DNA of 64,000 bases from Filimonas sp. (GTDB lineage Bacteria; Bacteroidota; Bacteroidia; Chitinophagales; Chitinophagaceae), in the NCBI GenBank assembly GCA_017306865.1, contig JAFKHH010000012.1:682001-746000 (forward strand). The letters are read 5' to 3'. This document shows positions 1 through 64,000 of the stretch, piece after piece; positions within the stretch are counted from its first letter, which is position 1; the number at the start of each line of letters is the position of its first letter. Made by a program: the position numbers and the translations under genes. The notes below the pieces were generated by a model. The model worked only from the letters and a program-made list of their open reading frames with translations, ran no database searches and had not been told where the DNA came from.

Positions 1-134
1 AACCTGAAAAAGCATACCTGAACTGTAAAGCCGGTGCGGATGTAATTGTAGTAGGAAATGCAATTGAGAAAGATGCATCGCTGATTAAAGAAATGAGTGC
101 AGCGGTTCATTCAGACTCTAAAGTGAGTGCATAG
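1..134 (+). CDS. GGGP/HepGP synthase family protein, 3' end only
   Basis: The reading frame enters from the left edge and stops at TAG 132-134, leaving about 43 C-terminal residues. They contain the string AGADVIVVGNAIEKD, which matches the last phosphate-binding strand of the PcrB / geranylgeranylglyceryl phosphate synthase TIM barrel (family knowledge). These enzymes join glycerol-1-phosphate to a polyprenyl diphosphate; bacterial members occur in many Bacteroidota. A strong hairpin terminator follows directly. The call rests on a short fragment, so the family is likely but the substrate cannot be judged. Confidence 0.75.
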   Translation, partial: PEKAYLNCKAGADVIVVGNAIEKDASLIKEMSAAVHSDSKVSA

Positions 135-169
135 ATTGTCCCATTGATAAATTGTTTTATTGTTGAATC

Positions 170-207
170 AAAAACGCCATGTTAGAGACATGGCGTTTTT
201 GTTTTTT
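170..207 (+). terminator. Intrinsic terminator after the GGGP synthase gene
   Basis: A perfect 12-bp stem (AAAAACGCCATG / CATGGCGTTTTT) with a 7-nt loop is followed by a T-rich tract. It lies 36 bases past the stop codon of the left-edge gene. Confidence 0.85.
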
Positions 208-231
208 GTCTGTAGTACAATGTGTGCGGCC

Positions 232-264
232 AATCCTGACAGGTCTTTAAGACCTGTCAGGATT
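232..264. repeat. Intergenic palindrome, GACCTGTCAGG type
   Basis: Two 16-bp arms (AATCCTGACAGGTCTT and its complement) flank a single central base, a near-complete 33-bp palindrome. It lies between the terminator of the left-edge gene and the next palindrome, and belongs to no gene. Confidence 0.75.
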
Positions 265-317
265 TTGTAATCGGCTCGCTGCTCGACATGTTAGCGAAGC
301 GCATATCGAACAGCAAT

Positions 318-360
318 AAAAAAAGGTGGTCCACTTTTCAAAAGTGGGCCACCCTTTTTT
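318..360. terminator. Palindromic terminator, GTGGTCCACTTT repeat family
   Basis: Arms of about 20 bp (AAAAAGGTGGTCCACTTTT and a near-complement with one mismatch) are flanked by A and T runs. It sits downstream of the M28 peptidase gene, which reads leftward, so it can terminate that transcript. The same GTGG(T/A)CCACTTT word recurs at 22858, 45415 and 50335. Confidence 0.7.
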
Positions 361-396
361 ATAACAATTCAACAATCTATCAATTAAACCATATAC

Positions 397-1695
397 CTAT
401 TTCAAGTCTGCTGTATTCACTCTGCTCGGAGTATCAGTACCCTGTATGATCGTTTTAGAACTGATCGCAATTGCTTTAATAATTTCAGCCATATTCGCCA
501 TGTCCAATGTGCCTATTTCATCACTCAGTTTGTGGTAGTTTGGCTCATTATCCATTTTAGAAGTAGAGATCGTATGCGCTGGTACACCCAGGCGTGCAAG
601 CGTTGCATTGTCTGAGCGGTAGAACAATTGTTCTTTCACATAAGGATCAGGATAGAACTTGAAGTTTGTGCCAGTCAGGTTCTTTTCTAAAATCTTGCCC
701 ATATCTGTTTTTTCGTAACCAGTGATATAAGCAGAGTTTTTACCCCAATTACTTTCCGTGCCGATCATTTCTATGTTGAACATAGCCATTACCTGTGCAG
801 GATCAAATTGTTTAGAGAAATATTGAGAACCAAAGCCACCCAGCTCTTCTGCTGTAAACGCAGCGAATACAATAGTACGCTCGTTGTTATTTAATGCTTT
901 GAAATACTTTGCCAGCATAATCACGGCTGTAGTGCCCGCTGCATCATCATTCGCTCCGTTGTAAATAGAATCTGTGCCTGCTATTTTTTTCGGATCTGTT
1001 TCTATACCCAGGTGATCGTAGTGACCGGAGAAAATAACAAATTCATTTGGTTTGCTTTTGCCAGGCAAGATACCTACTACATTCATCAGTTTTGTTTCAG
1101 CCACTTCCTGCGCTACCTCCAGCCTGTACGTGGTTGGCTTTGCAGCAGTCAGCACAAACAGCAAATTAGGGTGAGTCGCAAACTGGTATCTTGCACTCAG
1201 CCTTTTTAAACGGGAAAACACTTTAGTAAAAGAAGTATCTACCCAAACAATTGTATTTTTCTCTGCATCCAATACATTGGAAATAACTGCAAAAAAGTTA
1301 TCGCCGGCCTTCACATTTACAGTAGCATAATCAGACTTCTCTGTAACCTGTAATATATGCTGAGGCGATACGGCAACGAAATTGTCGTTACTCAGTTTGT
1401 TATTGTCTAATACAACGTTGCTGCTGGATACCTGTGTCTTTACCATAGTAAAATGCTGCAGGTAATTATCAGCGCCTTTTGTTGTTTGTAAGCCTGCTTT
1501 TTTAAATTCTGAAGCGATAAAAGCGGCAGCTTTTTCATTGCCCGGTGTACCGGACAACCTACCCTGCATATCGTCAGCAGATAATACTTTTTCTATGCGC
1601 TCTACCTCGGCTTTATTGATAATCTTATCAATGGACTGTGCGAAAGAGAAAACAGAGACAGTAATAAAAGCGAGAATAATAACGAGTTGTTTCAT
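397..1695 (-). CDS. Secreted M28 family zinc metallopeptidase
   Basis: A 432-aa exported protein with an N-terminal signal peptide (hydrophobic run then FAQ at about residue 20). The M28 core is clear: GHYDHLG near residue 225 gives the first zinc histidine, GANDDAAGT near 249 the bridging aspartate, AEELGGFGS near 283 the catalytic glutamate pair, FNIEMIG the next acidic ligand (Glu where Asp is common) and NYHKLSDE the last histidine. The family holds aminopeptidases that trim peptides outside the cytoplasm; the substrate is not predictable. It is monocistronic, followed by a palindromic terminator and preceded by a repeat-rich gap. Confidence 0.9.
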   Translation of the reverse strand: MKQLVIILAFITVSVFSFAQSIDKIINKAEVERIEKVLSADDMQGRLSGTPGNEKAAAFIASEFKKAGLQTTKGADNYLQHFTMVKTQVSSSNVVLDNNKLSNDNFVAVSPQHILQVTEKSDYATVNVKAGDNFFAVISNVLDAEKNTIVWVDTSFTKVFSRLKRLSARYQFATHPNLLFVLTAAKPTTYRLEVAQEVAETKLMNVVGILPGKSKPNEFVIFSGHYDHLGIETDPKKIAGTDSIYNGANDDAAGTTAVIMLAKYFKALNNNERTIVFAAFTAEELGGFGSQYFSKQFDPAQVMAMFNIEMIGTESNWGKNSAYITGYEKTDMGKILEKNLTGTNFKFYPDPYVKEQLFYRSDNATLARLGVPAHTISTSKMDNEPNYHKLSDEIGTLDMANMAEIIKAIAISSKTIIQGTDTPSRVNTADLK

Positions 1696-1849
1696 ATAAC
1701 AATTTGAGATTTGAAATGGGTGTTTAATTGTTAAATGGATGCATGGTTAAATTGTTGAAATTATACCATACATCCATTCATATTTATCAGTACCTAGTAC
1801 CTCGTACTTTGTACTTCACATTTACATCGTACATCTAACATCGCGCATA
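1696..1849. repeat. Repeat-rich gap: TTGTTAAATGG words and the GTAC-word repeat
   Basis: The first part carries words of the type TTGTTAAATGGAT / TGGTTAAATTGTT. Positions 1790-1848 carry the GTAC family, with TACCTCGTACTTTGTAC followed by CGTACATCTAACATCG. The same phrases recur at 16433, 38616 and 50423. Confidence 0.6.
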
Positions 1850-2581
1850 CTACAGGCTCATCATCTCTTTAAACTTCACTGTCTGCCTGCGGCTTACCTC
1901 TATTTTTTCTCCGCCCTTCAGTTCCAGCAACAGGCCACCATTGAAGTACGGCTCTATTTTTTCTATCCAGCGCAGATTAATAATGTGCTTACGATTTGCA
2001 CGGAAGAAAATGCGATCATCCAGTCTTTCTTCCAAAGCATTCAGTGATTTAAGAATAAGGGGTTTGTTCGTGCCGAAGAAAACTTTAGCATAGTTACCCA
2101 CGCTTTCAAACAAGCGTATTTCATTCAGCTTTACAAACCAGCAGCGTTCGCCGTCTTTTACAAAGACCTGATCCGTATCTGTCAGCGGTCCGCGATTTAC
2201 AAAGTTGCTGTCTTCCTCTTCCTTGCTTATTTCAAACTGTACTTTGTGAATAGCGTCAGCAAGACGCTTTGGTTCTACCGGTTTTAGCAGGTAATCCAGC
2301 GCGTTTACTTCAAATGCTTTCAAGGCATATTCATCATACGCAGTGGTAAACACCACGCGTGGCGCTTTCTCCAGTTCAGCTAATAAGTCAAAGCCTGTTT
2401 TGCCCGGCATTTGAATATCCAGGAAAATCAGGTCGGGATTTTGTGTTTCTATCTTTTCTATTCCCTCGTCTACGTTTGATGCCTCGTCAATGATCTCAAT
2501 GTCCGAATGTTCTTGCAGGAGTTTTTTCAGTTCATTTCTGGCCAGACGCTCATCGTCAACAATTATTGCTTTAATAGGCAT
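1850..2581 (-). CDS. LytTR-family response regulator
   Basis: A 243-aa regulator. The N-terminal receiver domain has the acidic pair DDE at residues 9-11, phosphoacceptor Asp55 in DLIFLDIQMPG, and a conserved Lys in YLLKPV. A C-terminal LytTR DNA-binding domain follows, seen in FFRANRKHIINLRWI and the terminal SRRQTVKFKEMM. It is the natural partner of the LytS-type kinase encoded just upstream on the same strand; the 148-base gap between them holds inverted repeats rather than an obvious terminator. Target genes cannot be read from the sequence. Confidence 0.92.
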   Translation of the reverse strand: MPIKAIIVDDERLARNELKKLLQEHSDIEIIDEASNVDEGIEKIETQNPDLIFLDIQMPGKTGFDLLAELEKAPRVVFTTAYDEYALKAFEVNALDYLLKPVEPKRLADAIHKVQFEISKEEEDSNFVNRGPLTDTDQVFVKDGERCWFVKLNEIRLFESVGNYAKVFFGTNKPLILKSLNALEERLDDRIFFRANRKHIINLRWIEKIEPYFNGGLLLELKGGEKIEVSRRQTVKFKEMMSL

Positions 2582-2610
2582 ATCAGTACAGTTTAATGTG
2601 CGTTAAATTT

Positions 2611-2688
2611 AATTGATAAATTGTTATATGGTTAAATTGTTTGGATCATTCCGGGTTATAACAATATAACCATGTAACAATTAAGCAA
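2611..2688. repeat. Imperfect inverted repeat, TTGTTATATGGTTAAATTGTT family
   Basis: ATTGTTATATGGTTAAATTGTT pairs imperfectly with ACAATATAACCATGTAACAA across a loop of about 20 bases. It lies between the histidine kinase and its response regulator and could attenuate the downstream gene. Confidence 0.6.
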
Positions 2689-2729
2689 TTTTAAGCACCA
2701 CATTTTCAAATTAGCTAATTTTCATTTTT

Positions 2730-3779
2730 TTACATCCCGTTCACCGGCATGATCACTTTTGCCTCTACCATTTTCTCATTCAGGTCCTTTATTTCAAAAG
2801 ATGCTTTAGAGCCAAACAGCAGCTTCAGCCTGTTATTAGTGCTCGTCAGTCCAAAGCCATCACTATTCGTAGTGCTACCATTCAGTTTCCCGGTATTTTG
2901 TACAATAAGCTCGTGATGGTCATCTTTAAAATCGGAAATGATCTTTACCAGCCCGCCGTCTATCTGTTTGCTGATACCATGCTTAATGGCATTTTCAACC
3001 AGTGTTTGCAGCATCATCGGTGGTACAGGCTGATCCAGTGTATCGTCGTCAATATCGTATTCTACCTGCAGCCTGTCTTCAAAACGGATATGTTCCAAGG
3101 CCAGGTAGTCCTTTACTATATTCAGTTCCTTTTCCAGCGGTGTTGTTTCCTGTTTCTCTGCCTGCATACTGCTGCGCAGTATATTGCTCAGTTCTGTAAT
3201 GGCAGTGCGTGCACGGCCAGGGTTTTCATCTACCAGCGCGCGGATACTGTTCAGGGCATTGAAAATAAAGTGCGGATTAATGTGGGCCTTAATGGTTTTG
3301 AGCTGCAGCTCCTTTACCAGGCTTTCCAGCCGCATCTTATCCAGTTTGTCCGCACGGCTTTTGATCACATAGTGGTACGTGAAATAAATAAGGTTCCAGA
3401 TCAGCAGGAACATAAACGTGCCGGAAGCGGCGCGTACAGTCTTGTTGAACATGGTATAGTTCTTCATCGACCCTGTTTCATAACCCATTATATCTGCCAG
3501 GCTTACGCTCAGGAAGGCATAAATGAAAGCAAACAGGAGAGAGGTGGAAAACAGGTATATAATTTGCTTGGAAAGCGGTAGCTGTATCAAACCCAATGCC
3601 CTGATAAACAGGCGCATAAAATGGGTAACGATCAGTCCGGTAAGAGCGTCCATGAAGAGGCCGCTAAAAAAATTGGGTTGCGGCTTCGTACGGATCGTGT
3701 AATAGAAAAAAATATACAAAATGCAATATGCGCTCCAGCCGATCAACTGGCACAACCAATATGAGGATAGTTTCTTCAT
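2730..3779 (-). CDS. LytS/YehU-type membrane sensor histidine kinase
   Basis: A 349-aa protein with about four hydrophobic membrane helices in the first 145 residues. The His_kinase motif HINPHFIFNALNSI follows, with His166 and His170 (His170 in PHF is the usual phosphoacceptor), then a HATPase region with ENAIKHGI (N box) and NTGKLNGSTTNSDGFGLTSTNNRL (G boxes). This layout is typical of LytS/YehU kinases that pair with LytTR regulators, and such a regulator is encoded immediately downstream. The signal is unknown because no extracytoplasmic sensor domain is visible. Confidence 0.92.
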   Translation of the reverse strand: MKKLSSYWLCQLIGWSAYCILYIFFYYTIRTKPQPNFFSGLFMDALTGLIVTHFMRLFIRALGLIQLPLSKQIIYLFSTSLLFAFIYAFLSVSLADIMGYETGSMKNYTMFNKTVRAASGTFMFLLIWNLIYFTYHYVIKSRADKLDKMRLESLVKELQLKTIKAHINPHFIFNALNSIRALVDENPGRARTAITELSNILRSSMQAEKQETTPLEKELNIVKDYLALEHIRFEDRLQVEYDIDDDTLDQPVPPMMLQTLVENAIKHGISKQIDGGLVKIISDFKDDHHELIVQNTGKLNGSTTNSDGFGLTSTNNRLKLLFGSKASFEIKDLNEKMVEAKVIMPVNGM

Positions 3780-3981
3780 GTCGGATCCAAATTTATGCTA
3801 ACGCCCGTTTACTACCGGGGATTTTATGATTAGAGGTTATTTCACATGCTATTTGGCAATATACGGGTTACGGGCATACCACGTAGCTGGTAACCTGTCT
3901 GTGGCCGTTTAGTTCAGGTGGAAATTTAAATAGTCTCTAAGACTATGAAAAATAAACTTTTAGGGAACGCTGATGGGTTCA

Positions 3982-4012
3982 TTGCATTTACCGGCGAAAT
4001 CAAGTAATTTTA
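3982..4012 (+). promoter_or_regulatory. Candidate Bacteroidota promoter of dxs
   Basis: TTG at 3982-3984 and TAATTTTA at 4005-4012 are separated by 20 bases, matching the Bacteroidota -33/-7 arrangement (TTG, then TAnnTTTG) with one mismatch. Transcription would begin near 4019, about 11 bases before the ATG at 4030. That argues against the in-frame upstream start at 3973. Confidence 0.5.
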
Positions 4013-4029
4013 CACCTAAATATAACTCG

Positions 4030-5964
4030 ATGGAGATTATTCCGGGGCCATTGTTGAAAGGAATTGACAGCCCGGCTGACCTAAAGAAGCTGAGCAGAGA
4101 GCAATTACACCAGGTTTGCGACGAATTAAGACAATATATCATAGACGTAGTGAGTGTGTACGGCGGGCATTTTGCGGCCAGCCTTGGTGTGGTAGAATTA
4201 AGTGTTGCGCTTCATTATGCTTACAATACACCTTACGATCAGTTAGTATGGGACGTAGGCCACCAGGCTTATGGACATAAGATCCTTACAGGACGCAGAG
4301 ACAGTTTCATTACCAACCGTAAATATAAAGGGCTGAGTGGCTTTCCTAAAAGAAGTGAAAGCGAGTACGACACCTTTGGTGTAGGGCACTCTTCTACTTC
4401 CATATCCGCAGCACTGGGTATGGCAATGGCGGCAAAATACAAAGGAGAAGACCGCAAGTCTGTTGCCATCATTGGTGATGGTTCCATGACCGCAGGTATG
4501 GCGTTCGAAGCGCTGAACCATGCAGGTGTGGCTGACTCCGACATGCTCGTTATCCTGAACGATAACTGCATGAGCATAGACCCGAATGTAGGCGCATTAA
4601 AAGAATACCTGACAGATATTTCCACATCACCTACCTACAATAAGATACGTGATGATGTATGGAATATGCTGGGTAAGTTACCAGTAGGCAAAAAGTTTAG
4701 CCGTGATATGGCGAGCAAGCTGGAAGCAAGTGTAAAGGGTATGGTGAGCAAAAGCAGCAACCTTTTCGAAGCACTGAAATTCAGGTATTTTGGACCTATC
4801 GATGGTCATAACATTACCAAGCTGGTAGATACACTGAAAGACCTGCGTAATATACCTGGCCCTAAATTGTTGCACATTGTAACGGTAAAAGGTAAAGGGT
4901 ATGCACTGGCAGAAAAAGATCAAACCAAATGGCATGCACCAGGGCTGTTTGATAAAGTAACAGGAGAGATCTACAAAAAGAAATTTGACCTGCCACAGCC
5001 TCCAAAATACCAGGATGTCTTTGGGCATACTATTATAGAGCTGGCAGAGAAAAATGATAAAATAATGGGGGTTACCCCTGCTATGCCTAGCGGTTCATCA
5101 TTGAAATTTATGATGGATAAAATGCCACACCGTGCGTTTGACGTTGGCATTTGCGAACAGCATGCAGCTACACTTAGCGCCGGCTTGGCTACACAAGGTA
5201 TGCGCGTATTCTGTAATATTTATTCATCCTTTACACAGCGTGCATACGACCAGGTAGTGCATGATATAGCCATTCAAAAATTACCTGTAGTGTTGTGTCT
5301 TGACCGTGCAGGCCTTGTAGGTGAAGATGGGCCTACACACCACGGTGCGTATGATATTCCGTTTTTCCGTTGCATACCGAATATGATTATCAGTGCGCCA
5401 ATGAATGAGCAGGAATTGCGTAACCTTATGTACACAGCGCAACTGGACTCTACAGGCTATCCTTTTGTGATCCGCTATCCGCGTGGTGAAGGTGTAATGC
5501 CTGAATGGCGTACGGCTTTTGAAGAGATTACGATAGGTAAAGGACGCAAACTGAAAGATGGCGAAGATGTAGCTATTCTTACGTTTGGCCACCCGGGCAA
5601 CTTTGCAACTGCGGCTATCCGTGACCTGAAGACTGCGGGCATTAATCCGGCACACTACGACCTGCGTTTCGTAAAACCGCTGGATGAAGAAATGTTGCAT
5701 GAAGTGTTTAGCAAATACAACAAAGTAGTGACTGTAGAAGACGGAACGACCATAGGTGGTGCAGGTAGTGCAGTGCTGGAGTTTATGGCAGCACATAACT
5801 ACCAGGCTACCGTAAAAATGCTGGGCATACCTGACAGGATAGTAGAGCATGGCACATTAAAAGAGCTGCACCGTGAATGTGGATATGATGCAATTGCTAT
5901 TGCAGAAGCCGTGAAGTCATTGGTTTCGGACAAAGTAAAAGTTGACTTTTCTATTGCAGGATAA
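4030..5964 (+). CDS. dxs: 1-deoxy-D-xylulose-5-phosphate synthase
   Basis: Condenses pyruvate and glyceraldehyde 3-phosphate to DXP with thiamine diphosphate, the first step of the MEP isoprenoid pathway. The thiamine-binding motif GDGSMTAGMAFEALNHAG...NDNCMSI and the hallmark DRAGLVGEDGPTHHGAYD are both present, followed by a transketolase C-terminal domain. From ATG 4030 the product is 644 aa, normal for the family. The frame stays open to an ATG at 3973, but those 19 residues are atypical and overlap the likely promoter. It is monocistronic and ends at a double hairpin. Confidence 0.96.
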   Translation: MEIIPGPLLKGIDSPADLKKLSREQLHQVCDELRQYIIDVVSVYGGHFAASLGVVELSVALHYAYNTPYDQLVWDVGHQAYGHKILTGRRDSFITNRKYKGLSGFPKRSESEYDTFGVGHSSTSISAALGMAMAAKYKGEDRKSVAIIGDGSMTAGMAFEALNHAGVADSDMLVILNDNCMSIDPNVGALKEYLTDISTSPTYNKIRDDVWNMLGKLPVGKKFSRDMASKLEASVKGMVSKSSNLFEALKFRYFGPIDGHNITKLVDTLKDLRNIPGPKLLHIVTVKGKGYALAEKDQTKWHAPGLFDKVTGEIYKKKFDLPQPPKYQDVFGHTIIELAEKNDKIMGVTPAMPSGSSLKFMMDKMPHRAFDVGICEQHAATLSAGLATQGMRVFCNIYSSFTQRAYDQVVHDIAIQKLPVVLCLDRAGLVGEDGPTHHGAYDIPFFRCIPNMIISAPMNEQELRNLMYTAQLDSTGYPFVIRYPRGEGVMPEWRTAFEEITIGKGRKLKDGEDVAILTFGHPGNFATAAIRDLKTAGINPAHYDLRFVKPLDEEMLHEVFSKYNKVVTVEDGTTIGGAGSAVLEFMAAHNYQATVKMLGIPDRIVEHGTLKELHRECGYDAIAIAEAVKSLVSDKVKVDFSIAG

Positions 5965-5979
5965 TGATTGTATATAAAA

Positions 5980-6010
5980 GACCTATAAGGTTTTCAAAAC
6001 CTTATAGGTC
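5980..6010. repeat. Intergenic palindrome, GACCTATAAGG type
   Basis: GACCTATAAGGTTTT and its complement flank one base, a 31-bp palindrome just after dxs. A near copy lies at 34983-35017. Confidence 0.75.
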
Positions 6011-6014
6011 TGAT

Positions 6015-6047
6015 AAAAAAATCCCGGGCAAGCCCGGGATTTTTTAT
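6015..6047. terminator. Terminator between dxs and the convergent lipoprotein gene
   Basis: AAAAAATCCCGGGC / GCCCGGGATTTTTT is a GC-rich stem flanked by A and T runs. It can stop transcripts from both sides and lies between two converging genes. Confidence 0.85.
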
Positions 6048-6105
6048 TTCTATATGTTTTTATATGAAGATGTCAGATAAAAAGTGACTTATTCACGATT
6101 CCCGT

Positions 6106-6978
6106 CTACGGCGTTACTCTTGCCTTAAACTTACCGTTAGAGATCGTCATGTATTTCGGTGATTGGGCTGTAATAGCCGTCTTACCACTGAAAGTGCCCT
6201 GCATAATATGAGTACTTGCGTCATATGATGCGATCGTTAAAGTCATTTGATAAGGATTGCCATTGTCAGGACCTGAGTGGTAAACATTAGTAAAGTTGTT
6301 GGTCGCATCTATTCTGCCATAATCAAATGCTGCACTGTTAAGTGTATTGTAAGTGCCTGGTGTAATTTGCCCGGAAGGTAAAACAAACACTATTGACATT
6401 AAGGAATCCGGGTGGTTTTGTAAAGAACCTTGTAACTGGAAGTTGCCATCTGTACGGATATAGGCAGTATCAATAGGCCCGTTACGTGAGATCAGTGTAT
6501 CAGAGAATGACCACGCATTAGGATCATTATTGGGATCTGTAACTACAGCGGTACCATCTAATGCTGTTATGGCGAATGAACAGGTAGAAGTATCATTAAG
6601 TACTACAGTAAAGTCTGAAGTGATGGGCAATATAGGTGTGCCGGCTCCTTTCAGTTTAATGGATTGCATACCTGTGGCGGAGAAATAACCTGAGTCAGCA
6701 AATGAATAACCATTCTGCAAATCCGTCTTCACCTTGTAGCTACCGGTTTTCGTAATGTTCACCAGTATCTCTACATAGTTCGTGTCCCCCAGTGCCTTAG
6801 TTGTATAGTACGTACCCATAATGTTTGGAGGAAGACAGTTGCCCTGCGCATCCTTCTGAATAGCGCCTGCTGCCGGTGTACCATTACTGCCTGTTTCAAA
6901 ACTTTTTTCTTTGGCACAGGAAAGCAGGTAAATTGTTGTAACTAAAGCGAAAAGACTAAATAAGATGGCTTTTTTCAT
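6106..6978 (-). CDS. Putative lipoprotein of unknown function
   Basis: A 290-aa protein with a lipoprotein signal (LLSC, Cys21). The mature part is Ser/Thr/Gly-rich with alternating hydrophobic strands, which suggests beta-sandwich repeats. No catalytic motif is recognisable. Similar exported lipoproteins are common and poorly characterised in Chitinophagaceae. It converges on dxs and shares its terminator region. I do not recognise the family. Confidence 0.7.
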   Translation of the reverse strand: MKKAILFSLFALVTTIYLLSCAKEKSFETGSNGTPAAGAIQKDAQGNCLPPNIMGTYYTTKALGDTNYVEILVNITKTGSYKVKTDLQNGYSFADSGYFSATGMQSIKLKGAGTPILPITSDFTVVLNDTSTCSFAITALDGTAVVTDPNNDPNAWSFSDTLISRNGPIDTAYIRTDGNFQLQGSLQNHPDSLMSIVFVLPSGQITPGTYNTLNSAAFDYGRIDATNNFTNVYHSGPDNGNPYQMTLTIASYDASTHIMQGTFSGKTAITAQSPKYMTISNGKFKARVTP

Positions 6979-7036
6979 TGCTGGAAACTTTTAAAATAGC
7001 GCTTTTTCGATAAGTGAACTATACGATAGATTTTTA

Positions 7037-8035
7037 TTATATCAATAACGCTGCCTTCTGTGATAAATTGTTTGACGAAGAAAGCTCACTGATATTTTTT
7101 AAGGTCGTTAATGCGATCTGAGTAAGCGCCTCCCCGGTAAAAAATGCCTGGTGTGCTGTTACCAAAACATTCGGGAAGCTCATCAAACGCTGGATCGTAT
7201 CGTCCTGGATAATATCGGCTGACAGATCACGGAAGAATAACTTTTCTTCCTGCTCATATACATCAATGCCAAGGTAGCCAATCTTTCCCGATTTCAAACC
7301 TTCAATCACCGCATTAGTATCAATAAGTGCGCCACGACTTGTATTTATAAGCATTACGCCTTTTTTCATTAGCTGAATGCTACCCTCATTAATGATGTGT
7401 TGCGTCTGGTCATTCAGCGGGCAGTGCAGCGAAATGATGTCAGACTGCTCAAACAGTTCGATCAATGGAACATATTCAACGCCCATCCGTTCCAGGTCCT
7501 TATTGGCGATGATGTCGAAAGCAAGCATTTTGCAACCAAAGCCGGTTAAGATCTTGCAGAACGATTGCCCGATATTGCCTGTGCCGATCACACCGATCGT
7601 TTTGCCGTGCAGGTCAAAACCTAACAGGCCATTTAGAGAAAAGTTCTGCTCTCGTACCCGGTTATATGCTTTATGTGTCTTACGGTTCAAGGTAAGGATC
7701 ATTGCCATTGCATGTTCTGCAACCGCCTCCGGCGAATACGCCGGTACACGGCATACACGTATGTTGTGTGCTTTTGCTGCAGCCAGGTCTACGTTGTTAA
7801 AGCCTGCACAGCGAAGCGCGATGATCTTTACACCACTGGCAGCTAAAGCTTCTATTACGGAAGCATTCACTTTATCATTTACAAACACACATACTGCAAT
7901 GGCATTTTCGACCAGTGAAACAGTCTGCTTGTTTAATTGCGTTTCGAAATACTCCAGTTCAAAACCAAACGCATCATTGTATTGGTTGAAGAAATCTTTA
8001 TCGTATGGTTGGGTAGAGAAAAAGGCAATTTTCAT
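7037..8035 (-). CDS. ldhA: D-2-hydroxyacid (D-lactate) dehydrogenase
   Basis: An NAD-dependent dehydrogenase of 332 aa, interconverting pyruvate and D-lactate if the LdhA call holds. Visible are the nucleotide-binding GVIGTGNIGQ, the substrate Arg in LRCAGFNNVD, INTSRGALID, and the catalytic His in AHQAFFTGEAL; the last phrase is typical of LdhA-type enzymes. The start is placed at ATG 8035 (MKIAFFSTQ), where family members begin. An in-frame ATG at 8059 would add eight unconserved residues. The fumC terminator lies upstream, so it has its own transcript. Confidence 0.9.
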   Translation of the reverse strand: MKIAFFSTQPYDKDFFNQYNDAFGFELEYFETQLNKQTVSLVENAIAVCVFVNDKVNASVIEALAASGVKIIALRCAGFNNVDLAAAKAHNIRVCRVPAYSPEAVAEHAMAMILTLNRKTHKAYNRVREQNFSLNGLLGFDLHGKTIGVIGTGNIGQSFCKILTGFGCKMLAFDIIANKDLERMGVEYVPLIELFEQSDIISLHCPLNDQTQHIINEGSIQLMKKGVMLINTSRGALIDTNAVIEGLKSGKIGYLGIDVYEQEEKLFFRDLSADIIQDDTIQRLMSFPNVLVTAHQAFFTGEALTQIALTTLKNISELSSSNNLSQKAALLI

Positions 8036-8065
8036 GGTTCCAAGTTTTAGGTAATGCAATTACGT

Positions 8066-8102
8066 AAAAAAGCCGTTCCCTTTCAAAGGAACGGCTTTTT
8101 AT
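8066..8102 (-). terminator. Intrinsic terminator after fumC
   Basis: AAAAAGCCGTTCC and GGAACGGCTTTTT form a stem around a short loop. Read on the minus strand it follows fumC and precedes ldhA. Confidence 0.8.
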
Positions 8103-8122
8103 TTATGTAATCTGTTATGTAC

Positions 8123-8246
8123 GATATGGAACAAGTACGAAATACTAAGTACTAAGTGAGGAAATGTTGCTGCCAAATAAATAGGAAAACGCTTAATAGC
8201 TTCACCATTCACCATTCACCATTGACAATTCACCACTAACCACTCA
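8123..8246. repeat. Gap with GTAC-type words and a CACCATT tandem
   Basis: Positions 8123-8160 read as a reversed GTAC-family phrase (ACAAGTACGAAATACTAAGT). Positions 8200-8240 hold degenerate tandem copies of TTCACCATTCACCATTGAC. Related words occur near 16320 and 38250. Confidence 0.5.
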
Positions 8247-9647
8247 CTATTTAATCTCTCCCACCATATTGCCCGGTATTACCCATGCATCAAATTCTTC
8301 CGGCGTTACATAACCCAGCTTCACCGCCATTTCTTTTAGTGTTGTACCTTCTTTGTGTGCTTTTTGAGCTATTTCGGCCGCTTTGTAGTAACCGATCTTT
8401 GTATTCAATGCAGTTACCAGCATCAGGCTGTTATCTACGTGTTTTTTAATGTTCTCTTCCAGCGGTGCAATACCAGTTGCACATTTATCATTGAACGATA
8501 CACAACCTTCACCGATCAGTCTTGCAGAGTGCAGGAAGTTGTAGATCATTACCGGTTTGAACACATTCAGTTCAAAATGACCTGTAGCGCCACCAATACT
8601 AATAGCAACATCATTTCCCATCACTTGTGCAGAGATCATAGTCAACGCCTCACACTGGGTAGGGTTTACTTTGCCCGGCATAATAGAAGAGCCTGGCTCA
8701 TTATCAGGAATGAAGATCTCGCCGATACCGCTACGTGGGCCGGAAGACAGCATACGTATATCGTTTGCTATTTTCATCAGGCTTACCGCTACAGTTTTCA
8801 ATGCACCATGAGCTTCTACAATTGCATCATGTGCAGCCAGCGCTTCAAATTTATTCTCAGCGGTAACAAAAGGCAGGTTTGTCAATGACGCAATATGCTT
8901 TGCTACATTTTCAGAATACCCTTTTGGCGTGTTAATGCCTGTACCAACTGCCGTGCCGCCCAGCGCCAATTCGCTCAGGTGAGCCAGTGTGTTATTGATC
9001 GCCTTTAAACCATGATCTAACTGGCTTACATATCCACTGATCTCTTGCCCCAGCGTAAGAGGCGTAGCATCCATAAAGTGCGTGCGGCCTATTTTTACTA
9101 CGTGCATAAACTCCTTGCTTTTTGCAGCAAGTGTGTCACGTAATTTTTTAATGCCCGGAATGGTAACCTCAGCCAGTATTTTGTAAGCTGCAATGTGCAT
9201 TGCAGTTGGGAAAGTATCGTTGGAAGATTGAGATTTATTTACATCGTCATTCGGATGCAACACTTTGTCCTTGTCTGTAAGTGCGCCGCCCTTGATCACA
9301 TGTGCGCGGTAAGCGATTACCTCGTTCACATTCATATTGCTCTGCGTACCGCTACCGGTTTGCCATACTACCAATGGGAACTGATCGTCCAGTTTGCCCT
9401 CCAGTATTTCATCTGCAACCTGCCCGATTAAATCAGCTTTTTCTTTTGGTAAAACACCAGCTTCGAAGTTGGTAATAGCAGCGGCTTTTTTCAGGTATGC
9501 AAATGCGCGGATAATCTCTTTGGGCATTTTATTAATGTCTTGCGCAATCCTGAAATTTTCAACGCTTCTTTCAGTCTGGGCACCCCAATAAACATGAGCA
9601 GGAACTTTTACCTCACCCATTGTGTCTTTTTCTATACGATAATCCAT
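8247..9647 (-). CDS. fumC: Class II fumarate hydratase
   Basis: Iron-independent fumarase of 466 aa, converting fumarate to L-malate in the TCA cycle. The superfamily signature [15 protein letters not shown] is intact, as are [14 protein letters not shown] and the [16 protein letters not shown] region. Length and start ([16 protein letters not shown]) are normal. It is transcribed alone, with a terminator before ldhA and a -7-like TACCTTTG about 20 bases upstream. Confidence 0.96.
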
Positions 9648-9666
9648 ACGACAAAATTTAATGCCG

Positions 9667-9674
9667 CAAAGGTA
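9667..9674 (-). promoter_or_regulatory. -7 box of the fumC promoter
   Basis: On the minus strand the sequence is TACCTTTG, a perfect TAnnTTTG box ending 20 bases before the fumC start codon. The upstream element is not convincing. Confidence 0.45.
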
Positions 9675-10056
9675 GGGATGATAAGTGTAAAATGGCTGAA
9701 TTGCTGTATTGTTGAATTGTTTTGTTCCTAAAAACGGAACCTGACAGAGGTATAGGGTTTAAGGTGTGGGAGATAAGGTGTAAGGTTGAAGGGGCATTTC
9801 TCGAATTGTCAGTAAATTGATCAAAAAAGTATGGTATTTAGCCTTCGGCCTTATGCCTTAGATCTCATTCCTGATTTTATCCATCGATTGCGTAAATCGA
9901 GTTTTATGAAAGCCTGATATAATGTAATATTGAACCTGTTATTCATTGCCACTGATACAGGTTTCAATGTTTCAAAAGTTTACAAGTTTCAAAATGAAAC
10001 GTTGAAACCTGTAACCTTTTTGAAACTGCATCAGCAGCATTTATCATTTATCGCTT
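9675..10056. repeat. Noncoding gap with a GTTTCA inverted repeat
   Basis: No gene is visible. Arms at 9957-9974 and 9995-10012 (ACAGGTTTCAATGTTTCA, one mismatch) form a stem. Its loop holds GTTTACAAGTTTCA, which recurs exactly at 18629-18642. The promoter of the downstream glycosidase operon must lie here but was not identified. Confidence 0.55.
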
Positions 10057-13000
10057 ATGTTATCCAAACCATTCTCGTTAGCCCTTACAGCCATTGCAGT
10101 AGTTACAATAGCGCCTGCACTATATGCCCAGGACATTAAACACACAGTTGCCACGCAGCCATGGAACACAGATTCTCTTGGTGATCACCGTGTAGTGCTA
10201 ACTGTAGCAGGAAATGCACCTGTGGCTAAAGCCCACATTGAGTGGCGGAGAAGAGACAATAATCCGTCTGCCAAAAGAATTATAATAGAAGACGCCACAA
10301 CAAAGCGGCGAATATTGAATGCCGCTGCTGCAAATGTTAGCCGTGAGAGTGGAGATATATTCTTTGAGCCGGTATCCGGCAAAGGCACTTATTACGTGTA
10401 TTACCTGCCTTCTAAAAATGAGGGGCGTAACAATTATCCCAAAGGCGTTTATTTGAAGGCCGATACAACGGCTTCGCAACTATGGCTTGATAAAGTGAAA
10501 GCGGGAGGGGCGATAGCGGCAACAGTGAAAGAGATACAGGCAGTAGATACGTTCAATGCCTTTACCCCAATGGAAATTATTGCTACTGCGGCTGAAACAA
10601 AAAAGATTGCAGCTACAAATGCAGGAAAAGCATTCGTACTGTTCCCGGAAGACAGGACAATGCCAATACGGATGCAACATGACCTGCCGTACAGGTGGAT
10701 AAAGAATAATGCAGGAAATACATTTTCAGGCACAGCTAAGCGCGGAGAAAATTATGCATGGCAGATAGGAGTATTTGCCTTGCAAGACCTGCAGAATGTA
10801 CAGGTGCGCTTTTCCGATCTGAAAAGTAATGGAGGCGTGATAGCAGCTAAGGATATTACCTGTATTAATACAAATGGTGTTACGTATGATGCCAAACCAT
10901 TTGCCAAAACAGTAAACGTACATCAGCAGGACATACAGGCTTTGTGGAACGTAATAGCTGTGGCAGAGAGCGCTAAGCCCGGTATTTATACAGGCAAAGC
11001 TACCGTAACGGCAAACGGTCAATCGACTGATATTAATGTACGCCTGACTGTGCAAAATGAAATTGCAAAAGATGGAGGCATCAACGAGCCGTGGTTACAA
11101 ACAAGATTGCCTTGGCTGAATTCTACATTAGCACAGGAAAATACAGTAGTAGCGCCTTATACACCATTGGAAGTAAAAGATAATGTGATCAGCTTATTGG
11201 GCAGGAAAGTAGAAGTGAATAAAGATGGTTTACCAAAGCAGATACAAACATTCTTCACGCCTGAAATGACAGCGTATGCAGATACTGCAACCAACTTGTT
11301 ATATGAAGGCATTCATTTTCATTTTGTAAAAGCATCAAATGGCAAAGATGTAAAGTGGACGAAGAGTGATATGCAATTCACTAAAAAAGAAGCTGGTACT
11401 GTTGCATGGAAAGCCGTGAATAGTACAGATTCTTTACAGATGGATGTGGATGGCTCTTTAGAGTTTGATGGGTTTGCAAAATTTACTATTAAGGTAACTG
11501 CCCTGGAAGATATTGCGTTTAAAGATGTGACCTTCCATTTTGCCTTTATGCCAGCTATTGCAAATTATATGATGGGGCTGGGACAGAAAGGCGGCTTGCG
11601 CCCTGAGCAGGTAGACTGGAAATGGAATGTAAAAGAGAAAAACCAGGATGCTGTATGGATCGGCGATGTAAATGCAGGATTGTACTATCAATTGTATGAT
11701 GAGCATTACACGCGCCCGCTCAATACAAATTTCTATTTGCAGAAACCATTGGTAGAACCAGCATCGTGGAGCAATGGCGGAAAAGGCGGAATAACTGTCG
11801 GCATTAAAGGAAAATCTATGCTGGCGAATAACTACACCGGGCCACGTGCAATGAAGAAAGGCGATGTATTGTATTACAACTTCAGTTTACTCATTACACC
11901 ATTTCATATTTTAAATACAGACTTCCAGTGGAGCAACCGCTTCTATCATAAGTATAATAATCTTGATACGATTGCTGCAACGGGTGCAACGGTTGTAAAC
12001 ATTCACCATGCTACACCGATCAATCCATGGATCAACTATCCTTTCATTGAATACAAAAAAATGAAAGCGTATATAGATGAAGCGCACAGGAAAGGGTTGA
12101 AAGTAAAGATCTACAATACAGTACGTGAATTATCTAACCACGCGTATGAGTTACCTGCATTGCGCAGCCTGGAACATGAAGTGTATTCTCCGGGTAAAGG
12201 TGGTGGTTACCGCTGGTTACAGGAGCATTTGGACAGCGATTATATTGCTGCGTGGTTTGTGCCAGAGATCAAAGATGCTGCAATCATCAACAGTGGTATG
12301 AACCGTTGGCACAACTACTATGTGGAAGGCATGAATTGGCTTACAAAGAATATTGGCATTGATGGTATTTACCTGGATGACGTGGCATTTGACCGTGTTA
12401 CTATGAAGCGTATTAAACGTGTGCTGACGCAAGACGGACACCCGGGTATTATAGACCTGCACTCTGCCAACCAATACAACAAAAGTGATGGTTTTAACAA
12501 CAGCGCAATTCTCTATCTCGAACACTTTCCTTACCTGAATAGGTTGTGGTTTGGTGAATATTTTGATTACGAAAACAACGGGCCTGATTTCTTCCTGACA
12601 GAAGTGAGCGGCATTCCGTTTGGCCTGATGGGAGAGATGTTGCAAAATGGCGGCAACCCATGGAGAGGTATGATCTATGGCATGACGAACAGGTTGGGAT
12701 GGACAGATGTAAATGATCCTCGCCCGTTGTGGGAAGTATGGAAACGTTTTGGCATAGAAGGCTCACAACTGATCGGCTACTGGAGCCCGAACTGCCCGGT
12801 AAAAACAAACAATAGCAAAGTGCTGGCTACTGTGTATAAGAACAATGGGAAATTGCTGATCGCTCTTGCTAGCTGGGCTGCTGAAGATACCAATGTGCAA
12901 TTGCAGATAGATTGGGCTAAACTAGGTGTAGCGCCAGCAACAACAAAGATTATAGCGCCGGCTATCAAAGGTTTCCAGGAAGGAAAGACATTTGACCTGG

Positions 13001-13089
13001 GTGAAAATATTCCTGTTACTAAAGGAAAAGGATGGTTGCTGGAACTGACTGTTCCGAATCTTTTAAAAGATAAAAGAATAATGAAATAG
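10057..13089 (+). CDS. Secreted putative glycoside hydrolase, GH123-like / DUF6067
   Basis: A 1010-aa exported protein with a signal peptide ending near ALYAQ (about residue 25). The N-terminal third is beta-rich. The C-terminal half reads like a TIM-barrel glycosidase: INPWINYPFIEYKKMKAYID, GLKVKIYNTVREL, IGIDGIYLDDVAFDR with paired acidic residues, then HPGIIDLHSANQ. I associate this layout with DUF6067 / GH123-like proteins, from memory. It ends three bases before the GH29 alpha-L-fucosidase gene, so the two are co-transcribed and probably attack one glycan. Catalytic residues and substrate are not established. Confidence 0.6.
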   Translation: MLSKPFSLALTAIAVVTIAPALYAQDIKHTVATQPWNTDSLGDHRVVLTVAGNAPVAKAHIEWRRRDNNPSAKRIIIEDATTKRRILNAAAANVSRESGDIFFEPVSGKGTYYVYYLPSKNEGRNNYPKGVYLKADTTASQLWLDKVKAGGAIAATVKEIQAVDTFNAFTPMEIIATAAETKKIAATNAGKAFVLFPEDRTMPIRMQHDLPYRWIKNNAGNTFSGTAKRGENYAWQIGVFALQDLQNVQVRFSDLKSNGGVIAAKDITCINTNGVTYDAKPFAKTVNVHQQDIQALWNVIAVAESAKPGIYTGKATVTANGQSTDINVRLTVQNEIAKDGGINEPWLQTRLPWLNSTLAQENTVVAPYTPLEVKDNVISLLGRKVEVNKDGLPKQIQTFFTPEMTAYADTATNLLYEGIHFHFVKASNGKDVKWTKSDMQFTKKEAGTVAWKAVNSTDSLQMDVDGSLEFDGFAKFTIKVTALEDIAFKDVTFHFAFMPAIANYMMGLGQKGGLRPEQVDWKWNVKEKNQDAVWIGDVNAGLYYQLYDEHYTRPLNTNFYLQKPLVEPASWSNGGKGGITVGIKGKSMLANNYTGPRAMKKGDVLYYNFSLLITPFHILNTDFQWSNRFYHKYNNLDTIAATGATVVNIHHATPINPWINYPFIEYKKMKAYIDEAHRKGLKVKIYNTVRELSNHAYELPALRSLEHEVYSPGKGGGYRWLQEHLDSDYIAAWFVPEIKDAAIINSGMNRWHNYYVEGMNWLTKNIGIDGIYLDDVAFDRVTMKRIKRVLTQDGHPGIIDLHSANQYNKSDGFNNSAILYLEHFPYLNRLWFGEYFDYENNGPDFFLTEVSGIPFGLMGEMLQNGGNPWRGMIYGMTNRLGWTDVNDPRPLWEVWKRFGIEGSQLIGYWSPNCPVKTNNSKVLATVYKNNGKLLIALASWAAEDTNVQLQIDWAKLGVAPATTKIIAPAIKGFQEGKTFDLGENIPVTKGKGWLLELTVPNLLKDKRIMK

Positions 13090-13092
13090 CTT

Positions 13093-14493
13093 ATGAAAAA
13101 ATTATTGCTTGCCTGCCTGGCTGCATGTGTGGTACAGGCGAATGCACAAGATGTAAAGCCGCTGCCGCCATTGCCATCTCCACGGCAACAGGAGTGGGCT
13201 GATCTTGAATTTTATTTATTCGCACACTTTGGTCCTAATACATTCACGGACCTGGAATGGGGTAAAGGAACAGAACATGAAGAAGTGTTCAATCCTTCTC
13301 AACTGGATTGCAGGCAGTGGTGCCGCATTGCCAAAGCTGCGGGTGCAAAAGGAATAATCATCACAGCAAAACACCACGATGGATTTTGCCTCTGGCCAAG
13401 TAAATATTCAAAACATACTGTACGCGAGAGTAAATGGAAAGATGGTAAGGGCGATGTGCTGAAGGAATTGAATGAGGCTTGTAAGGAGTATGGATTAAAA
13501 ATGGGTGTTTATCTATCACCGTGGGACAGGAATCATCCGACCTATGGCACTGAGGCTTACAATGAAGTATTCATCAATATGATGAAGGAGGTTGTAAGCC
13601 GCTACGGCCCATACTTTGAATTCTGGTGGGATGGTGCAAATGGAGAAGGGCCTAATGGTAAGAAACAGGAATATGACTGGAAAAAATTCCAGGAAACAAT
13701 TCGAGCTATTGCGCCGAAAACGGCTGTGTTTAGCGACATAGGTCCGGACATAAGATGGGTAGGAAATGAGAAGGGGGTAGCAGGTGCGACGAACTGGAGT
13801 TTACTTGATACTGCTGGTTTTAAACGTGGACATGGTGCGCCGGAAAATGATACGCTGAACCAGGGAAATGTATATGGCAAAAACTGGATACAGGCAGAGT
13901 GCGATGTGAGCATCAGGCCAGGATGGTTTTATCATAAAGAAGAAGATGCGAAAGTAAAGACGCCGCAACAGTTGTTTGATCTGTACCTGAAATCTGTAGG
14001 CAGGAACGCAGCGTTGCTGCTGAATGTACCGCCAGACAGAAGAGGGCTTTTTACTGAATATGATTCTGCTGCTTTGGTGGGGTTTAAACAAATGCGTGAT
14101 AAGGCGTTTGCGCACTCGTTGTTAGCAGATAAAACGACGAGCGTACAAGTAGCAGGTAAGCCAACACAATTATTGGCAGATAATAAACCGACATACGTTG
14201 TTGCGGATAAGGGAATCTGGCTTGCGTTTACAAATGCTGTGCGCGTGAACTGCATTCAACTGGAAGAACCTGTTCAGATGGGGCAACGTGTACAATCTTT
14301 TAAAATAGAACTGCAACTGGCCAGTGGAGAAAAGAAAACAATAGATGGCACAACTATCGGGCGCAAACGCATTCTTACTTTCTCTGCGGAAACAGTGAAA
14401 AGTATAACGATTAACATTACAGGGTCAAAAGCAACACCGCTTATCAGCGAAGTAAAAGTGTTTGATATACCGGATGGAATCTTACTGAAGTAA
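13093..14493 (+). CDS. GH29 alpha-L-fucosidase, secreted
   Basis: A 466-aa protein with signal peptide (VQANAQ). The GH29 core is plain: FAHFGPNTFTDLEWG, AKHHDGFCLWPSKYS, GVYLSPWDR and EFWWDGANG, where Asp180 fits the catalytic nucleophile. The phrase set resembles the GH29-B group, which prefers alpha-1,3/1,4-fucosyl links (family knowledge; specificity is inferred). A beta-sandwich C-terminal domain follows from about residue 350. It is the second gene of an operon with the GH123-like gene, with a 3-base gap, and is followed by a perfect hairpin. Confidence 0.93.
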   Translation: MKKLLLACLAACVVQANAQDVKPLPPLPSPRQQEWADLEFYLFAHFGPNTFTDLEWGKGTEHEEVFNPSQLDCRQWCRIAKAAGAKGIIITAKHHDGFCLWPSKYSKHTVRESKWKDGKGDVLKELNEACKEYGLKMGVYLSPWDRNHPTYGTEAYNEVFINMMKEVVSRYGPYFEFWWDGANGEGPNGKKQEYDWKKFQETIRAIAPKTAVFSDIGPDIRWVGNEKGVAGATNWSLLDTAGFKRGHGAPENDTLNQGNVYGKNWIQAECDVSIRPGWFYHKEEDAKVKTPQQLFDLYLKSVGRNAALLLNVPPDRRGLFTEYDSAALVGFKQMRDKAFAHSLLADKTTSVQVAGKPTQLLADNKPTYVVADKGIWLAFTNAVRVNCIQLEEPVQMGQRVQSFKIELQLASGEKKTIDGTTIGRKRILTFSAETVKSITINITGSKATPLISEVKVFDIPDGILLK

Positions 14494-14502
14494 GGGCCAC
14501 CA

Positions 14503-14552
14503 AGACACTAAGACAGAAAGGAACGCCAGGGTTCCTTTCTGTCTTAGTGTCT
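14503..14552. repeat. Perfect 22-bp inverted repeat after the fucosidase gene
   Basis: Arms 14503-14524 and 14531-14552 are exact complements around a 6-base loop and begin AGACACTAAGACAG. It may end the operon transcript, though no clear T run follows. Words of the type CACTAAG also occur at 56079-56110. Confidence 0.8.
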
Positions 14553-14575
14553 CTTCCTGTCTTTGCGCCTTAGTG

Positions 14576-14692
14576 CAATGTCATTAAGTTAACCACAAGG
14601 CTCACAATGGTAACACGAGGTACACAAGGGCTTCCCTTTGTGTACTTTGTGAAATAGCCTTGTGATCTTTGTGGTTAGCTTCTTAATTTAAG
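14576..14692. repeat. Dispersed repeat, about 115 bp, copy 1
   Basis: A block running from CAATGTCATTAAGTTAACC to GATCTTTGTGGTTAGCTTC. Its reverse complement occurs at 56226-56352 with roughly 85-90% identity by eye. Each copy is itself partly palindromic, from CCACAAG...CTTGTGG arms. Confidence 0.75.
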
Positions 14693-14714
14693 AGCGTTGG
14701 CCTTTGTGGCGAAT

Positions 14715-15581
14715 TTATTTTCTATAAGGATTACTCTTTTCCCTGCCTATATTTACACAGAACTTCATATTCAATGTATAGTAGGCATCATTTGTTTTAT
14801 TGCCGCCACGTTTTTCGCCTGTCTGATAACTACCTCCCGGGCGCCACCTGCGCTTAAAGACATTTTTAGCAAGCTCGGCATTGTCAGAAGACAAATAGCG
14901 GTCAAACAATGTGGGATCGATATAGGTGGTACTTACGTCATCCAGGTAATCGGTGAAGAGATAACGGTAAATAAACTCCAGCCTGAAGGAAACTTCTTTA
15001 CAGATTTCTACGCGCATACCAATACCAAAGGGAATGTTGAACTGCTTTAGCTTATATGGTTCTCGCGCAGGATACTCAGCGAAGCCTTGCCCTTCCGTTC
15101 TCAGTGGCTGCAAGTCATACCAATATCCCCTGTAATACGTTTGAGGATTGAAACGGTAATAACCTACACCAAGCATCAGGTAAGGAGACACTTTTAATGG
15201 CTCTTCTAGCCATGAACGGTTTAACGCCAGGAAGTGAAATTCTGTAAGGAAGCTATACTCTTCTATACTGGAACGATAATTCAGATTCCTGATCTTGAAC
15301 TGCATGTTATTGTTAAGGGTATCTGCCTCGCGCACCTCACCCTTTGTATACTCCAGCCGTGCGCCAATTAAATGCTTATACAATACACCAATATAGGCGC
15401 CACTATTGAAGCTGGCAGATTTAGTAAAACCCGCAGTAAGGTCTGTTTGTGCTTTCATCAATCCGGCAAAAGCACCTACTTCTGTATATAGTTTATGCTC
15501 TTTGTAAACATACTTAAAAGGCTGTGCATGGGTTGCCGTCATAGCGGTGCACGCCAGTAGAAAGGCGAAGGGCAGTTTCAT
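14715..15581 (-). CDS. DUF6089-like outer membrane beta-barrel protein
   Basis: A 288-aa exported protein with signal peptide (TATHAQ). It shows alternating aromatic/hydrophobic strands: YTEVGAFAGLMKAQTDL, YIGVLYKHLIGARLEYTKG, SPYLMLGVGYYRFNP, PFGIGMRVEI, SFRLEFIYRYLFTDYLDDVST. Such strands suggest an 8- to 10-stranded outer-membrane barrel. The phrase TDYLDDVSTTYIDP is one I associate with DUF6089 proteins of Bacteroidota. Function is unknown; some members sit near cell-envelope genes. It is separated from nth by about 70 bases. Confidence 0.7.
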   Translation of the reverse strand: MKLPFAFLLACTAMTATHAQPFKYVYKEHKLYTEVGAFAGLMKAQTDLTAGFTKSASFNSGAYIGVLYKHLIGARLEYTKGEVREADTLNNNMQFKIRNLNYRSSIEEYSFLTEFHFLALNRSWLEEPLKVSPYLMLGVGYYRFNPQTYYRGYWYDLQPLRTEGQGFAEYPAREPYKLKQFNIPFGIGMRVEICKEVSFRLEFIYRYLFTDYLDDVSTTYIDPTLFDRYLSSDNAELAKNVFKRRWRPGGSYQTGEKRGGNKTNDAYYTLNMKFCVNIGREKSNPYRK

Positions 15582-15654
15582 TTTGGTTGGTAGTTTCTTT
15601 AAAGGATTGGGGGCAAGGTAGAAAAATACTCCCGCTATCGGAATAGTTACCGGG

Positions 15655-16296
15655 TTATTTTTTCTTTTTATAGTAATTGCACAGGTCTTTCAGCCCACAT
15701 TCATCACAATGAGGATTGCGTGCAATACAAACATACCGGCCATGTAAAATGAGCCAATGATGCGCTTTATGTATCAGTTCTGTAGGAATGTATTGGACCA
15801 GTTGTTTCTCTACAGCCAGGGGAGTGGTAGCAGTAGTTGTTGTAAGTCCCAGCCTGTGCGATACGCGGAATACATGCGTATCTACCGCCATATTGGGTTG
15901 CTCATCAATAACTGACGTAATAACGTTGGCCGTCTTCCTGCCTACGCCGGGTAATTGTATTAACTCATCAACTGTCATGGGCACTTCGCCTCCGAATTTC
16001 TCCATCAGCATTTGCGCCATCCCTATCAGGTGCTTAGTCTTATTATTCGGGTAAGAGATGCTTCTGATCAGCGGGAAAAGATCGTCAAATGTCGCATCAG
16101 CCAATTTTTGCGGATTGGGATATTCTTTGAAGATAGCAGGCGTGGTCATATTTACCCGCTTATCTGTACACTGTGCAGAAAGTATAACGGCTACCAATAA
16201 CTGGTATGGATTATCGTAGAATAACTCTGTTTCAGCCTCTGGAATGTGTTCCTGAAAAAAAGCAAGGACCGCTTTAAACTTTTCTTTTCGTGTCAT
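15655..16296 (-). CDS. nth: Endonuclease III
   Basis: DNA glycosylase/AP lyase that removes oxidised pyrimidines in base-excision repair. From ATG 16296 (MTRKEKFKAVLAFF) it is 213 aa, the family length. The helix-hairpin-helix LPGVGRKTANVI carries catalytic Lys121, VDTHVFRVS carries Asp139, and the C-terminal 4Fe-4S cysteines follow C-x6-C-x2-C-x5-C. The frame stays open to 16446, but those 50 extra residues are translated repeat DNA and are rejected. Confidence 0.96.
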   Translation of the reverse strand: MTRKEKFKAVLAFFQEHIPEAETELFYDNPYQLLVAVILSAQCTDKRVNMTTPAIFKEYPNPQKLADATFDDLFPLIRSISYPNNKTKHLIGMAQMLMEKFGGEVPMTVDELIQLPGVGRKTANVITSVIDEQPNMAVDTHVFRVSHRLGLTTTTATTPLAVEKQLVQYIPTELIHKAHHWLILHGRYVCIARNPHCDECGLKDLCNYYKKKK

Positions 16297-16486
16297 AGTG
16301 GAATGACGAAAATACGAAAATGTGAGTGGAGAATGGTCAGTTGTGAATAGTGAGTAGTCAATAGTGAAAGCCTTAAAATGGCTTGCGATAAGCGCTATCT
16401 GGTAACTATACAAGCGCTTTGCTGTATTACAGCATACATCTAACATCGTACATGGTTCGTACTTAGTACCTCGTACTTTGTCCTTC
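16297..16486. repeat. Repeat gap upstream of nth with a GTAC-family copy
   Basis: Positions 16320-16372 hold words such as GTGGAGAATGGTCAGTTGTG. Positions 16433-16483 hold CATACATCTAACATCGTAC followed by CGTACTTAGTACCTCGTAC, nearly the same as 38616-38664. Confidence 0.6.
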
Positions 16487-16720
16487 CTACGATGCTATTG
16501 ACACTTTTCTTGCTGCGTAATGCATTATTTCCTGCACAGTATGTTGACGTGGGGACAAGAGACGGGTATTGTCAAGACGGTTACCTGCTTCTTTTAAAAC
16601 CTGTAGCTTCTCTCGTAAGCTCCAGTTTTCTTTAAGCTGTCCTTCTACAATTTCATTCTCTTCCTGTGTTAGCTCACCATATAGGTAAAGCAGTAAGTTT
16701 TCGGTAGTACAATCAGACAT
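16487..16720 (-). CDS. Small anti-sigma-like protein, 77 aa
   Basis: A short acidic helical protein. LLLYLYGELTQEENEIVEGQL resembles the N-terminal helices of anti-sigma factors (a Y-x-x-G-E-L-x-x-x-E pattern), but no zinc-binding His/Cys set and no membrane helix are present. No sigma-factor gene lies beside it. It may be a stand-alone conserved protein of Chitinophagaceae. It has its own clean start and stop and is not overlapped by a better frame. Function is inferred at most. Confidence 0.6.
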   Translation of the reverse strand: MSDCTTENLLLYLYGELTQEENEIVEGQLKENWSLREKLQVLKEAGNRLDNTRLLSPRQHTVQEIMHYAARKVSIAS

Positions 16721-16827
16721 AGCGAATCAAAATCGAAACGTGTAAAAATCTTGTTTACAAACGATTGATTCTTCAAGGATATTGCATAAGACTATAAGTT
16801 TTTCCGCAAGGCAGAATTACTTTTATC

Positions 16828-17145
16828 TTATTTTTTGGAAGCAGGTGCTGGTTGGGCATCTACTATAAACACATCTTCATTGGTACGTTTCATATAATAG
16901 TTTTCGCGGGCGTACTTCTCTAATGCGGCTGGATTGTTCTGAAGATCAGTTAGTTGTCGTTTGGTTTTTTCTATTCCGTCCTGGTAAAACTGTTTGCTGG
17001 CTTCCAGTTCTTTTACCTGTTTTTTTCTCTCCAGTTGTGTAAAAATATCATTTTTATCGAAGAATAAAATAAAAACGGCAAAAACTGCTGTAGCCAGCAG
17101 GTATTTGTTTCCAACAATTTTTAGAATGCCTGTTATCCTTTTCAT
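16828..17145 (-). CDS. ftsB: FtsB/DivIC-family septum formation initiator
   Basis: A 105-aa bitopic protein. A short cytoplasmic N-terminus is followed by one membrane helix (YLLATAVFAVFILFF, residues 14-28) and a coiled coil (LERKKQVKELEASKQFYQDG). The typical end is NPAALEKYARENYYMKRTNEDVF. FtsB/DivIC links the divisome proteins FtsL and FtsQ in septal wall synthesis. It lies downstream of eno on the same strand, a conserved pairing. The gap between them carries an AAGGTATATAAG hairpin. Confidence 0.88.
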   Translation of the reverse strand: MKRITGILKIVGNKYLLATAVFAVFILFFDKNDIFTQLERKKQVKELEASKQFYQDGIEKTKRQLTDLQNNPAALEKYARENYYMKRTNEDVFIVDAQPAPASKK

Positions 17146-17179
17146 GAAAAATGATGATGGGCCAAAAGTAGGAAAAAAA

Positions 17180-17282
17180 GGGGAAGTACATAAGGTCTCT
17201 AAAGCAGATAAGGTATATAAGATTGATAATGAAATACTTTATCAACCCTATATACCTTATAAAGCTATAAACCTGTCAATTT
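17180..17282. repeat. Imperfect hairpin between eno and ftsB
   Basis: AAGGTATATAAGATTGATAA pairs imperfectly with TTATCAACCCTATATACCTT across a short loop. Similar TATAAAG words form the gap at 57060-57170. Confidence 0.5.
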
Positions 17283-17283
17283 C

Positions 17284-18974
<1,691 letters not shown>

Positions 18975-20621
18975 TTACTGACTAAGTTGACTGCTGACTT
19001 CCTTCGCGTCTTTTATAATCTCTTCCGGAAATTTCAGTAACGCGAGTATCTTAATTGCATTCTTTGTCTGCAATTGTCCTTCTTTTAACTTGTAATCGAA
19101 ATGCAACTGGTCATCTTGTATAGATTCTACAAAATGATAGAGGTTATATTGATCCTTTAGCAAGTCTGCCAGTTCCAGGTCGTGCGTAGCAACAAACACA
19201 ATATTTTTATATTGGTTCAGATAAGATAAAACAGCCTTTGCAGCGGCAATGCGCTCTATGGTATTAGTGCCCTTGAATACTTCATCCATCACAAAAAGAT
19301 TCACAGTATCCGGCTGTACGGATTGGATAAGCGATTCTATTACGCGTGCTTCCTCAAAGAAATAGCTTTTGCCTTCCAGCAAATCATCTTCAATGTTAAC
19401 AGAGGAAAGTAATTTGAAAAAAGGTGCTTCATATTTTTCTGCGAAGCAAGTGTATAATGTTTGCGCTAACAGTGCATTGATACAAATGGTTCTGAGAAAC
19501 GTTGTTTTACCAGACATATTAGACCCGGTGATCAACGCGCTTTTTCCTTCGAGCTTCAAATCATTTGTTACACAATCTGCAATCAGCGGATGAGTAAGCT
19601 TTGCGAATTGTATTTTCTTTTCAGGCTGAAGAAAAACAGGTTTGCATGTAATGCGGTCTCCATCGCGAAGCGATGCAATAGAAATAGCTGTGTCAATACT
19701 ACCCACATAGCTGAATAAATGCTGTATGGATAGTTGTTTTCCTTCTATATCTTTTACTATGCTAAAGAACGCATGTAGTTCTATTAAGAAAAAGCCTTTG
19801 ATCACTTCAAGTGCATACATCAGCACCATAGACATGTCGTCGCCTATTCGTGCATTGCTAAAACCCAGTAAACGAAGCTTACGCTGAAAAGAACGCATTG
19901 ATTTAATACTTTCCTGTATGCCATCATCTGTTATAGGCAAGTGCATCTGTTGCAACTCAGCCGATGTGTAGATCATTTTATTCAGCTCAGGAAAGGCTTG
20001 TATAAATTGCAGCGTATTGTTCTTGTTCCATAAATGAAACAGCATATTTGCTGTTGCCGGAATTAACGCAACGATCAGGAGTACCGGGTATTGAATAGAG
20101 AAAAGAAGCAGGCCGACTAATAAAAGAGAACTGAAAATAGTTAACGGGTACCACTTTGGCCGTGTAAAAACTTTAGTTGTAAGTAAGGACGCTACATGAT
20201 AAGTGCCCGGCCTGTCCAGTTGCAGTAATTGTAATTGAGCTTTTTCTCTTACAGTTTTATGCTCCCTGAAAAAATCCGCGTGTTGGTCGGACCCCTTCAA
20301 TGCTGACAAATTGTTGGATGGTTTGGATAACTTATCAAACAAATATTGCTGCCCGATCTTGCTGGTAGTGCGGTCTACAAAAGCAAACAACTCATAAAAA
20401 TTGATGTCTGCTTTTGTTTGCTCAGATATAGTATGGAAGATGCTTTGCGTTTTCAATCTTGCATAACGCTCTATCGCATCAAAATTGAGATAATCGTTCT
20501 TAGGCTTACCCCAGTTCTGTTTTAACGCCTCTACCTTCTTTTGCCGTTGTTTCCGTTTGCCACGTATAACCAGGAAAATAAAAACAACTATAAAAGCTAC
20601 AATGATATAAACATCATTCAT
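18975..20621 (-). CDS. Membrane-anchored MutS-related ATPase
   Basis: A 548-aa protein with an N-terminal membrane helix (VYIIVAFIVVFIFLVI) and a second hydrophobic hairpin near residues 155-190. A MutS core/lever segment follows, then the ATPase with Walker A ITGSNMSGKTTFLRT, Walker B NLFVMDEVF and ATHDLEL. It lacks the mismatch-recognition domain of true MutS, so mismatch repair is unlikely. Similar proteins in Bacteroidota are annotated as MutS-like with unknown role. It starts 25 bases after ligA on the same strand, so the two are probably co-transcribed. Confidence 0.88.
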   Translation of the reverse strand: MNDVYIIVAFIVVFIFLVIRGKRKQRQKKVEALKQNWGKPKNDYLNFDAIERYARLKTQSIFHTISEQTKADINFYELFAFVDRTTSKIGQQYLFDKLSKPSNNLSALKGSDQHADFFREHKTVREKAQLQLLQLDRPGTYHVASLLTTKVFTRPKWYPLTIFSSLLLVGLLLFSIQYPVLLIVALIPATANMLFHLWNKNNTLQFIQAFPELNKMIYTSAELQQMHLPITDDGIQESIKSMRSFQRKLRLLGFSNARIGDDMSMVLMYALEVIKGFFLIELHAFFSIVKDIEGKQLSIQHLFSYVGSIDTAISIASLRDGDRITCKPVFLQPEKKIQFAKLTHPLIADCVTNDLKLEGKSALITGSNMSGKTTFLRTICINALLAQTLYTCFAEKYEAPFFKLLSSVNIEDDLLEGKSYFFEEARVIESLIQSVQPDTVNLFVMDEVFKGTNTIERIAAAKAVLSYLNQYKNIVFVATHDLELADLLKDQYNLYHFVESIQDDQLHFDYKLKEGQLQTKNAIKILALLKFPEEIIKDAKEVSSQLSQ

Positions 20622-20645
20622 ACTTTGTACGTTTTCTGCCTGGTC

Positions 20646-23158
<2,513 letters not shown>

Positions 23159-23905
23159 ATGAAAAGAGAAGCGGAGACCAACCTGAGCACTTCACAACAA
23201 GCCAAACTGATCAAGGATGCAACCAAGTTAGTTGCCTCTTATCCTAAAGTTCCCATTACTGTAGACTGTGTGATCTTTGGTTTTGACGGTACGGAATTGA
23301 AAGTATTGCTCATTCGCAGTGACCTTGAAATATTTAAAGGTAGCTGGTCATTGTTGGGTGATTTCGCCGGCGATAACGAAGAACTGGATGAGGCTGCAGA
23401 CCGTGTATTACGCACCCGTACCGGTATGGATGGCGTGTACCTGGAGCAGGTAAGAACCTTTAGTAAGCCAAGCCGCCACCCCGGTGGACGTGTATTAACT
23501 GTTGCTTATTGTTCCTTATTGAATATTGAACATCACCAATTGAAAATACTGGATAACGAATTGCACTGGCATAGTATCCAGAGCCTGGGTGATATGGCAT
23601 TTGACCATAAAGAAATACTGGACTATTGCCACAAATGGTTGCAGAAAAGAATACAGGAACACCCGTTAGGGTTCAACCTGTTGCCTGATAAATTTTCTCT
23701 GCGCGAATTGCAAAACCTGTACGAAGTCATTCTTGACATAAAACTGGACAGGCGCAACTTCCGCAAAAAATTCTTCGCTATGGACTTTCTCATTGACACG
23801 GGTGAGTATGAAGATGATGTACCGCACCGCCCGGGCCGCCTGTATAAATTCAACTTCCAGAAGTACGAAAAAAACAAGAAAAGCTGGGTAGGGATAGATT
23901 TTTAG
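23159..23905 (+). CDS. NUDIX-domain transcriptional regulator, NrtR-like
   Basis: A 248-aa protein with a NUDIX fold (residues about 35-150) and a C-terminal winged helix (LPDKFSLRELQNLYEVILDIKLDRRNFRKKFFAMDFL). The NUDIX box at 67-89 reads GDFAGDNEELDEAADRVLRTRTG. The REx2EE core is changed to RVLRTR, so the metal-binding glutamates are lost and pyrophosphatase activity is unlikely. This is the pattern of NrtR-type regulators, several of which sense sugars or sugar phosphates in Bacteroidota. It is encoded directly ahead of the starch locus and is the best candidate regulator for it (inference from position). Confidence 0.85.
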   Translation: MKREAETNLSTSQQAKLIKDATKLVASYPKVPITVDCVIFGFDGTELKVLLIRSDLEIFKGSWSLLGDFAGDNEELDEAADRVLRTRTGMDGVYLEQVRTFSKPSRHPGGRVLTVAYCSLLNIEHHQLKILDNELHWHSIQSLGDMAFDHKEILDYCHKWLQKRIQEHPLGFNLLPDKFSLRELQNLYEVILDIKLDRRNFRKKFFAMDFLIDTGEYEDDVPHRPGRLYKFNFQKYEKNKKSWVGIDF

Positions 23906-23952
23906 AGATCAGGATGTAGAACTACCATATCGTTATATGAGTAAATTGTTTA

Positions 23953-24008
23953 ATTGTTAGAGGGTTGAATTGTTGGAGCTAGTCACAACAATTCAACCCT
24001 CTAACAAT
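23953..24008. terminator. Perfect 23-bp hairpin after the NUDIX gene
   Basis: Arms 23953-23975 and 23986-24008 are exact complements with a 10-base loop. They are built of the TTGTTAGAGGGTTGAATTG word that recurs in other gaps. It separates the regulator from the sus promoter region and could terminate transcription. Confidence 0.65.
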
Positions 24009-24122
24009 ATAGCCATGTAGCAATTCAACAATGGCGCAAATCCCTTCACTGTTTCCCCACCAAATGCCTCCGCCTTAAATTTTTAACAAATTCTAAAAAA
24101 AAGTCCTCCCTTTTGATTGAAA

Positions 24123-24139
24123 TGTGTAAAAATTACACA
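24123..24139. promoter_or_regulatory. Operator candidate 1 of the sus locus
   Basis: TGTGTAAAAATTACACA is a perfect 17-bp palindrome (7-bp arms, 3-base centre). A second copy with the same TGTGTA/TACACA half sites lies 44 bases downstream, centre to centre, about four helical turns. Both sit 50-110 bases before the amylase gene. Confidence 0.6.
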
Positions 24140-24166
24140 AATTTGTATCACGTTGCTGTTTTTAAT

Positions 24167-24183
24167 TGTGTAAAAAATACACA
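24167..24183. promoter_or_regulatory. Operator candidate 2 of the sus locus
   Basis: TGTGTAAAAAATACACA is 17 bp with the half sites TGTGTA and TACACA, the same length as site 1. Its end is 51 bases from the ATG at 24235. Candidate ligand of the NUDIX regulator encoded upstream (inference). Confidence 0.6.
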
Positions 24184-24234
24184 TATACATAACGGTAACA
24201 TGCCATAACAATTATTACCGCTTTGCTTGTACAT

Positions 24235-27147
24235 ATGAAACGATTACTGACTGCGTTTTTCATATTATTTACTGGTGCATCTGTGCATGCGCAGCTATTG
24301 AGCTGGTCGCCTGATTTTTTGCAGGAGACAAACGGCGCAGTTACTATTACAATGGATGCTTCAAAAGGTAACCAGGGATTATTAAACTACAGCCCGGTTT
24401 CAGATGTATATGTTCATATAGGCGTTATTACTTCTTTAAGTGCAAATTCTTCTGACTGGAAATATTCAAAATTTACATGGGGAACAACGAATGCGCCTGC
24501 ACAATGCACATCGTTAGGTAACAACAAATGGAGTTATACCATCAACGGAGGTTTACGCAGCTATTTTGGTATTGCGAATGCGAATGAAAAAATACTAAAG
24601 ATTGCAGTACTGTTTCGTAGCGGTGATGGAAATAAAGTTCAGCGCAATGTGGATGCCAGCGATATGTACGTACCTGTGTATGATAATGGCCTCTATACGC
24701 GCATAGATGAACCGGCACGCCAGCCTTTATATACGCCGGTTCCGGAAACAATAACAAAGATGCCTGGGCAAACAATTAATATTACTGCCAAAGCGAGTGC
24801 GCCTGTTACACTCAGCATTTTATTCAACAACAATACTGTTCAGACTGCATCCAACGCAACGTCATTAACAGCCGTGGCAACCATTGCAGCGGCTGGTTCA
24901 CAGCAGATCGTTGCTGTAGCGGATAATGGTACCACGAAGAAGTATGATACGATCTCCTTTAACGTAAATGATAATGTAAACGTTGCACCGCTTCCAGCTA
25001 ATGTAAAAGACGGCATTAACTATGAGCAGGGCGATACATCTGTAACACTGGTGCTATATGCACCGGGCAAGAACAGGATAAGTGTTATTGGTGATTTCAA
25101 TAACTGGACAGATGCCGCAGCGTACCAGATGAACAGAACGCCGGATGGCAACCGCTTTTGGCTGCGCATTACAAAACTTACTTCCGGTGTAGAATATGCT
25201 TATCAGTACTATGTAGATAATACCTTGAAGGTCGCGGATTATAATGCAGAGAAAATATTGGACCCTGCGAATGACCAATATATATCCGCTGCTACTTACC
25301 CAAACCTGAAAGCTTACCCGGCAGGTAAAGCATCAGGTATAGTAAGCGTATTGCAGACTGCAAAGCCTGCCTATAACTGGCAGGTGCAAAATTTTGCAAG
25401 GCCGGACAAAAGAAACCTGGTGATCTATGAGCTGCTCGTGCGTGATTTTGTAGCCGCACAGAACTGGCAAACAATAAAAGATACATTGTCTTATCTCAAA
25501 CGTCTTGGCATAAACGCGATAGAAGTAATGCCATTCAACGAATTTGAAGGCAACAATAGCTGGGGCTATAACCCATCATTCTACTTTGCGCCGGACAAAG
25601 CCTATGGTACGGAAACTGCACTGCGCCAGTTTATAGATGAGTGCCACAGGCAAGGCATAGCCGTAATAATGGATATAGTATTGAACCATTCTTTCGGGCA
25701 ATCGCCAATGGTGCAGTTGTATTGGGATGCTGCAAACAGCCGCCCTGCAACAAACAGTCCGTGGTTTAATCCCGTGGCAAAACATCCGTTTAATGTTGGC
25801 TATGATTTTAACCATGAGAGCCAGGCAACCAAAGATTTTGTTGATCGCGTTCTCGAACACTGGGTAACAAAATATAAGATCGATGGCTTCCGCTTTGACC
25901 TGTCAAAAGGATTTACACAAAAGCAAACATGCGATAACAATGGCAATAATTGTGATGTAAACGCATGGACAGCATACGACTCATCAAGAGTGGCTATATG
26001 GAAACGCATCTATACTAAAATGCAATCTGTAAACACAAATACTTATTGCATACTGGAACACCTGGGCGATAACAATGAAGAGAAAGACTTGTCGAATGCC
26101 GGAATGTTGTTGTGGGGTAATATGAATTACAATTTTAACCAGGCCACAATGGGTTTTGCAGATGGCTGGAATTTTGATGGATCGCTTGCTTCAAAACGCG
26201 GCTGGGCAAATCCATACTTAATAGCTTACCAGGAAAGCCATGACGAAGAAAGACTGATGTATAAAAACCTGCAGTTTGGAAATGCATCAGGGAGTTATAC
26301 AGTAAAAGATAAAAAAACGGCATTGCAGCGCAATGCAATGGCAACCGCAATCTGGGCGTTGATGCCGGGGCCAAAAATGTTGTGGCAGTTTGGAGAGCTC
26401 GGCTATGACTACTCCATTAATACCTGCGAAAATGGTAGCATCAGCAATGATTGCCGAACTGCGCCTAAACCGGTAAAATGGGACTACTATAATGATGCAG
26501 ATAGAAAGGCGCTGTACAACGTGTATGCGAAGCTGTTTAAACTAAGAAATACAACCAACTACCTGGGTACGTTTACAACCGGTATTACCGGTGGCGATTT
26601 ATCCGGCCCGGTGAAATCATTTACCGTTACCAGCGATTCGCTTAACATATTTGCCGTAGGTAATTTTGATGTAATATCAAGAACCGCTGCGGTTACATTT
26701 CCGGCTACAGGCAAATGGTACAGTTACTTCAGTGACTCTATCAAGCAAATAACTACTGCTACGCAAACAGTAAGCCTGTCACCCGGAGAATATTATGTGT
26801 TCACCTCCCGCAACCTGAACAACATTGTAGAAGTGGTGCCGCCGCAACCGCCGGTTGACTCGGCCACAGCGCTCTCATTGAAGATATATCCGAACGTTAT
26901 AAACAAAAAGCAGCAGGTAAGACTGGTCTATACAGTACCAGAGAGTGGAAATGTGAGCATCGCATTGTACGCTGCAAACGGAAGCAAGGCCGCAGAGATG
27001 CTGAATGCTTCCAGGAACAAAGGCACATATACTGAATTTATAACCATTAGTAACAACATGCTTAGTAACCTGTCCGGTGGTTTTTATTACGTAACGATCA
27101 GAACGGGCAAGTCGCATCAGACACAAAAGATACTGGTGATGTTATAA
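24235..27147 (+). CDS. Secreted GH13 alpha-amylase with T9SS sorting domain
   Basis: A 970-aa exported enzyme that should cut starch-like alpha-glucans outside the cell. In order: signal peptide (GASVHAQ); an exported-lipoprotein-like beta domain (about 20-150); an Ig-like segment; a CBM48-like domain (VTLVLYAPGKNRISVIGDFNNW, from about 268); the GH13 barrel with nucleophile Asp555 (GFRFDLSKG), acid Glu608 (ILEHLGD) and Asp670 (SHDEE); and a type IX secretion C-terminal domain from about 881 (LKIYPNVIN...GGFYYVTIRTG). ATG 24235 begins a proper signal peptide; TTG 24223 in frame is rejected. First gene of the sus run. Confidence 0.93.
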   Translation: MKRLLTAFFILFTGASVHAQLLSWSPDFLQETNGAVTITMDASKGNQGLLNYSPVSDVYVHIGVITSLSANSSDWKYSKFTWGTTNAPAQCTSLGNNKWSYTINGGLRSYFGIANANEKILKIAVLFRSGDGNKVQRNVDASDMYVPVYDNGLYTRIDEPARQPLYTPVPETITKMPGQTINITAKASAPVTLSILFNNNTVQTASNATSLTAVATIAAAGSQQIVAVADNGTTKKYDTISFNVNDNVNVAPLPANVKDGINYEQGDTSVTLVLYAPGKNRISVIGDFNNWTDAAAYQMNRTPDGNRFWLRITKLTSGVEYAYQYYVDNTLKVADYNAEKILDPANDQYISAATYPNLKAYPAGKASGIVSVLQTAKPAYNWQVQNFARPDKRNLVIYELLVRDFVAAQNWQTIKDTLSYLKRLGINAIEVMPFNEFEGNNSWGYNPSFYFAPDKAYGTETALRQFIDECHRQGIAVIMDIVLNHSFGQSPMVQLYWDAANSRPATNSPWFNPVAKHPFNVGYDFNHESQATKDFVDRVLEHWVTKYKIDGFRFDLSKGFTQKQTCDNNGNNCDVNAWTAYDSSRVAIWKRIYTKMQSVNTNTYCILEHLGDNNEEKDLSNAGMLLWGNMNYNFNQATMGFADGWNFDGSLASKRGWANPYLIAYQESHDEERLMYKNLQFGNASGSYTVKDKKTALQRNAMATAIWALMPGPKMLWQFGELGYDYSINTCENGSISNDCRTAPKPVKWDYYNDADRKALYNVYAKLFKLRNTTNYLGTFTTGITGGDLSGPVKSFTVTSDSLNIFAVGNFDVISRTAAVTFPATGKWYSYFSDSIKQITTATQTVSLSPGEYYVFTSRNLNNIVEVVPPQPPVDSATALSLKIYPNVINKKQQVRLVYTVPESGNVSIALYAANGSKAAEMLNASRNKGTYTEFITISNNMLSNLSGGFYYVTIRTGKSHQTQKILVML

Positions 27148-27183
27148 ACAGTAACACAGCTATAAAACAGAAAACTCTCACTT

Positions 27184-30100
27184 ATGAATTTAAAACGATT
27201 GCTAGGGCTATTTGTGTTGCCGCTACTGTTGCTATCCCTACATGCACAGGCGCAAGACAAAATCGTTTCCGGAAAAGTAACCGATGCAAAAAGCGGCGCA
27301 CCACTGGATGGTGTATCTGTAATTGTAAAAGGAGGCACTACCGGTACGCAAACGGCTGCTGACGGTACCTTTACCCTAAAAGTATCTGCCGGTGTAACAA
27401 AATTGATCATCTCATCTGTTAGTCACAGCACCCGCGAAGTAAGCATAGGAAGTGGTGGTGTACAGGTAGCATTGGAACCTACAGACCCAACGCTAAGCGA
27501 GGTCATAGTAGTTGGCTATGGTGTACAACGCAAACGGGATGTAACGGGCGCTATTGCCAAAGTAAAAGGAGACCAGATCAGCGCCACACCTGTGCCAAGC
27601 TTTGAAGCTGCATTGCAGGGCAAAGCGCCGGGCGTACAGATCATACAAGGTAATGGTCTTGCTGGTTCCGGTTCGGTTGTCCGTATAAGAGGTATTGGCT
27701 CTATCTCTGCATCCGGCGACCCGTTGTATGTAGTAGATGGTATCCCTGTTATTTCAGATCCGTTTATCAGGAGCAATGGTGGTGCTATGAACCAAAACCC
27801 ACTTTCGTCTATCAATCCAAACGATATAGAATCTATTGAAATATTAAAAGATGCGGGTGCAACCGGCATCTATGGATCACGTGGTGCAAATGGTGTAATT
27901 ATCATTACAACCAAACGCGGTAAATCTGGTAAACCAAGTTTTACGTACTCCAATAAACTGGGTATGGCTACCTATGCAAAAAAGCCTGATTTTGTAAACG
28001 GCCCTGAGTGGTTGCAACTAAGACAGGAAGCATGGGTAAATAGTGGCCATACAGGACAGGCTACATTGCCAGGTACACTAACGTGGGCACAAGCCAGCCA
28101 GAACAATACGGACTGGTGGGACTTGCTTACTGGTACAGGCTTCATCAATGATCACACCTTGTCTATGACACAAGGCACAAAGAAATTAAAAACATTTGCG
28201 AACCTGACGTATAGTGATGATAAAGGCTATATCAAAAGCAATGCTTATACACGCCTTGCTGCAAGGTTGAACATGGACTATAACATCACAGATAAGCTGA
28301 AGGTGTCCTTAACATCAGCATACAATCGTGGCGTGAACAAACGTGTGCCTGCTGCATGGGATGGTGGTATAGGTGATGCCATGTCAAGCGCGTTGCCAAT
28401 CTTCCCGGTGTACAATGCAGACGGTTCTTATTATAGTGGCTTGACAAACCCCGTAATTAAAACGAATGAGAACAAACGCCGCGAAATTGATAGCAGGATC
28501 TTAGGTGGATTGGGATTAGAATATCAACCGATCAAAAATCTCTTCCTGCGTGCAAACGGCGCAATTGAATATACCAACTCATTTGCTGATGAGTTTCAGA
28601 CAGCAACCTGGAATAAGCTTTATTCAAATAAAACAACAGGTACAGCTTCCCGCAATCCCTATTGGGGATCAAACATTACTGCAAACTTTACCGCAAACTA
28701 TTTGTGGAACCCTGGAAAAGACCACAAGTTCAATTTCCTGGCCGGTACAGAAATGCAGGACTACCAGCGTAAAGGATATACTGCATCTATTGTAAAAGAT
28801 ATGAACCAGCCATTTTGGCAAGATCCTTCTGCATACAGGCAACTGCGCGATTCGTTGAAGTCTGCCCCGGTGCCGGGTATCTCTGAAGTGTCACAGGAAG
28901 AATTTACGTTCGGTAGTGTATTTGGCAGAATAAACTATACCTACAAAGACCGCTACTCTTTGCAAATGATTGCGAGGGTAGATGGCTCATCTAAGTTTGG
29001 CGCAAACTACAAACATGGCTTCTTCCCTGCTATATCCGGTGCATGGACGATCAGTGACGAAGAGTTTATGAAAGGGATCAAAGAGATCAATTTTCTTAAA
29101 CTGAGAGCCAGCTATGGTGTAGTCGGTAACGCAAATATTCCTTCAGGCGTTTACTATGATAACTACCGCGTAGGCTCCAATAACTACAATGGTAACCCTA
29201 CATTATATTTAAATGCACCAGGTAACCCTGATCTGAAATGGGAAACAATGCGCAACGTTGACATCGCTTTGGAGTTCGCATTGTTGGGGAATCGCTTAAC
29301 AGGTGAAGTTGCCTATTATCATAAAGCAACGACAGATATTTTGTTGCAGCCGGGGGTTCAACCATCAACAGGTTATCCAACTATATGGCGCAACCTAAGC
29401 AACAGTAAAATATTAAATGAAGGCCTTGAGTTCAGTGCAAACTATAAGATAATAGATAACAAGCAAGTGAGGTGGAGTATTGGAGGCAATATTGCTAAAA
29501 ACAGGAATGAAGTATTAGAGTATGAACTTGGACCGGATGCCGTTAGTGGTGGTACAAATGATACAAGAATTGTGAAAGGGCTGCCGATAGGTGTGAACTA
29601 TCTTGTACGCTACTATGGTGTAGATGCTGCAGATGGCTTACCTATCTGGTTGGATAAAAATGGTAAACAAACCAAAACATTCTCATTAGACAACCGCGTA
29701 TATGCCGGTAGTGTAATGCCGGATTATATAGGCGGTTTTAATACGGCGGTTAGTTATAAAAACTTCGATTTCTCTGCATTGTTCAGCTTTGTTATCGGAG
29801 GTAATATTTATGAGAACTCCGCCAAATACCAATTCCTTGGGGTGTCTAAAAAATTCTGGAATTTCCGTAAAGACTTCTTAGACAGGTGGACAAGGCCGGG
29901 CGACGATGCAAAGTATCCGAAACTGGTTGCTGATGCTGCTGACTATCCGGGTGTGCCGAGCGAGGATCAGTTTAACTCTACCATGTTCCTGCGCAGTGCA
30001 TCTTACATGCGTTTGAGAGAAATGACAATCGCATACCGTTTTACCAAAAGTACATTGGGTAAACTTCCTTTAAAAGACCTGCGCCTGTTTGTAACAGGTA

Positions 30101-30255
30101 CCAACCTGCTTACCTTCTCTAAATTCCCTGGCGGCGATCCGGAGATCACGCGTGATTTTGAGAATGCACAGGACAGGAACCTTAGCCCGAACATTACATA
30201 CCTGACTGCACCAACGCAAAAGACAGTTGTGTTCGGTCTTACTGTAAGCTTTTAA
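27184..30255 (+). CDS. SusC/RagA-type TonB-dependent transporter
   Basis: A 1023-aa outer-membrane importer. Signal peptide (LHAQAQ), carboxypeptidase-regulatory-like domain (VSGKVTDAKSGAPLDGVSVIV), SusC TonB-box region EVIVVGYGVQRKRDVTGAI near residue 105-125, plug (LYVVDGIPV, GATGIYGSRGANGVIIITTK), then the long beta barrel ending in an aromatic terminus (VVFGLTVSF). With SusD it binds and imports oligosaccharides, here probably maltodextrins released by the GH13 enzyme 36 bases upstream. The length is normal. Confidence 0.96.
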   Translation: MNLKRLLGLFVLPLLLLSLHAQAQDKIVSGKVTDAKSGAPLDGVSVIVKGGTTGTQTAADGTFTLKVSAGVTKLIISSVSHSTREVSIGSGGVQVALEPTDPTLSEVIVVGYGVQRKRDVTGAIAKVKGDQISATPVPSFEAALQGKAPGVQIIQGNGLAGSGSVVRIRGIGSISASGDPLYVVDGIPVISDPFIRSNGGAMNQNPLSSINPNDIESIEILKDAGATGIYGSRGANGVIIITTKRGKSGKPSFTYSNKLGMATYAKKPDFVNGPEWLQLRQEAWVNSGHTGQATLPGTLTWAQASQNNTDWWDLLTGTGFINDHTLSMTQGTKKLKTFANLTYSDDKGYIKSNAYTRLAARLNMDYNITDKLKVSLTSAYNRGVNKRVPAAWDGGIGDAMSSALPIFPVYNADGSYYSGLTNPVIKTNENKRREIDSRILGGLGLEYQPIKNLFLRANGAIEYTNSFADEFQTATWNKLYSNKTTGTASRNPYWGSNITANFTANYLWNPGKDHKFNFLAGTEMQDYQRKGYTASIVKDMNQPFWQDPSAYRQLRDSLKSAPVPGISEVSQEEFTFGSVFGRINYTYKDRYSLQMIARVDGSSKFGANYKHGFFPAISGAWTISDEEFMKGIKEINFLKLRASYGVVGNANIPSGVYYDNYRVGSNNYNGNPTLYLNAPGNPDLKWETMRNVDIALEFALLGNRLTGEVAYYHKATTDILLQPGVQPSTGYPTIWRNLSNSKILNEGLEFSANYKIIDNKQVRWSIGGNIAKNRNEVLEYELGPDAVSGGTNDTRIVKGLPIGVNYLVRYYGVDAADGLPIWLDKNGKQTKTFSLDNRVYAGSVMPDYIGGFNTAVSYKNFDFSALFSFVIGGNIYENSAKYQFLGVSKKFWNFRKDFLDRWTRPGDDAKYPKLVADAADYPGVPSEDQFNSTMFLRSASYMRLREMTIAYRFTKSTLGKLPLKDLRLFVTGTNLLTFSKFPGGDPEITRDFENAQDRNLSPNITYLTAPTQKTVVFGLTVSF

Positions 30256-30277
30256 GTAAAAGAAAAAAAAGAAGTTT

Positions 30278-31680
30278 ATGAAAAGAAATTACAATCTACT
30301 TATAATAGCAGCCTGCCTCACAATAATATTGTCTGCATGCTCTAAGTTTTTTGACAAGCCACCACAAGGCCAGATCACCCAGGAAGAAGCCTTTAAAGAT
30401 GAAGCCGGGCTTGTGTCGTTTACAAATGGTATCTATACCTACCTCGGCGATGGTGATTTTATGGGAGGCCGTGTGCAAGTACTTAGCGACATCTTAGCTG
30501 ATGAGTTGAAAGGTGATAAGTTTACCGGTGACTATGCTGAGATCTATGGACGCCGTAACTCTATTTTCGGTGCCACCCGTGATGCGATGTACCTGAAAGG
30601 ATATAAGATCATCAATGCTGCTAACCTGGTATTGGAAAATTTAAGTATAGCCAATACACAGAAAGATAATCTTAGAGGGCAGGCTTTGTTCTTCAGAGGT
30701 ATGACCCACTTTGAATTAGTACGCTTGTTTGCACAACCATGGGGCTACTCTCCGGACAATAGTCAATACGGTATTCCATTACGCTTAAAATCCGGGCAGG
30801 AATTATTGCAACGTGCTACGGTAAAGCAAGTGTACGACCAGGTGATTGCTGATCTGAAAGCCGCAGATTCATTGCTGGCACCAGATGCAAATAGCGGCAA
30901 GTTTTATACAGCATCCAAATGGATAGCAGAAGCATATTTGGCAAAAGTATATTTCCAGATGAATGATTTTGCCAACGCATACAAATATGCTGACCAGGTC
31001 ATCAAGAGCGGTAAGTTCCAGCTAGATGCAGACTATACAAGCCGTTACTCCGTAGGCTTGACAAAAGAAGCGATATTAAGAATTGCCAACGAAGTAAACC
31101 ACTTCCAGCCAGGAACAGAACTGATCGGCAACTGGCGTTCTGATAAAGCTGTGCCAACCTGCAACTTTACAGACGCCTACTACAACAATGCAGTATCCCG
31201 TGTAAACGATAAGCGCAAGATCTGGTATAGCAATACGCTGCAGGCAGGGTACAACGTCCTGACCAAATACAACATGGACTACACTACATGGAGCTGCCTA
31301 TTACCCATCTTACAGAAATGAAGCTAATCCGTGCAGAAGCAGGTGCAGAAATAGCTACGTCTAATGCTGCTGCGCTTACTGTAGCTATTACAGACATCAA
31401 TGATATTATGACAAGAGCTTATGGCGGCACAACGAATAATTTGCCACCAACAGCTACCGCTACCGGCGTGATCAGTACAGTACGTACAGAAAGAGAACTG
31501 GAAATGATAGGTGAAGGCAACAGGCTACAGGAGATAAAAAGGATTGGCGTACGTACAGGGCAAAATATAGACAGAAGAGGCTCCCCGTGGAATTGTAATG
31601 GCTTTATACTCCAGTTCCCTAAAGGAGAGCAGGATGCCTATGCGCCATTTGTTTTAAATCCTGAAGGCGGTTGTTTCTAA
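30278..31680 (+). pseudogene. SusD/RagB lipoprotein gene, broken by a 1-base frameshift
   Basis: The surface glycan-binding partner of SusC. The first part (30278-31321) starts with a lipobox (LSAC, Cys21) and carries the SusD TPR core (RGQALFFRGMTHFELVRLF), but ends abruptly after NMDYTTW. The reading continues one frame over from about 31288 to 31680 as ELPITHLTEMKLIRAEAGAE, the conserved SusD C-terminus. Adding one G to the GG at 31290-31291 (TGG-GAG) restores DYTTWELPITHL and a protein of about 466 aa. Either a recent 1-base deletion or a sequencing error; no slippery site is visible. The rest is well preserved. Confidence 0.88.
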
Positions 31681-31699
31681 CAGAAAAACAAAATTCATT

Positions 31700-32224
31700 A
31701 TGAAAAAAAATATTCACCTTATTACCATGTTTGTGCTTGCCGCCGTGCTGTTGCAAGCCTGCAGGCCAGATTCCTATAAGTCTGTAGGTACGCCTGTAAA
31801 TGCATTGGCCTCTCTTGCCGGCACATGGCAGATCACTAAAGTGATACAGACGGATGAGAACGCAAAGAACAACGGGTTTAATTACGGCCCGATCAATATA
31901 CAAACGATGGACCTGACAAGTGTATTTGCATACACAGATTTTAAACTAACACTGAACTTTACCAACGGCGTGCCATCCACTTTTACCACTACGCCGGGTA
32001 ATTCACCAAAGATCATCAGGCTGGCAAGTGGCAACTGGAGTGTAGATAATCCCAGCTATCCGCAAGTGCTCACCTTTGCAAACGCAACAGACACTGCACG
32101 CGTTACGCTTGGCGCTTATCCTGTAGGCAGTACAACACCTGTGTTGAAAATAGCTGCGCAAAAAAGAGATGCATCCAGTGGTAAATTATTGATTTCATAC
32201 AGCTACGAATTTTCTAAAAAATAA
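31700..32224 (+). CDS. DUF5004-like lipoprotein of the sus locus
   Basis: A 174-aa lipoprotein (LLQAC, Cys21) with a lipocalin-like beta pattern: SLAGTWQITKVIQTDEN near 40-56, later strands IIRLASGNWSVD and LLISYSYEFSKK. I associate this layout with DUF5004 proteins found in starch loci of Bacteroidota, from memory. Role unknown; its place between susD and the surface starch-binding gene suggests a cell-surface accessory. It starts 19 bases after the susD frame and ends 11 bases before the next gene. Confidence 0.72.
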   Translation: MKKNIHLITMFVLAAVLLQACRPDSYKSVGTPVNALASLAGTWQITKVIQTDENAKNNGFNYGPINIQTMDLTSVFAYTDFKLTLNFTNGVPSTFTTTPGNSPKIIRLASGNWSVDNPSYPQVLTFANATDTARVTLGAYPVGSTTPVLKIAAQKRDASSGKLLISYSYEFSKK

Positions 32225-32235
32225 ACTCATTACTC

Positions 32236-33018
32236 ATGAAAAAAATAGTAACGCTCATTATCATTATAGCTGCTGTTTGCATGGGTAATGCAAAAGCAGG
32301 GAACGTAACCTTTTCCCCGGCAACGTTTACCGCCAACGACCAGGTAACTCTTACAGTAGATGTAAGTGGTACGCCATTGGCTGGCGCAACGGAAGCTTAC
32401 ATCTGGATCTTTAGCAATACAACAGGTGGTACAGCCAAAGATGGTGTAACGACAAACACCAGTTGGACCAACTCGCCTGATGCGGCAAAGATGGTAGCTG
32501 CCGGAACAAACAAATGGTCCTTTACATTTATAGGTGCAACGCTTTTTCAGCAAACGCCTGGTGAGCTGAAAGACTTTGGTTTTCTTGTAAAAGCAAAAGA
32601 TGGTTCAAAACAAACACCGGATTTTAAACCATTCTTCTTCGATCCACTTGTGTTTACCCCATCGCTCATGCGCATCTTTCCTGCCAAAGTAGATGTAACC
32701 GATGCCGTAACCATGTATTATGAAAGAACACTTGCAACAACTACGGATGGACAGCGTATGACGCCGGTAAATGTTGTTGTCACAGGACTGGATGAAAATG
32801 GCAACCAGGTTGGGAACCCTGTTACTATTGCAGTAAAAGTAGTAGCAACGCAAATATGGGCAGGCTCCATTATTCCTTCAGACAACTTTGTTCCAACTGC
32901 CGGGCATAAGCTCACTTCGTTTAAATATAAGTTTAACGGAACACTGCCGGACACAAGTGGTAATCCTACAACAGTCAGTTCTGCAGAAACGACTGTGACA
33001 TTTACTGCCATGAAATAA
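32236..33018 (+). CDS. Exported beta-rich protein of the sus locus (DUF4961-like?)
   Basis: A 260-aa secreted protein with signal peptide (GNAKAG). Strands such as DQVTLTVDVSGTPL, EAYIWIF, TNKWSFTF and KDFGFLVKAKDGSKQ resemble the N-terminal module of the GH13 protein of this locus (VYVHIGV..., NNKWSYTI, LKIAVLFRSGDGNK). Stand-alone and fused copies therefore probably share one fold. It may correspond to DUF4961, a low-certainty recollection. A carbohydrate-binding or scaffold role is inferred only. It lies 11 bases after the DUF5004-like gene and 18 before the SusE-like gene. Confidence 0.65.
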   Translation: MKKIVTLIIIIAAVCMGNAKAGNVTFSPATFTANDQVTLTVDVSGTPLAGATEAYIWIFSNTTGGTAKDGVTTNTSWTNSPDAAKMVAAGTNKWSFTFIGATLFQQTPGELKDFGFLVKAKDGSKQTPDFKPFFFDPLVFTPSLMRIFPAKVDVTDAVTMYYERTLATTTDGQRMTPVNVVVTGLDENGNQVGNPVTIAVKVVATQIWAGSIIPSDNFVPTAGHKLTSFKYKFNGTLPDTSGNPTTVSSAETTVTFTAMK

Positions 33019-33036
33019 CAATTACAAACCATTCGT

Positions 33037-34851
33037 ATGCAAGCCAAAAAATTATCTATACTCATACTTATCCTTGCAGCCATCTTTGCTTCCTGTAAGA
33101 AGCCAGACCTGGCAGGGAATGATGCTACAGGAGAAGGATTAGTGAACTTCACACTGATCGGCCCGGCATCAGGTACTACGCTGCTGTTGAATGCGGCAGT
33201 ACCCAATACCACCATTGATATTACATGGAACGCCTCTACACCCGGCCTTCATACTGTGCCCACTTACACCTGGGTTGCGGCATTAAAGACTGGCGGCGAC
33301 ATTACAAAACCGATTGTGAAACTGCCCTCTAACAACGGTGGAAAAGATACTAAGCTGACTGTAACCTATAAGCAACTGGATGATGCGCTGAAAACAGCAG
33401 GTATTGCTGACGGCGCTAAAACAGATTTTATATGGAGCGTGGTAGCGGACAACGGTAGCACACAATTGCTGGCGCAAAATGTTTTCAATATTTCTATTTC
33501 AAGATTCAAAGACGGAGCATCTCCCTTTGTATTGTTAGCACCTGCATCTTCTGCAACACCCATTGCAATAGACCCGGGTTCCACAACACAAAGTATTGCC
33601 TTCAAATGGACAAAGTCAGTGCCTGCTGCCGGTGGAGCTGCTATCAAATACAAAATATTGTTTGTAGAAAAGAAAACGGATAGCAACGGTAACGAGATAG
33701 CGCCGGACTTTACAAAACCATTATTTACAATCGCATCCAATAACAGTGGCGTAGATTCATTTGCCAACGTTTTATACAAAAGCATAAGCGACTCATTGAG
33801 CGCACATGGCCTAACGAACCTGAGCTTGCCCTCTAATTTAAAATGGACAGTAGTGGCAACTTCTGGCACCTGGAGCCAGCAGTCAGATTATATAAACGAT
33901 GTAGTGATCTTACGTGAAGTAAGGATCTATATTGCCGGTAGCTTCCAGAGCGCTTCAGGTTATGGCAATGACTGGACACCGGCTACAGCACCGGAAATGG
34001 TAAGAGATATGCGTGCGGGGTTGGTGAACAATAAATACTACACCTACATCTATCTTCCCGCCAATGCAGAGTTTAAATTCACACAAGGCCGCGCATGGGA
34101 TGTAGCGTATGGTACAGGTGCAACACCCGGATCACTGACTACAGATAACGGTGGCAATGTTAAAGTATCCACAGCCGGAGTATATCGCATTTGTATCAAC
34201 AGGACAACTATGACTTATGATATACAAGCCGGCCGTATGGGACTTGTAGGTGGGGCTGTTACGAACGTAGGTTGGGATCCTTCAAAAGTGTTCCCTACAG
34301 CTCAGATGAAATTCCTGGGCGATAACAAATTCCTCGCTATCTACGACTTTACAGCCGATGGTTGGAAAATGATCGATGCAGATCATTGGAACAATGGTGG
34401 TGCTAACCCCGACGTAACTGATCCGCACACATTCGGCTCCAATGGTGCAAGTGGCTCTACGCTTGACATTAACAATGAGAACATGCCTAACATCGCTGTA
34501 GCCGGAAGGTACCGCGTAATATGGGATGGCACAGACGTAAACAATGTGAAGTACACGCTTACATCGGCAGATAAATTATACGTGATTGGCAGTGCTACTG
34601 TTGGCGGCTGGGACAATCTAACGACACAGACAGACGCGCAACGCCCGCCACTTACCTACCAGGGCAATGGCGTATGGAAAGGAACTGTAACCCTGGGTAG
34701 TGGTGATATTAAATTCATTGTACAGAAAGGAAGCTGGGATTATAGCTACGGCGGCGCAGCCGGCAAACTGGGTGATGCCAACATTACCGTAAGCGCCGGA
34801 ACCTATACCATTACGGTAGATGAGTATAACAAGACTTATACTATACAATAA
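33037..34851 (+). CDS. SusE/SusF-like surface starch-binding lipoprotein
   Basis: A 604-aa lipoprotein (IFASC, Cys20). Two tandem Ig-like SusE N-domains (FTLIGPASGTTLLL..., then FVLLAPASSATPIA...) are followed by three beta-sandwich modules beginning IYIAGSFQSASG, GLVGGAVTNVGWD and LYVIGSATVGGWDN, the pattern of SusE/SusF starch-binding domains. It displays glucan-binding sites on the outer membrane next to SusCD. It is last in the run and is followed by a strong terminator. The usual B. thetaiotaomicron SusE is shorter, so the duplicated N-domain is notable. Confidence 0.88.
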   Translation: MQAKKLSILILILAAIFASCKKPDLAGNDATGEGLVNFTLIGPASGTTLLLNAAVPNTTIDITWNASTPGLHTVPTYTWVAALKTGGDITKPIVKLPSNNGGKDTKLTVTYKQLDDALKTAGIADGAKTDFIWSVVADNGSTQLLAQNVFNISISRFKDGASPFVLLAPASSATPIAIDPGSTTQSIAFKWTKSVPAAGGAAIKYKILFVEKKTDSNGNEIAPDFTKPLFTIASNNSGVDSFANVLYKSISDSLSAHGLTNLSLPSNLKWTVVATSGTWSQQSDYINDVVILREVRIYIAGSFQSASGYGNDWTPATAPEMVRDMRAGLVNNKYYTYIYLPANAEFKFTQGRAWDVAYGTGATPGSLTTDNGGNVKVSTAGVYRICINRTTMTYDIQAGRMGLVGGAVTNVGWDPSKVFPTAQMKFLGDNKFLAIYDFTADGWKMIDADHWNNGGANPDVTDPHTFGSNGASGSTLDINNENMPNIAVAGRYRVIWDGTDVNNVKYTLTSADKLYVIGSATVGGWDNLTTQTDAQRPPLTYQGNGVWKGTVTLGSGDIKFIVQKGSWDYSYGGAAGKLGDANITVSAGTYTITVDEYNKTYTIQ

Positions 34852-34881
34852 TCGTTTTAAGCAAAGTGCTATTTCAGTGTC

Positions 34882-34908
34882 AAAGCGGCCCATCGGGCCG
34901 CTTTTTTA
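34882..34908 (+). terminator. Terminator of the sus operon
   Basis: AAGCGGCCC / GGGCCGCTT forms a 9-bp GC-rich stem with a 3-base loop, then a T run. It lies 31 bases after the SusE-like stop codon. Confidence 0.9.
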
Positions 34909-34982
34909 TTATGGCCCCAACAGTAGAATTACTATGTTGCCTCCGTTGCGTCGCACACTTGTACTGAAGAATCGCTACTTAG

Positions 34983-35017
34983 AAGACCTATAAGGGTTTA
35001 AAAACCTTATAGGTCTT
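34983..35017. repeat. Intergenic palindrome, GACCTATAAGG type, copy 2
   Basis: AAGACCTATAAGG and its complement surround a 9-base A/T-rich centre; nearly identical to 5980-6010. It is followed by CTTTGCGG-type words at 35027-35065 that recur at 40421-40465. Confidence 0.7.
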
Positions 35018-35134
35018 GCGTCTCCTTTGCGGCCTTTGCGATACTTATGCGCCTTTGCGCGAAACCCCTCTTTTTAAGCCCGCTTTTGGTTTTGGTAAAC
35101 ATTTTGTTACATTGCGCCCTATAATTTGTAATAT

Positions 35135-36010
35135 ATGCTATACTCAATGACAGGCTTTGGCCGGGCGGAGCAAACAGTTGGAGATAAGACTTTCCTTGTA
35201 GAAGTGCGTTCGCTCAATAGTAAGCAGTTCGATTTACGACTGACTATTCCCGGTATATTAAAGCCCTATGAAATAGACGTGAGAAGCATATTGAATGATT
35301 ATCTCGAAAGAGGTAGCGTGGAGTGTGTGATCACCCTGAAACAAAATGGCGCCAGCAAACCGGTTTCTATTAACACAGAACTGATCAAGGCATACTACAA
35401 CCCGATCGCTGAACTGGCAAAAGAACTCAACATTGCTACAGATAACATTCTTAGCACCATATTGAAACTGCCGGAAGTAGTTACACCTACCAATGAAATG
35501 CTGACGGAGCAGGATTGGGAAAAATTCCAGACCATACTGAAAGAAGCATTGGGCCACCTGATGAAACACAGGCAGGAAGAAGGAAAATCAATGGAAGCTG
35601 ATTTGCAGACGCGCATCAAAAATATAGAAGCGCAGCAGGAAATAGTTGCCTCATTAGAGCCTGCACGCCGGGTGAAAATAAAAGAAGGGTTAGTAAAAGT
35701 ACTGGAAGATAACGTAGGTAAAGAAAGCTATGACCCTAACAGGCTGGAACAGGAGCTGATCTATTATATCGAGAAAATTGATATAAGCGAAGAACAGGTA
35801 CGTCTTAAAAATCATTGCAATTACTTCCGCGATATTATAAAACAAAAAGAAAACAGCAAAGGCAAGAAGTTGTCATTTATCTTGCAGGAAATAGGCAGGG
35901 AGATTAATACCACCGGTTCTAAAGCATACGATTCTGAAGTGCAGAAAGCAGTTGTATTGATGAAAGACGAGTTGGAAAAAGCAAAAGAACAAGTGCTAAA
36001 CGTGTTATAA
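35135..36010 (+). CDS. yicC: YicC/YloC family endoribonuclease
   Basis: A 291-aa protein with the family start MLYSMTGFGRAE and the C-terminal DUF1732 part (SYDPNRLEQELIYYIEKIDISEEQVRLKNHCNYF...GKKLSFILQEIGREINTTGSKA). YicC-family proteins are hexameric metal-dependent RNases implicated in RNA turnover. It is followed after six bases by gldH, so the pair is co-transcribed. Confidence 0.93.
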   Translation: MLYSMTGFGRAEQTVGDKTFLVEVRSLNSKQFDLRLTIPGILKPYEIDVRSILNDYLERGSVECVITLKQNGASKPVSINTELIKAYYNPIAELAKELNIATDNILSTILKLPEVVTPTNEMLTEQDWEKFQTILKEALGHLMKHRQEEGKSMEADLQTRIKNIEAQQEIVASLEPARRVKIKEGLVKVLEDNVGKESYDPNRLEQELIYYIEKIDISEEQVRLKNHCNYFRDIIKQKENSKGKKLSFILQEIGREINTTGSKAYDSEVQKAVVLMKDELEKAKEQVLNVL

Positions 36011-36016
36011 AAGGTT

Positions 36017-36478
36017 ATGAAGAAAGTAATTGCAATAGTTGCATTGTTGATGATAGTGGCTCAGGCATGTAACACGATCGATGTTTATGAAAGGACAGTA
36101 TCCTTCCCCGATCATACCTGGCGTAGTGCAGACAGCCTTTCTTTTTCATTTGAAATAGCCGATAGCATCAATCCATACCAGGCATTCTTTGTATTGCGCC
36201 ATTCCGATGCTTATCACTACAAAAACATTTGGGTAGATATCCAGGTGAAAGACCCTGATTCAACATACACCGTAACGCGTGAGTTTGCATTGGCAAACGG
36301 ACAGCAATGGCTTGGTACAGGTATGGATGATATGTATGATCATCGCATCGCCTTTTCCAAAGTGCCGCACACATTGAAGAAAGGGAAATATTCTTTCATT
36401 GTTCGCCAGATCATGCGTGAAGACCCACTTCAAAATGTATGGGCCGCAGGGATCAGGATGGAGAAAGTGAAGCAGTAG
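36017..36478 (+). CDS. gldH: Gliding motility lipoprotein GldH
   Basis: A 153-aa lipoprotein (AQAC, Cys18). The family pattern DVYERTVSFPDHTWRSADSLSFSFEI, then YKNIWVDIQVKDP and IVRQIMREDPLQNVWAAGIRMEK is clear. GldH is required for gliding in Flavobacterium johnsoniae, where it belongs to the machinery tied to T9SS (established knowledge). In a possibly non-gliding species it may serve secretion only. Its presence agrees with the T9SS domain on the amylase in this window. Confidence 0.9.
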   Translation: MKKVIAIVALLMIVAQACNTIDVYERTVSFPDHTWRSADSLSFSFEIADSINPYQAFFVLRHSDAYHYKNIWVDIQVKDPDSTYTVTREFALANGQQWLGTGMDDMYDHRIAFSKVPHTLKKGKYSFIVRQIMREDPLQNVWAAGIRMEKVKQ

Positions 36479-36675
36479 CGTGAGCCGTGAATCGGTAATC
36501 GTGAATGACATACTTTGTGAAAGGAACTAAAAAATAGTAGAAAGCTTAACATAATCTGTTAAGCTTTTTTTATGCTCAAAAGCTAAATCTCTTAATGCGC
36601 CCCATTCACGATCGTCGTCTCACGATTGACGATTCACCATCTTTTCTTAACTTACAATACCTAAAACCATAACCT

Positions 36676-38232
36676 ATGCGTAAACTCTCTTTCCTGTGCC
36701 TGCTATTTATATCCTCCATTGTCCACGCGCAATATGGCAATGTAGAACCCCCAGATAAAATATACGGCGTATTATTCCGCGATGTGCAGATGAATCGCAT
36801 TTTCAGAGATGGAAAGACATTTGTTGACTGTGTGCCCAAGAGTGATCCCAAAGAAATTGTTCAGTCTTACAAAGACATCAAAAGCAACCGCGCCATACGC
36901 TTTTCGCTCAAAGAATTTGTTGCCGGTAATTTCACAGAGCCACCTGCTTCCGCCGATAACTATACCTCGGACAAAGCACAACCTGTAACTACGCATATAA
37001 CACAATTGTGGGAGAAGCTAAAACGCTCTCCTGACAAGCCTGCAAAAGGAAGTTCATTACTGCCGCTGCCCTATCCTTACATTGTACCGGGCGGCAGGTT
37101 CAGAGAAGTATATTATTGGGATTCTTATTTTACGATGTTAGGGTTACAGGAAAGCGGGGAAGATGCGTTGCTGGAAAACATCGTGAACAACTTCACCTAC
37201 ATGATCCAGCAATATGGCCACATACCCAACGGTAACCGGTCCTATTATCTCAGTCGTTCACAGCCGCCTTACTTTGCCTTGATGGTGGACCTACTTGCAG
37301 AAAAGAAAGGGCAACAGGTATATGCACAATATCAAATGGCATTGCAACGAGAATATAACTACTGGATGGATAAAAGAGGTGGAGCAAAGCACGTAGTCAG
37401 GATGCCAGACGGTAGTGTCCTGAACCGCTATTACGACCTGGATGATGTGCCAAGGCAGGAATCATATTATGAAGACTCCATGCTGACCATTGGCTATAGC
37501 GGCAGTGCAAAAACATTGTACCGCAATCTGCGTTCCGGCGCGGAAAGTGGATGGGATTTCAGTACACGCTGGTTTGCGGATGGTAGTCACTTAAATACAA
37601 TACAAACCACGAACCTGGTGCCTGTAGATTTGAACGCATTGCTCTATCATTTGGAAATGACCTTATCCAAAGCGTATAAAAGCAGCGGCAATCTATTGCA
37701 GTCAAACCTGTATGCGCAAATAGCGAACAAACGCAAGAATGCGATCAACAAATATCTCTATAATCCTGCTGATGGCTGGTATTATGACTATGTAACCAGC
37801 ACAAAGCAATTGAGCAATGAAATGACAATAGCAGGTATAACGCCGTACTTTTTTATGATACCACCTAAGGCTACCAGCGCGAGAGCAATCAAGGTAGTGG
37901 AAGATAAGTTTTTAAAAGCGGGCGGCGTCGTTACCACCTTAAAGAATAGCGGACAGCAATGGGATGCGCCGAATGGCTGGGCCCCTTTACAATGGATCAC
38001 TATCATTGGTCTTGAAAATTATGGCGCGAACGATCTCGCTAAAAAAATAGCGGATCGCTGGATACAACTGAATATAAAAGTGTACAAGGCAACAGGTAAA
38101 CTAGTGGAAAAATACAATGTAGAAGATGTGAACGTGGAAGCCGGCGGCGGTGAGTATCCCGCCCAGGATGGCTTTGGCTGGACAAACGGCGTGCTGCTAA
38201 AACTGATGAACAAGTATGGCGTGAAGGAATGA
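36676..38232 (+). CDS. treA: Periplasmic trehalase, GH37
   Basis: Hydrolyses trehalose to two glucose. The 518-aa protein has a signal peptide (SSIVHAQ) and both GH37 signatures: PGGRFREVYYWDSY from about residue 138 and QWDAPNGWAPLQW from about 428. The acidic residues of ESGWDFSTRWF, in the family's catalytic region, are present. It is transcribed alone, about 200 bases after gldH. The name treA follows export; the paralogous treF is cytoplasmic. Confidence 0.94.
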   Translation: MRKLSFLCLLFISSIVHAQYGNVEPPDKIYGVLFRDVQMNRIFRDGKTFVDCVPKSDPKEIVQSYKDIKSNRAIRFSLKEFVAGNFTEPPASADNYTSDKAQPVTTHITQLWEKLKRSPDKPAKGSSLLPLPYPYIVPGGRFREVYYWDSYFTMLGLQESGEDALLENIVNNFTYMIQQYGHIPNGNRSYYLSRSQPPYFALMVDLLAEKKGQQVYAQYQMALQREYNYWMDKRGGAKHVVRMPDGSVLNRYYDLDDVPRQESYYEDSMLTIGYSGSAKTLYRNLRSGAESGWDFSTRWFADGSHLNTIQTTNLVPVDLNALLYHLEMTLSKAYKSSGNLLQSNLYAQIANKRKNAINKYLYNPADGWYYDYVTSTKQLSNEMTIAGITPYFFMIPPKATSARAIKVVEDKFLKAGGVVTTLKNSGQQWDAPNGWAPLQWITIIGLENYGANDLAKKIADRWIQLNIKVYKATGKLVEKYNVEDVNVEAGGGEYPAQDGFGWTNGVLLKLMNKYGVKE

Positions 38233-38668
38233 GGCGGAAGGTGAGTGGTGAGTTGTCAGTTGTGAGGGGCGTGAATCGTGAAACGTGAATCGGGTGAGCT
38301 CCCTGTTTTAGTCTTTCCGGGAAACGTGCGGCCTCGGAAAAGCTGTCCCAACAGTATTGTTGGGACTGTTTGAGCCAGGAGTAGCTTACGTACTCATACT
38401 GTCAGCGGCGAGTTCAATGGATTTCGGTGGGCAAGGCAATTTTTAGACTGCTTTTCTGCAGCCTTGATCTTTTTGGTTACTTTTTGTATCAAGACAAAAA
38501 GTAACACCGTCGGTAGACAAATGAAAGCTTACAATTGAATAAGTAAATAAATTTTACTAGGATATCAATGATATAAAATAATCGGGATAACCGGTAACCA
38601 ACAGCCCGCTCACATCATACATCTAACATCGTACATTATTTGTACTTTGTACCTCGTACTTTTGTTCT
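38233..38668. repeat. Noncoding structured block with several hairpins
   Basis: No gene is visible. GTGAATCG words occupy 38267-38300. A 9-bp stem GTCCCAACA / TGTTGGGAC lies at 38345-38366, AGACTGC / GCAGCCT at 38446-38465, and a 12-bp perfect stem GTTACTTTTTGT / ACAAAAAGTAAC at 38476-38505. A GTAC-family copy (CATACATCTAACATCGTAC) is at 38616-38664, right before the kinase gene. Confidence 0.6.
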
Positions 38669-39652
38669 ATGCGTTTACTCTTCAGGAAACATAAGCTTAG
38701 CGTCATAACCACGGTGTATTGGTTCCTGCTTATGTATATTATAACGGCGCTCATCTTTTGGTTCGTTTCGCTGGAAAAGCAAAATGAGCAAACGTTTATT
38801 TATCGCGTAGAACAGTTAAAAAAAGATGAGCCGGGTTACTATGAAAAAGTCTCCTCGATAGACGATGCACGCAAGCGAAAACATGCGCAGTATATTGGTG
38901 AAGGAAGTATCTTCTTCCTTGTCATATTGCTCGGTGCCGTATTTGTCTATCGTGCTACCCGCAGGCAAATATTACTGTCCCATCAGCAACAAAATTTTAT
39001 GATGGCTGTTACGCATGAGCTAAAAACGCCCATCTCTGTTATAAAGCTGAACATTGAAACTGTACAGAAAAGAAAACTGGATGAGGCGCAACAGCAAAAG
39101 CTACTTGCCAGCTCCTTGCTGGAAACCAGCCGCCTGAATACCCTTTGCAATAACATACTCTTGTCGTCCCAATTGGAAGCAAGAATGTATAATGCAAATA
39201 AACAGGAGCTTGATTTAAGCGGCCTTGTAGGCAAGTCAATGGAAGAGTTCATAGAACGCTATCCGCAGCGTAACTTTGTCAGGGAAATACAACAAGACAT
39301 TGTTATAAACGGAGAAGACCTCTTATTACAACTATTGATCAGTAACCTTGTTGAGAATGCCGTGAAGTACACACCTAAAGAAAGGCCTGTTACGGTGAGG
39401 TTAGCAGCAGGGGAGAAGGATAAAATAGTATTAAGTGTGGAAGACTTTGGGCCGGGCATTCCGGCGGATGAAAAAAAGAATATTTTTAAGAAATTCTATC
39501 GGATAGGCAACGAATCCACCCGCTCCGCAAAAGGGACCGGGTTGGGGCTATACCTCTGCAAGAAAATAGCGCTGGCGCACAAAGGTTCGATAGAAGTATA
39601 TGATAACAAGCCGCAAGGAAGTATTTTTACAGTAACCCTTCAATCGGTTTAA
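38669..39652 (+). CDS. OmpR-family sensor histidine kinase
   Basis: A 327-aa kinase with two membrane helices (residues about 11-32 and 75-95) bracketing a short periplasmic segment of about 45 residues. The HisKA motif is THELKTPISVI with His116. The ATPase domain shows LVENAVKYT (N), VEDFGPGIP (G1), FKKFYRIGNE (F) and GTGLGLYLCK (G2). It pairs with the regulator encoded three bases downstream. The signal is unknown. Confidence 0.93.
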   Translation: MRLLFRKHKLSVITTVYWFLLMYIITALIFWFVSLEKQNEQTFIYRVEQLKKDEPGYYEKVSSIDDARKRKHAQYIGEGSIFFLVILLGAVFVYRATRRQILLSHQQQNFMMAVTHELKTPISVIKLNIETVQKRKLDEAQQQKLLASSLLETSRLNTLCNNILLSSQLEARMYNANKQELDLSGLVGKSMEEFIERYPQRNFVREIQQDIVINGEDLLLQLLISNLVENAVKYTPKERPVTVRLAAGEKDKIVLSVEDFGPGIPADEKKNIFKKFYRIGNESTRSAKGTGLGLYLCKKIALAHKGSIEVYDNKPQGSIFTVTLQSV

Positions 39653-39655
39653 ACT

Positions 39656-40363
39656 ATGGCAACAGAGAATAAAGGCAATATATTATTAGTAGAGGATGAA
39701 GAAAATCTCCATGAGACACTAAAGCTGAACCTGGAGATAGAAGGTTATTCCATCACCTCTGCATTTACCGGTACAGAAGCATTAAAAGCTGTACAGAATG
39801 AATATTTCGATCTCGTGATCATGGACATCATGCTGCCGGAGTTAGATGGAATTAGTGTTACAGAAAGCATACGCGTACATCACCTGGAGATGCCCATATT
39901 GATCCTCAGCGCAAAAGGCTCAAGTGCAGATAGAGTGTTAGGCTTAAAGAAAGGCGCAGATGATTACCTGGCTAAGCCGTTCAATCTCGAAGAACTGTTG
40001 TTGCGCGTTGAAAAATTAATTCAGAAAAACAAGAAGCTACAGGATAAAGAAAGCATTGGCGACGTGTACGAGTTTGGCGGTAATAAAATAGACTTCAAAG
40101 CACAGGAAGCAACTACGTGGGAAGATAAAACAGTACAACTAAGCAAAAAAGAAGCGATGCTCTTAAAGTTGCTGATAGAAAATAAAGATGAGGTAGTACC
40201 CCGCGAAAAAATATTACAGGTTGTTTGGGGATACAACGTCTATCCGACTACACGTACCATCGATAATTTTATTTTAAGCTTTAGAAAATATTTTGAAAAA
40301 GACAGTCGTAATCCATCGCATTTTCATTCCGTGCGTGGAGTAGGGTATAAGTATAGTGATTAA
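39656..40363 (+). CDS. OmpR/PhoB-family response regulator
   Basis: A 235-aa regulator: receiver domain with EDEE at 13-16, phosphoacceptor Asp57 (LVIMDIMLPELDG) and switch Lys in DDYLAKPF, then a winged-helix domain (VQLSKKEAMLLKLLIENKDEVVPREKILQVVWGYN...TIDNFILSFRKYFEKD...SVRGVGYKY). It is translated with the kinase gene (3-base gap), so the two form an autonomous signalling operon. Targets are not visible. Confidence 0.94.
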   Translation: MATENKGNILLVEDEENLHETLKLNLEIEGYSITSAFTGTEALKAVQNEYFDLVIMDIMLPELDGISVTESIRVHHLEMPILILSAKGSSADRVLGLKKGADDYLAKPFNLEELLLRVEKLIQKNKKLQDKESIGDVYEFGGNKIDFKAQEATTWEDKTVQLSKKEAMLLKLLIENKDEVVPREKILQVVWGYNVYPTTRTIDNFILSFRKYFEKDSRNPSHFHSVRGVGYKYSD

Positions 40364-40375
40364 AATGAATTTTGA

Positions 40376-40466
40376 TTCACCGCAGAGCAGGGGAGGACGG
40401 AGAGTTGCGCAGAGATTGTCTCTGTATTCTTTGCGGACTTTGCGACACTTGTGCGTCTTTGCGTGA
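40376..40466. repeat. GCAGAG / CTTTGCGG-word repeat
   Basis: ACCGCAGAGCAGGGGAGGACGG at the left and TTCTTTGCGGACTTTGCGAC at the right. Related phrases occur at 18880-18915, 35027-35065 and 50293-50325. It fills the gap between two converging genes. Confidence 0.5.
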
Positions 40467-40470
40467 AGAG

Positions 40471-42252
40471 TCAGGCGATTAATTGCGCTATCGCATTCTT
40501 TAATTCCTCCATCATATTTTCCCTGTCTTGCGTAACAGGAGAGTAAATACCCAGGTTGCATTCGGTCAGCAACCTGTTGCTCACTTTTGCAAGTGCAGGA
40601 TTCGTATTATTAAGCTTATTCAATAAAATAGTTGTATCAGAAACATTAGGCAGTACCAGGTGTTCCTGCATGGCTTGCGTCAGCACCTCCTTAGCCTTTG
40701 TATAGAACAATTTATCATCTTCTATATTGGATAAGATGTCCAATGCTGCGTGAAAGTCGAACTTAGTTAACAACAAAGGTTCCTCTTCTGCAACAGGCAA
40801 GGATGTGTTAGCGGGAACAGGAATCGGCTCACTGCTTTTTTGTTGTTTCTTCTTATCTCTCTTGTTGCCTATAAGTACAATTGTAATTACCGCGAGTGCT
40901 ATCGCCGGGACGATCCATATATACTTGCGCGTTGTAAAATCTTTAGTTACAATAGTAGAATCCCTTTTTAATACACTACTTAGTGCCTTCGTTACTTCCA
41001 ATTGAATGCTCTTGGAATGGATTGTTTCATACACTCCTTTTTGCGCATTAAAAAATGAAAACGCCACCGGGGGAATTTCAATCTTTCCTTCCTTGTGTGC
41101 AATAATAGGAACAAGAAAAGTCTTCCTGCCCGCCACAGGGAAAGCTGCTTTATTTATATCATCATCATTAGACGCTTCAAAATGCTCTATCTCTCCCGGC
41201 CATTGTACAGGCGGCATCAGTAAGTCCTGTATGTTTCCCTCCCCGCTTATCGTAATCAGGATCGTATCATTTTCACCTGCAGGTATCTTCGCCTCCCTGG
41301 CATGTACATCAATTGTAAAACGGCCGATAGAGCCGGTAAAGGTTGACGGTTTTCCCTTTTCCGGCAAAGGATTTACGTGTATGCTGACAGGTGAGTTTCT
41401 AAGCGTGAGGGAATACGCGTGTTGCTGGTTTCCTGCCATGTTGAAAGTAGCTTCAGTCTCTACTTCCGCAAAATCCAAAGCCATATTACCCGCCTGTAAA
41501 GGCACCAGTTGCACCTTTCTCAATAGAAAGACCTTATACAATTTACCATGAATTTCTTCCCTGTCTGTCACCAGTTCATCAGGCGTCATTTCTATTACAC
41601 TGCAACCGGAAAACGTTGGTTGTTTTGTTGTATATGATTTACTGTCTATGGCCGAGTACAACTTGTATGTTACCAATACAGGCTCGCCAACATAGCAAGA
41701 CTGTTTGCTTGTGGTGATACGCACAAACATGTTATCCTTTATTTTTTGTGCGGGACTTTCATTTTTACCTAAAGTTGGTAACTGGCTGGAGCCTTCTCCC
41801 AAGCCCATGTCCCCGCCAAATAAAGACTGCAATTGTGGCTGGGTCGGTTGCTTGCCTGCCAATGGGTTCTTCTCGTTCAGTACGGTTATCTTTTCCGGGT
41901 AGGATTGCATTCGCCTGCCTTGTACAGTAATACTTGCTGCGGGTACAGTTAGTGTACCTGTCTGTGTCGGTGCCAGGGTGTATATGTAAGAGGCGCGTGT
42001 TTCCATCACACCGTTAATAACAGACTTTGCATTCGATATAGCAGGACCTTCCACTACCTTCCAGCCGGTAAAAGCAGGTGGTTCGAAATTGTAGATGTTA
42101 TCGCCATTAAGTACCGTGTACGTAGCCTGTATCACCTCGTCCTTGTATATTTTTTTACCAGACACCGTTAGGGAAAAAGAAGCCTGTGCCATTGCTGCCG
42201 AAAGCACCAAAAGCAAAGACAAGACGGAAAGTATCTGCCGGTAAAAACGCAT
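40471..42252 (-). CDS. batD: BatD-like protein
   Basis: A 593-aa protein with signal peptide (LSAAMAQ) from ATG 42252. Repeated beta-sandwich domains are followed by the conserved BatD stretch MPPVQWPGEIEHFEASNDDD...GKIEIPPVAFSFFN, one membrane helix (IWIVPAIALAVITIVLIGN) and a helical cytoplasmic tail. BatD belongs to the Bacteroides aerotolerance group and usually sits with batA-batE and a MoxR ATPase; none of these is next to it here. The frame stays open to 42399, but those residues come from repeat DNA. A TATATTTG box lies six bases upstream of the ATG. Confidence 0.85.
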   Translation of the reverse strand: MRFYRQILSVLSLLLVLSAAMAQASFSLTVSGKKIYKDEVIQATYTVLNGDNIYNFEPPAFTGWKVVEGPAISNAKSVINGVMETRASYIYTLAPTQTGTLTVPAASITVQGRRMQSYPEKITVLNEKNPLAGKQPTQPQLQSLFGGDMGLGEGSSQLPTLGKNESPAQKIKDNMFVRITTSKQSCYVGEPVLVTYKLYSAIDSKSYTTKQPTFSGCSVIEMTPDELVTDREEIHGKLYKVFLLRKVQLVPLQAGNMALDFAEVETEATFNMAGNQQHAYSLTLRNSPVSIHVNPLPEKGKPSTFTGSIGRFTIDVHAREAKIPAGENDTILITISGEGNIQDLLMPPVQWPGEIEHFEASNDDDINKAAFPVAGRKTFLVPIIAHKEGKIEIPPVAFSFFNAQKGVYETIHSKSIQLEVTKALSSVLKRDSTIVTKDFTTRKYIWIVPAIALAVITIVLIGNKRDKKKQQKSSEPIPVPANTSLPVAEEEPLLLTKFDFHAALDILSNIEDDKLFYTKAKEVLTQAMQEHLVLPNVSDTTILLNKLNNTNPALAKVSNRLLTECNLGIYSPVTQDRENMMEELKNAIAQLIA

Positions 42253-42257
42253 TCTTA

Positions 42258-42265
42258 CAAATATA
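42258..42265 (-). promoter_or_regulatory. Candidate -7 box of batD, near-leaderless
   Basis: TATATTTG on the minus strand is a perfect TAnnTTTG box whose end is five bases from the ATG. If used, the transcript would start within a few bases of the start codon. Confidence 0.35.
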
Positions 42266-42288
42266 AACAACGGAAAGCGCTGGTTGGT

Positions 42289-42430
42289 TAAAGAAACGTG
42301 AATCGTGAGACATGAAACGTCAATCGGCAGACATGAATCGTCAATCGGGAATGGGAACCTGGATATACACAGGAGTTTCGAAATCTTAATAGTATTCACG
42401 ATTCACGACTCCCGATTGACGACCAACGTC
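42289..42430. repeat. CGTCAATCGG / ATTCACGA tandem words
   Basis: Alternating phrases such as GTGAATCGTGAGACATGAAACG, CGTCAATCGG and ATTCACGATTCACGAC give weak inverted pairs. Related words occur at 6090, 22990, 36480-36640 and 38267. The block overlaps the false upstream extension of batD. Confidence 0.5.
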
Positions 42431-42495
42431 CGTGGAATACTTACCCACCACCCTAAGCCTTATACACACCTATAGCAGCTACATAGAAGTTTTAG

Positions 42496-42503
42496 TAAGT
42501 TTG
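42496..42503 (+). promoter_or_regulatory. -7 box of the arginase-family gene
   Basis: TAAGTTTG matches TAnnTTTG perfectly and ends 18 bases before ATG 42522. No good -33 element was seen. Confidence 0.4.
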
Positions 42504-42521
42504 CGCCAAACGATCCATTGA

Positions 42522-43658
42522 ATGTCTTCTATTGAAACTATCATCGATTTTCTTGAGCCGGTAAATACACATGAACTTTCTGACGATGAGGGATATCGTG
42601 ATACGCAACTGGGAAAACACATAGGCGTATATGAGGATCATTTTCCGGATATTACTGATGCGGATATTGTTTTGGTAGGATGTGCCGAAGCCCGTGGTGC
42701 TGCCGGTGGGCTGGGCTCTTCGCCTGCGCCAAACGCTGTCAGGAAAGTCTTCTATGCCCTGTATCACTGGCACAAAGACGTAAACCTGGTAGATGTTGGC
42801 AACGTAAAGGCTGGTGCATCGCTTGCGGATAGTTATGCTGCTATGCGTACGGTTGTTTCAGAGCTTGTATCTCATGGGAAAAAAGTTGTCATATTAGGGG
42901 GCTCTCACGATCTCACCAGGGCGCAGTACGATGTATATGCTGCTGACGAGAAGATCATTGAAATGGCGTGTGTAGATGCACGCATAGACATGGACTTTGA
43001 TAGCGTAATACCCGAAGAGAAATTTTTATTAGACCTGCTTACAAGTGAACCTAACTATGTAAGACATTATAACCACATCGCCTTCCAGAGTTATATGGTA
43101 CATCCGCACATGCTGGAAACAATAGACCGTTTGCGGTTTGATTGTTTTCGTGTGGGAAGAGTGAAGGAACAAATAGACGAAATGGAACCGGTAATACGTA
43201 ATGCAAACCTGTTCAGCTTTGACATCAGCGCTATTCAATATAGCCATGCCCCAGCCAACCATCTTACGCCAAACGGGCTAAATGGCGAGGAAGCATGCAC
43301 GCTGATGCAGTATGCTGGTATGAGCCCGAATGTAAGCACCATTGGCATATATGGTTATATCCCCAATCGCGACGCCTATGAGCTTACTGCCAAGCAAATA
43401 AGCCACATGCTGTGGTACCTGATGGATGGTGTATATAAAGGAAAGCAGGAAGCAGCCCTGGATAATACAGATGAATTCAACGAGTTTAAATTGGTGTTTG
43501 CGGAAATAGAATCTACTTTTCTGCAAAGCAAACGTACAGGACGCTGGTGGATGCAATTGCCTGAAGGTAAATACATTGCCTGCAGCCACCGTGACTATGT
43601 TATTGCCTCCAGCAACGATATACCGGAAAGATGGCTTCGTGCTGTTGAACGTTTATAA
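42522..43658 (+). CDS. Arginase/formimidoylglutamase-fold protein, degenerate metal site
   Basis: A 378-aa ureohydrolase-fold protein. The three metal motifs align as GGSHD (His129), DARID (Asp152, Arg154, Asp156) and SFDIS (Asp234, Ser236). The family standard is GGxHD, DAHxD and SxDxD, so two of six Mn ligands are replaced. Many Bacteroidota carry such a protein annotated as formimidoylglutamase. No hut gene is adjacent here, so histidine breakdown is not supported by context. It may bind one metal or none. It is monocistronic with a clean terminator. Confidence 0.8.
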   Translation: MSSIETIIDFLEPVNTHELSDDEGYRDTQLGKHIGVYEDHFPDITDADIVLVGCAEARGAAGGLGSSPAPNAVRKVFYALYHWHKDVNLVDVGNVKAGASLADSYAAMRTVVSELVSHGKKVVILGGSHDLTRAQYDVYAADEKIIEMACVDARIDMDFDSVIPEEKFLLDLLTSEPNYVRHYNHIAFQSYMVHPHMLETIDRLRFDCFRVGRVKEQIDEMEPVIRNANLFSFDISAIQYSHAPANHLTPNGLNGEEACTLMQYAGMSPNVSTIGIYGYIPNRDAYELTAKQISHMLWYLMDGVYKGKQEAALDNTDEFNEFKLVFAEIESTFLQSKRTGRWWMQLPEGKYIACSHRDYVIASSNDIPERWLRAVERL

Positions 43659-43682
43659 CCAGGTTTCTTATACAGGAAAAAG

Positions 43683-43706
43683 GGAGGCAGAAATGCCTCC
43701 TTTTTT
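43683..43706 (+). terminator. Terminator of the arginase-family gene
   Basis: GGAGGCA / TGCCTCC, a 7-bp stem with a GAAA tetraloop, followed by TTTTTT; 24 bases after the stop codon. Confidence 0.88.
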
Positions 43707-43847
43707 ATTTCCTGCAAAAATGTTTTCTTTGCTTACCAATTGCTAGCATACCCTGGTCTCTTTTACTAGTACGATCCAATTAAATGACTATTACGATAAG
43801 CACTTTGTTCATTTAATAAATATGTATTAACCATTAAAAAAGGATCT

Positions 43848-44531
43848 ATGAAAAAAATGACCGCAGAGTTCATCGGAACATTTGCACTTGTATTGTTTGG
43901 CTGTGGCAGCGCTGTTTTTGCCGGCGCTCATATCGGCTGGCTCGGAGTAGCATTTGCCTTTGGCATCTCCGTTACCACCATGGCCTACGCCATCGGCAGC
44001 ATTTCCGGTTGCCACCTCAATCCCGCTGTTACCCTCGGCCTATGTGCCGCAGGACGCTTCGAAGCCAAAAACGTTCTCGGCTACATTGTTGCACAAGTAT
44101 TAGGCGCTATTGCCGCGGCCGGCGTTATATACGTTATAGCCAATGGCATAGAAGGCGGATACGCCATGCAGGAAAACAGCCTCGCCGTGAATGGCTACGC
44201 AGAGCTTTCGCCTAACCATTATTCCCTGGCAGCAGGGTTTATAGGGGAAGCCGTATTCACCTTCCTGTTCCTGATCGTGATTATTGGCGCTACATCTGCT
44301 AAAGCGCCTGCAGGCTTTGCAGGATTAGCTATCGGGTTAAGTTTATTTATCATTCACCTCGCACTCATCCCAGTTACCAACACCTCTGTAAACCCTGCAC
44401 GTAGCATCGGGCCGGCATTGTTTGTAGGCGGTAAAGCATTGTCACAATTGTGGCTGTTTATAGTAGCTCCTATTATCGGTGCTGTTATAGCAGGATTGGT
44501 ATGGCGAAATGTATTTGAAGAAAAAGCATAG
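43848..44531 (+). CDS. aqpZ: Aquaporin Z
   Basis: A 227-aa six-helix membrane channel. Both NPA loops are present ([12 protein letters not shown] and [15 protein letters not shown]), and the Arg after the second NPA belongs to the selectivity filter. The N-terminal [26 protein letters not shown] matches AqpZ. It conducts water across the inner membrane. The RAYT element begins 15 bases after its stop codon. Confidence 0.95.
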
Positions 44532-44545
44532 TCATACAACTTCGA

Positions 44546-45394
44546 CTGGCGCAGGCCTCCTGCCCATAAGTGTTCGAAGGAATAATAAAGTCCCGGAGGG
44601 ACGCCAGATTGGTAGTGCTGTAATTACAAAACGTATAAGTACATAAACTGGCGCAGGCCTCCCGGCCTGTGCCTCTCTGTTACTAAACCTAACCCCATTG
44701 TCGGCACAAGAATAGTATGAGTGCTAAGTATAAATTTTCCGATAAAGAAGCTGTTTATTTTGTTACTGCTACAACAATAGAATGGGTAGATATTTTTACC
44801 CGAAATGTCTATAAAGATATCCTGCTCGATAGCTTTCGGTATTGTCAAAGAAACCAGGGCTTACAAATCTATAGCTGGGTTGTTATGATCAATCATTTTC
44901 ATATGATCTGTTCATTTGTACACGATAATGATCCGGGGATGGTAATAAAAAACATCAAAAGTTTTACCGCGATGAAAATAATTGATGCAGTTATAAATAA
45001 TCCCACAGAAAGCAGGCGAAAATGGCTGTTAGAGTTGTTTGAAAGAAATGGAAAGCGTAATAAAAGTAACCTGAAGTATCAATTTTGGCAGCATGAGAAT
45101 CATCCTGTTATTCTGGATACAAATACAATGTATGATCAACGGGTCGATTATATACATGAGAACCCTGTTCGCGCAGGGTTTGTGTCTGCGGCCGAGGAAT
45201 GGTTATACAGTAGCGCTGTTGATTACGCGACTGGTAGAAATGGATTACTAAAGCTGGCGATATAATTTGGTAAGAGTAGTAATAAGTAAGCACAGGCCTG
45301 GAGGCCTGCGCTAGTAGCGATATAATTTAACTGCCAATCTGGCGTCCCTCTGGGACTTTTTAATCTTTCGAACACTTAAGGCCTGTTGTCCAGT
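44546..45394 (+). mobile_element. RAYT element bounded by two nested inverted-repeat pairs
   Basis: Outer pair: 44566-44616 and 45330-45379 are inverted copies of about 50 bp (over 80% by eye), each holding a GTCCC-NNN-GGGAC hairpin. Inner pair: 44651-44672 and 45290-45311 are 22-bp inverted copies with one mismatch, each a palindrome of the type GCRCAGGCC..GGCCTGYGC. The transposase gene lies between them. This is the layout of REP/BIME elements around REP-associated tyrosine transposases. It is inserted between aqpZ and an unknown gene. Confidence 0.8.
44717..45265 (+). CDS. REP-associated tyrosine transposase (RAYT, Y1/HUH family)
   Basis: A 182-aa single-strand DNA nuclease/transposase of the IS200/IS605-related TnpA_REP group. 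The HUH motif is NHFHMI (His60, His62). The nucleophile candidate is Tyr145 in VDYIHENPVRAGFV, the hallmark of RAYTs. All parts are intact, so it may be active. RAYTs cut and move REP hairpins rather than themselves (established for enterobacterial examples). It is flanked on both sides by matching REP-type hairpins. Confidence 0.9.
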   Translation: MSAKYKFSDKEAVYFVTATTIEWVDIFTRNVYKDILLDSFRYCQRNQGLQIYSWVVMINHFHMICSFVHDNDPGMVIKNIKSFTAMKIIDAVINNPTESRRKWLLELFERNGKRNKSNLKYQFWQHENHPVILDTNTMYDQRVDYIHENPVRAGFVSAAEEWLYSSAVDYATGRNGLLKLAI

Positions 45395-45414
45395 GCTTCT
45401 CTAGGAAATACGCC

Positions 45415-45480
45415 AGAGTGGACCACTTTTAAGAAACATATTTTGGGACTATGTATGCACTTAAAAAGTGGCCCACTCTT
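45415..45480. repeat. GTGGACCACTTT inverted repeat beside the RAYT element
   Basis: AGAGTGGACCACTTTTAAG and its near-complement (one mismatch) are about 28 bases apart. Same family as 318, 22858 and 50335. It lies just outside the right end of the RAYT element. Confidence 0.65.
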
Positions 45481-45555
45481 AACCTGGCAAATGGTAGCTT
45501 AGTTGTAACATAACCGAAAGAGGTGTATTTTTAAGATACCTAAACCATCCTTTGT

Positions 45556-46074
45556 ATGATACTGCTTTGGGCATTAGTAAACATCAGTCTCTTTCTTTTC
45601 TTTGTAGTCATCTGTTTTAAAGCAGTCAGACTTATCCGGATCAATTTAGGGAAAGCTGCAACCATTGTTTTTGTAATTGGTATGTTCTCTTTTATGAATC
45701 AGGATAGCAATAAGGAAACGACAACAAACGATGGGAAGATATGGAGCTTTGCATCAGCGAATGATAGTCTCTATAAAGGCACGATAAATTCACTGAGTAC
45801 ATCAATAGAAAATACAATGATTAATGAGCGTACGTTAATGCTCAATTATACACAGGATAAAGAAACAAAACGTTATATACCGTTGAGTGCCTCCATTAGT
45901 ATGAGTGGTTTGATTAGCGGGTGTGAATGGACACCGGTTTCAGTGGCTGTTCATACTACTTCAGACGTACACACGTTAACGTATTCTGTCAATGTTGTTG
46001 AAACATGGCGTTTGCTGAATTTTACATTATACAAGCAGTTCAGGGATTACAAAGGCCTGATCTATATACCTTAA
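45556..46074 (+). CDS. Hypothetical membrane-anchored protein, 172 aa
   Basis: Not recognised. Two hydrophobic segments at the N-terminus (ILLWALVNISLFLFFVVICF, then AATIVFVIGMFSFM) precede a soluble, Ser/Thr-rich domain with beta-like strands (LTYSVNVVETWRLLNFTLY). It has a clean start and stop and its own terminator. It lies between the RAYT element and a convergent peptidase gene; nothing in context suggests a role. Confidence 0.6.
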   Translation: MILLWALVNISLFLFFVVICFKAVRLIRINLGKAATIVFVIGMFSFMNQDSNKETTTNDGKIWSFASANDSLYKGTINSLSTSIENTMINERTLMLNYTQDKETKRYIPLSASISMSGLISGCEWTPVSVAVHTTSDVHTLTYSVNVVETWRLLNFTLYKQFRDYKGLIYIP

Positions 46075-46094
46075 TTCAAACAAGGGTAATAAAC

Positions 46095-46128
46095 AAAAAA
46101 GGATGCTGATCACTCAGCATCCTTTTTC
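46095..46128. terminator. Bidirectional terminator
   Basis: A perfect 14-bp stem AAAAAGGATGCTGA / TCAGCATCCTTTTT with a 4-base loop, between two converging genes. Confidence 0.9.
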
Positions 46129-46177
46129 TATAATAGTCAAATAACAATTTAACCATACATCAATATAGCAGTTTATC

Positions 46178-48247
46178 CTACCAGATTTTTGTACGCTTGT
46201 CTTCTGCCTTATACATCTTGTCGCCAGGCTGAACATTAAATGCTTCATACCATGCGTCGATGTTAGTCAGCGGACAGTTTGCACGTGCATCTCCAGGAGA
46301 GTGAGAGTCTGTCAATAGTAATTGAGCAGAAGTCTGTGGCAGTGCATTGTTGCGCCATACCTGTGCCCAGTTCAGGAAGAAACGTTGAGCAGGTGTAAAG
46401 CCATCGATCTTTTTGCCTTCTTTAAATTCTTTTGTTTTAGTGTAAGCTGCATAAGCAATGCTCAAACCACCCAGGTCAGCGATGTTTTCGCCAAGTGTCA
46501 GTTTGCCATTTACATGCAACGTATCCAGTACAGTGAACGCATTGTATTGCTCCACTATCTCATTTGCCTTAGCTTTAAATTTAGCATTGTCTTCTTTAGT
46601 CCACCAGTCTTTCAGGTTACCATCAGCAGCATATTGGCTACCCTGGTCATCAAAACCGTGTGTCATTTCGTGGCCTATTACTGCACCAATACCACCGTAG
46701 TTTACCGCATCATCCGCACCGAAGTCGAAGAATGGGAATTGCAGAATGCCTGCCGGGAAAACGATCTCGTTATTTACAGGGCTGTAGTATGCGTTGATCG
46801 TTGGAGGTGTCATACCCCACTGCGTTTTATCCACTGGTTTGCCCAAGCGGTTGATCATTTCGTTATAGCCCCATTCATTGCATCTGCGAACGTTACCGAT
46901 AAAGTCATCGCTTTTAATTACGATACCCTCGTATGTTTTCCATTTGTCAGGGTAAGCGATCTTCTTAGTAAAAGCATTCAGTTTTTCCAATGCCTTTGTT
47001 TTTGTTTCATCACTCATCCATGCCAGGTTCTGGATGCGCTCGCCAAATGTTGCCTGCAGGTTGTTTACCAGTTCCAACATACGTTGTTTTGCTTCAGGCT
47101 TGAAGTATTTTTCTACATATAGCTGGCCCAGGAAGTCGCCCAGGTCACCATCGATCAGGCCGCTGATACGCTGCCAGCGAGGTGTTTGTTCTTTTTGTCC
47201 GCTCAGCACCTTATTGAAGTTGAAGCTGGCTTTTACAAAAGCATCGCTCAGGTAGCTGGCAGAACTTTTCAGGATAGACCATTTCAGGTAAGTTTTCCAG
47301 TCTTCCAGAGGTAATGCACTCAACAGGATGTCTGCTGTTTTCAGGAATTGTGGATTGCCCACCAGCACACTATCCTTGTCAGAAATATTCACCTTCATTA
47401 TAGGGAACAACGTTGCCCAGTTCAGGGAAGGAGTAGTCGCTGACAAATCTTTTACAGAAAACTTATTGTATGTTTTATATGGGTCACGCATTTCTACGCG
47501 GCTCATTTGTGCTTTAGCTAAAGCAGTTTCAATACGCATTACCGCATCCGCATTTTTAGCAGATGTAGCAGCGTCTGTACCTACCAGGCCAAACATTGTT
47601 TGCAGGTATTGTTTGTACGCTGCACGGATCTCCACGCTACGCGGATCATTCTTCAGGTAATAATCCCTGTCAGGCAAAGATGTACCACCCTGTCCCAGTG
47701 AAGCGATGTACTGCGTTACGTTTTTACGGTCCTGGCTAATGCCCATACCGAATAAAGGAGAGCTATAACCTTTAGTGCGTAAAGTGGCGATCTCAGTCAC
47801 TACTTCCTGTACTGAGTTAAGAGCAGATAACCTGTCCAGCTCAGCTTTAATAGGCTGGAAGCCTTTCGCTTCAATGCCTGCGCTATCCATACCGCTGGTA
47901 TAGTAGTCGCCGATCATTTGTGTTTTACGATCTTTAGAAGTGTTCTTAGCTGCTTCAGCCAACAACGTTTGTAAACGTTTAGAACTTTCTTCACGCAACA
48001 GGTCAAAACTGCCCCAGCGTGTTTTAGATGCAGGTACGGGATTGCTTTTCAGCCATGCACCGTTTGCATACTCATAAAAATTGTCTCCTGGTTTTACGGA
48101 GGCATTCATGTTGTTCTTATCAATGTATTTCTGCTTAGCCGATGGCTTGTCGCCAGGGCCGGCAAGTGCCGCACCGCTTACAAAAAGCAAAGTACCGGCA
48201 AGGATACGAGGGGATAATTTTCTCATACGTGTAAAGAATTTTTGCAA
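46178..48247 (-). CDS. pepO: M13 family zinc endopeptidase (PepO/neprilysin-like)
   Basis: A 689-aa exported metallopeptidase with signal peptide (SGAALAGPG). The zinc motif HEMTH is at His526-His530 (IGHEMTHGFDDQG), with the second part ENIADLGGLSIAY near 585 giving the third ligand Glu and an Asp. The N-terminal M13 half begins PGDNFYEYANGAWL. Cleaves oligopeptides, probably in the periplasm. The C-terminal CxxxW is replaced by KIW, as in bacterial members lacking the disulfide. It is divergent from dacB. Confidence 0.94.
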   Translation of the reverse strand: MQKFFTRMRKLSPRILAGTLLFVSGAALAGPGDKPSAKQKYIDKNNMNASVKPGDNFYEYANGAWLKSNPVPASKTRWGSFDLLREESSKRLQTLLAEAAKNTSKDRKTQMIGDYYTSGMDSAGIEAKGFQPIKAELDRLSALNSVQEVVTEIATLRTKGYSSPLFGMGISQDRKNVTQYIASLGQGGTSLPDRDYYLKNDPRSVEIRAAYKQYLQTMFGLVGTDAATSAKNADAVMRIETALAKAQMSRVEMRDPYKTYNKFSVKDLSATTPSLNWATLFPIMKVNISDKDSVLVGNPQFLKTADILLSALPLEDWKTYLKWSILKSSASYLSDAFVKASFNFNKVLSGQKEQTPRWQRISGLIDGDLGDFLGQLYVEKYFKPEAKQRMLELVNNLQATFGERIQNLAWMSDETKTKALEKLNAFTKKIAYPDKWKTYEGIVIKSDDFIGNVRRCNEWGYNEMINRLGKPVDKTQWGMTPPTINAYYSPVNNEIVFPAGILQFPFFDFGADDAVNYGGIGAVIGHEMTHGFDDQGSQYAADGNLKDWWTKEDNAKFKAKANEIVEQYNAFTVLDTLHVNGKLTLGENIADLGGLSIAYAAYTKTKEFKEGKKIDGFTPAQRFFLNWAQVWRNNALPQTSAQLLLTDSHSPGDARANCPLTNIDAWYEAFNVQPGDKMYKAEDKRTKIW

Positions 48248-48327
48248 GGCGTTAAAGTTATTGTTTCTGATTGAAGGTTTGTGCGTTATTTTGATGAATG
48301 CAAGTATAAACTAGGTAAAAGCATAAA

Positions 48328-49626
48328 ATGAGAAAATTAGTCCTTACTCTTACAGCCAGCTATGCGCTGCTGGCATCGTGCAGCGTGCAGAAAAAGATTG
48401 CCAAACGTGCCGGGGAAGACATTTTGAACCAGCAGCCAGTAGCCGGAGCACATATCGGGATTGGGCTCTATGACCTCTCTGCCAATAAATACTTATATAG
48501 TTATCAGTCAGATAAGTATTTTATTCCTGCGAGCAATACCAAATTGTTTACCTGCTATGCGGCCATGAAGTACCTGGGCGATAGCCTGCCTGGTGTAAAG
48601 GTGCTGGAAACCGCAGACAACATTACCTTGTTTCCTACGGGTGACCCTACTTTTATACATAATGATTTTGTAAGTCATCCTGTATTCGAGTATATAAAAA
48701 ATACCGGCAAACCTTTATTGTGGAATGATAAAGGCTGGCGCGAAAAAGGCTGGGGTTTTGGCTGGGCATGGGACGATTATGAAAGTGATTACATGGCGGA
48801 GCGCAGCGCATTTCCTATTCATGGAAACGTATTGGACATTAGCGGAACCAAAGCATCCGTTAAGATTTATCCTTCATTGCCTGTTGAAATAAACAATGTA
48901 GCAAGCAAAGTACCGGGTGGGTTTGTAAATGACGCAGGGCGTAAAAGGGATAGTAATGTTTTCGATCTACACTTTGATGGAAAAGCGAATAAAATCATCT
49001 CCGTTCCGTTTGTAACGAACAATAACCGGGAGATACTGGCCAGTGTGACCGGTAAAAAAATAGAGCAGGCAACAGCGGCTACACCCTCTGCGGCATTACT
49101 CAAAACAATTCATTCCCAGCCTACGGATTCTATGCTGCGGTATATGATGTATAGAAGTGATAACTTTTACGCTGAGCAATCATTGCTTATGCTCAGCAAT
49201 GAAAAGTTAGGTTTTATAAGCGATGCGGCTATCATTGACACTTTACTCAAAACAGATTATAAAGATCTGCCGCAACGGCCTAAATGGGTAGATGGGAGCG
49301 GTCTCAGCAGGTATAATCTCATAACGCCCCAGGACTTTATTACCGTCTTGAAAAAAATGAAAGCTGATATTGATTGGAAAAGGATCACGACTATATTACC
49401 TACAGGCGGCACAGGAACCTTAAGCGGGTACTACCAGAAAATAGCAGGCCGCATTTTTGCCAAGACAGGCACATTGAGCAATAATGTGTCACTCAGTGGT
49501 TTCCTCTTGACAAAAAAAGATCATACGATCCTCTTCTCTGTAATGGTTAATAATCATATGGGAAGTGCCCCGGCTATTCGCAGATTGGTAGAGCGATTTT
49601 TGATGGAGATCTACGAGAAATACTAA
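48328..49626 (+). CDS. dacB: PBP4-type D-alanyl-D-alanine carboxypeptidase (S13)
   Basis: A 432-aa penicillin-binding protein with a lipobox (LLASC, Cys18). The three active-site motifs are SNTK (Ser69, Lys72), SDN in YRSDNFYAEQ, and KTG (Lys379) in FAKTGTLSNNVSLSG. It trims or cleaves peptidoglycan stem peptides in the periplasm. The domain-II insert of larger PBP4s is reduced. Lipid anchoring is common for Bacteroidota members. It is followed 50 bases on by a lipoprotein gene on the same strand. Confidence 0.92.
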   Translation: MRKLVLTLTASYALLASCSVQKKIAKRAGEDILNQQPVAGAHIGIGLYDLSANKYLYSYQSDKYFIPASNTKLFTCYAAMKYLGDSLPGVKVLETADNITLFPTGDPTFIHNDFVSHPVFEYIKNTGKPLLWNDKGWREKGWGFGWAWDDYESDYMAERSAFPIHGNVLDISGTKASVKIYPSLPVEINNVASKVPGGFVNDAGRKRDSNVFDLHFDGKANKIISVPFVTNNNREILASVTGKKIEQATAATPSAALLKTIHSQPTDSMLRYMMYRSDNFYAEQSLLMLSNEKLGFISDAAIIDTLLKTDYKDLPQRPKWVDGSGLSRYNLITPQDFITVLKKMKADIDWKRITTILPTGGTGTLSGYYQKIAGRIFAKTGTLSNNVSLSGFLLTKKDHTILFSVMVNNHMGSAPAIRRLVERFLMEIYEKY

Positions 49627-49676
49627 TTTCGCGGCAGTAACCATATCGCGCAATTGCGCGGATCAACCAAACTAAC

Positions 49677-50252
49677 ATGAAAAAGTTTTTCTTTTTTGCG
49701 GCGCTGCTGTGTTGTATTGTTTCGTGTACAAAGGACAACAGCGATTATGCAAGGAACAGTATTTTAAATGGCGGCAATAGTGCCAATAGCCTCTCAGGTA
49801 TTATAGATAGCAGTAATACATCCTGGTATATAAAAGGTAAAATTGATGGCGTGTCTTTCAGGTATTTTACAGGCGTAACAGCTACCTGTAAAAAGGCAGG
49901 GCAGGATGTGACCAGTATAGTGCTGTCTGCCTATGCAGAACGGACTGCTAAAACGGCGAGCATGACATTAGTGATTGGAAATGGAACTGCAAACATTAAC
50001 GCTGGCAGCTATTCAGAGTTTGACTTGAATAGCCTTGTTGCAGGCGGATGGTCTGCTACTGTAACAGAGGCCTACATGTCTGCTCGCAGCAAAGGCAATC
50101 CCTTTATATTAACCGTGACATCCATAAATGAACATGAAGTGAAAGGAACATTTAAAGGAGATATATTCCTGACAGATGCGAATGCAAAAGTGGATGAATC
50201 AAAAAAGAAACAAGTGACCGAAGGGGAGTTTGTAATGAAGTATAGAGACTAA
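49677..50252 (+). CDS. Putative lipoprotein, 191 aa
   Basis: Not recognised by family. Lipobox (IVSC, Cys17), a Ser/Asn-rich linker, then a beta-rich domain (WYIKGKIDGVSFRYF, SMTLVIGNG, HEVKGTFKGDIFL). The pattern of a substituted-in DGVSF strand and later VKGTFKGDI resembles small calycin-like lipoproteins of Bacteroidota. It may be co-transcribed with dacB. Ends before a perfect palindrome. Confidence 0.65.
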   Translation: MKKFFFFAALLCCIVSCTKDNSDYARNSILNGGNSANSLSGIIDSSNTSWYIKGKIDGVSFRYFTGVTATCKKAGQDVTSIVLSAYAERTAKTASMTLVIGNGTANINAGSYSEFDLNSLVAGGWSATVTEAYMSARSKGNPFILTVTSINEHEVKGTFKGDIFLTDANAKVDESKKKQVTEGEFVMKYRD

Positions 50253-50334
50253 GGACACGCATATTAAATCGCTTTGCGATTTTTAAATAACTAACCGCAG
50301 AGCCGGAGAGAACAGAGCGTTTCGCGGAGACTAT

Positions 50335-50375
50335 AAAAAGAGTGGTCCAATCTTTAAGATTGGACCACTCTTTTT
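50335..50375. terminator. Palindromic bidirectional terminator, GTGGTCCAATCTT type
   Basis: Perfect 20-bp arms (AAAAAGAGTGGTCCAATCTT and complement) around one base, with A and T runs at the ends. It lies between the lipoprotein and mutL, which converge. Variant of the GTGGTCCACTTT family. Confidence 0.8.
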
Positions 50376-50422
50376 ATAAGTACCTATTAATTCTTCCTGC
50401 GCTTACTTAATTATTATTACAT

Positions 50423-50441
50423 CGTACATCTAGCAGCACAT
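50423..50441. repeat. GTAC-family partial copy
   Basis: CGTACATCTAGCAGCACAT resembles the core CGTACATCTAACATCG of copies at 1828, 16433 and 38616. It is directly downstream of mutL. Confidence 0.45.
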
Positions 50442-50447
50442 TCATCC

Positions 50448-52355
50448 TTATTTTCCAAACATCCTGTCCAGGTAATCTTCCTTAAATTCTATAAACGTCG
50501 GGCTACCGGTAGGTGTTACGTTTGGTGTAGTACAGGTAAACAATTCTTCTATCAATGTAAGCATTTCTTTTTGTGATAAAGATTGCCCCGCTTTAATTGC
50601 CTGCTGGCGAGACATACAACGTACTAGTTTTTCACGGCGGCTAAACTTCACATCGCTTGTGAAATGCTTGAATTGTTCTATTAATAATTCAATAGAATGC
50701 TTTTCATTTCCTGCTGCTACATCTGCAGGTGTGCCATGTATAATGAAGCTATCCTTTCCAAATAATTCTATGTTGTAGCCTATTGCTTTCAGGTCAGGTA
50801 ACAGTTCTTGCAATAAAATGGCGTCTGGTGTTATTAACTCCAGCGTGGCAGGAAAAAGGCTTTGTTGTGATGGTATATGTTTACCATGTGCCGCCAGGCT
50901 GTAACGCTCATACAATACACGCTCATGTGCCAGTTGCTGATGCACCATAATAAATCCGCTGGCTGCTGTTGCAATAATGTACGTATAGTGCAGTTGCAGC
51001 AATGGCGAGTCTGGAATCACTGGTGAGTTATTCCTTTGTGTATGCTGTATTTCGTGTTGTGTACCTGCAGGCTGTTCTATAGAGCCATAACTTTTTTCGT
51101 AAGAAAAAAGCATATCTGCTTCTTGCTGAATGCCTGGAATATTGTTACCCTCCGGCGTAGGGGCTGCCGGGGTATAAAAATCTTTCCAGTGTTTCAGTTC
51201 ACTTTTATTCGTAGGCTCTATTGCGTGTGCCTGGTGCTTTTGAGTAAATGTTGAAAACAGTTTAGAGCCGGATGCTGTGTGTTGTTTCTCTTCTGTAAAC
51301 GGTTTATTCAGCGCATCCAGTTGTTGTATATCTGCATTCAGGGTAAAATCAAGAGAAGGTGCTACACTAAACTGTGCCAGTGCATGTTTCACCGCAGCCT
51401 GTATAAATGCATAGATGATCTTTTCATCTTCAAACTTAATCTCCTGTTTGGTAGGATGCACGTTAATGTCCACTTGCGATGGATCAAGTTCTATAAACAA
51501 AGCATATAACGGAAAACTATCTTTTGGTATCAGGCCTTCAAACGCGCTCATTACAGCGTGGTTCAGGTAGCCACTTTTAATATAGCGGTTGTTTACGAAA
51601 AAATACTGATCACCACGTGTTTTACGTGCTGTTTCCGGTTTGCCTACAAAGCCAGAGACATTCATGTAATCCATTTCCTCCTTCACGCTTACCAGCTTGG
51701 AAGCCTGCTGGTTGCCCAGCACCTGCAACACACGTTGCTTCAGGCTGCCTGCCTCCAGGTGAAAGACTTCCTGTCCATTGCTGGTGAGTGAGAAAAATAT
51801 TTCAGGAAAAGCCATTGCTACGCGAATAAACTCTTCTACAATGTGGCGCATTTCAGCCGCATTGCTTTTCAAAAAGTTCCTCCTCGCTGGTACGTTGAAG
51901 AACAGGTTCTTCATGGCGATATTTGTGCCTACAGGGCATACACATGGCTCCTGTTTTATAACTGTACTATTTTCTACTTCTATAAGAGTGCCCAGTTCGT
52001 CTTCTGCACGGCGCGTTTTTAGTTCCACCTGTGCTACCGCAGCTATAGATGCCAGGGCTTCGCCACGAAAACCCATCGTACGCACCTGGAACAGGTCTTC
52101 AATTTTTTTGATCTTGCTGGTTGCATGGCGTTCAAAACACATACGTGCGTCCGTATCGCTCATGCCTTTGCCATTGTCAATTACCTGCATCAGGCTTTTA
52201 CCTGCATCTACTATGATCAACTGAATACTGGTTGCGCTTGCATCCACCGCATTTTCCAGCAGCTCCTTCACGGCACTCGCCGGTCTTTGGATCACTTCGC
52301 CTGCTGCTATCTGGTTCGCTATGTTGTCGGGCAGTAATTGTATTATATCCGGCAC
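50448..52355 (-). CDS. mutL: DNA mismatch repair protein MutL
   Basis: A 635-aa GHKL ATPase that couples mismatch recognition to strand removal. The N-terminal motifs are intact: ELLENAVDASATSIQL, DNGKGMSDTDARMCFERHATSKI, TMGFRGEALASIAAV and GTNIAMKNLFFNVPARRNFLKS. The C-terminal endonuclease motif DQHAxxE is replaced by HQQLAHE (472-478), and no CPHGRP motif is seen near the end (NVTPTGSPTF instead), so nicking activity is doubtful. The start is GTG 52355, preceded by AGGAG nine bases upstream, one of few clear Shine-Dalgarno sites here. Confidence 0.94.
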   Translation of the reverse strand: MPDIIQLLPDNIANQIAAGEVIQRPASAVKELLENAVDASATSIQLIIVDAGKSLMQVIDNGKGMSDTDARMCFERHATSKIKKIEDLFQVRTMGFRGEALASIAAVAQVELKTRRAEDELGTLIEVENSTVIKQEPCVCPVGTNIAMKNLFFNVPARRNFLKSNAAEMRHIVEEFIRVAMAFPEIFFSLTSNGQEVFHLEAGSLKQRVLQVLGNQQASKLVSVKEEMDYMNVSGFVGKPETARKTRGDQYFFVNNRYIKSGYLNHAVMSAFEGLIPKDSFPLYALFIELDPSQVDINVHPTKQEIKFEDEKIIYAFIQAAVKHALAQFSVAPSLDFTLNADIQQLDALNKPFTEEKQHTASGSKLFSTFTQKHQAHAIEPTNKSELKHWKDFYTPAAPTPEGNNIPGIQQEADMLFSYEKSYGSIEQPAGTQHEIQHTQRNNSPVIPDSPLLQLHYTYIIATAASGFIMVHQQLAHERVLYERYSLAAHGKHIPSQQSLFPATLELITPDAILLQELLPDLKAIGYNIELFGKDSFIIHGTPADVAAGNEKHSIELLIEQFKHFTSDVKFSRREKLVRCMSRQQAIKAGQSLSQKEMLTLIEELFTCTTPNVTPTGSPTFIEFKEDYLDRMFGK

Positions 52356-52374
52356 GCTGTCATTCTCCTTTTTG
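52356..52374 (-). promoter_or_regulatory. Shine-Dalgarno site deciding the mutL GTG start
   Basis: On the minus strand AAAGGAGAATGACAGC precedes GTG. AGGAG is at a normal distance. The nearby ATG in AGAATGAC is out of frame, so GTG is the likely start. Confidence 0.6.
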
Positions 52375-52456
52375 AACCGGTAAAATTAACTAATTTGAAA
52401 ATGAGATGAATTGTAAAATGGTTTAATTGATGAATTGTTAGATATTTTCAGAAATT

Positions 52457-52912
52457 ATGGAACAAATCAACCTTAATAATTGGGTGAAAAGGTATTGTAT
52501 TACGTTGCTTATCATTTTTTTAGGTGAGCCGCTTTTATTTGCTCAGGCAAGCTTTGGGAAAGAAGAAAGTAGATATGTTTCATTTTGGGGCGAGACAAAA
52601 TGGGTCTATAGATTTGGGCCTAATTACACCTATGAAAATCAGATTTCCGGGCATTTTGGCTATCTAACAACAAAAGGAAGCTATAAAATTAATCGCGATA
52701 CTATTATCCTTAGTGCTTATTCTTCAAAGAAACAGCCTAATCCAAAGTCTTATATACATGCCGATACTTTGATTATAGATACGGATCAATGCCTGATTGA
52801 TAAATCGACAGGCTATGAATATCATTTACAAAAACGCGGAGCGGATACTTTCCCTTTTCATGTTACAAGGAGAAGAAATTTGAAATTGCCCGGCAGACTT
52901 GTCATTGAATAA
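52457..52912 (+). CDS. Hypothetical exported protein, 151 aa
   Basis: Not recognised. A signal-peptide-like N-terminus (CITLLIIFLGEPLLFAQ) precedes a small beta-rich domain: WVYRFGPNYTYENQISGHFGYLTTKGSYKINRDTIIL. This pattern (strand, G-x-Y/W, INxDTI) occurs in small lipocalin-like proteins. The end, LKLPGRLVIE, is polar. It stands alone between mutL and the GH3 gene. Confidence 0.6.
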   Translation: MEQINLNNWVKRYCITLLIIFLGEPLLFAQASFGKEESRYVSFWGETKWVYRFGPNYTYENQISGHFGYLTTKGSYKINRDTIILSAYSSKKQPNPKSYIHADTLIIDTDQCLIDKSTGYEYHLQKRGADTFPFHVTRRRNLKLPGRLVIE

Positions 52913-53095
52913 GATGTATGAATAAAATTTAACCTTCAACAACCATATAACAATTTAACCATTAAGCAATTAATCAACTTGGCATCATTTACGCAGCTTC
53001 AAATTTTCAAATTTACACCTCAATCCTGCACAAAACCGCATCTTTCTCATTATCTTGCTGCAATTACCTTTACTTCCACAGAAAAAAGTCCTCTA
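52913..53095. repeat. Gap before the GH3 gene with TTGTTAAATGG-type words
   Basis: ACCATATAACAATTTAACCATTAAGC at 52940-52970 belongs to the TTGTTAAATGG family. The rest is unstructured and holds the promoter region of the downstream gene; no box stands out. Confidence 0.45.
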
Positions 53096-56008
53096 ATGAA
53101 ACGATTCGTATTTGCCTTTGCACTGCTTTTCAGCGCCGGTATTACGCAGGCACAGCAGTTCCTGCAAGTAACACCTGCCGCCAAGCATTGGGTAGACAGT
53201 ACATTTAAAACCTTGTCAAAGAAAGAAAAGATCGCGCAGCTAATGGTATTGCGCATGTCTGAAAAAAGAGGGAATGAATATTACTTCTATGACAGCCTGG
53301 TTACTGCTGCCATTAAAAAATATAATATCGGTGCTATCTGCCTGTTCCAGGGCACGCCGGCTCAGCAAGCTGCTGAGATCAATAAGCTACAGGCTATGGC
53401 GCCCGTACCATTGATGGTTTGTATAGATGGCGAAACGGGCGTAGGCATGCGCTATGCAGACGTAGCTAAGTTTCCTGACCAGCTTACGATCGGCGCAGTA
53501 TCCGATGCAGCACTTGCATACAAAATAGGCAAGGCAATAGGAGATCAGTGCAAACGCACAGGCATACAAGTAAACTATGCGCCTGTAGTCGACATTAATA
53601 ATAACCCCAATAACCCGGTGATTAACTTCCGCTCTTTTGGCGAAGACAAGTACAAAGTAGCGTTACTAGGTACACAGATCATGAAAGGTATGCAGGATGC
53701 AGGTGTGATGGCTTGCGCCAAACACTTCCCTGGTCACGGTGACGTAGCGGTTGATTCTCATTTTGACTTGCCTGTTATCAATAAGTCCATTGCGCAATTA
53801 GACTCTCTTGAGTTGTATCCTTTCAGGCAACTGGTCAACGAAGGTGTAGGAAGCGTTATGGTGGCACACTTGTATATTCCCGCTATTGATACAACAAGAA
53901 ACCAGGCTACTTCTTTATCTAAAAAGAATGTTACCGGTTTACTGAGAAACGAACTTGACTTTAAGGGCATCACATTTACAGATGCACTAGAGATGAAAGG
54001 CGTTGCAAAATTTTATGGTAAAGGAGAAGCTTCTGTACAATCATTAATAGCAGGTAATGATATGCTGTGCCTGCCGGGCGATATTGATGGCAGCATTAAA
54101 CAAGTGAGAAAAGCTGTACGTAAAGGCAAGATCAAAAAAGCTGATCTGGATGAGCACGTGCGTAAAGTATTATATGCAAAGTATAATCTTGGCCTGAATA
54201 AAGTAACACCGGTTGATGAAAACAACCTGACGGCAGATTTGAATGCACAGATTGCACCATTGAAAAAAGAAGTGTATGAAAATGCAATTACCGTTTTGCG
54301 TCAGCAAAGTTTGCCTGTGGCTACAGGCAAAAAAGTAGCTTACCTCGGCGTAGGACTTAAAGAACAAAACAAATTTGCAGAGTTATTAAAGCAAACATAC
54401 AATGCGGATGTATTTACGTTTGATTACAAAGCTGATGAAGCTACGGCTACAGCTATTGTAAAACAAATACAAGCGGGTAACTATGATGCAATTGTTGTAG
54501 GCCTGCATAACTACATGAAGTATCCTGCAAATAACTTTGGCATAAGCAAAGTAGCGGTGAGTGTGCTGCAACAATTGCAGCAGCAACCAAACGTGATCAA
54601 CTTTGTATTTGGTAATCCTTACGCGCTGAAAAATATTTGCGAAGCAAAAAATGCAATTGCTTGTTATGAAGACGATCCGCTGATGCATGAAGTAGCTGTG
54701 AAGTTGCTGCAAGGCAAGATCACAGCAAAAGGCAAACTACCTGTTACCGTATGTGATGCATATCACTATGGCGATGGCTTAACGGTGAATAGTTATTTCC
54801 CGGTAGCAAGCCCTGTATCTGTAGGTATGGACAGTGTAGAGCTGAATAAAATAGATGCCATAGCAAACAATGCCATAGCTAAAGGCGCAACACCCGGATG
54901 TGTGGTGCTGGTAGCAAAAAATGGTAAAGTAGTCTTCAACCGTGCGTATGGTTATGAAGATGCTGAAAAGACCCAGCCTGCAACGCTGGAAACAGTTTAT
55001 GACCTTGCTTCCGTAACCAAAATATCTGCTACTACAGTCAGCATTATGAAGCTATGGGAAGAAGGTAAGATAGACCTGAAGAAGACATTGGGCGATTATC
55101 TGCCGTGGACGCGTAGCTCTGATAAAGCTGGCCTTACATTGGAGCATGTATTGCTACACCAGGCTGGCCTTGTATCTTTTATTCCTTTCTATAAAGGCAC
55201 ATTGGAGGCAGATGGTAAACCAAAGCCTGGCTACTATGCTGCTACGCCAAATGATGTGTATAGTGTGCGTGTAGCGGATAATATGTACATGCGCAAAGAT
55301 TACCTGGATACGATCTATAAAAAGATCTTAGACAGCAAGCTTGGTCCGGCTGATAAATATGTGTACAGCGATAACGACTTTATCTTCTTGGGTAAAGTGG
55401 TAGAAGCAGTATCTGGCCAAAAGCTGGAAGACTATACACGCAACACGTTTTATCTGCCATTAGGTATGATGAGCACCACATTCAAACCGCGCGAGCATGA
55501 GCCTTTGGCAAAAATAGCACCTACAGAAAAGGAGAAATATTTCAGGCTACAACAGATCCGTGGTGATGTACATGATCCGGGAGCAGCCATGTTTGGTGGT
55601 GTAGCAGGGCATGCAGGCTTGTTCAGTAACTCCTATGATCTTGCACAGTTATACCAAATGTTACTAAACGGTGGCGAGCTGAATGGTAAACGTTTTTTCA
55701 AGAAAGAAACCATCGATTACTTTACGGCATATCATAGCAACATCAGCAGGAGAGGATTAGGTTTTGATAAACCAGAAAAAGACAATGCGACTCGCAAAGA
55801 GCCATATCCATCTACAAGTGTGTCACCACTAACGTACGGGCACACAGGCTTTACTGGTATATGCGTATGGGCCGACCCTAAATATGATCTCTTATACATC
55901 TTTATGTCAAACAGGGTATGCCCTGATGGTGAGAATCCAAAACTAGGTCAGTTGAATGTAAGACCAGACATACAGGAAGCGATCTATAAATCGATCATCA
56001 ACAAATAA
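53096..56008 (+). CDS. GH3 hydrolase fused to a beta-lactamase-fold serine hydrolase
   Basis: A 970-aa exported bifunctional protein; ATG 53096 begins a good signal peptide (GITQAQ), while the TTG 52979 extension is rejected. The N-terminal half is a NagZ-like GH3 domain: KHFPGHGDVAVDSHFDLP carries the His/Asp dyad and TFTDALEMKG has nucleophile Asp296. A GH3 C-domain follows. The last 400 residues are a beta-lactamase/PBP-like domain with SVTK (Ser639, Lys642), YSDND and HTGFTG. Likely acts on peptidoglycan in the periplasm, removing GlcNAc and trimming peptides or esters (inference). Confidence 0.9.
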   Translation: MKRFVFAFALLFSAGITQAQQFLQVTPAAKHWVDSTFKTLSKKEKIAQLMVLRMSEKRGNEYYFYDSLVTAAIKKYNIGAICLFQGTPAQQAAEINKLQAMAPVPLMVCIDGETGVGMRYADVAKFPDQLTIGAVSDAALAYKIGKAIGDQCKRTGIQVNYAPVVDINNNPNNPVINFRSFGEDKYKVALLGTQIMKGMQDAGVMACAKHFPGHGDVAVDSHFDLPVINKSIAQLDSLELYPFRQLVNEGVGSVMVAHLYIPAIDTTRNQATSLSKKNVTGLLRNELDFKGITFTDALEMKGVAKFYGKGEASVQSLIAGNDMLCLPGDIDGSIKQVRKAVRKGKIKKADLDEHVRKVLYAKYNLGLNKVTPVDENNLTADLNAQIAPLKKEVYENAITVLRQQSLPVATGKKVAYLGVGLKEQNKFAELLKQTYNADVFTFDYKADEATATAIVKQIQAGNYDAIVVGLHNYMKYPANNFGISKVAVSVLQQLQQQPNVINFVFGNPYALKNICEAKNAIACYEDDPLMHEVAVKLLQGKITAKGKLPVTVCDAYHYGDGLTVNSYFPVASPVSVGMDSVELNKIDAIANNAIAKGATPGCVVLVAKNGKVVFNRAYGYEDAEKTQPATLETVYDLASVTKISATTVSIMKLWEEGKIDLKKTLGDYLPWTRSSDKAGLTLEHVLLHQAGLVSFIPFYKGTLEADGKPKPGYYAATPNDVYSVRVADNMYMRKDYLDTIYKKILDSKLGPADKYVYSDNDFIFLGKVVEAVSGQKLEDYTRNTFYLPLGMMSTTFKPREHEPLAKIAPTEKEKYFRLQQIRGDVHDPGAAMFGGVAGHAGLFSNSYDLAQLYQMLLNGGELNGKRFFKKETIDYFTAYHSNISRRGLGFDKPEKDNATRKEPYPSTSVSPLTYGHTGFTGICVWADPKYDLLYIFMSNRVCPDGENPKLGQLNVRPDIQEAIYKSIINK

Positions 56009-56034
56009 TTTTTAATACTGTTGCATAAAAGAGG

Positions 56035-56062
56035 AGCCACATATCTATGTGGCTTTTTCTTT
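56035..56062 (+). terminator. Terminator after the GH3 fusion gene
   Basis: AGCCACATA / TATGTGGCT, a 9-bp stem with a 2-base centre, followed by TTTTCTTTT. Confidence 0.8.
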
Positions 56063-56225
56063 TGAAAGACGAGTGAGCCACGAAGACTCTAAGGCACCAA
56101 AAGTTCACCAAGAAATGCGAAGCATTTCCCCCTATGTGCCCTTATGCTCCCTTTGTTGAAGCAAGCATGGCAAATACAAATTCTCTAAGCCTGTTACTAT
56201 GCTTTTTTTTCTATGTCCCTATGTG

Positions 56226-56352
56226 CAATGTCATTAAGTTAAGAACCTAACCACAAAGATCACAAGGCTATTTCACAAGGGACACAAAGGGAAGCCCTTG
56301 CGCCCTTTGTGTTACCATTGTGAACCTTGTGGTTAACTTAATGACATTGCCC
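56226..56352. repeat. Dispersed repeat, about 115 bp, copy 2 (inverted)
   Basis: Runs from AATGTCATTAAGTTAAG through ACCACAAAGATCACAAGGC and CCCTTTGTGTTACC to GGTTAACTTAATGACATTG. Matches the reverse complement of 14576-14692 over nearly its full length and is itself palindromic. The gap also has a CCACGAAGACTCTAAGGC word at 56077. No gene is visible in 56063-56390. Confidence 0.75.
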
Positions 56353-56391
56353 TATGTGGTGAAAAATCCGCGTAGATCACTTCCTGTAAAC

Positions 56392-56422
56392 AAAAAAGCC
56401 CTATCAACGATAGAGCTTTTAT
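56392..56422 (-). terminator. Terminator after the glutathione peroxidase gene
   Basis: AAAAGCCCTATC / GATAGAGCTTTT, with one mismatch and a 3-base loop; read on the minus strand it ends in a T run. Confidence 0.75.
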
Positions 56423-56440
56423 TATACAAATAAGACTTCT

Positions 56441-57001
56441 TTATTTTGCTGCGCCTAAGTACTTAGTCAGCTCAGGGCTATCTGGCGTTACTTTACTTGG
56501 GAAGTAAGCAACAAGGTTACCTTTTTCATCAATCAGGAATTTGTTGAAGTTCCAACCGATTGTTGCATCCAGTACACCGTTCTCTGTTTTGCTGCACAGG
56601 TATTTGAATACCGGTGTTGCATTGTCACCTTTCACATCTACACGCGTCGTTAATGGAAACGTTACGCCATAATTCTTCTCGCAAAAGCTTTTGATATCAC
56701 TATCATCTTTATACTCCTGTCCACCGAAGTTGTCAGAAGGAAACCCAACGATCACCAGGTCATCTTTGTGTTGTTGATACAGTGCCTCAAGACCCTTGTA
56801 TTGCGGTGTGTAGCCACACTTAGATGCGGTGTTTACAACCAATATTTTTTTGCCTTTGAATTTAGAGAAATCAATTTCACTGCCATCAATTGCTTTGATC
56901 TTAAAATCGTAGATAGACTTTTTCTTTTTGAATGCGTAGGTATTTGTGTTGAATACTGCTACTGCGAAAAACGCAAGTAATACTGTCAATACATATTTCA
57001 T
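56441..57001 (-). CDS. Glutathione peroxidase family, exported
   Basis: A 186-aa thiol peroxidase with signal peptide (FNTNTYAF). The active-site Cys62 lies in NTASKCGYTPQY (Cys in place of selenocysteine). The catalytic Gln is in GFPSDNFGGQE and Trp in IGWNFNKFLI. A second Cys in KSFCEKNYGV suggests a thioredoxin-dependent 2-Cys mechanism, as in most bacterial members. It reduces peroxides in the periplasm. Transcribed alone; a TACCTTTA box lies about 40 bases upstream. Confidence 0.92.
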   Translation of the reverse strand: MKYVLTVLLAFFAVAVFNTNTYAFKKKKSIYDFKIKAIDGSEIDFSKFKGKKILVVNTASKCGYTPQYKGLEALYQQHKDDLVIVGFPSDNFGGQEYKDDSDIKSFCEKNYGVTFPLTTRVDVKGDNATPVFKYLCSKTENGVLDATIGWNFNKFLIDEKGNLVAYFPSKVTPDSPELTKYLGAAK

Positions 57002-57037
57002 AAATGAAGGTTTTATAAATGTGTGGGAAACGAGAAT

Positions 57038-57170
57038 TAAAGGTAGGGAGATTGTTCGGGTTAAATATGTTAAGTAATATAAAGTTTATAGAGTTTATAC
57101 GGTATGTAAAGTTTATAAAGTAGAAGGCGCTCAACTTTATAAACCCTATATTACTTTATATACTGTATAA
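57038..57170. repeat. TATAAAG-word gap with a -7 box for the peroxidase gene
   Basis: The minus strand reads TACCTTTA at 57038-57045 (promoter-like). Beyond it AGTAATATAAAGTTTATAG and CTATATTACT pair imperfectly around a short GC-rich loop at 57122-57132. Similar words lie at 17180-17282. Confidence 0.45.
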
Positions 57171-57175
57171 ACCAA

Positions 57176-57868
57176 TTACCTCGCCGCACAGGCAACCGTG
57201 GCAATACTTATACGTATATCCTTAATGGAAAGTAATGCTTGCGAACAGGATTCTAATGTAGCGCCGGTGGTGAGTACATCATCTATCAGTAAGATGTGTT
57301 TGCCTTCCAGCATTGTTGTGTCCTTTAGTGTAAACACACCCTCCATATTTTCCCAACGGCTTACACGCCCTTTATGTGTTTGTGTATCAGTGAAAACCTG
57401 TCTTTCTATACATCCTGTATTGACAGGTAAGTGCAGCAGTGCTGCTACCTGCCCGGCTATTAGCAATGATTGATTATAACCGCGTTTTTTCTCTCTTCGT
57501 TTATTCAGTGGTATAGGTACAATTACATCAATATCTGTAAACCTGCCGGACGCCATTATTTGTTTGCCTAGCAATATTCCCAGGTATTCACCTGCCTGTT
57601 TGTTGCCCTTATATTTTAGCTCGTATATAATGCGTTGCAGCAAAGACGATTTGGTAAAGTAACAGGCACTACCTGCTTCCTGTATGGAAACCCTTCCATA
57701 AAACGTTTGTTCTACCGGGTTATCTTTATGCATAAAGAAGTTTGTATAAGGCAGTTGCAGCGAACATGCCGCGCAGATCAGTTGATCATCTTCCAGTACA
57801 TCTGTATGGCAGCCTGCACAATAGTGCGGATAGAAAAAGGAGAGGAGGTCTAGGAGGTATTGTTTCAT
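57176..57868 (-). CDS. comF: ComF family phosphoribosyltransferase-like protein
   Basis: A 230-aa protein with an N-terminal four-Cys zinc site (Cys17, 20, 32, 35) and a PRTase domain (DVIVPIPLNKRREKKRGYNQS; PRPP loop ILLIDDVLTTGATLES). ComF is needed for DNA uptake in naturally competent bacteria, acting in the cytoplasm. In other species its role is unclear. It is flanked by repeat gaps and transcribed alone. Confidence 0.9.
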   Translation of the reverse strand: MKQYLLDLLSFFYPHYCAGCHTDVLEDDQLICAACSLQLPYTNFFMHKDNPVEQTFYGRVSIQEAGSACYFTKSSLLQRIIYELKYKGNKQAGEYLGILLGKQIMASGRFTDIDVIVPIPLNKRREKKRGYNQSLLIAGQVAALLHLPVNTGCIERQVFTDTQTHKGRVSRWENMEGVFTLKDTTMLEGKHILLIDDVLTTGATLESCSQALLSIKDIRISIATVACAAR

Positions 57869-57897
57869 AAGAAGAAAGATGGTTAGCAGTGTTAGGG

Positions 57898-57974
57898 TAA
57901 TGATAAATTGTTAAATGGTTACATTGATAAATTGTTTAAAACAACAATATAACCATTCAACAATTAGACAATAG
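57898..57974. repeat. Inverted repeat, TTGTTAAATGGTTA family
   Basis: AAATTGTTAAATGGTTACATTG pairs imperfectly with AACAATATAACCATTCAACAATT. It lies after radA, before comF on the same strand. Confidence 0.6.
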
Positions 57975-59348
57975 TTAGAATAATAACCGATATAATTCAT
58001 CCACCCTGCTCAATGCAATCACTTCTATTTTATATTGGTCCTTGTCAAATCCCTTCTTGTTAAAACGGGAGACAACGATTTTTTCAAAGCCTAATTTTTC
58101 TGCTTCTGCTATGCGCTGTTCAATGCGGTTCACAGCCCTGATCTCACCATTCAATCCTACCTCGCCTGCAAAGCAGATCTGATGAGGTACTGGTATATCT
58201 TCATACGAGGATAGCAAGGATGCGATTACCGCAAGATCGATGGATGGATCTTCTACCTTCAATCCACCTGCAATATTTAAGAATACATCTTTTAAGCCAA
58301 ACTGGAAACCACCGCGTTTTTCCAAAACTGCTAATAACAATTGCAGTCTGCGTAAGTCAAAACCGCTTACAGTACGTTGCGGTGTGCCATACACACTCTG
58401 GGTTACCAACGCCTGTATCTCTACCAGTAGCGGGCGCAGTCCTTCCATAGTAGCAGCAATGGCACTACCACTTAATTGCTCCTCCTTTTGAGAGATCAGA
58501 ATTTCGGATGGGTTAGATACTACACGCATACCTTCACCAGTCATCTCGTAAATGCCCAGCTCTGCAGTACTGCCGAAGCGATTTTTCAGTGTGCGAAGAA
58601 TGCGATAAGTGTAATGCCTGTCACCTTCAAATTGCAAGACCGTATCTACCATGTGCTCCAAAATTTTTGGCCCTGCTATACTTCCATCTTTTGTAATATG
58701 GCCTATCAGGAATACAGGCGTGTTAGTCTCTTTGGCAAAACGCTGGAACTCCGCAGCGCATTCTCTTATTTGCGATACACTACCCGGTGCAGATTCAATC
58801 AGGTTTGATTGCAACGTCTGGATAGAGTCAACGATCACCAGTTGTGGTTTTAGTTTTTTTATTTCCTGGAAGATTGCTTGTGTGTACGTTTCTGTCAGCA
58901 GGTAAAAGTTATCGTTCTGTATTTTCAACCTGTCCGCACGCATCTTTATTTGTTGCTCACTCTCCTCGCCACTTATATAAAGGGTAGTCACATTTTTTTG
59001 CAACAATCCATTTTGTAAAAACAATGTACTCTTACCAATCCCCGGTTCACCAGCTACCAATATGATGCTGCCCCCTACAATACCGCCACCTAACACACGG
59101 TTCAATTCTGCATCGGGGCTGATCAGTCTTTTTTCTTCAGAAGTCTTTACCTCATTTAATGCGATTGCCTGTGTGCGCTTCGGTTCTTCATGATAGGTCT
59201 TCCATGTACTACTGCTTTTTGTAACATCCTTTGCAATTACTTCTTCTACAAATGTGTTCCATTGGTTGCATGATGGACACTTGCCCAACCACTTTGTGCT
59301 TTCGTATCCACAGTTGCTACAAAAAAAAGCTGTCTTGATTTTACTCAT
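57975..59348 (-). CDS. radA: DNA repair protein RadA
   Basis: A 457-aa RecA-like branch-migration helicase. The N-terminal zinc finger has Cys10, 13, 24, 27 (CSNCGYESTKWLGKCPSC). Walker A is GEPGIGKST near residue 99, the RadA motif KNRFG is near 257, and a Lon-like C-terminal domain ends with NRIEQRIAEAEKLGF. It processes recombination intermediates. Length is normal. Confidence 0.96.
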   Translation of the reverse strand: MSKIKTAFFCSNCGYESTKWLGKCPSCNQWNTFVEEVIAKDVTKSSSTWKTYHEEPKRTQAIALNEVKTSEEKRLISPDAELNRVLGGGIVGGSIILVAGEPGIGKSTLFLQNGLLQKNVTTLYISGEESEQQIKMRADRLKIQNDNFYLLTETYTQAIFQEIKKLKPQLVIVDSIQTLQSNLIESAPGSVSQIRECAAEFQRFAKETNTPVFLIGHITKDGSIAGPKILEHMVDTVLQFEGDRHYTYRILRTLKNRFGSTAELGIYEMTGEGMRVVSNPSEILISQKEEQLSGSAIAATMEGLRPLLVEIQALVTQSVYGTPQRTVSGFDLRRLQLLLAVLEKRGGFQFGLKDVFLNIAGGLKVEDPSIDLAVIASLLSSYEDIPVPHQICFAGEVGLNGEIRAVNRIEQRIAEAEKLGFEKIVVSRFNKKGFDKDQYKIEVIALSRVDELYRLLF

Positions 59349-59961
59349 TCGGTAAAGATAAATGCAATGAAAATGTTAGCATGTGATGTGTGTAAAATGA
59401 TACACGGGTGTTGAAGATTCAAAAAAATGAATGAGAAAAACGGTGGTAAAGAAAAAGTAAAAGGGCCGACATGTAGTTGTCGACCCTTTACTTACTAACC
59501 CATTAAATTCTGCCACTAAATTACAATAATGGGGTACAAATCAAAATTATTTTTTGTCCTTGTTAATAACTTTTCTGAGCCTGAAAAAATAAATAAATTG
59601 CTTAATATGTATTTGATAATCAGTTAGTTGAAAGTAATTTAGGCACACCTGTATTTTTTCAATTCCGGCAAAATAAAAAATACATATAACGATTATTCTA
59701 ATGCGTTTATGGCCTGTTTATAAGCAGATTTTAGGCTTAATTTTAAAAGAAATAATCCTTCCGGGGAAGGATTATTTAAAAAAAATCAGGTAATATTTTT
59801 TTTAGGAACGGTTTGTAATTCGGAAAACCATATTTTTACTTAACAAATTATTAACCTATCGTAAAACGAAACTTATTGCCGTTTTTACGGTTAATGAACT
59901 GGTTGTAAAAGCCAGATATTTGATGCACATGAGAGGCCCTGTTGTTTTCAACGGGGCATTT
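59349..59961. other. 613-bp noncoding AT-rich gap
   Basis: No gene is visible on either strand. A hairpin at 59460-59489 (AAAGGGCCGAC / GTCGACCCTTT, one mismatch) looks like a terminator. Positions 59500-59870 are strikingly AT-rich. A perfect 13-bp hairpin AAATAATCCTTCC at 59750-59777 has T-rich flanks on both strands. A third stem at 59936-59958 lies directly after rng. The block could hold a small RNA, but nothing recognisable was found. Confidence 0.55.
59750..59785 (-). terminator. Hairpin in the AT-rich gap, candidate terminator
   Basis: Perfect 13-bp arms (AAATAATCCTTCC / GGAAGGATTATTT) around a 2-base centre. It may end the rng transcript or an undetected short transcript. Confidence 0.5.
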
Positions 59962-61512
59962 CTATAGCTTGATCTCTTCCTCATTTGAATCAAAGAAATG
60001 GAACTCTGTAAAGTAGTAATCCGTGGATGGTTTGATCGCAATTGGAATTTTATATTTCTTCTTCCATTTTTTCCTGATAGACGTAAACAAACCTTTTGTA
60101 AGGTGTGAGAACACAATAGGGTGTACCACCAACGTTAGGTTCTTGTGCTGGTGCGTAACCAGGTAATGCAGACGTTTTTCGATCTCGTCCTCCAGCAGCA
60201 TTGTTGGCGCCACCTTTCCGGTGCCGTTACAGCAAGGGCATGTTTCGCTGGTTGTAATGTTCACCTCCGGGCGCATACGCTGGCGGGTGATCTGCATCAG
60301 GCCAAATTTGGAAATAGGCAATACCGCATGTTTAGCCCTGTCCGGACGCATAAACTGCTCCATTGCCTCCTGTAGCTTCTTCTTATTCTCCGGCAGCTTC
60401 ATATCTATGAAGTCTACTACTATAATGCCTCCTATGTCACGCAGCCTCAATTGTCTTGCAATCTCTTCAGCCGCCTCCATATTTGTTTCCAGGGCATTTT
60501 CTTCCTGGTTATTGCTTACGCTTTTATAGCCGCTATTTACGTCTACTACGTGCAGGGCTTCCGTATGCTCAATGATCAGGTAAGCGCCACTGTTCAGGTT
60601 CACCGTCTTACCAAAAGACGATTTTACCTGCTTCGTAATACCATACTGGTCAAATACCGGCACACCCGGTCCGTGATAGGATACAATATCGGCCTTTTCA
60701 GGAGCGATCTTCTGAATATAGTTCCGCGTATCGTTATAAATGTTCTTATCGTTAATAATGATACGGTTAAAATCTTCTGTCAGCAAGTCACGCAAAATAC
60801 TTGTGGTCTTGTCCTGCTCGCTCATCACCTTGGATGGTGCCTGCGCACCTTTCAGGTTACGCTGGATCGTTTTCCAGGTTTCCACCAGTGCCAGCAAATC
60901 CTCATGCAACTCAGCGGTATTCTTACCTTCTGCAGCGGTACGGACGATCACACCAAAGTTTTTCGGTTTGATCGCTTCTACGATTTTATGTAGGCGTTTA
61001 CGCTCGTCTGAAGAATGTATTTTTTTAGAAACCGCTACGATCTCGTTGAATGGTGTAACCACCACAAAACGGCCGGGTAAGGATATTTCACAGCTCAGGC
61101 GCGGACCTTTTGCCGCAATAGGCTCTTTCAATATCTGCACCAGTATATTGGGCTTGCCATTCAGTACCTCGTTTATCTTGCCGGTCTTAATAATTTCCGG
61201 TTCGATCTGGAATTTGGCAAAATCTGTTATATCGGCTTCTTTATCGTTCATCGCAGCTTGCGTGAACTTCAATATAGAGCGGGCAAACGGACTCAGGTCC
61301 GTGTAATGAAGGAATGCATCCTTCTCGAATCCAACGTCTACAAAAGCGGCATTAAGGCCCGGGATCAGCTTTTTTACCTTACCCAGGTATAAGTCACCTA
61401 CTGCAAAGTTAGCGTCGGCTTTTTCATTATGCAGCTCTACAAGTTTCTTGTCTTCCAACAGGGCAATTTCAACGCCTGATGGAGCTGCATTTATTATCAA
61501 TTCTTTGTTCAC
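59962..61512 (-). CDS. rng: Ribonuclease E/G family endoribonuclease
   Basis: A 516-aa single-strand RNase for rRNA and mRNA processing. An N-terminal S1 domain (VGDLYLGKVKKLIPGLNAAFVDVGFEKDAFLHYTDL) precedes the DNase I-like catalytic part with GGIIVVDFIDMK (metal-binding Asp pair) and the zinc-link CPCCNGTG. No long scaffolding tail of RNase E, so RNase G is the better name. Sits in the usual Bacteroidota run with the HU, TPR and mS38-like genes on the same strand. Confidence 0.95.
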   Translation of the reverse strand: MNKELIINAAPSGVEIALLEDKKLVELHNEKADANFAVGDLYLGKVKKLIPGLNAAFVDVGFEKDAFLHYTDLSPFARSILKFTQAAMNDKEADITDFAKFQIEPEIIKTGKINEVLNGKPNILVQILKEPIAAKGPRLSCEISLPGRFVVVTPFNEIVAVSKKIHSSDERKRLHKIVEAIKPKNFGVIVRTAAEGKNTAELHEDLLALVETWKTIQRNLKGAQAPSKVMSEQDKTTSILRDLLTEDFNRIIINDKNIYNDTRNYIQKIAPEKADIVSYHGPGVPVFDQYGITKQVKSSFGKTVNLNSGAYLIIEHTEALHVVDVNSGYKSVSNNQEENALETNMEAAEEIARQLRLRDIGGIIVVDFIDMKLPENKKKLQEAMEQFMRPDRAKHAVLPISKFGLMQITRQRMRPEVNITTSETCPCCNGTGKVAPTMLLEDEIEKRLHYLVTHQHKNLTLVVHPIVFSHLTKGLFTSIRKKWKKKYKIPIAIKPSTDYYFTEFHFFDSNEEEIKL

Positions 61513-61838
61513 AAAATAGCAACTTTAATATTTTAATTTAATTCCTTTCCTAAGTAAAATCCACACGGTTAGTGCAAGCTATTAACGGCTTGTACTGTTG
61601 TTTGGTTGCAGCAATAAAGGGATAGTACCCGCAGTTGATTAGATCACGGATATGCAAAGCAATGCCACACAATCAATCCCACGAAACCAGCCGCTTTGTT
61701 TAGATAAGGAAAAGGTAAAGTTGCGAAGCGGAAAACCTGAAGGAGTAACTGTCCGTTATAAAAGGAAATAAATGCCGGAAGTACGGTTACCTTCCGGCAT
61801 TATAATATAGTTCGATATAAGGTATGAAAAATAGCTAA
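61513..61838. other. Gap upstream of rng with one terminator
   Basis: A hairpin at 61771-61801 (AATGCCGGAAG / CTTCCGGCATT) ends the upstream minus-strand transcript. The remaining 250 bases hold no gene and should contain the rng promoter. Confidence 0.55.
61771..61803 (-). terminator. Terminator after the mS38-like gene
   Basis: An 11-bp perfect stem AATGCCGGAAG / CTTCCGGCATT with a 9-base loop; on the minus strand it is followed by TATTTCC. Confidence 0.7.
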
Positions 61839-61931
61839 CTATTTCTTCTTCTTATGACGATTCTTTCTTAGTCTTTTCTTGCGTTTGTGTGTTGCGATCT
61901 TATGACGTTTTCTCTTTTTACCACAAGGCAT
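61839..61931 (-). CDS. Small AURKAIP1/COX24-like (mS38-type) ribosomal protein, 30 aa
   Basis: A 30-residue, extremely basic protein: it begins MPCGKKRKRHKIATHKRKK and continues with RLRKNRHKKKK. This is the Bacteroidota small protein annotated as AURKAIP1/COX24 domain, related to mitochondrial ribosomal protein mS38, which lies near the decoding site of the small subunit (family knowledge). It is easily missed by gene callers because of its length. A terminator lies downstream, and it precedes rng and follows the TPR gene on the same strand, a common gene order. Confidence 0.88.
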   Translation of the reverse strand: MPCGKKRKRHKIATHKRKKRLRKNRHKKKK

Positions 61932-61965
61932 ACTCAAAAATGTTTTTTAGTTATACAATCAATAT

Positions 61966-62805
61966 TTATTGTAAAGCTTTGATCCGCTCTTCAATTTCCT
62001 TTTTAATCTGGGGTACTTTCACCTGCTCTGCAGCAGTTTTGTACCATTTGGCAGCATTTGTTTTATCCCCTTTTTGCTCATATAGCTCTGCCAGGTGAAA
62101 AACAGCTTCCAGGTTATCCGGTTGCTTAGCTGCTACTATCTGGAAGCGTTCGATGGCCTTATCGTTCTGACCACTCTTAATGTCTCCCAGACCCAGTATA
62201 ATTTGTCCGTAAATGAAATCCGGGTTCTTGTCTACAATTTGCTTGACAGCCAAAATACCCTGCATCGGGTTGTCAGAAATGTTGCCAAACATATAGCAGG
62301 CTCCAAGACCAACACGTGCCGAATCATTTGCCGGATTAATTTCTAAAGATCTTTCAAAAAGCGTTTTTGCTTGGGTACCCATCCAGTTTTGCATAGCTGG
62401 GTCACCCTCTGCCATTAACTCGTTTAAAAGTAAACGGGCTGCAAAGGTGAGGCTTTTTTCAGAATTTTCCAACTTAGATGCTTCTGCAAAATAATATAGG
62501 CCAAGCGGGTGATGATGCACCGAATCGCCCCAGAAGTGCGCTAACTGCTGATAGGCTGTAATTTGTTGGTTTTTAACATCGCCGCGGGTAACACCGTTTT
62601 CCAGGCTTGCGACTAAAGAAAGTTGATTGGGGGTAAGTTTCTGTTTGGCTTGGGACAACAAGGTATCCACGTTCACCGTATGATGGTCTGCAGCAGGCAT
62701 GGTCTCTGATGCCGGCTTGTTTACAGGTACGGTACGTCCAAAGAAAAATAAAGCGATTAAAACTGCTATTCCACCACCTAAAAGAATGTACTGTTGTTTT
62801 TTCAC
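61966..62805 (-). CDS. Membrane-anchored TPR protein
   Basis: A 279-aa protein with one N-terminal membrane helix (YILLGGGIAVLIALFFFG) and at least four tetratricopeptide units, such as PDFIYGQIILGLGDIKSGQNDKAIERF and PDNLEAVFHLAELYEQKGDKTNAAKWY. TPR domains bind protein partners; the partner is unknown. Conserved beside HU and rng in Bacteroidota. It starts 24 bases after the HU stop and is likely co-transcribed with it. Confidence 0.88.
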   Translation of the reverse strand: MKKQQYILLGGGIAVLIALFFFGRTVPVNKPASETMPAADHHTVNVDTLLSQAKQKLTPNQLSLVASLENGVTRGDVKNQQITAYQQLAHFWGDSVHHHPLGLYYFAEASKLENSEKSLTFAARLLLNELMAEGDPAMQNWMGTQAKTLFERSLEINPANDSARVGLGACYMFGNISDNPMQGILAVKQIVDKNPDFIYGQIILGLGDIKSGQNDKAIERFQIVAAKQPDNLEAVFHLAELYEQKGDKTNAAKWYKTAAEQVKVPQIKKEIEERIKALQ

Positions 62806-62828
62806 GAAGCTAAAATTGAAACGCGAAG

Positions 62829-63119
62829 TTATTCTACCTTACGCATTTGCTTCACTTCGTTAACGAATTCTTTAGAAGGTTTAAATGCAGGGATAAAATG
62901 CTCAGGGATTTCAACAGCAATATTCTTTTTAATATTCCTGCCTATTTTGGCTGCTCTCTTTTTTGTAATAAAGCTGCCAAAGCCACGGATGTAGATGTTT
63001 TCCCCCTTTGAGAGATTTTCTTTGATCTCTTTCAGCATCGTCTCCAATGTTACCAGCACATCTACCTTAGGTATACCGGTTTTGTCCGAAATGTTGTTGA
63101 TCAAGTCTGACTTTCTCAT
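62829..63119 (-). CDS. HU/IHF-family DNA-binding protein
   Basis: A 96-aa nucleoid protein from ATG 63119 (MRKSDLINNISDKTGIPK). The HU arm motif is GRNIKKNIAVEIPEHFIPAFKPSKEF; the Pro is the DNA-kinking residue. The GFGSF turn is intact. The frame extends to 63386 over the start region of mutY, but this 89-residue extension is not conserved and is rejected. It bends DNA and organises the nucleoid. Divergent from mutY. Confidence 0.94.
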   Translation of the reverse strand: MRKSDLINNISDKTGIPKVDVLVTLETMLKEIKENLSKGENIYIRGFGSFITKKRAAKIGRNIKKNIAVEIPEHFIPAFKPSKEFVNEVKQMRKVE

Positions 63120-63233
63120 TATGGTTTGTTTATGCTTGTTTATTGTTATACTGCTGTAAAATAAAACAAAAAACCTGATCTTAAAAGAAAAATGGAGATT
63201 TTTTGATAGATGTTTACGATTGAATGGCAAATG

Positions 63234-63290
63234 TTTGGAAAAAACGGGTTCAGAGCCATTTTTACTTAAACATTTGGAAAAAAACGGGTT
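63234..63290. repeat. Direct repeat between HU and mutY genes
   Basis: TTTGGAAAAAACGGGTT (63234-63250) and TTTGGAAAAAAACGGGTT (63273-63290) are direct copies with a 39-base period, in the divergent promoter region. Confidence 0.6.
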
Positions 63291-63323
63291 ATGCGGGATG
63301 TGATTTATTCTCATTTTTGCATT

Positions 63324-64000
63324 GTGAAAAAGTCCATTTTTACCACTTCCCTTATGCAATGGCATAAAACAGCTAACGACAGGCAAATGCCCTGGAAAGG
63401 CGAGCGCGATCCGTATAAAATATGGCTGAGCGAGGTCATTCTACAGCAGACGCGCGTAGAGCAGGGGTGGAGTTACTACGAAAAATTTATCAAACACTAT
63501 CCTACCATAGACAAGCTGGCCAAAGCAAAAGATGAGGATGCGTATAAGCTGTGGGAAGGGCTTGGCTATTACAACCGGTGTAAAAACCTCCTGTTTACCG
63601 CCAGGGAAATTGTACAGCAGCATAAAGGTGTTTTTCCTTCGGAATATGACAATATACTAGCGCTAAAAGGCGTAGGCCCGTATACAGCCGCAGCTATTGC
63701 TTCCTTTGCATACGATCTGCCTTTTGCGGTAGTAGATGGCAATGTGTTCCGGGTTTTATCCAGGGCTTTTGGCGTGGATACTGCTATAGATAGCACCGCG
63801 GGCAAACAATATTTTGCAACACTGGCGCAGGAAGTGCTGGATCTAAAAGAGCCCGGGGCCTATAACCAGGCCATTATGGACTTTGGCGCTACGGTGTGTA
63901 AACCGGCACTTCCGCATTGTGCATACTGCCCGCTGGAAAAGCATTGCGTAGCAAGGGCTACAGGCAAAGTGAATGCACTGCCGGTAAAAGAAAAAGTGCT
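63324..64000 (+). CDS. mutY: A/G-specific adenine glycosylase, 5' part
   Basis: Removes adenine mispaired with 8-oxoguanine. About 225 residues are present, cut by the right edge. Seen: SEVILQQTRVEQG (catalytic Glu), the helix-hairpin-helix LKGVGPYTAAAIASFAY, VVDGNVFRV with the catalytic Asp, and the 4Fe-4S motif C-x6-C-x2-C-x5-C. GTG 63324 (VKKSIFTTSLMQWHKTANDRQMPWKG) is the likely start because related proteins begin about ten residues before the WH pair; ATG 63354 is the alternative. Confidence 0.93.
   Translation, partial: MKKSIFTTSLMQWHKTANDRQMPWKGERDPYKIWLSEVILQQTRVEQGWSYYEKFIKHYPTIDKLAKAKDEDAYKLWEGLGYYNRCKNLLFTAREIVQQHKGVFPSEYDNILALKGVGPYTAAAIASFAYDLPFAVVDGNVFRVLSRAFGVDTAIDSTAGKQYFATLAQEVLDLKEPGAYNQAIMDFGATVCKPALPHCAYCPLEKHCVARATGKVNALPVKEKV

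Follow-up and report, generated by a model that had tools for sequence, protein, structure and literature searches.

What is known of starch use in Bacteroidota comes mainly from SusR, a membrane activator of gut Bacteroides. The starch locus considered here lies in a stretch of 64,000 nucleotides from Filimonas sp. (the window) and raises the question of which regulator reads the two palindromes in front of it—and what else this regulator might control. All genes of the locus lie on the forward strand. A gene for a 248-residue NUDIX protein (23159–23905), the proposed repressor, precedes an α-amylase with a CBM48 domain (24235–27147), which would be the first gene of the target operon. A susC-like TonB-dependent receptor (27184–30255), a susD-like gene (30278–31680) and a SusE/SusF-like outer-membrane protein (33037–34851) follow, as assigned from open reading frames and domain scans. 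The amylase start was picked by eye, the listed reading frame beginning at a TTG at 24223. The susD-like gene is apparently split by a frameshift: two reading frames (30278–31321, which carries the SusD-like_3 domain, and 31288–31680) lie in different frames, overlap at 31288–31321 and sum to the length of a SusD. These coordinates agree with the original prediction, which had placed the sites just ahead of an amylase–susC–susD run and the NUDIX gene immediately upstream. It had also named the NUDIX gene as the only regulator nearby; among reading frames of at least 120 residues between 17000 and 40000, this is indeed the regulator adjoining the sites, but a histidine kinase and a response regulator, recognized by eye, lie about 14 kb downstream. 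Two inverted repeats flank the NUDIX gene. A perfect 20-bp repeat with a 36-base loop (22858–22877 and 22914–22933) lies between this gene and the divergent ligA, and a long near-perfect hairpin (23946–24005), a repeated element with 45 matches in the genome, lies between the NUDIX stop codon and the first palindrome.

The predicted operators O1, TGTGTAAAAATTACACA (24123–24139), and O2, TGTGTAAAAAATACACA (24167–24183), are both exact copies of TGTGTA-N5-TACACA with perfect arms of 7 and 6 bp, respectively, so that the two 17-bp palindromes with common half sites are present as described. Counted from start to start, they are separated by 44 bp, equal to 4.2 helical turns of 10.5 bp, and the gap between them is 27 bp. 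No other exact copy occurs in the window, where a first-order Markov model expects 0.006. With the same model of the window, 0.59 copies are expected in the 6.15-Mb genome, which holds five; the reversed control pattern has none, and a random scatter of the site over the genome is not what is observed. Both palindromes are real sites, far beyond chance. With up to one mismatch, the genome holds 27 matches versus 13 for the reversed control, and because this excess is only twofold, it is the exact-match class that holds the signal. With up to two mismatches, the window holds six matches versus a shuffle mean of 3.8, a count reached in 18 of 100 shuffles.

The exact sites beyond the window lead to further α-glucan genes. 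One lies 31 bp ahead of the probable signal-peptide start (a methionine picked by eye) of another GH13 amylase and one 208 bp ahead of MalQ, a GH77 4-α-glucanotransferase with a CBM20 domain; the fifth is located within a GH71-like reading frame, 475 bp before a GH31. One-mismatch sites are found 44 bp ahead of an α-glucan phosphorylase, directly before a transporter–neopullulanase pair downstream of glgA and glgC, and close to where a GH3 gene begins. These come from 11 of 22 one-mismatch sites, picked for inspection partly for their AT-rich centers; six of the 11 lie within reading frames and two have no evident target. The same operator thus stands before several α-glucan operons, which therefore form a dispersed regulon, and the local, distinct circuit that had been envisaged gives way to this wider one. 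A scan of the window for a site ahead of the NUDIX gene itself found none.

The NUDIX protein matches the Pfam families NUDIX, NrtR_WHD and AraR_C, all above cut-offs, and hence combines, as members of the sugar branch of the NrtR family do, a NUDIX domain at its N terminus with an NrtR/AraR winged helix at its C terminus. Compared with solved structures, it matches BtAraR of Bacteroides thetaiotaomicron best (5BS6, E 1.6e-50), with 85 of 217 aligned residues identical (39%), and this match should already fix its fold. Compared by eye with the Nudix signature as quoted in PMC4666351, the catalytic motif is broken: the second glycine of the loop is Asp68, and the three glutamate positions are taken by Val83, Thr86 and Arg87. 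In the BtAraR–DNA crystal structure, the GTGT half site is defined by Lys179, Arg180, Asn181, Lys184, Lys204 and Arg205 (PMC4666351). The equivalent residues here are Arg198, Arg199, Asn200, Lys203, His223 and Arg224; four of the six are identical (R180, N181, K184 and R205), K179 is replaced by arginine and K204 by histidine. They lie on a recognition helix D197-R-R-N-F-R-K-K204 (codons at 23747–23770, forward strand), aligned with D178-K-R-N-F-R-K-R of BtAraR, and on a wing with H223-R224 (23825–23830, forward strand), aligned with K204-R205. Among six van der Waals contacts of BtAraR to DNA, D178 and R183 are identical, and S163R, K200D, A207G and A208R differ. The gel-shift oligonucleotides of BtAraR carry AGTGTATTTGATACACC, AGTGTTACTTTTACACC and AGTGTAAAAAAGACACT (PMC4666351); both these and the window sites contain GTGT-N7-ACAC, with an equal 15-bp core geometry. 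In the sugar pocket, two of the residues that hydrogen-bond L-arabinose, Arg86 and His131, are kept (R106 and H150), and Arg34 is Ser54, so that the full set of Arg34, Arg86 and His131 typical of AraR proper is not present. Gly48 and Phe36 of BtAraR differ as well (Asp68 and Leu56). Because four of the six base contacts are identical and Arg34 is replaced, the DNA code appears to be common with BtAraR, and the sugar sensed is probably different from its L-arabinose.

Conservation at orthologous loci was assessed on the best 80 of 573 confirmed NUDIX loci, which come mostly from Chitinophagaceae and in part from the genomes surveyed below; three of the 80 run off their contig. Wherever the next gene is a GH13 or a SusC—here a BLAST match to the SusC of the window, that is, SusC-like—the site occurs in the intervening gap with at most one mismatch (26 of 26), whereas it occurs in none of the 51 gaps in which the next gene is something else, often yicC. 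The reversed pattern, allowed two mismatches, is found in four of the same 26 gaps. The orthologous loci were a proposed check of the original prediction and bear it out. They also speak to the notion that the palindromes arose by chance or belong to a repeated structural element that no regulator reads. Repeated hairpins do exist in this genome, including the one upstream of O1 described above; the exact sites, however, are rare and placed before particular genes, and with the contrast of 26/26 to 0/51 in these best 80 of 573 loci, this notion can practically be dismissed.

The arrangement of the sites is less constant than their presence. Among the GH13/SusC loci of this sample, 14 of 26 have a single site, and the 14 spacings between neighboring sites amount to 23–25 bp (eight) or 29–31 bp (six). 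The 44-base spacing that had been pointed out is hence a measured property of the window locus that relatives do not keep, and a conserved four-turn spacing is ruled out. Ahead of the NUDIX gene itself, the site is present in 14 of the 80 loci with at most one mismatch and in 19 with at most two, versus none of 80 for the reversed control at two mismatches. This suggests autoregulation of the NUDIX gene in some relatives—not in the window.

A broader view is given by 147 genomes of the same family, drawn evenly and classed by the E value of their best NUDIX match: close (class A, at most 1e-100), middling (class B, 1e-62 to 1e-99) and weak or none (class C). Exact sites are present in 43 of 47 class A genomes (125 sites, 0.596 per Mb), in 25 of 47 class B genomes (65 sites, 0.31 per Mb) and in 11 of 53 class C genomes (14 sites, 0.069 per Mb), compared with reversed-control densities of 0.043, 0.019 and 0.025 per Mb; the genomes are related by descent, and these counts are not independent, so that P values come out too strong. 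Four of the 47 class A and 22 of the 47 class B genomes lack an exact site. The sites and the NUDIX gene travel together in the family, which is the co-occurrence that had been proposed as a check. Among the 14 class C sites, nine lie within reading frames, one is intergenic and four belong to a single genome (G043, assembly 83% complete), where two stand beside SusC and MalQ, yet the NUDIX match is only 40%. For class B, 19 NUDIX loci from the 47 genomes were inspected: 18 have GH13, SusC or SusE among the listed neighbors, and 12 have a GTGT or GCGT palindrome within 700 bp.

The relatives contain 199 exact sites, of which 75 listed ones and the remaining class C sites were examined. Among the class A and B sites listed, 49 of 72 precede α-glucan, SusC-like or NUDIX genes; Pfam and NCBIfam added eight more (two GH97, two secreted GH13, two phosphofructokinases, an aldolase and a ROK kinase), and 15 of the 72 have no assigned glucan, SusC, NUDIX or glycolysis gene. 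The identified targets are α-glucan genes and some glycolysis genes. The latter comprise exact sites before a phosphofructokinase in two genomes, a class I fructose-bisphosphate aldolase and a ROK kinase (L182, L205, L184 and L099).

In some relatives, a LacI-type regulator is located beside the sites and might be the true reader of the palindrome. Its genes adjoin sites at two loci (L071 and L075, with a Pfam LacI match for L071). The Filimonas genome itself, though, has only 27–30% matches to this LacI among the matches listed, and co-occurrence reveals no effect on site density: close-NUDIX genomes have the site in 19 of 20 cases with a LacI orthologue (0.629 per Mb) and in 24 of 27 without (0.572 per Mb), and among genomes that have LacI but whose NUDIX match is neither close nor middling, one of four has it (0.052 per Mb). 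LacI operators moreover usually have CG at an even center, which also counts against LacI as the reader. We hence rejected this candidate and regard such a role as highly improbable. In two further genomes (G040 and G129; loci L260 and L271), a LacI gene lies between the NUDIX gene and susC, and neither genome holds an exact site; this counts in favor of LacI and might mark a takeover of control.

A second candidate reader is encoded in the genome itself. A NUDIX paralogue (C42), 41% identical, adjoins a NAMPT-like gene, and its recognition helix is nearly identical (DRRNFRR versus DRRNFRK), so that the paralogue, or both proteins, might bind the TGTGTA sites. However, its own start carries TTGCGTCAAAATAACGCAA, a palindrome of the TTGCGT-N7-ACGCAA type with the same spacing as the GTGT type, and the same palindrome recurs before NAD-type genes in relatives: at nine of 30 loci examined (L226, L233, L239, L241, L246, L247, L250, L252 and L253), pairs 50–53 bp apart precede nicotinamide-nucleotide adenylyltransferase/Nudix-like genes, whose NCBIfam matches were below cut-off in the two scanned. 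These tandem sites are probable operators of NAD-type NrtR. The TGTGTA regulon is missing from the class C genomes, whose NUDIX match is in many cases only about 40%. Linkage to NAD synthesis together with such sites, the mark of an NAD-type NrtR, is found for the paralogue and not for the window protein. With its own GCGT palindrome, the paralogue was set aside as the reader and appears very unlikely to have that role. As a regulon marker by count, TTGCGT-N7-ACGCAA was also discarded (65 sites versus 41 for the reversed pattern in the 147 genomes, summed by hand); it is informative by position only.

The GCGT type returns in a different setting in two genomes of one sister genus (G014 and G112), which have a 60% NUDIX match and no TGTGTA site. 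Here, GCGT sites stand before the susC adjoining the NUDIX gene, before a GH13 elsewhere and, with one mismatch, before a GH31 (L274, L276, L277, L278, L289 and L290); the other matches lie within reading frames, apart from two sites that mix GTGT with GCGT and have no obvious target. The NUDIX proteins of this genus bear substitutions, among them P222R and G226A in the wing, that none of the other 23 sugar-type proteins in the comparison has; two more of these, F206L and L211I, are also present in the NAD-type paralogue. Because a single lineage is concerned, a switch from GTGT to GCGT is suggestive only. We see an even chance that one NUDIX repressor governs surface α-glucan capture, the degradation of maltodextrin and, in some relatives, also the step into glycolysis, and that in the sister genus the half site of its operator was rewired by one base, GTGT becoming GCGT, in three operons or more, along with changes in the winged helix. 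If true, this would be a natural experiment on how a repressor and its target sites shift their specificity in concert, and the paralogue pair and the one-genus switch would make a tractable case of regulator–operator co-evolution.

How the NUDIX protein would act at the sites is indicated by the promoter. The Bacteroidota −7 element has the consensus TAnnTTTG (PMC7366714). A putative −7 element, CAAATTTG (24138–24145, forward strand; five of six consensus letters), overlaps the right end of O1, and a weak putative −33 element, TTTG, lies at 24112–24115 on the same strand. Among 92 sites oriented to their target gene, 14 carry TTTG at +19 and eight at +17, versus none and two in the mirror-image control and a background of about one per position; this offset was noticed first and only then compared with the control. 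With ACACA ahead of it, TTTG becomes part of CAnnTTTG, which is near the −7 consensus; the 92 oriented sites show no complete TAnnTTTG box at a constant offset. An operator placed over the −7 box is in keeping with repression. Since related sites are not independent and most carry no TTTG, the sign of regulation is one that we infer.

In the mechanism we propose, a NUDIX dimer with broken Nudix catalysis would read GTGT-N7-ACAC through its C-terminal winged helices. O1 would cover the −7 region of the amylase–sus promoter and O2 would lie just downstream, and the apo-dimer would therefore block transcription. On uptake of α-glucan, a glucose- or maltose-like effector might fill the Nudix pocket, the winged helices would move and the DNA would be released. 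A glucose- or maltose-type sugar is our guess, made because of the regulon and the changed pocket. The protein might instead bind O1 and O2 and activate, or do both, rather than simply repress: the −7-like overlap is found in only 22 of the 92 oriented sites, and starch induction by SusR in Bacteroides is activation (PMC3878776). The overlap of O1 with the −7-like element in the window argues against this, as does BtAraR, described as binding DNA as the apo-protein and letting go with its sugar (PMC4666351), and we consider activation, alone or combined with repression, rather improbable. On the computed evidence—sites, conservation, regulon, co-occurrence and residue correspondence—we hold with good confidence that an AraR-type NUDIX repressor reads O1 and O2 and governs a dispersed α-glucan regulon; binding, repression rather than activation and the effector are what we infer from the sequences. 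The core of the original prediction, an NrtR-like NUDIX protein acting through palindromes, thereby gains support from non-chance sites, from 26/26 orthologous loci (best 80 of 573) and from co-occurrence across 147 genomes. The predicted site, regulon and pocket are given here for testing.

In a phylogenetic tree, 25 sugar-type (α-glucan) NUDIX proteins form one clade (97/97). BtAraR stands beside it (96/88) and the NAD type apart (96/91); BtAraR and SoNrtR have long branches and unsure places, and the tree was rooted solely for display. Among the matches listed for 198 genomes of the class, none from outside the family exceeds 50% identity, and the α-glucan NUDIX branch hence seems to be centered on one family.

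The original prediction had called a NUDIX circuit at a starch locus distinct; in kind, it is known from AraR of Bacteroides, where NUDIX control of polysaccharide loci through tandem sites is described (PMC4666351). No NUDIX regulator of starch use was described in the open-access literature searched, mostly by titles and abstract openings. The present system is very probably of the AraR/XylR kind in a new version, a NUDIX-controlled α-glucan regulon. With BtAraR (BT0354), a member of the NrtR family, it has in common the NUDIX and winged-helix domains, the GTGT-N7-ACAC core, tandem sites and SusC/SusD loci; it differs in its α-glucan regulon, in place of L-arabinose, and in an outer operator base T instead of A or G (PMC4666351). 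BtXylR (BT0791), a predicted xylose regulator, is likewise a sugar-type NUDIX protein of Bacteroidota but belongs to a different pathway (PMC3878776, PMC4666351). NAD-type NrtR proteins are of the same family but are linked to NAD genes (PMC4666351). SusR of Bacteroides thetaiotaomicron also controls starch sus operons and, unlike the NUDIX protein, is a membrane activator with a direct-repeat motif (PMC3878776). A cytoplasmic NUDIX protein would fill the role of SusR in many Chitinophagaceae, and regulators of the AraR/XylR type would extend from pentoses to α-glucans.
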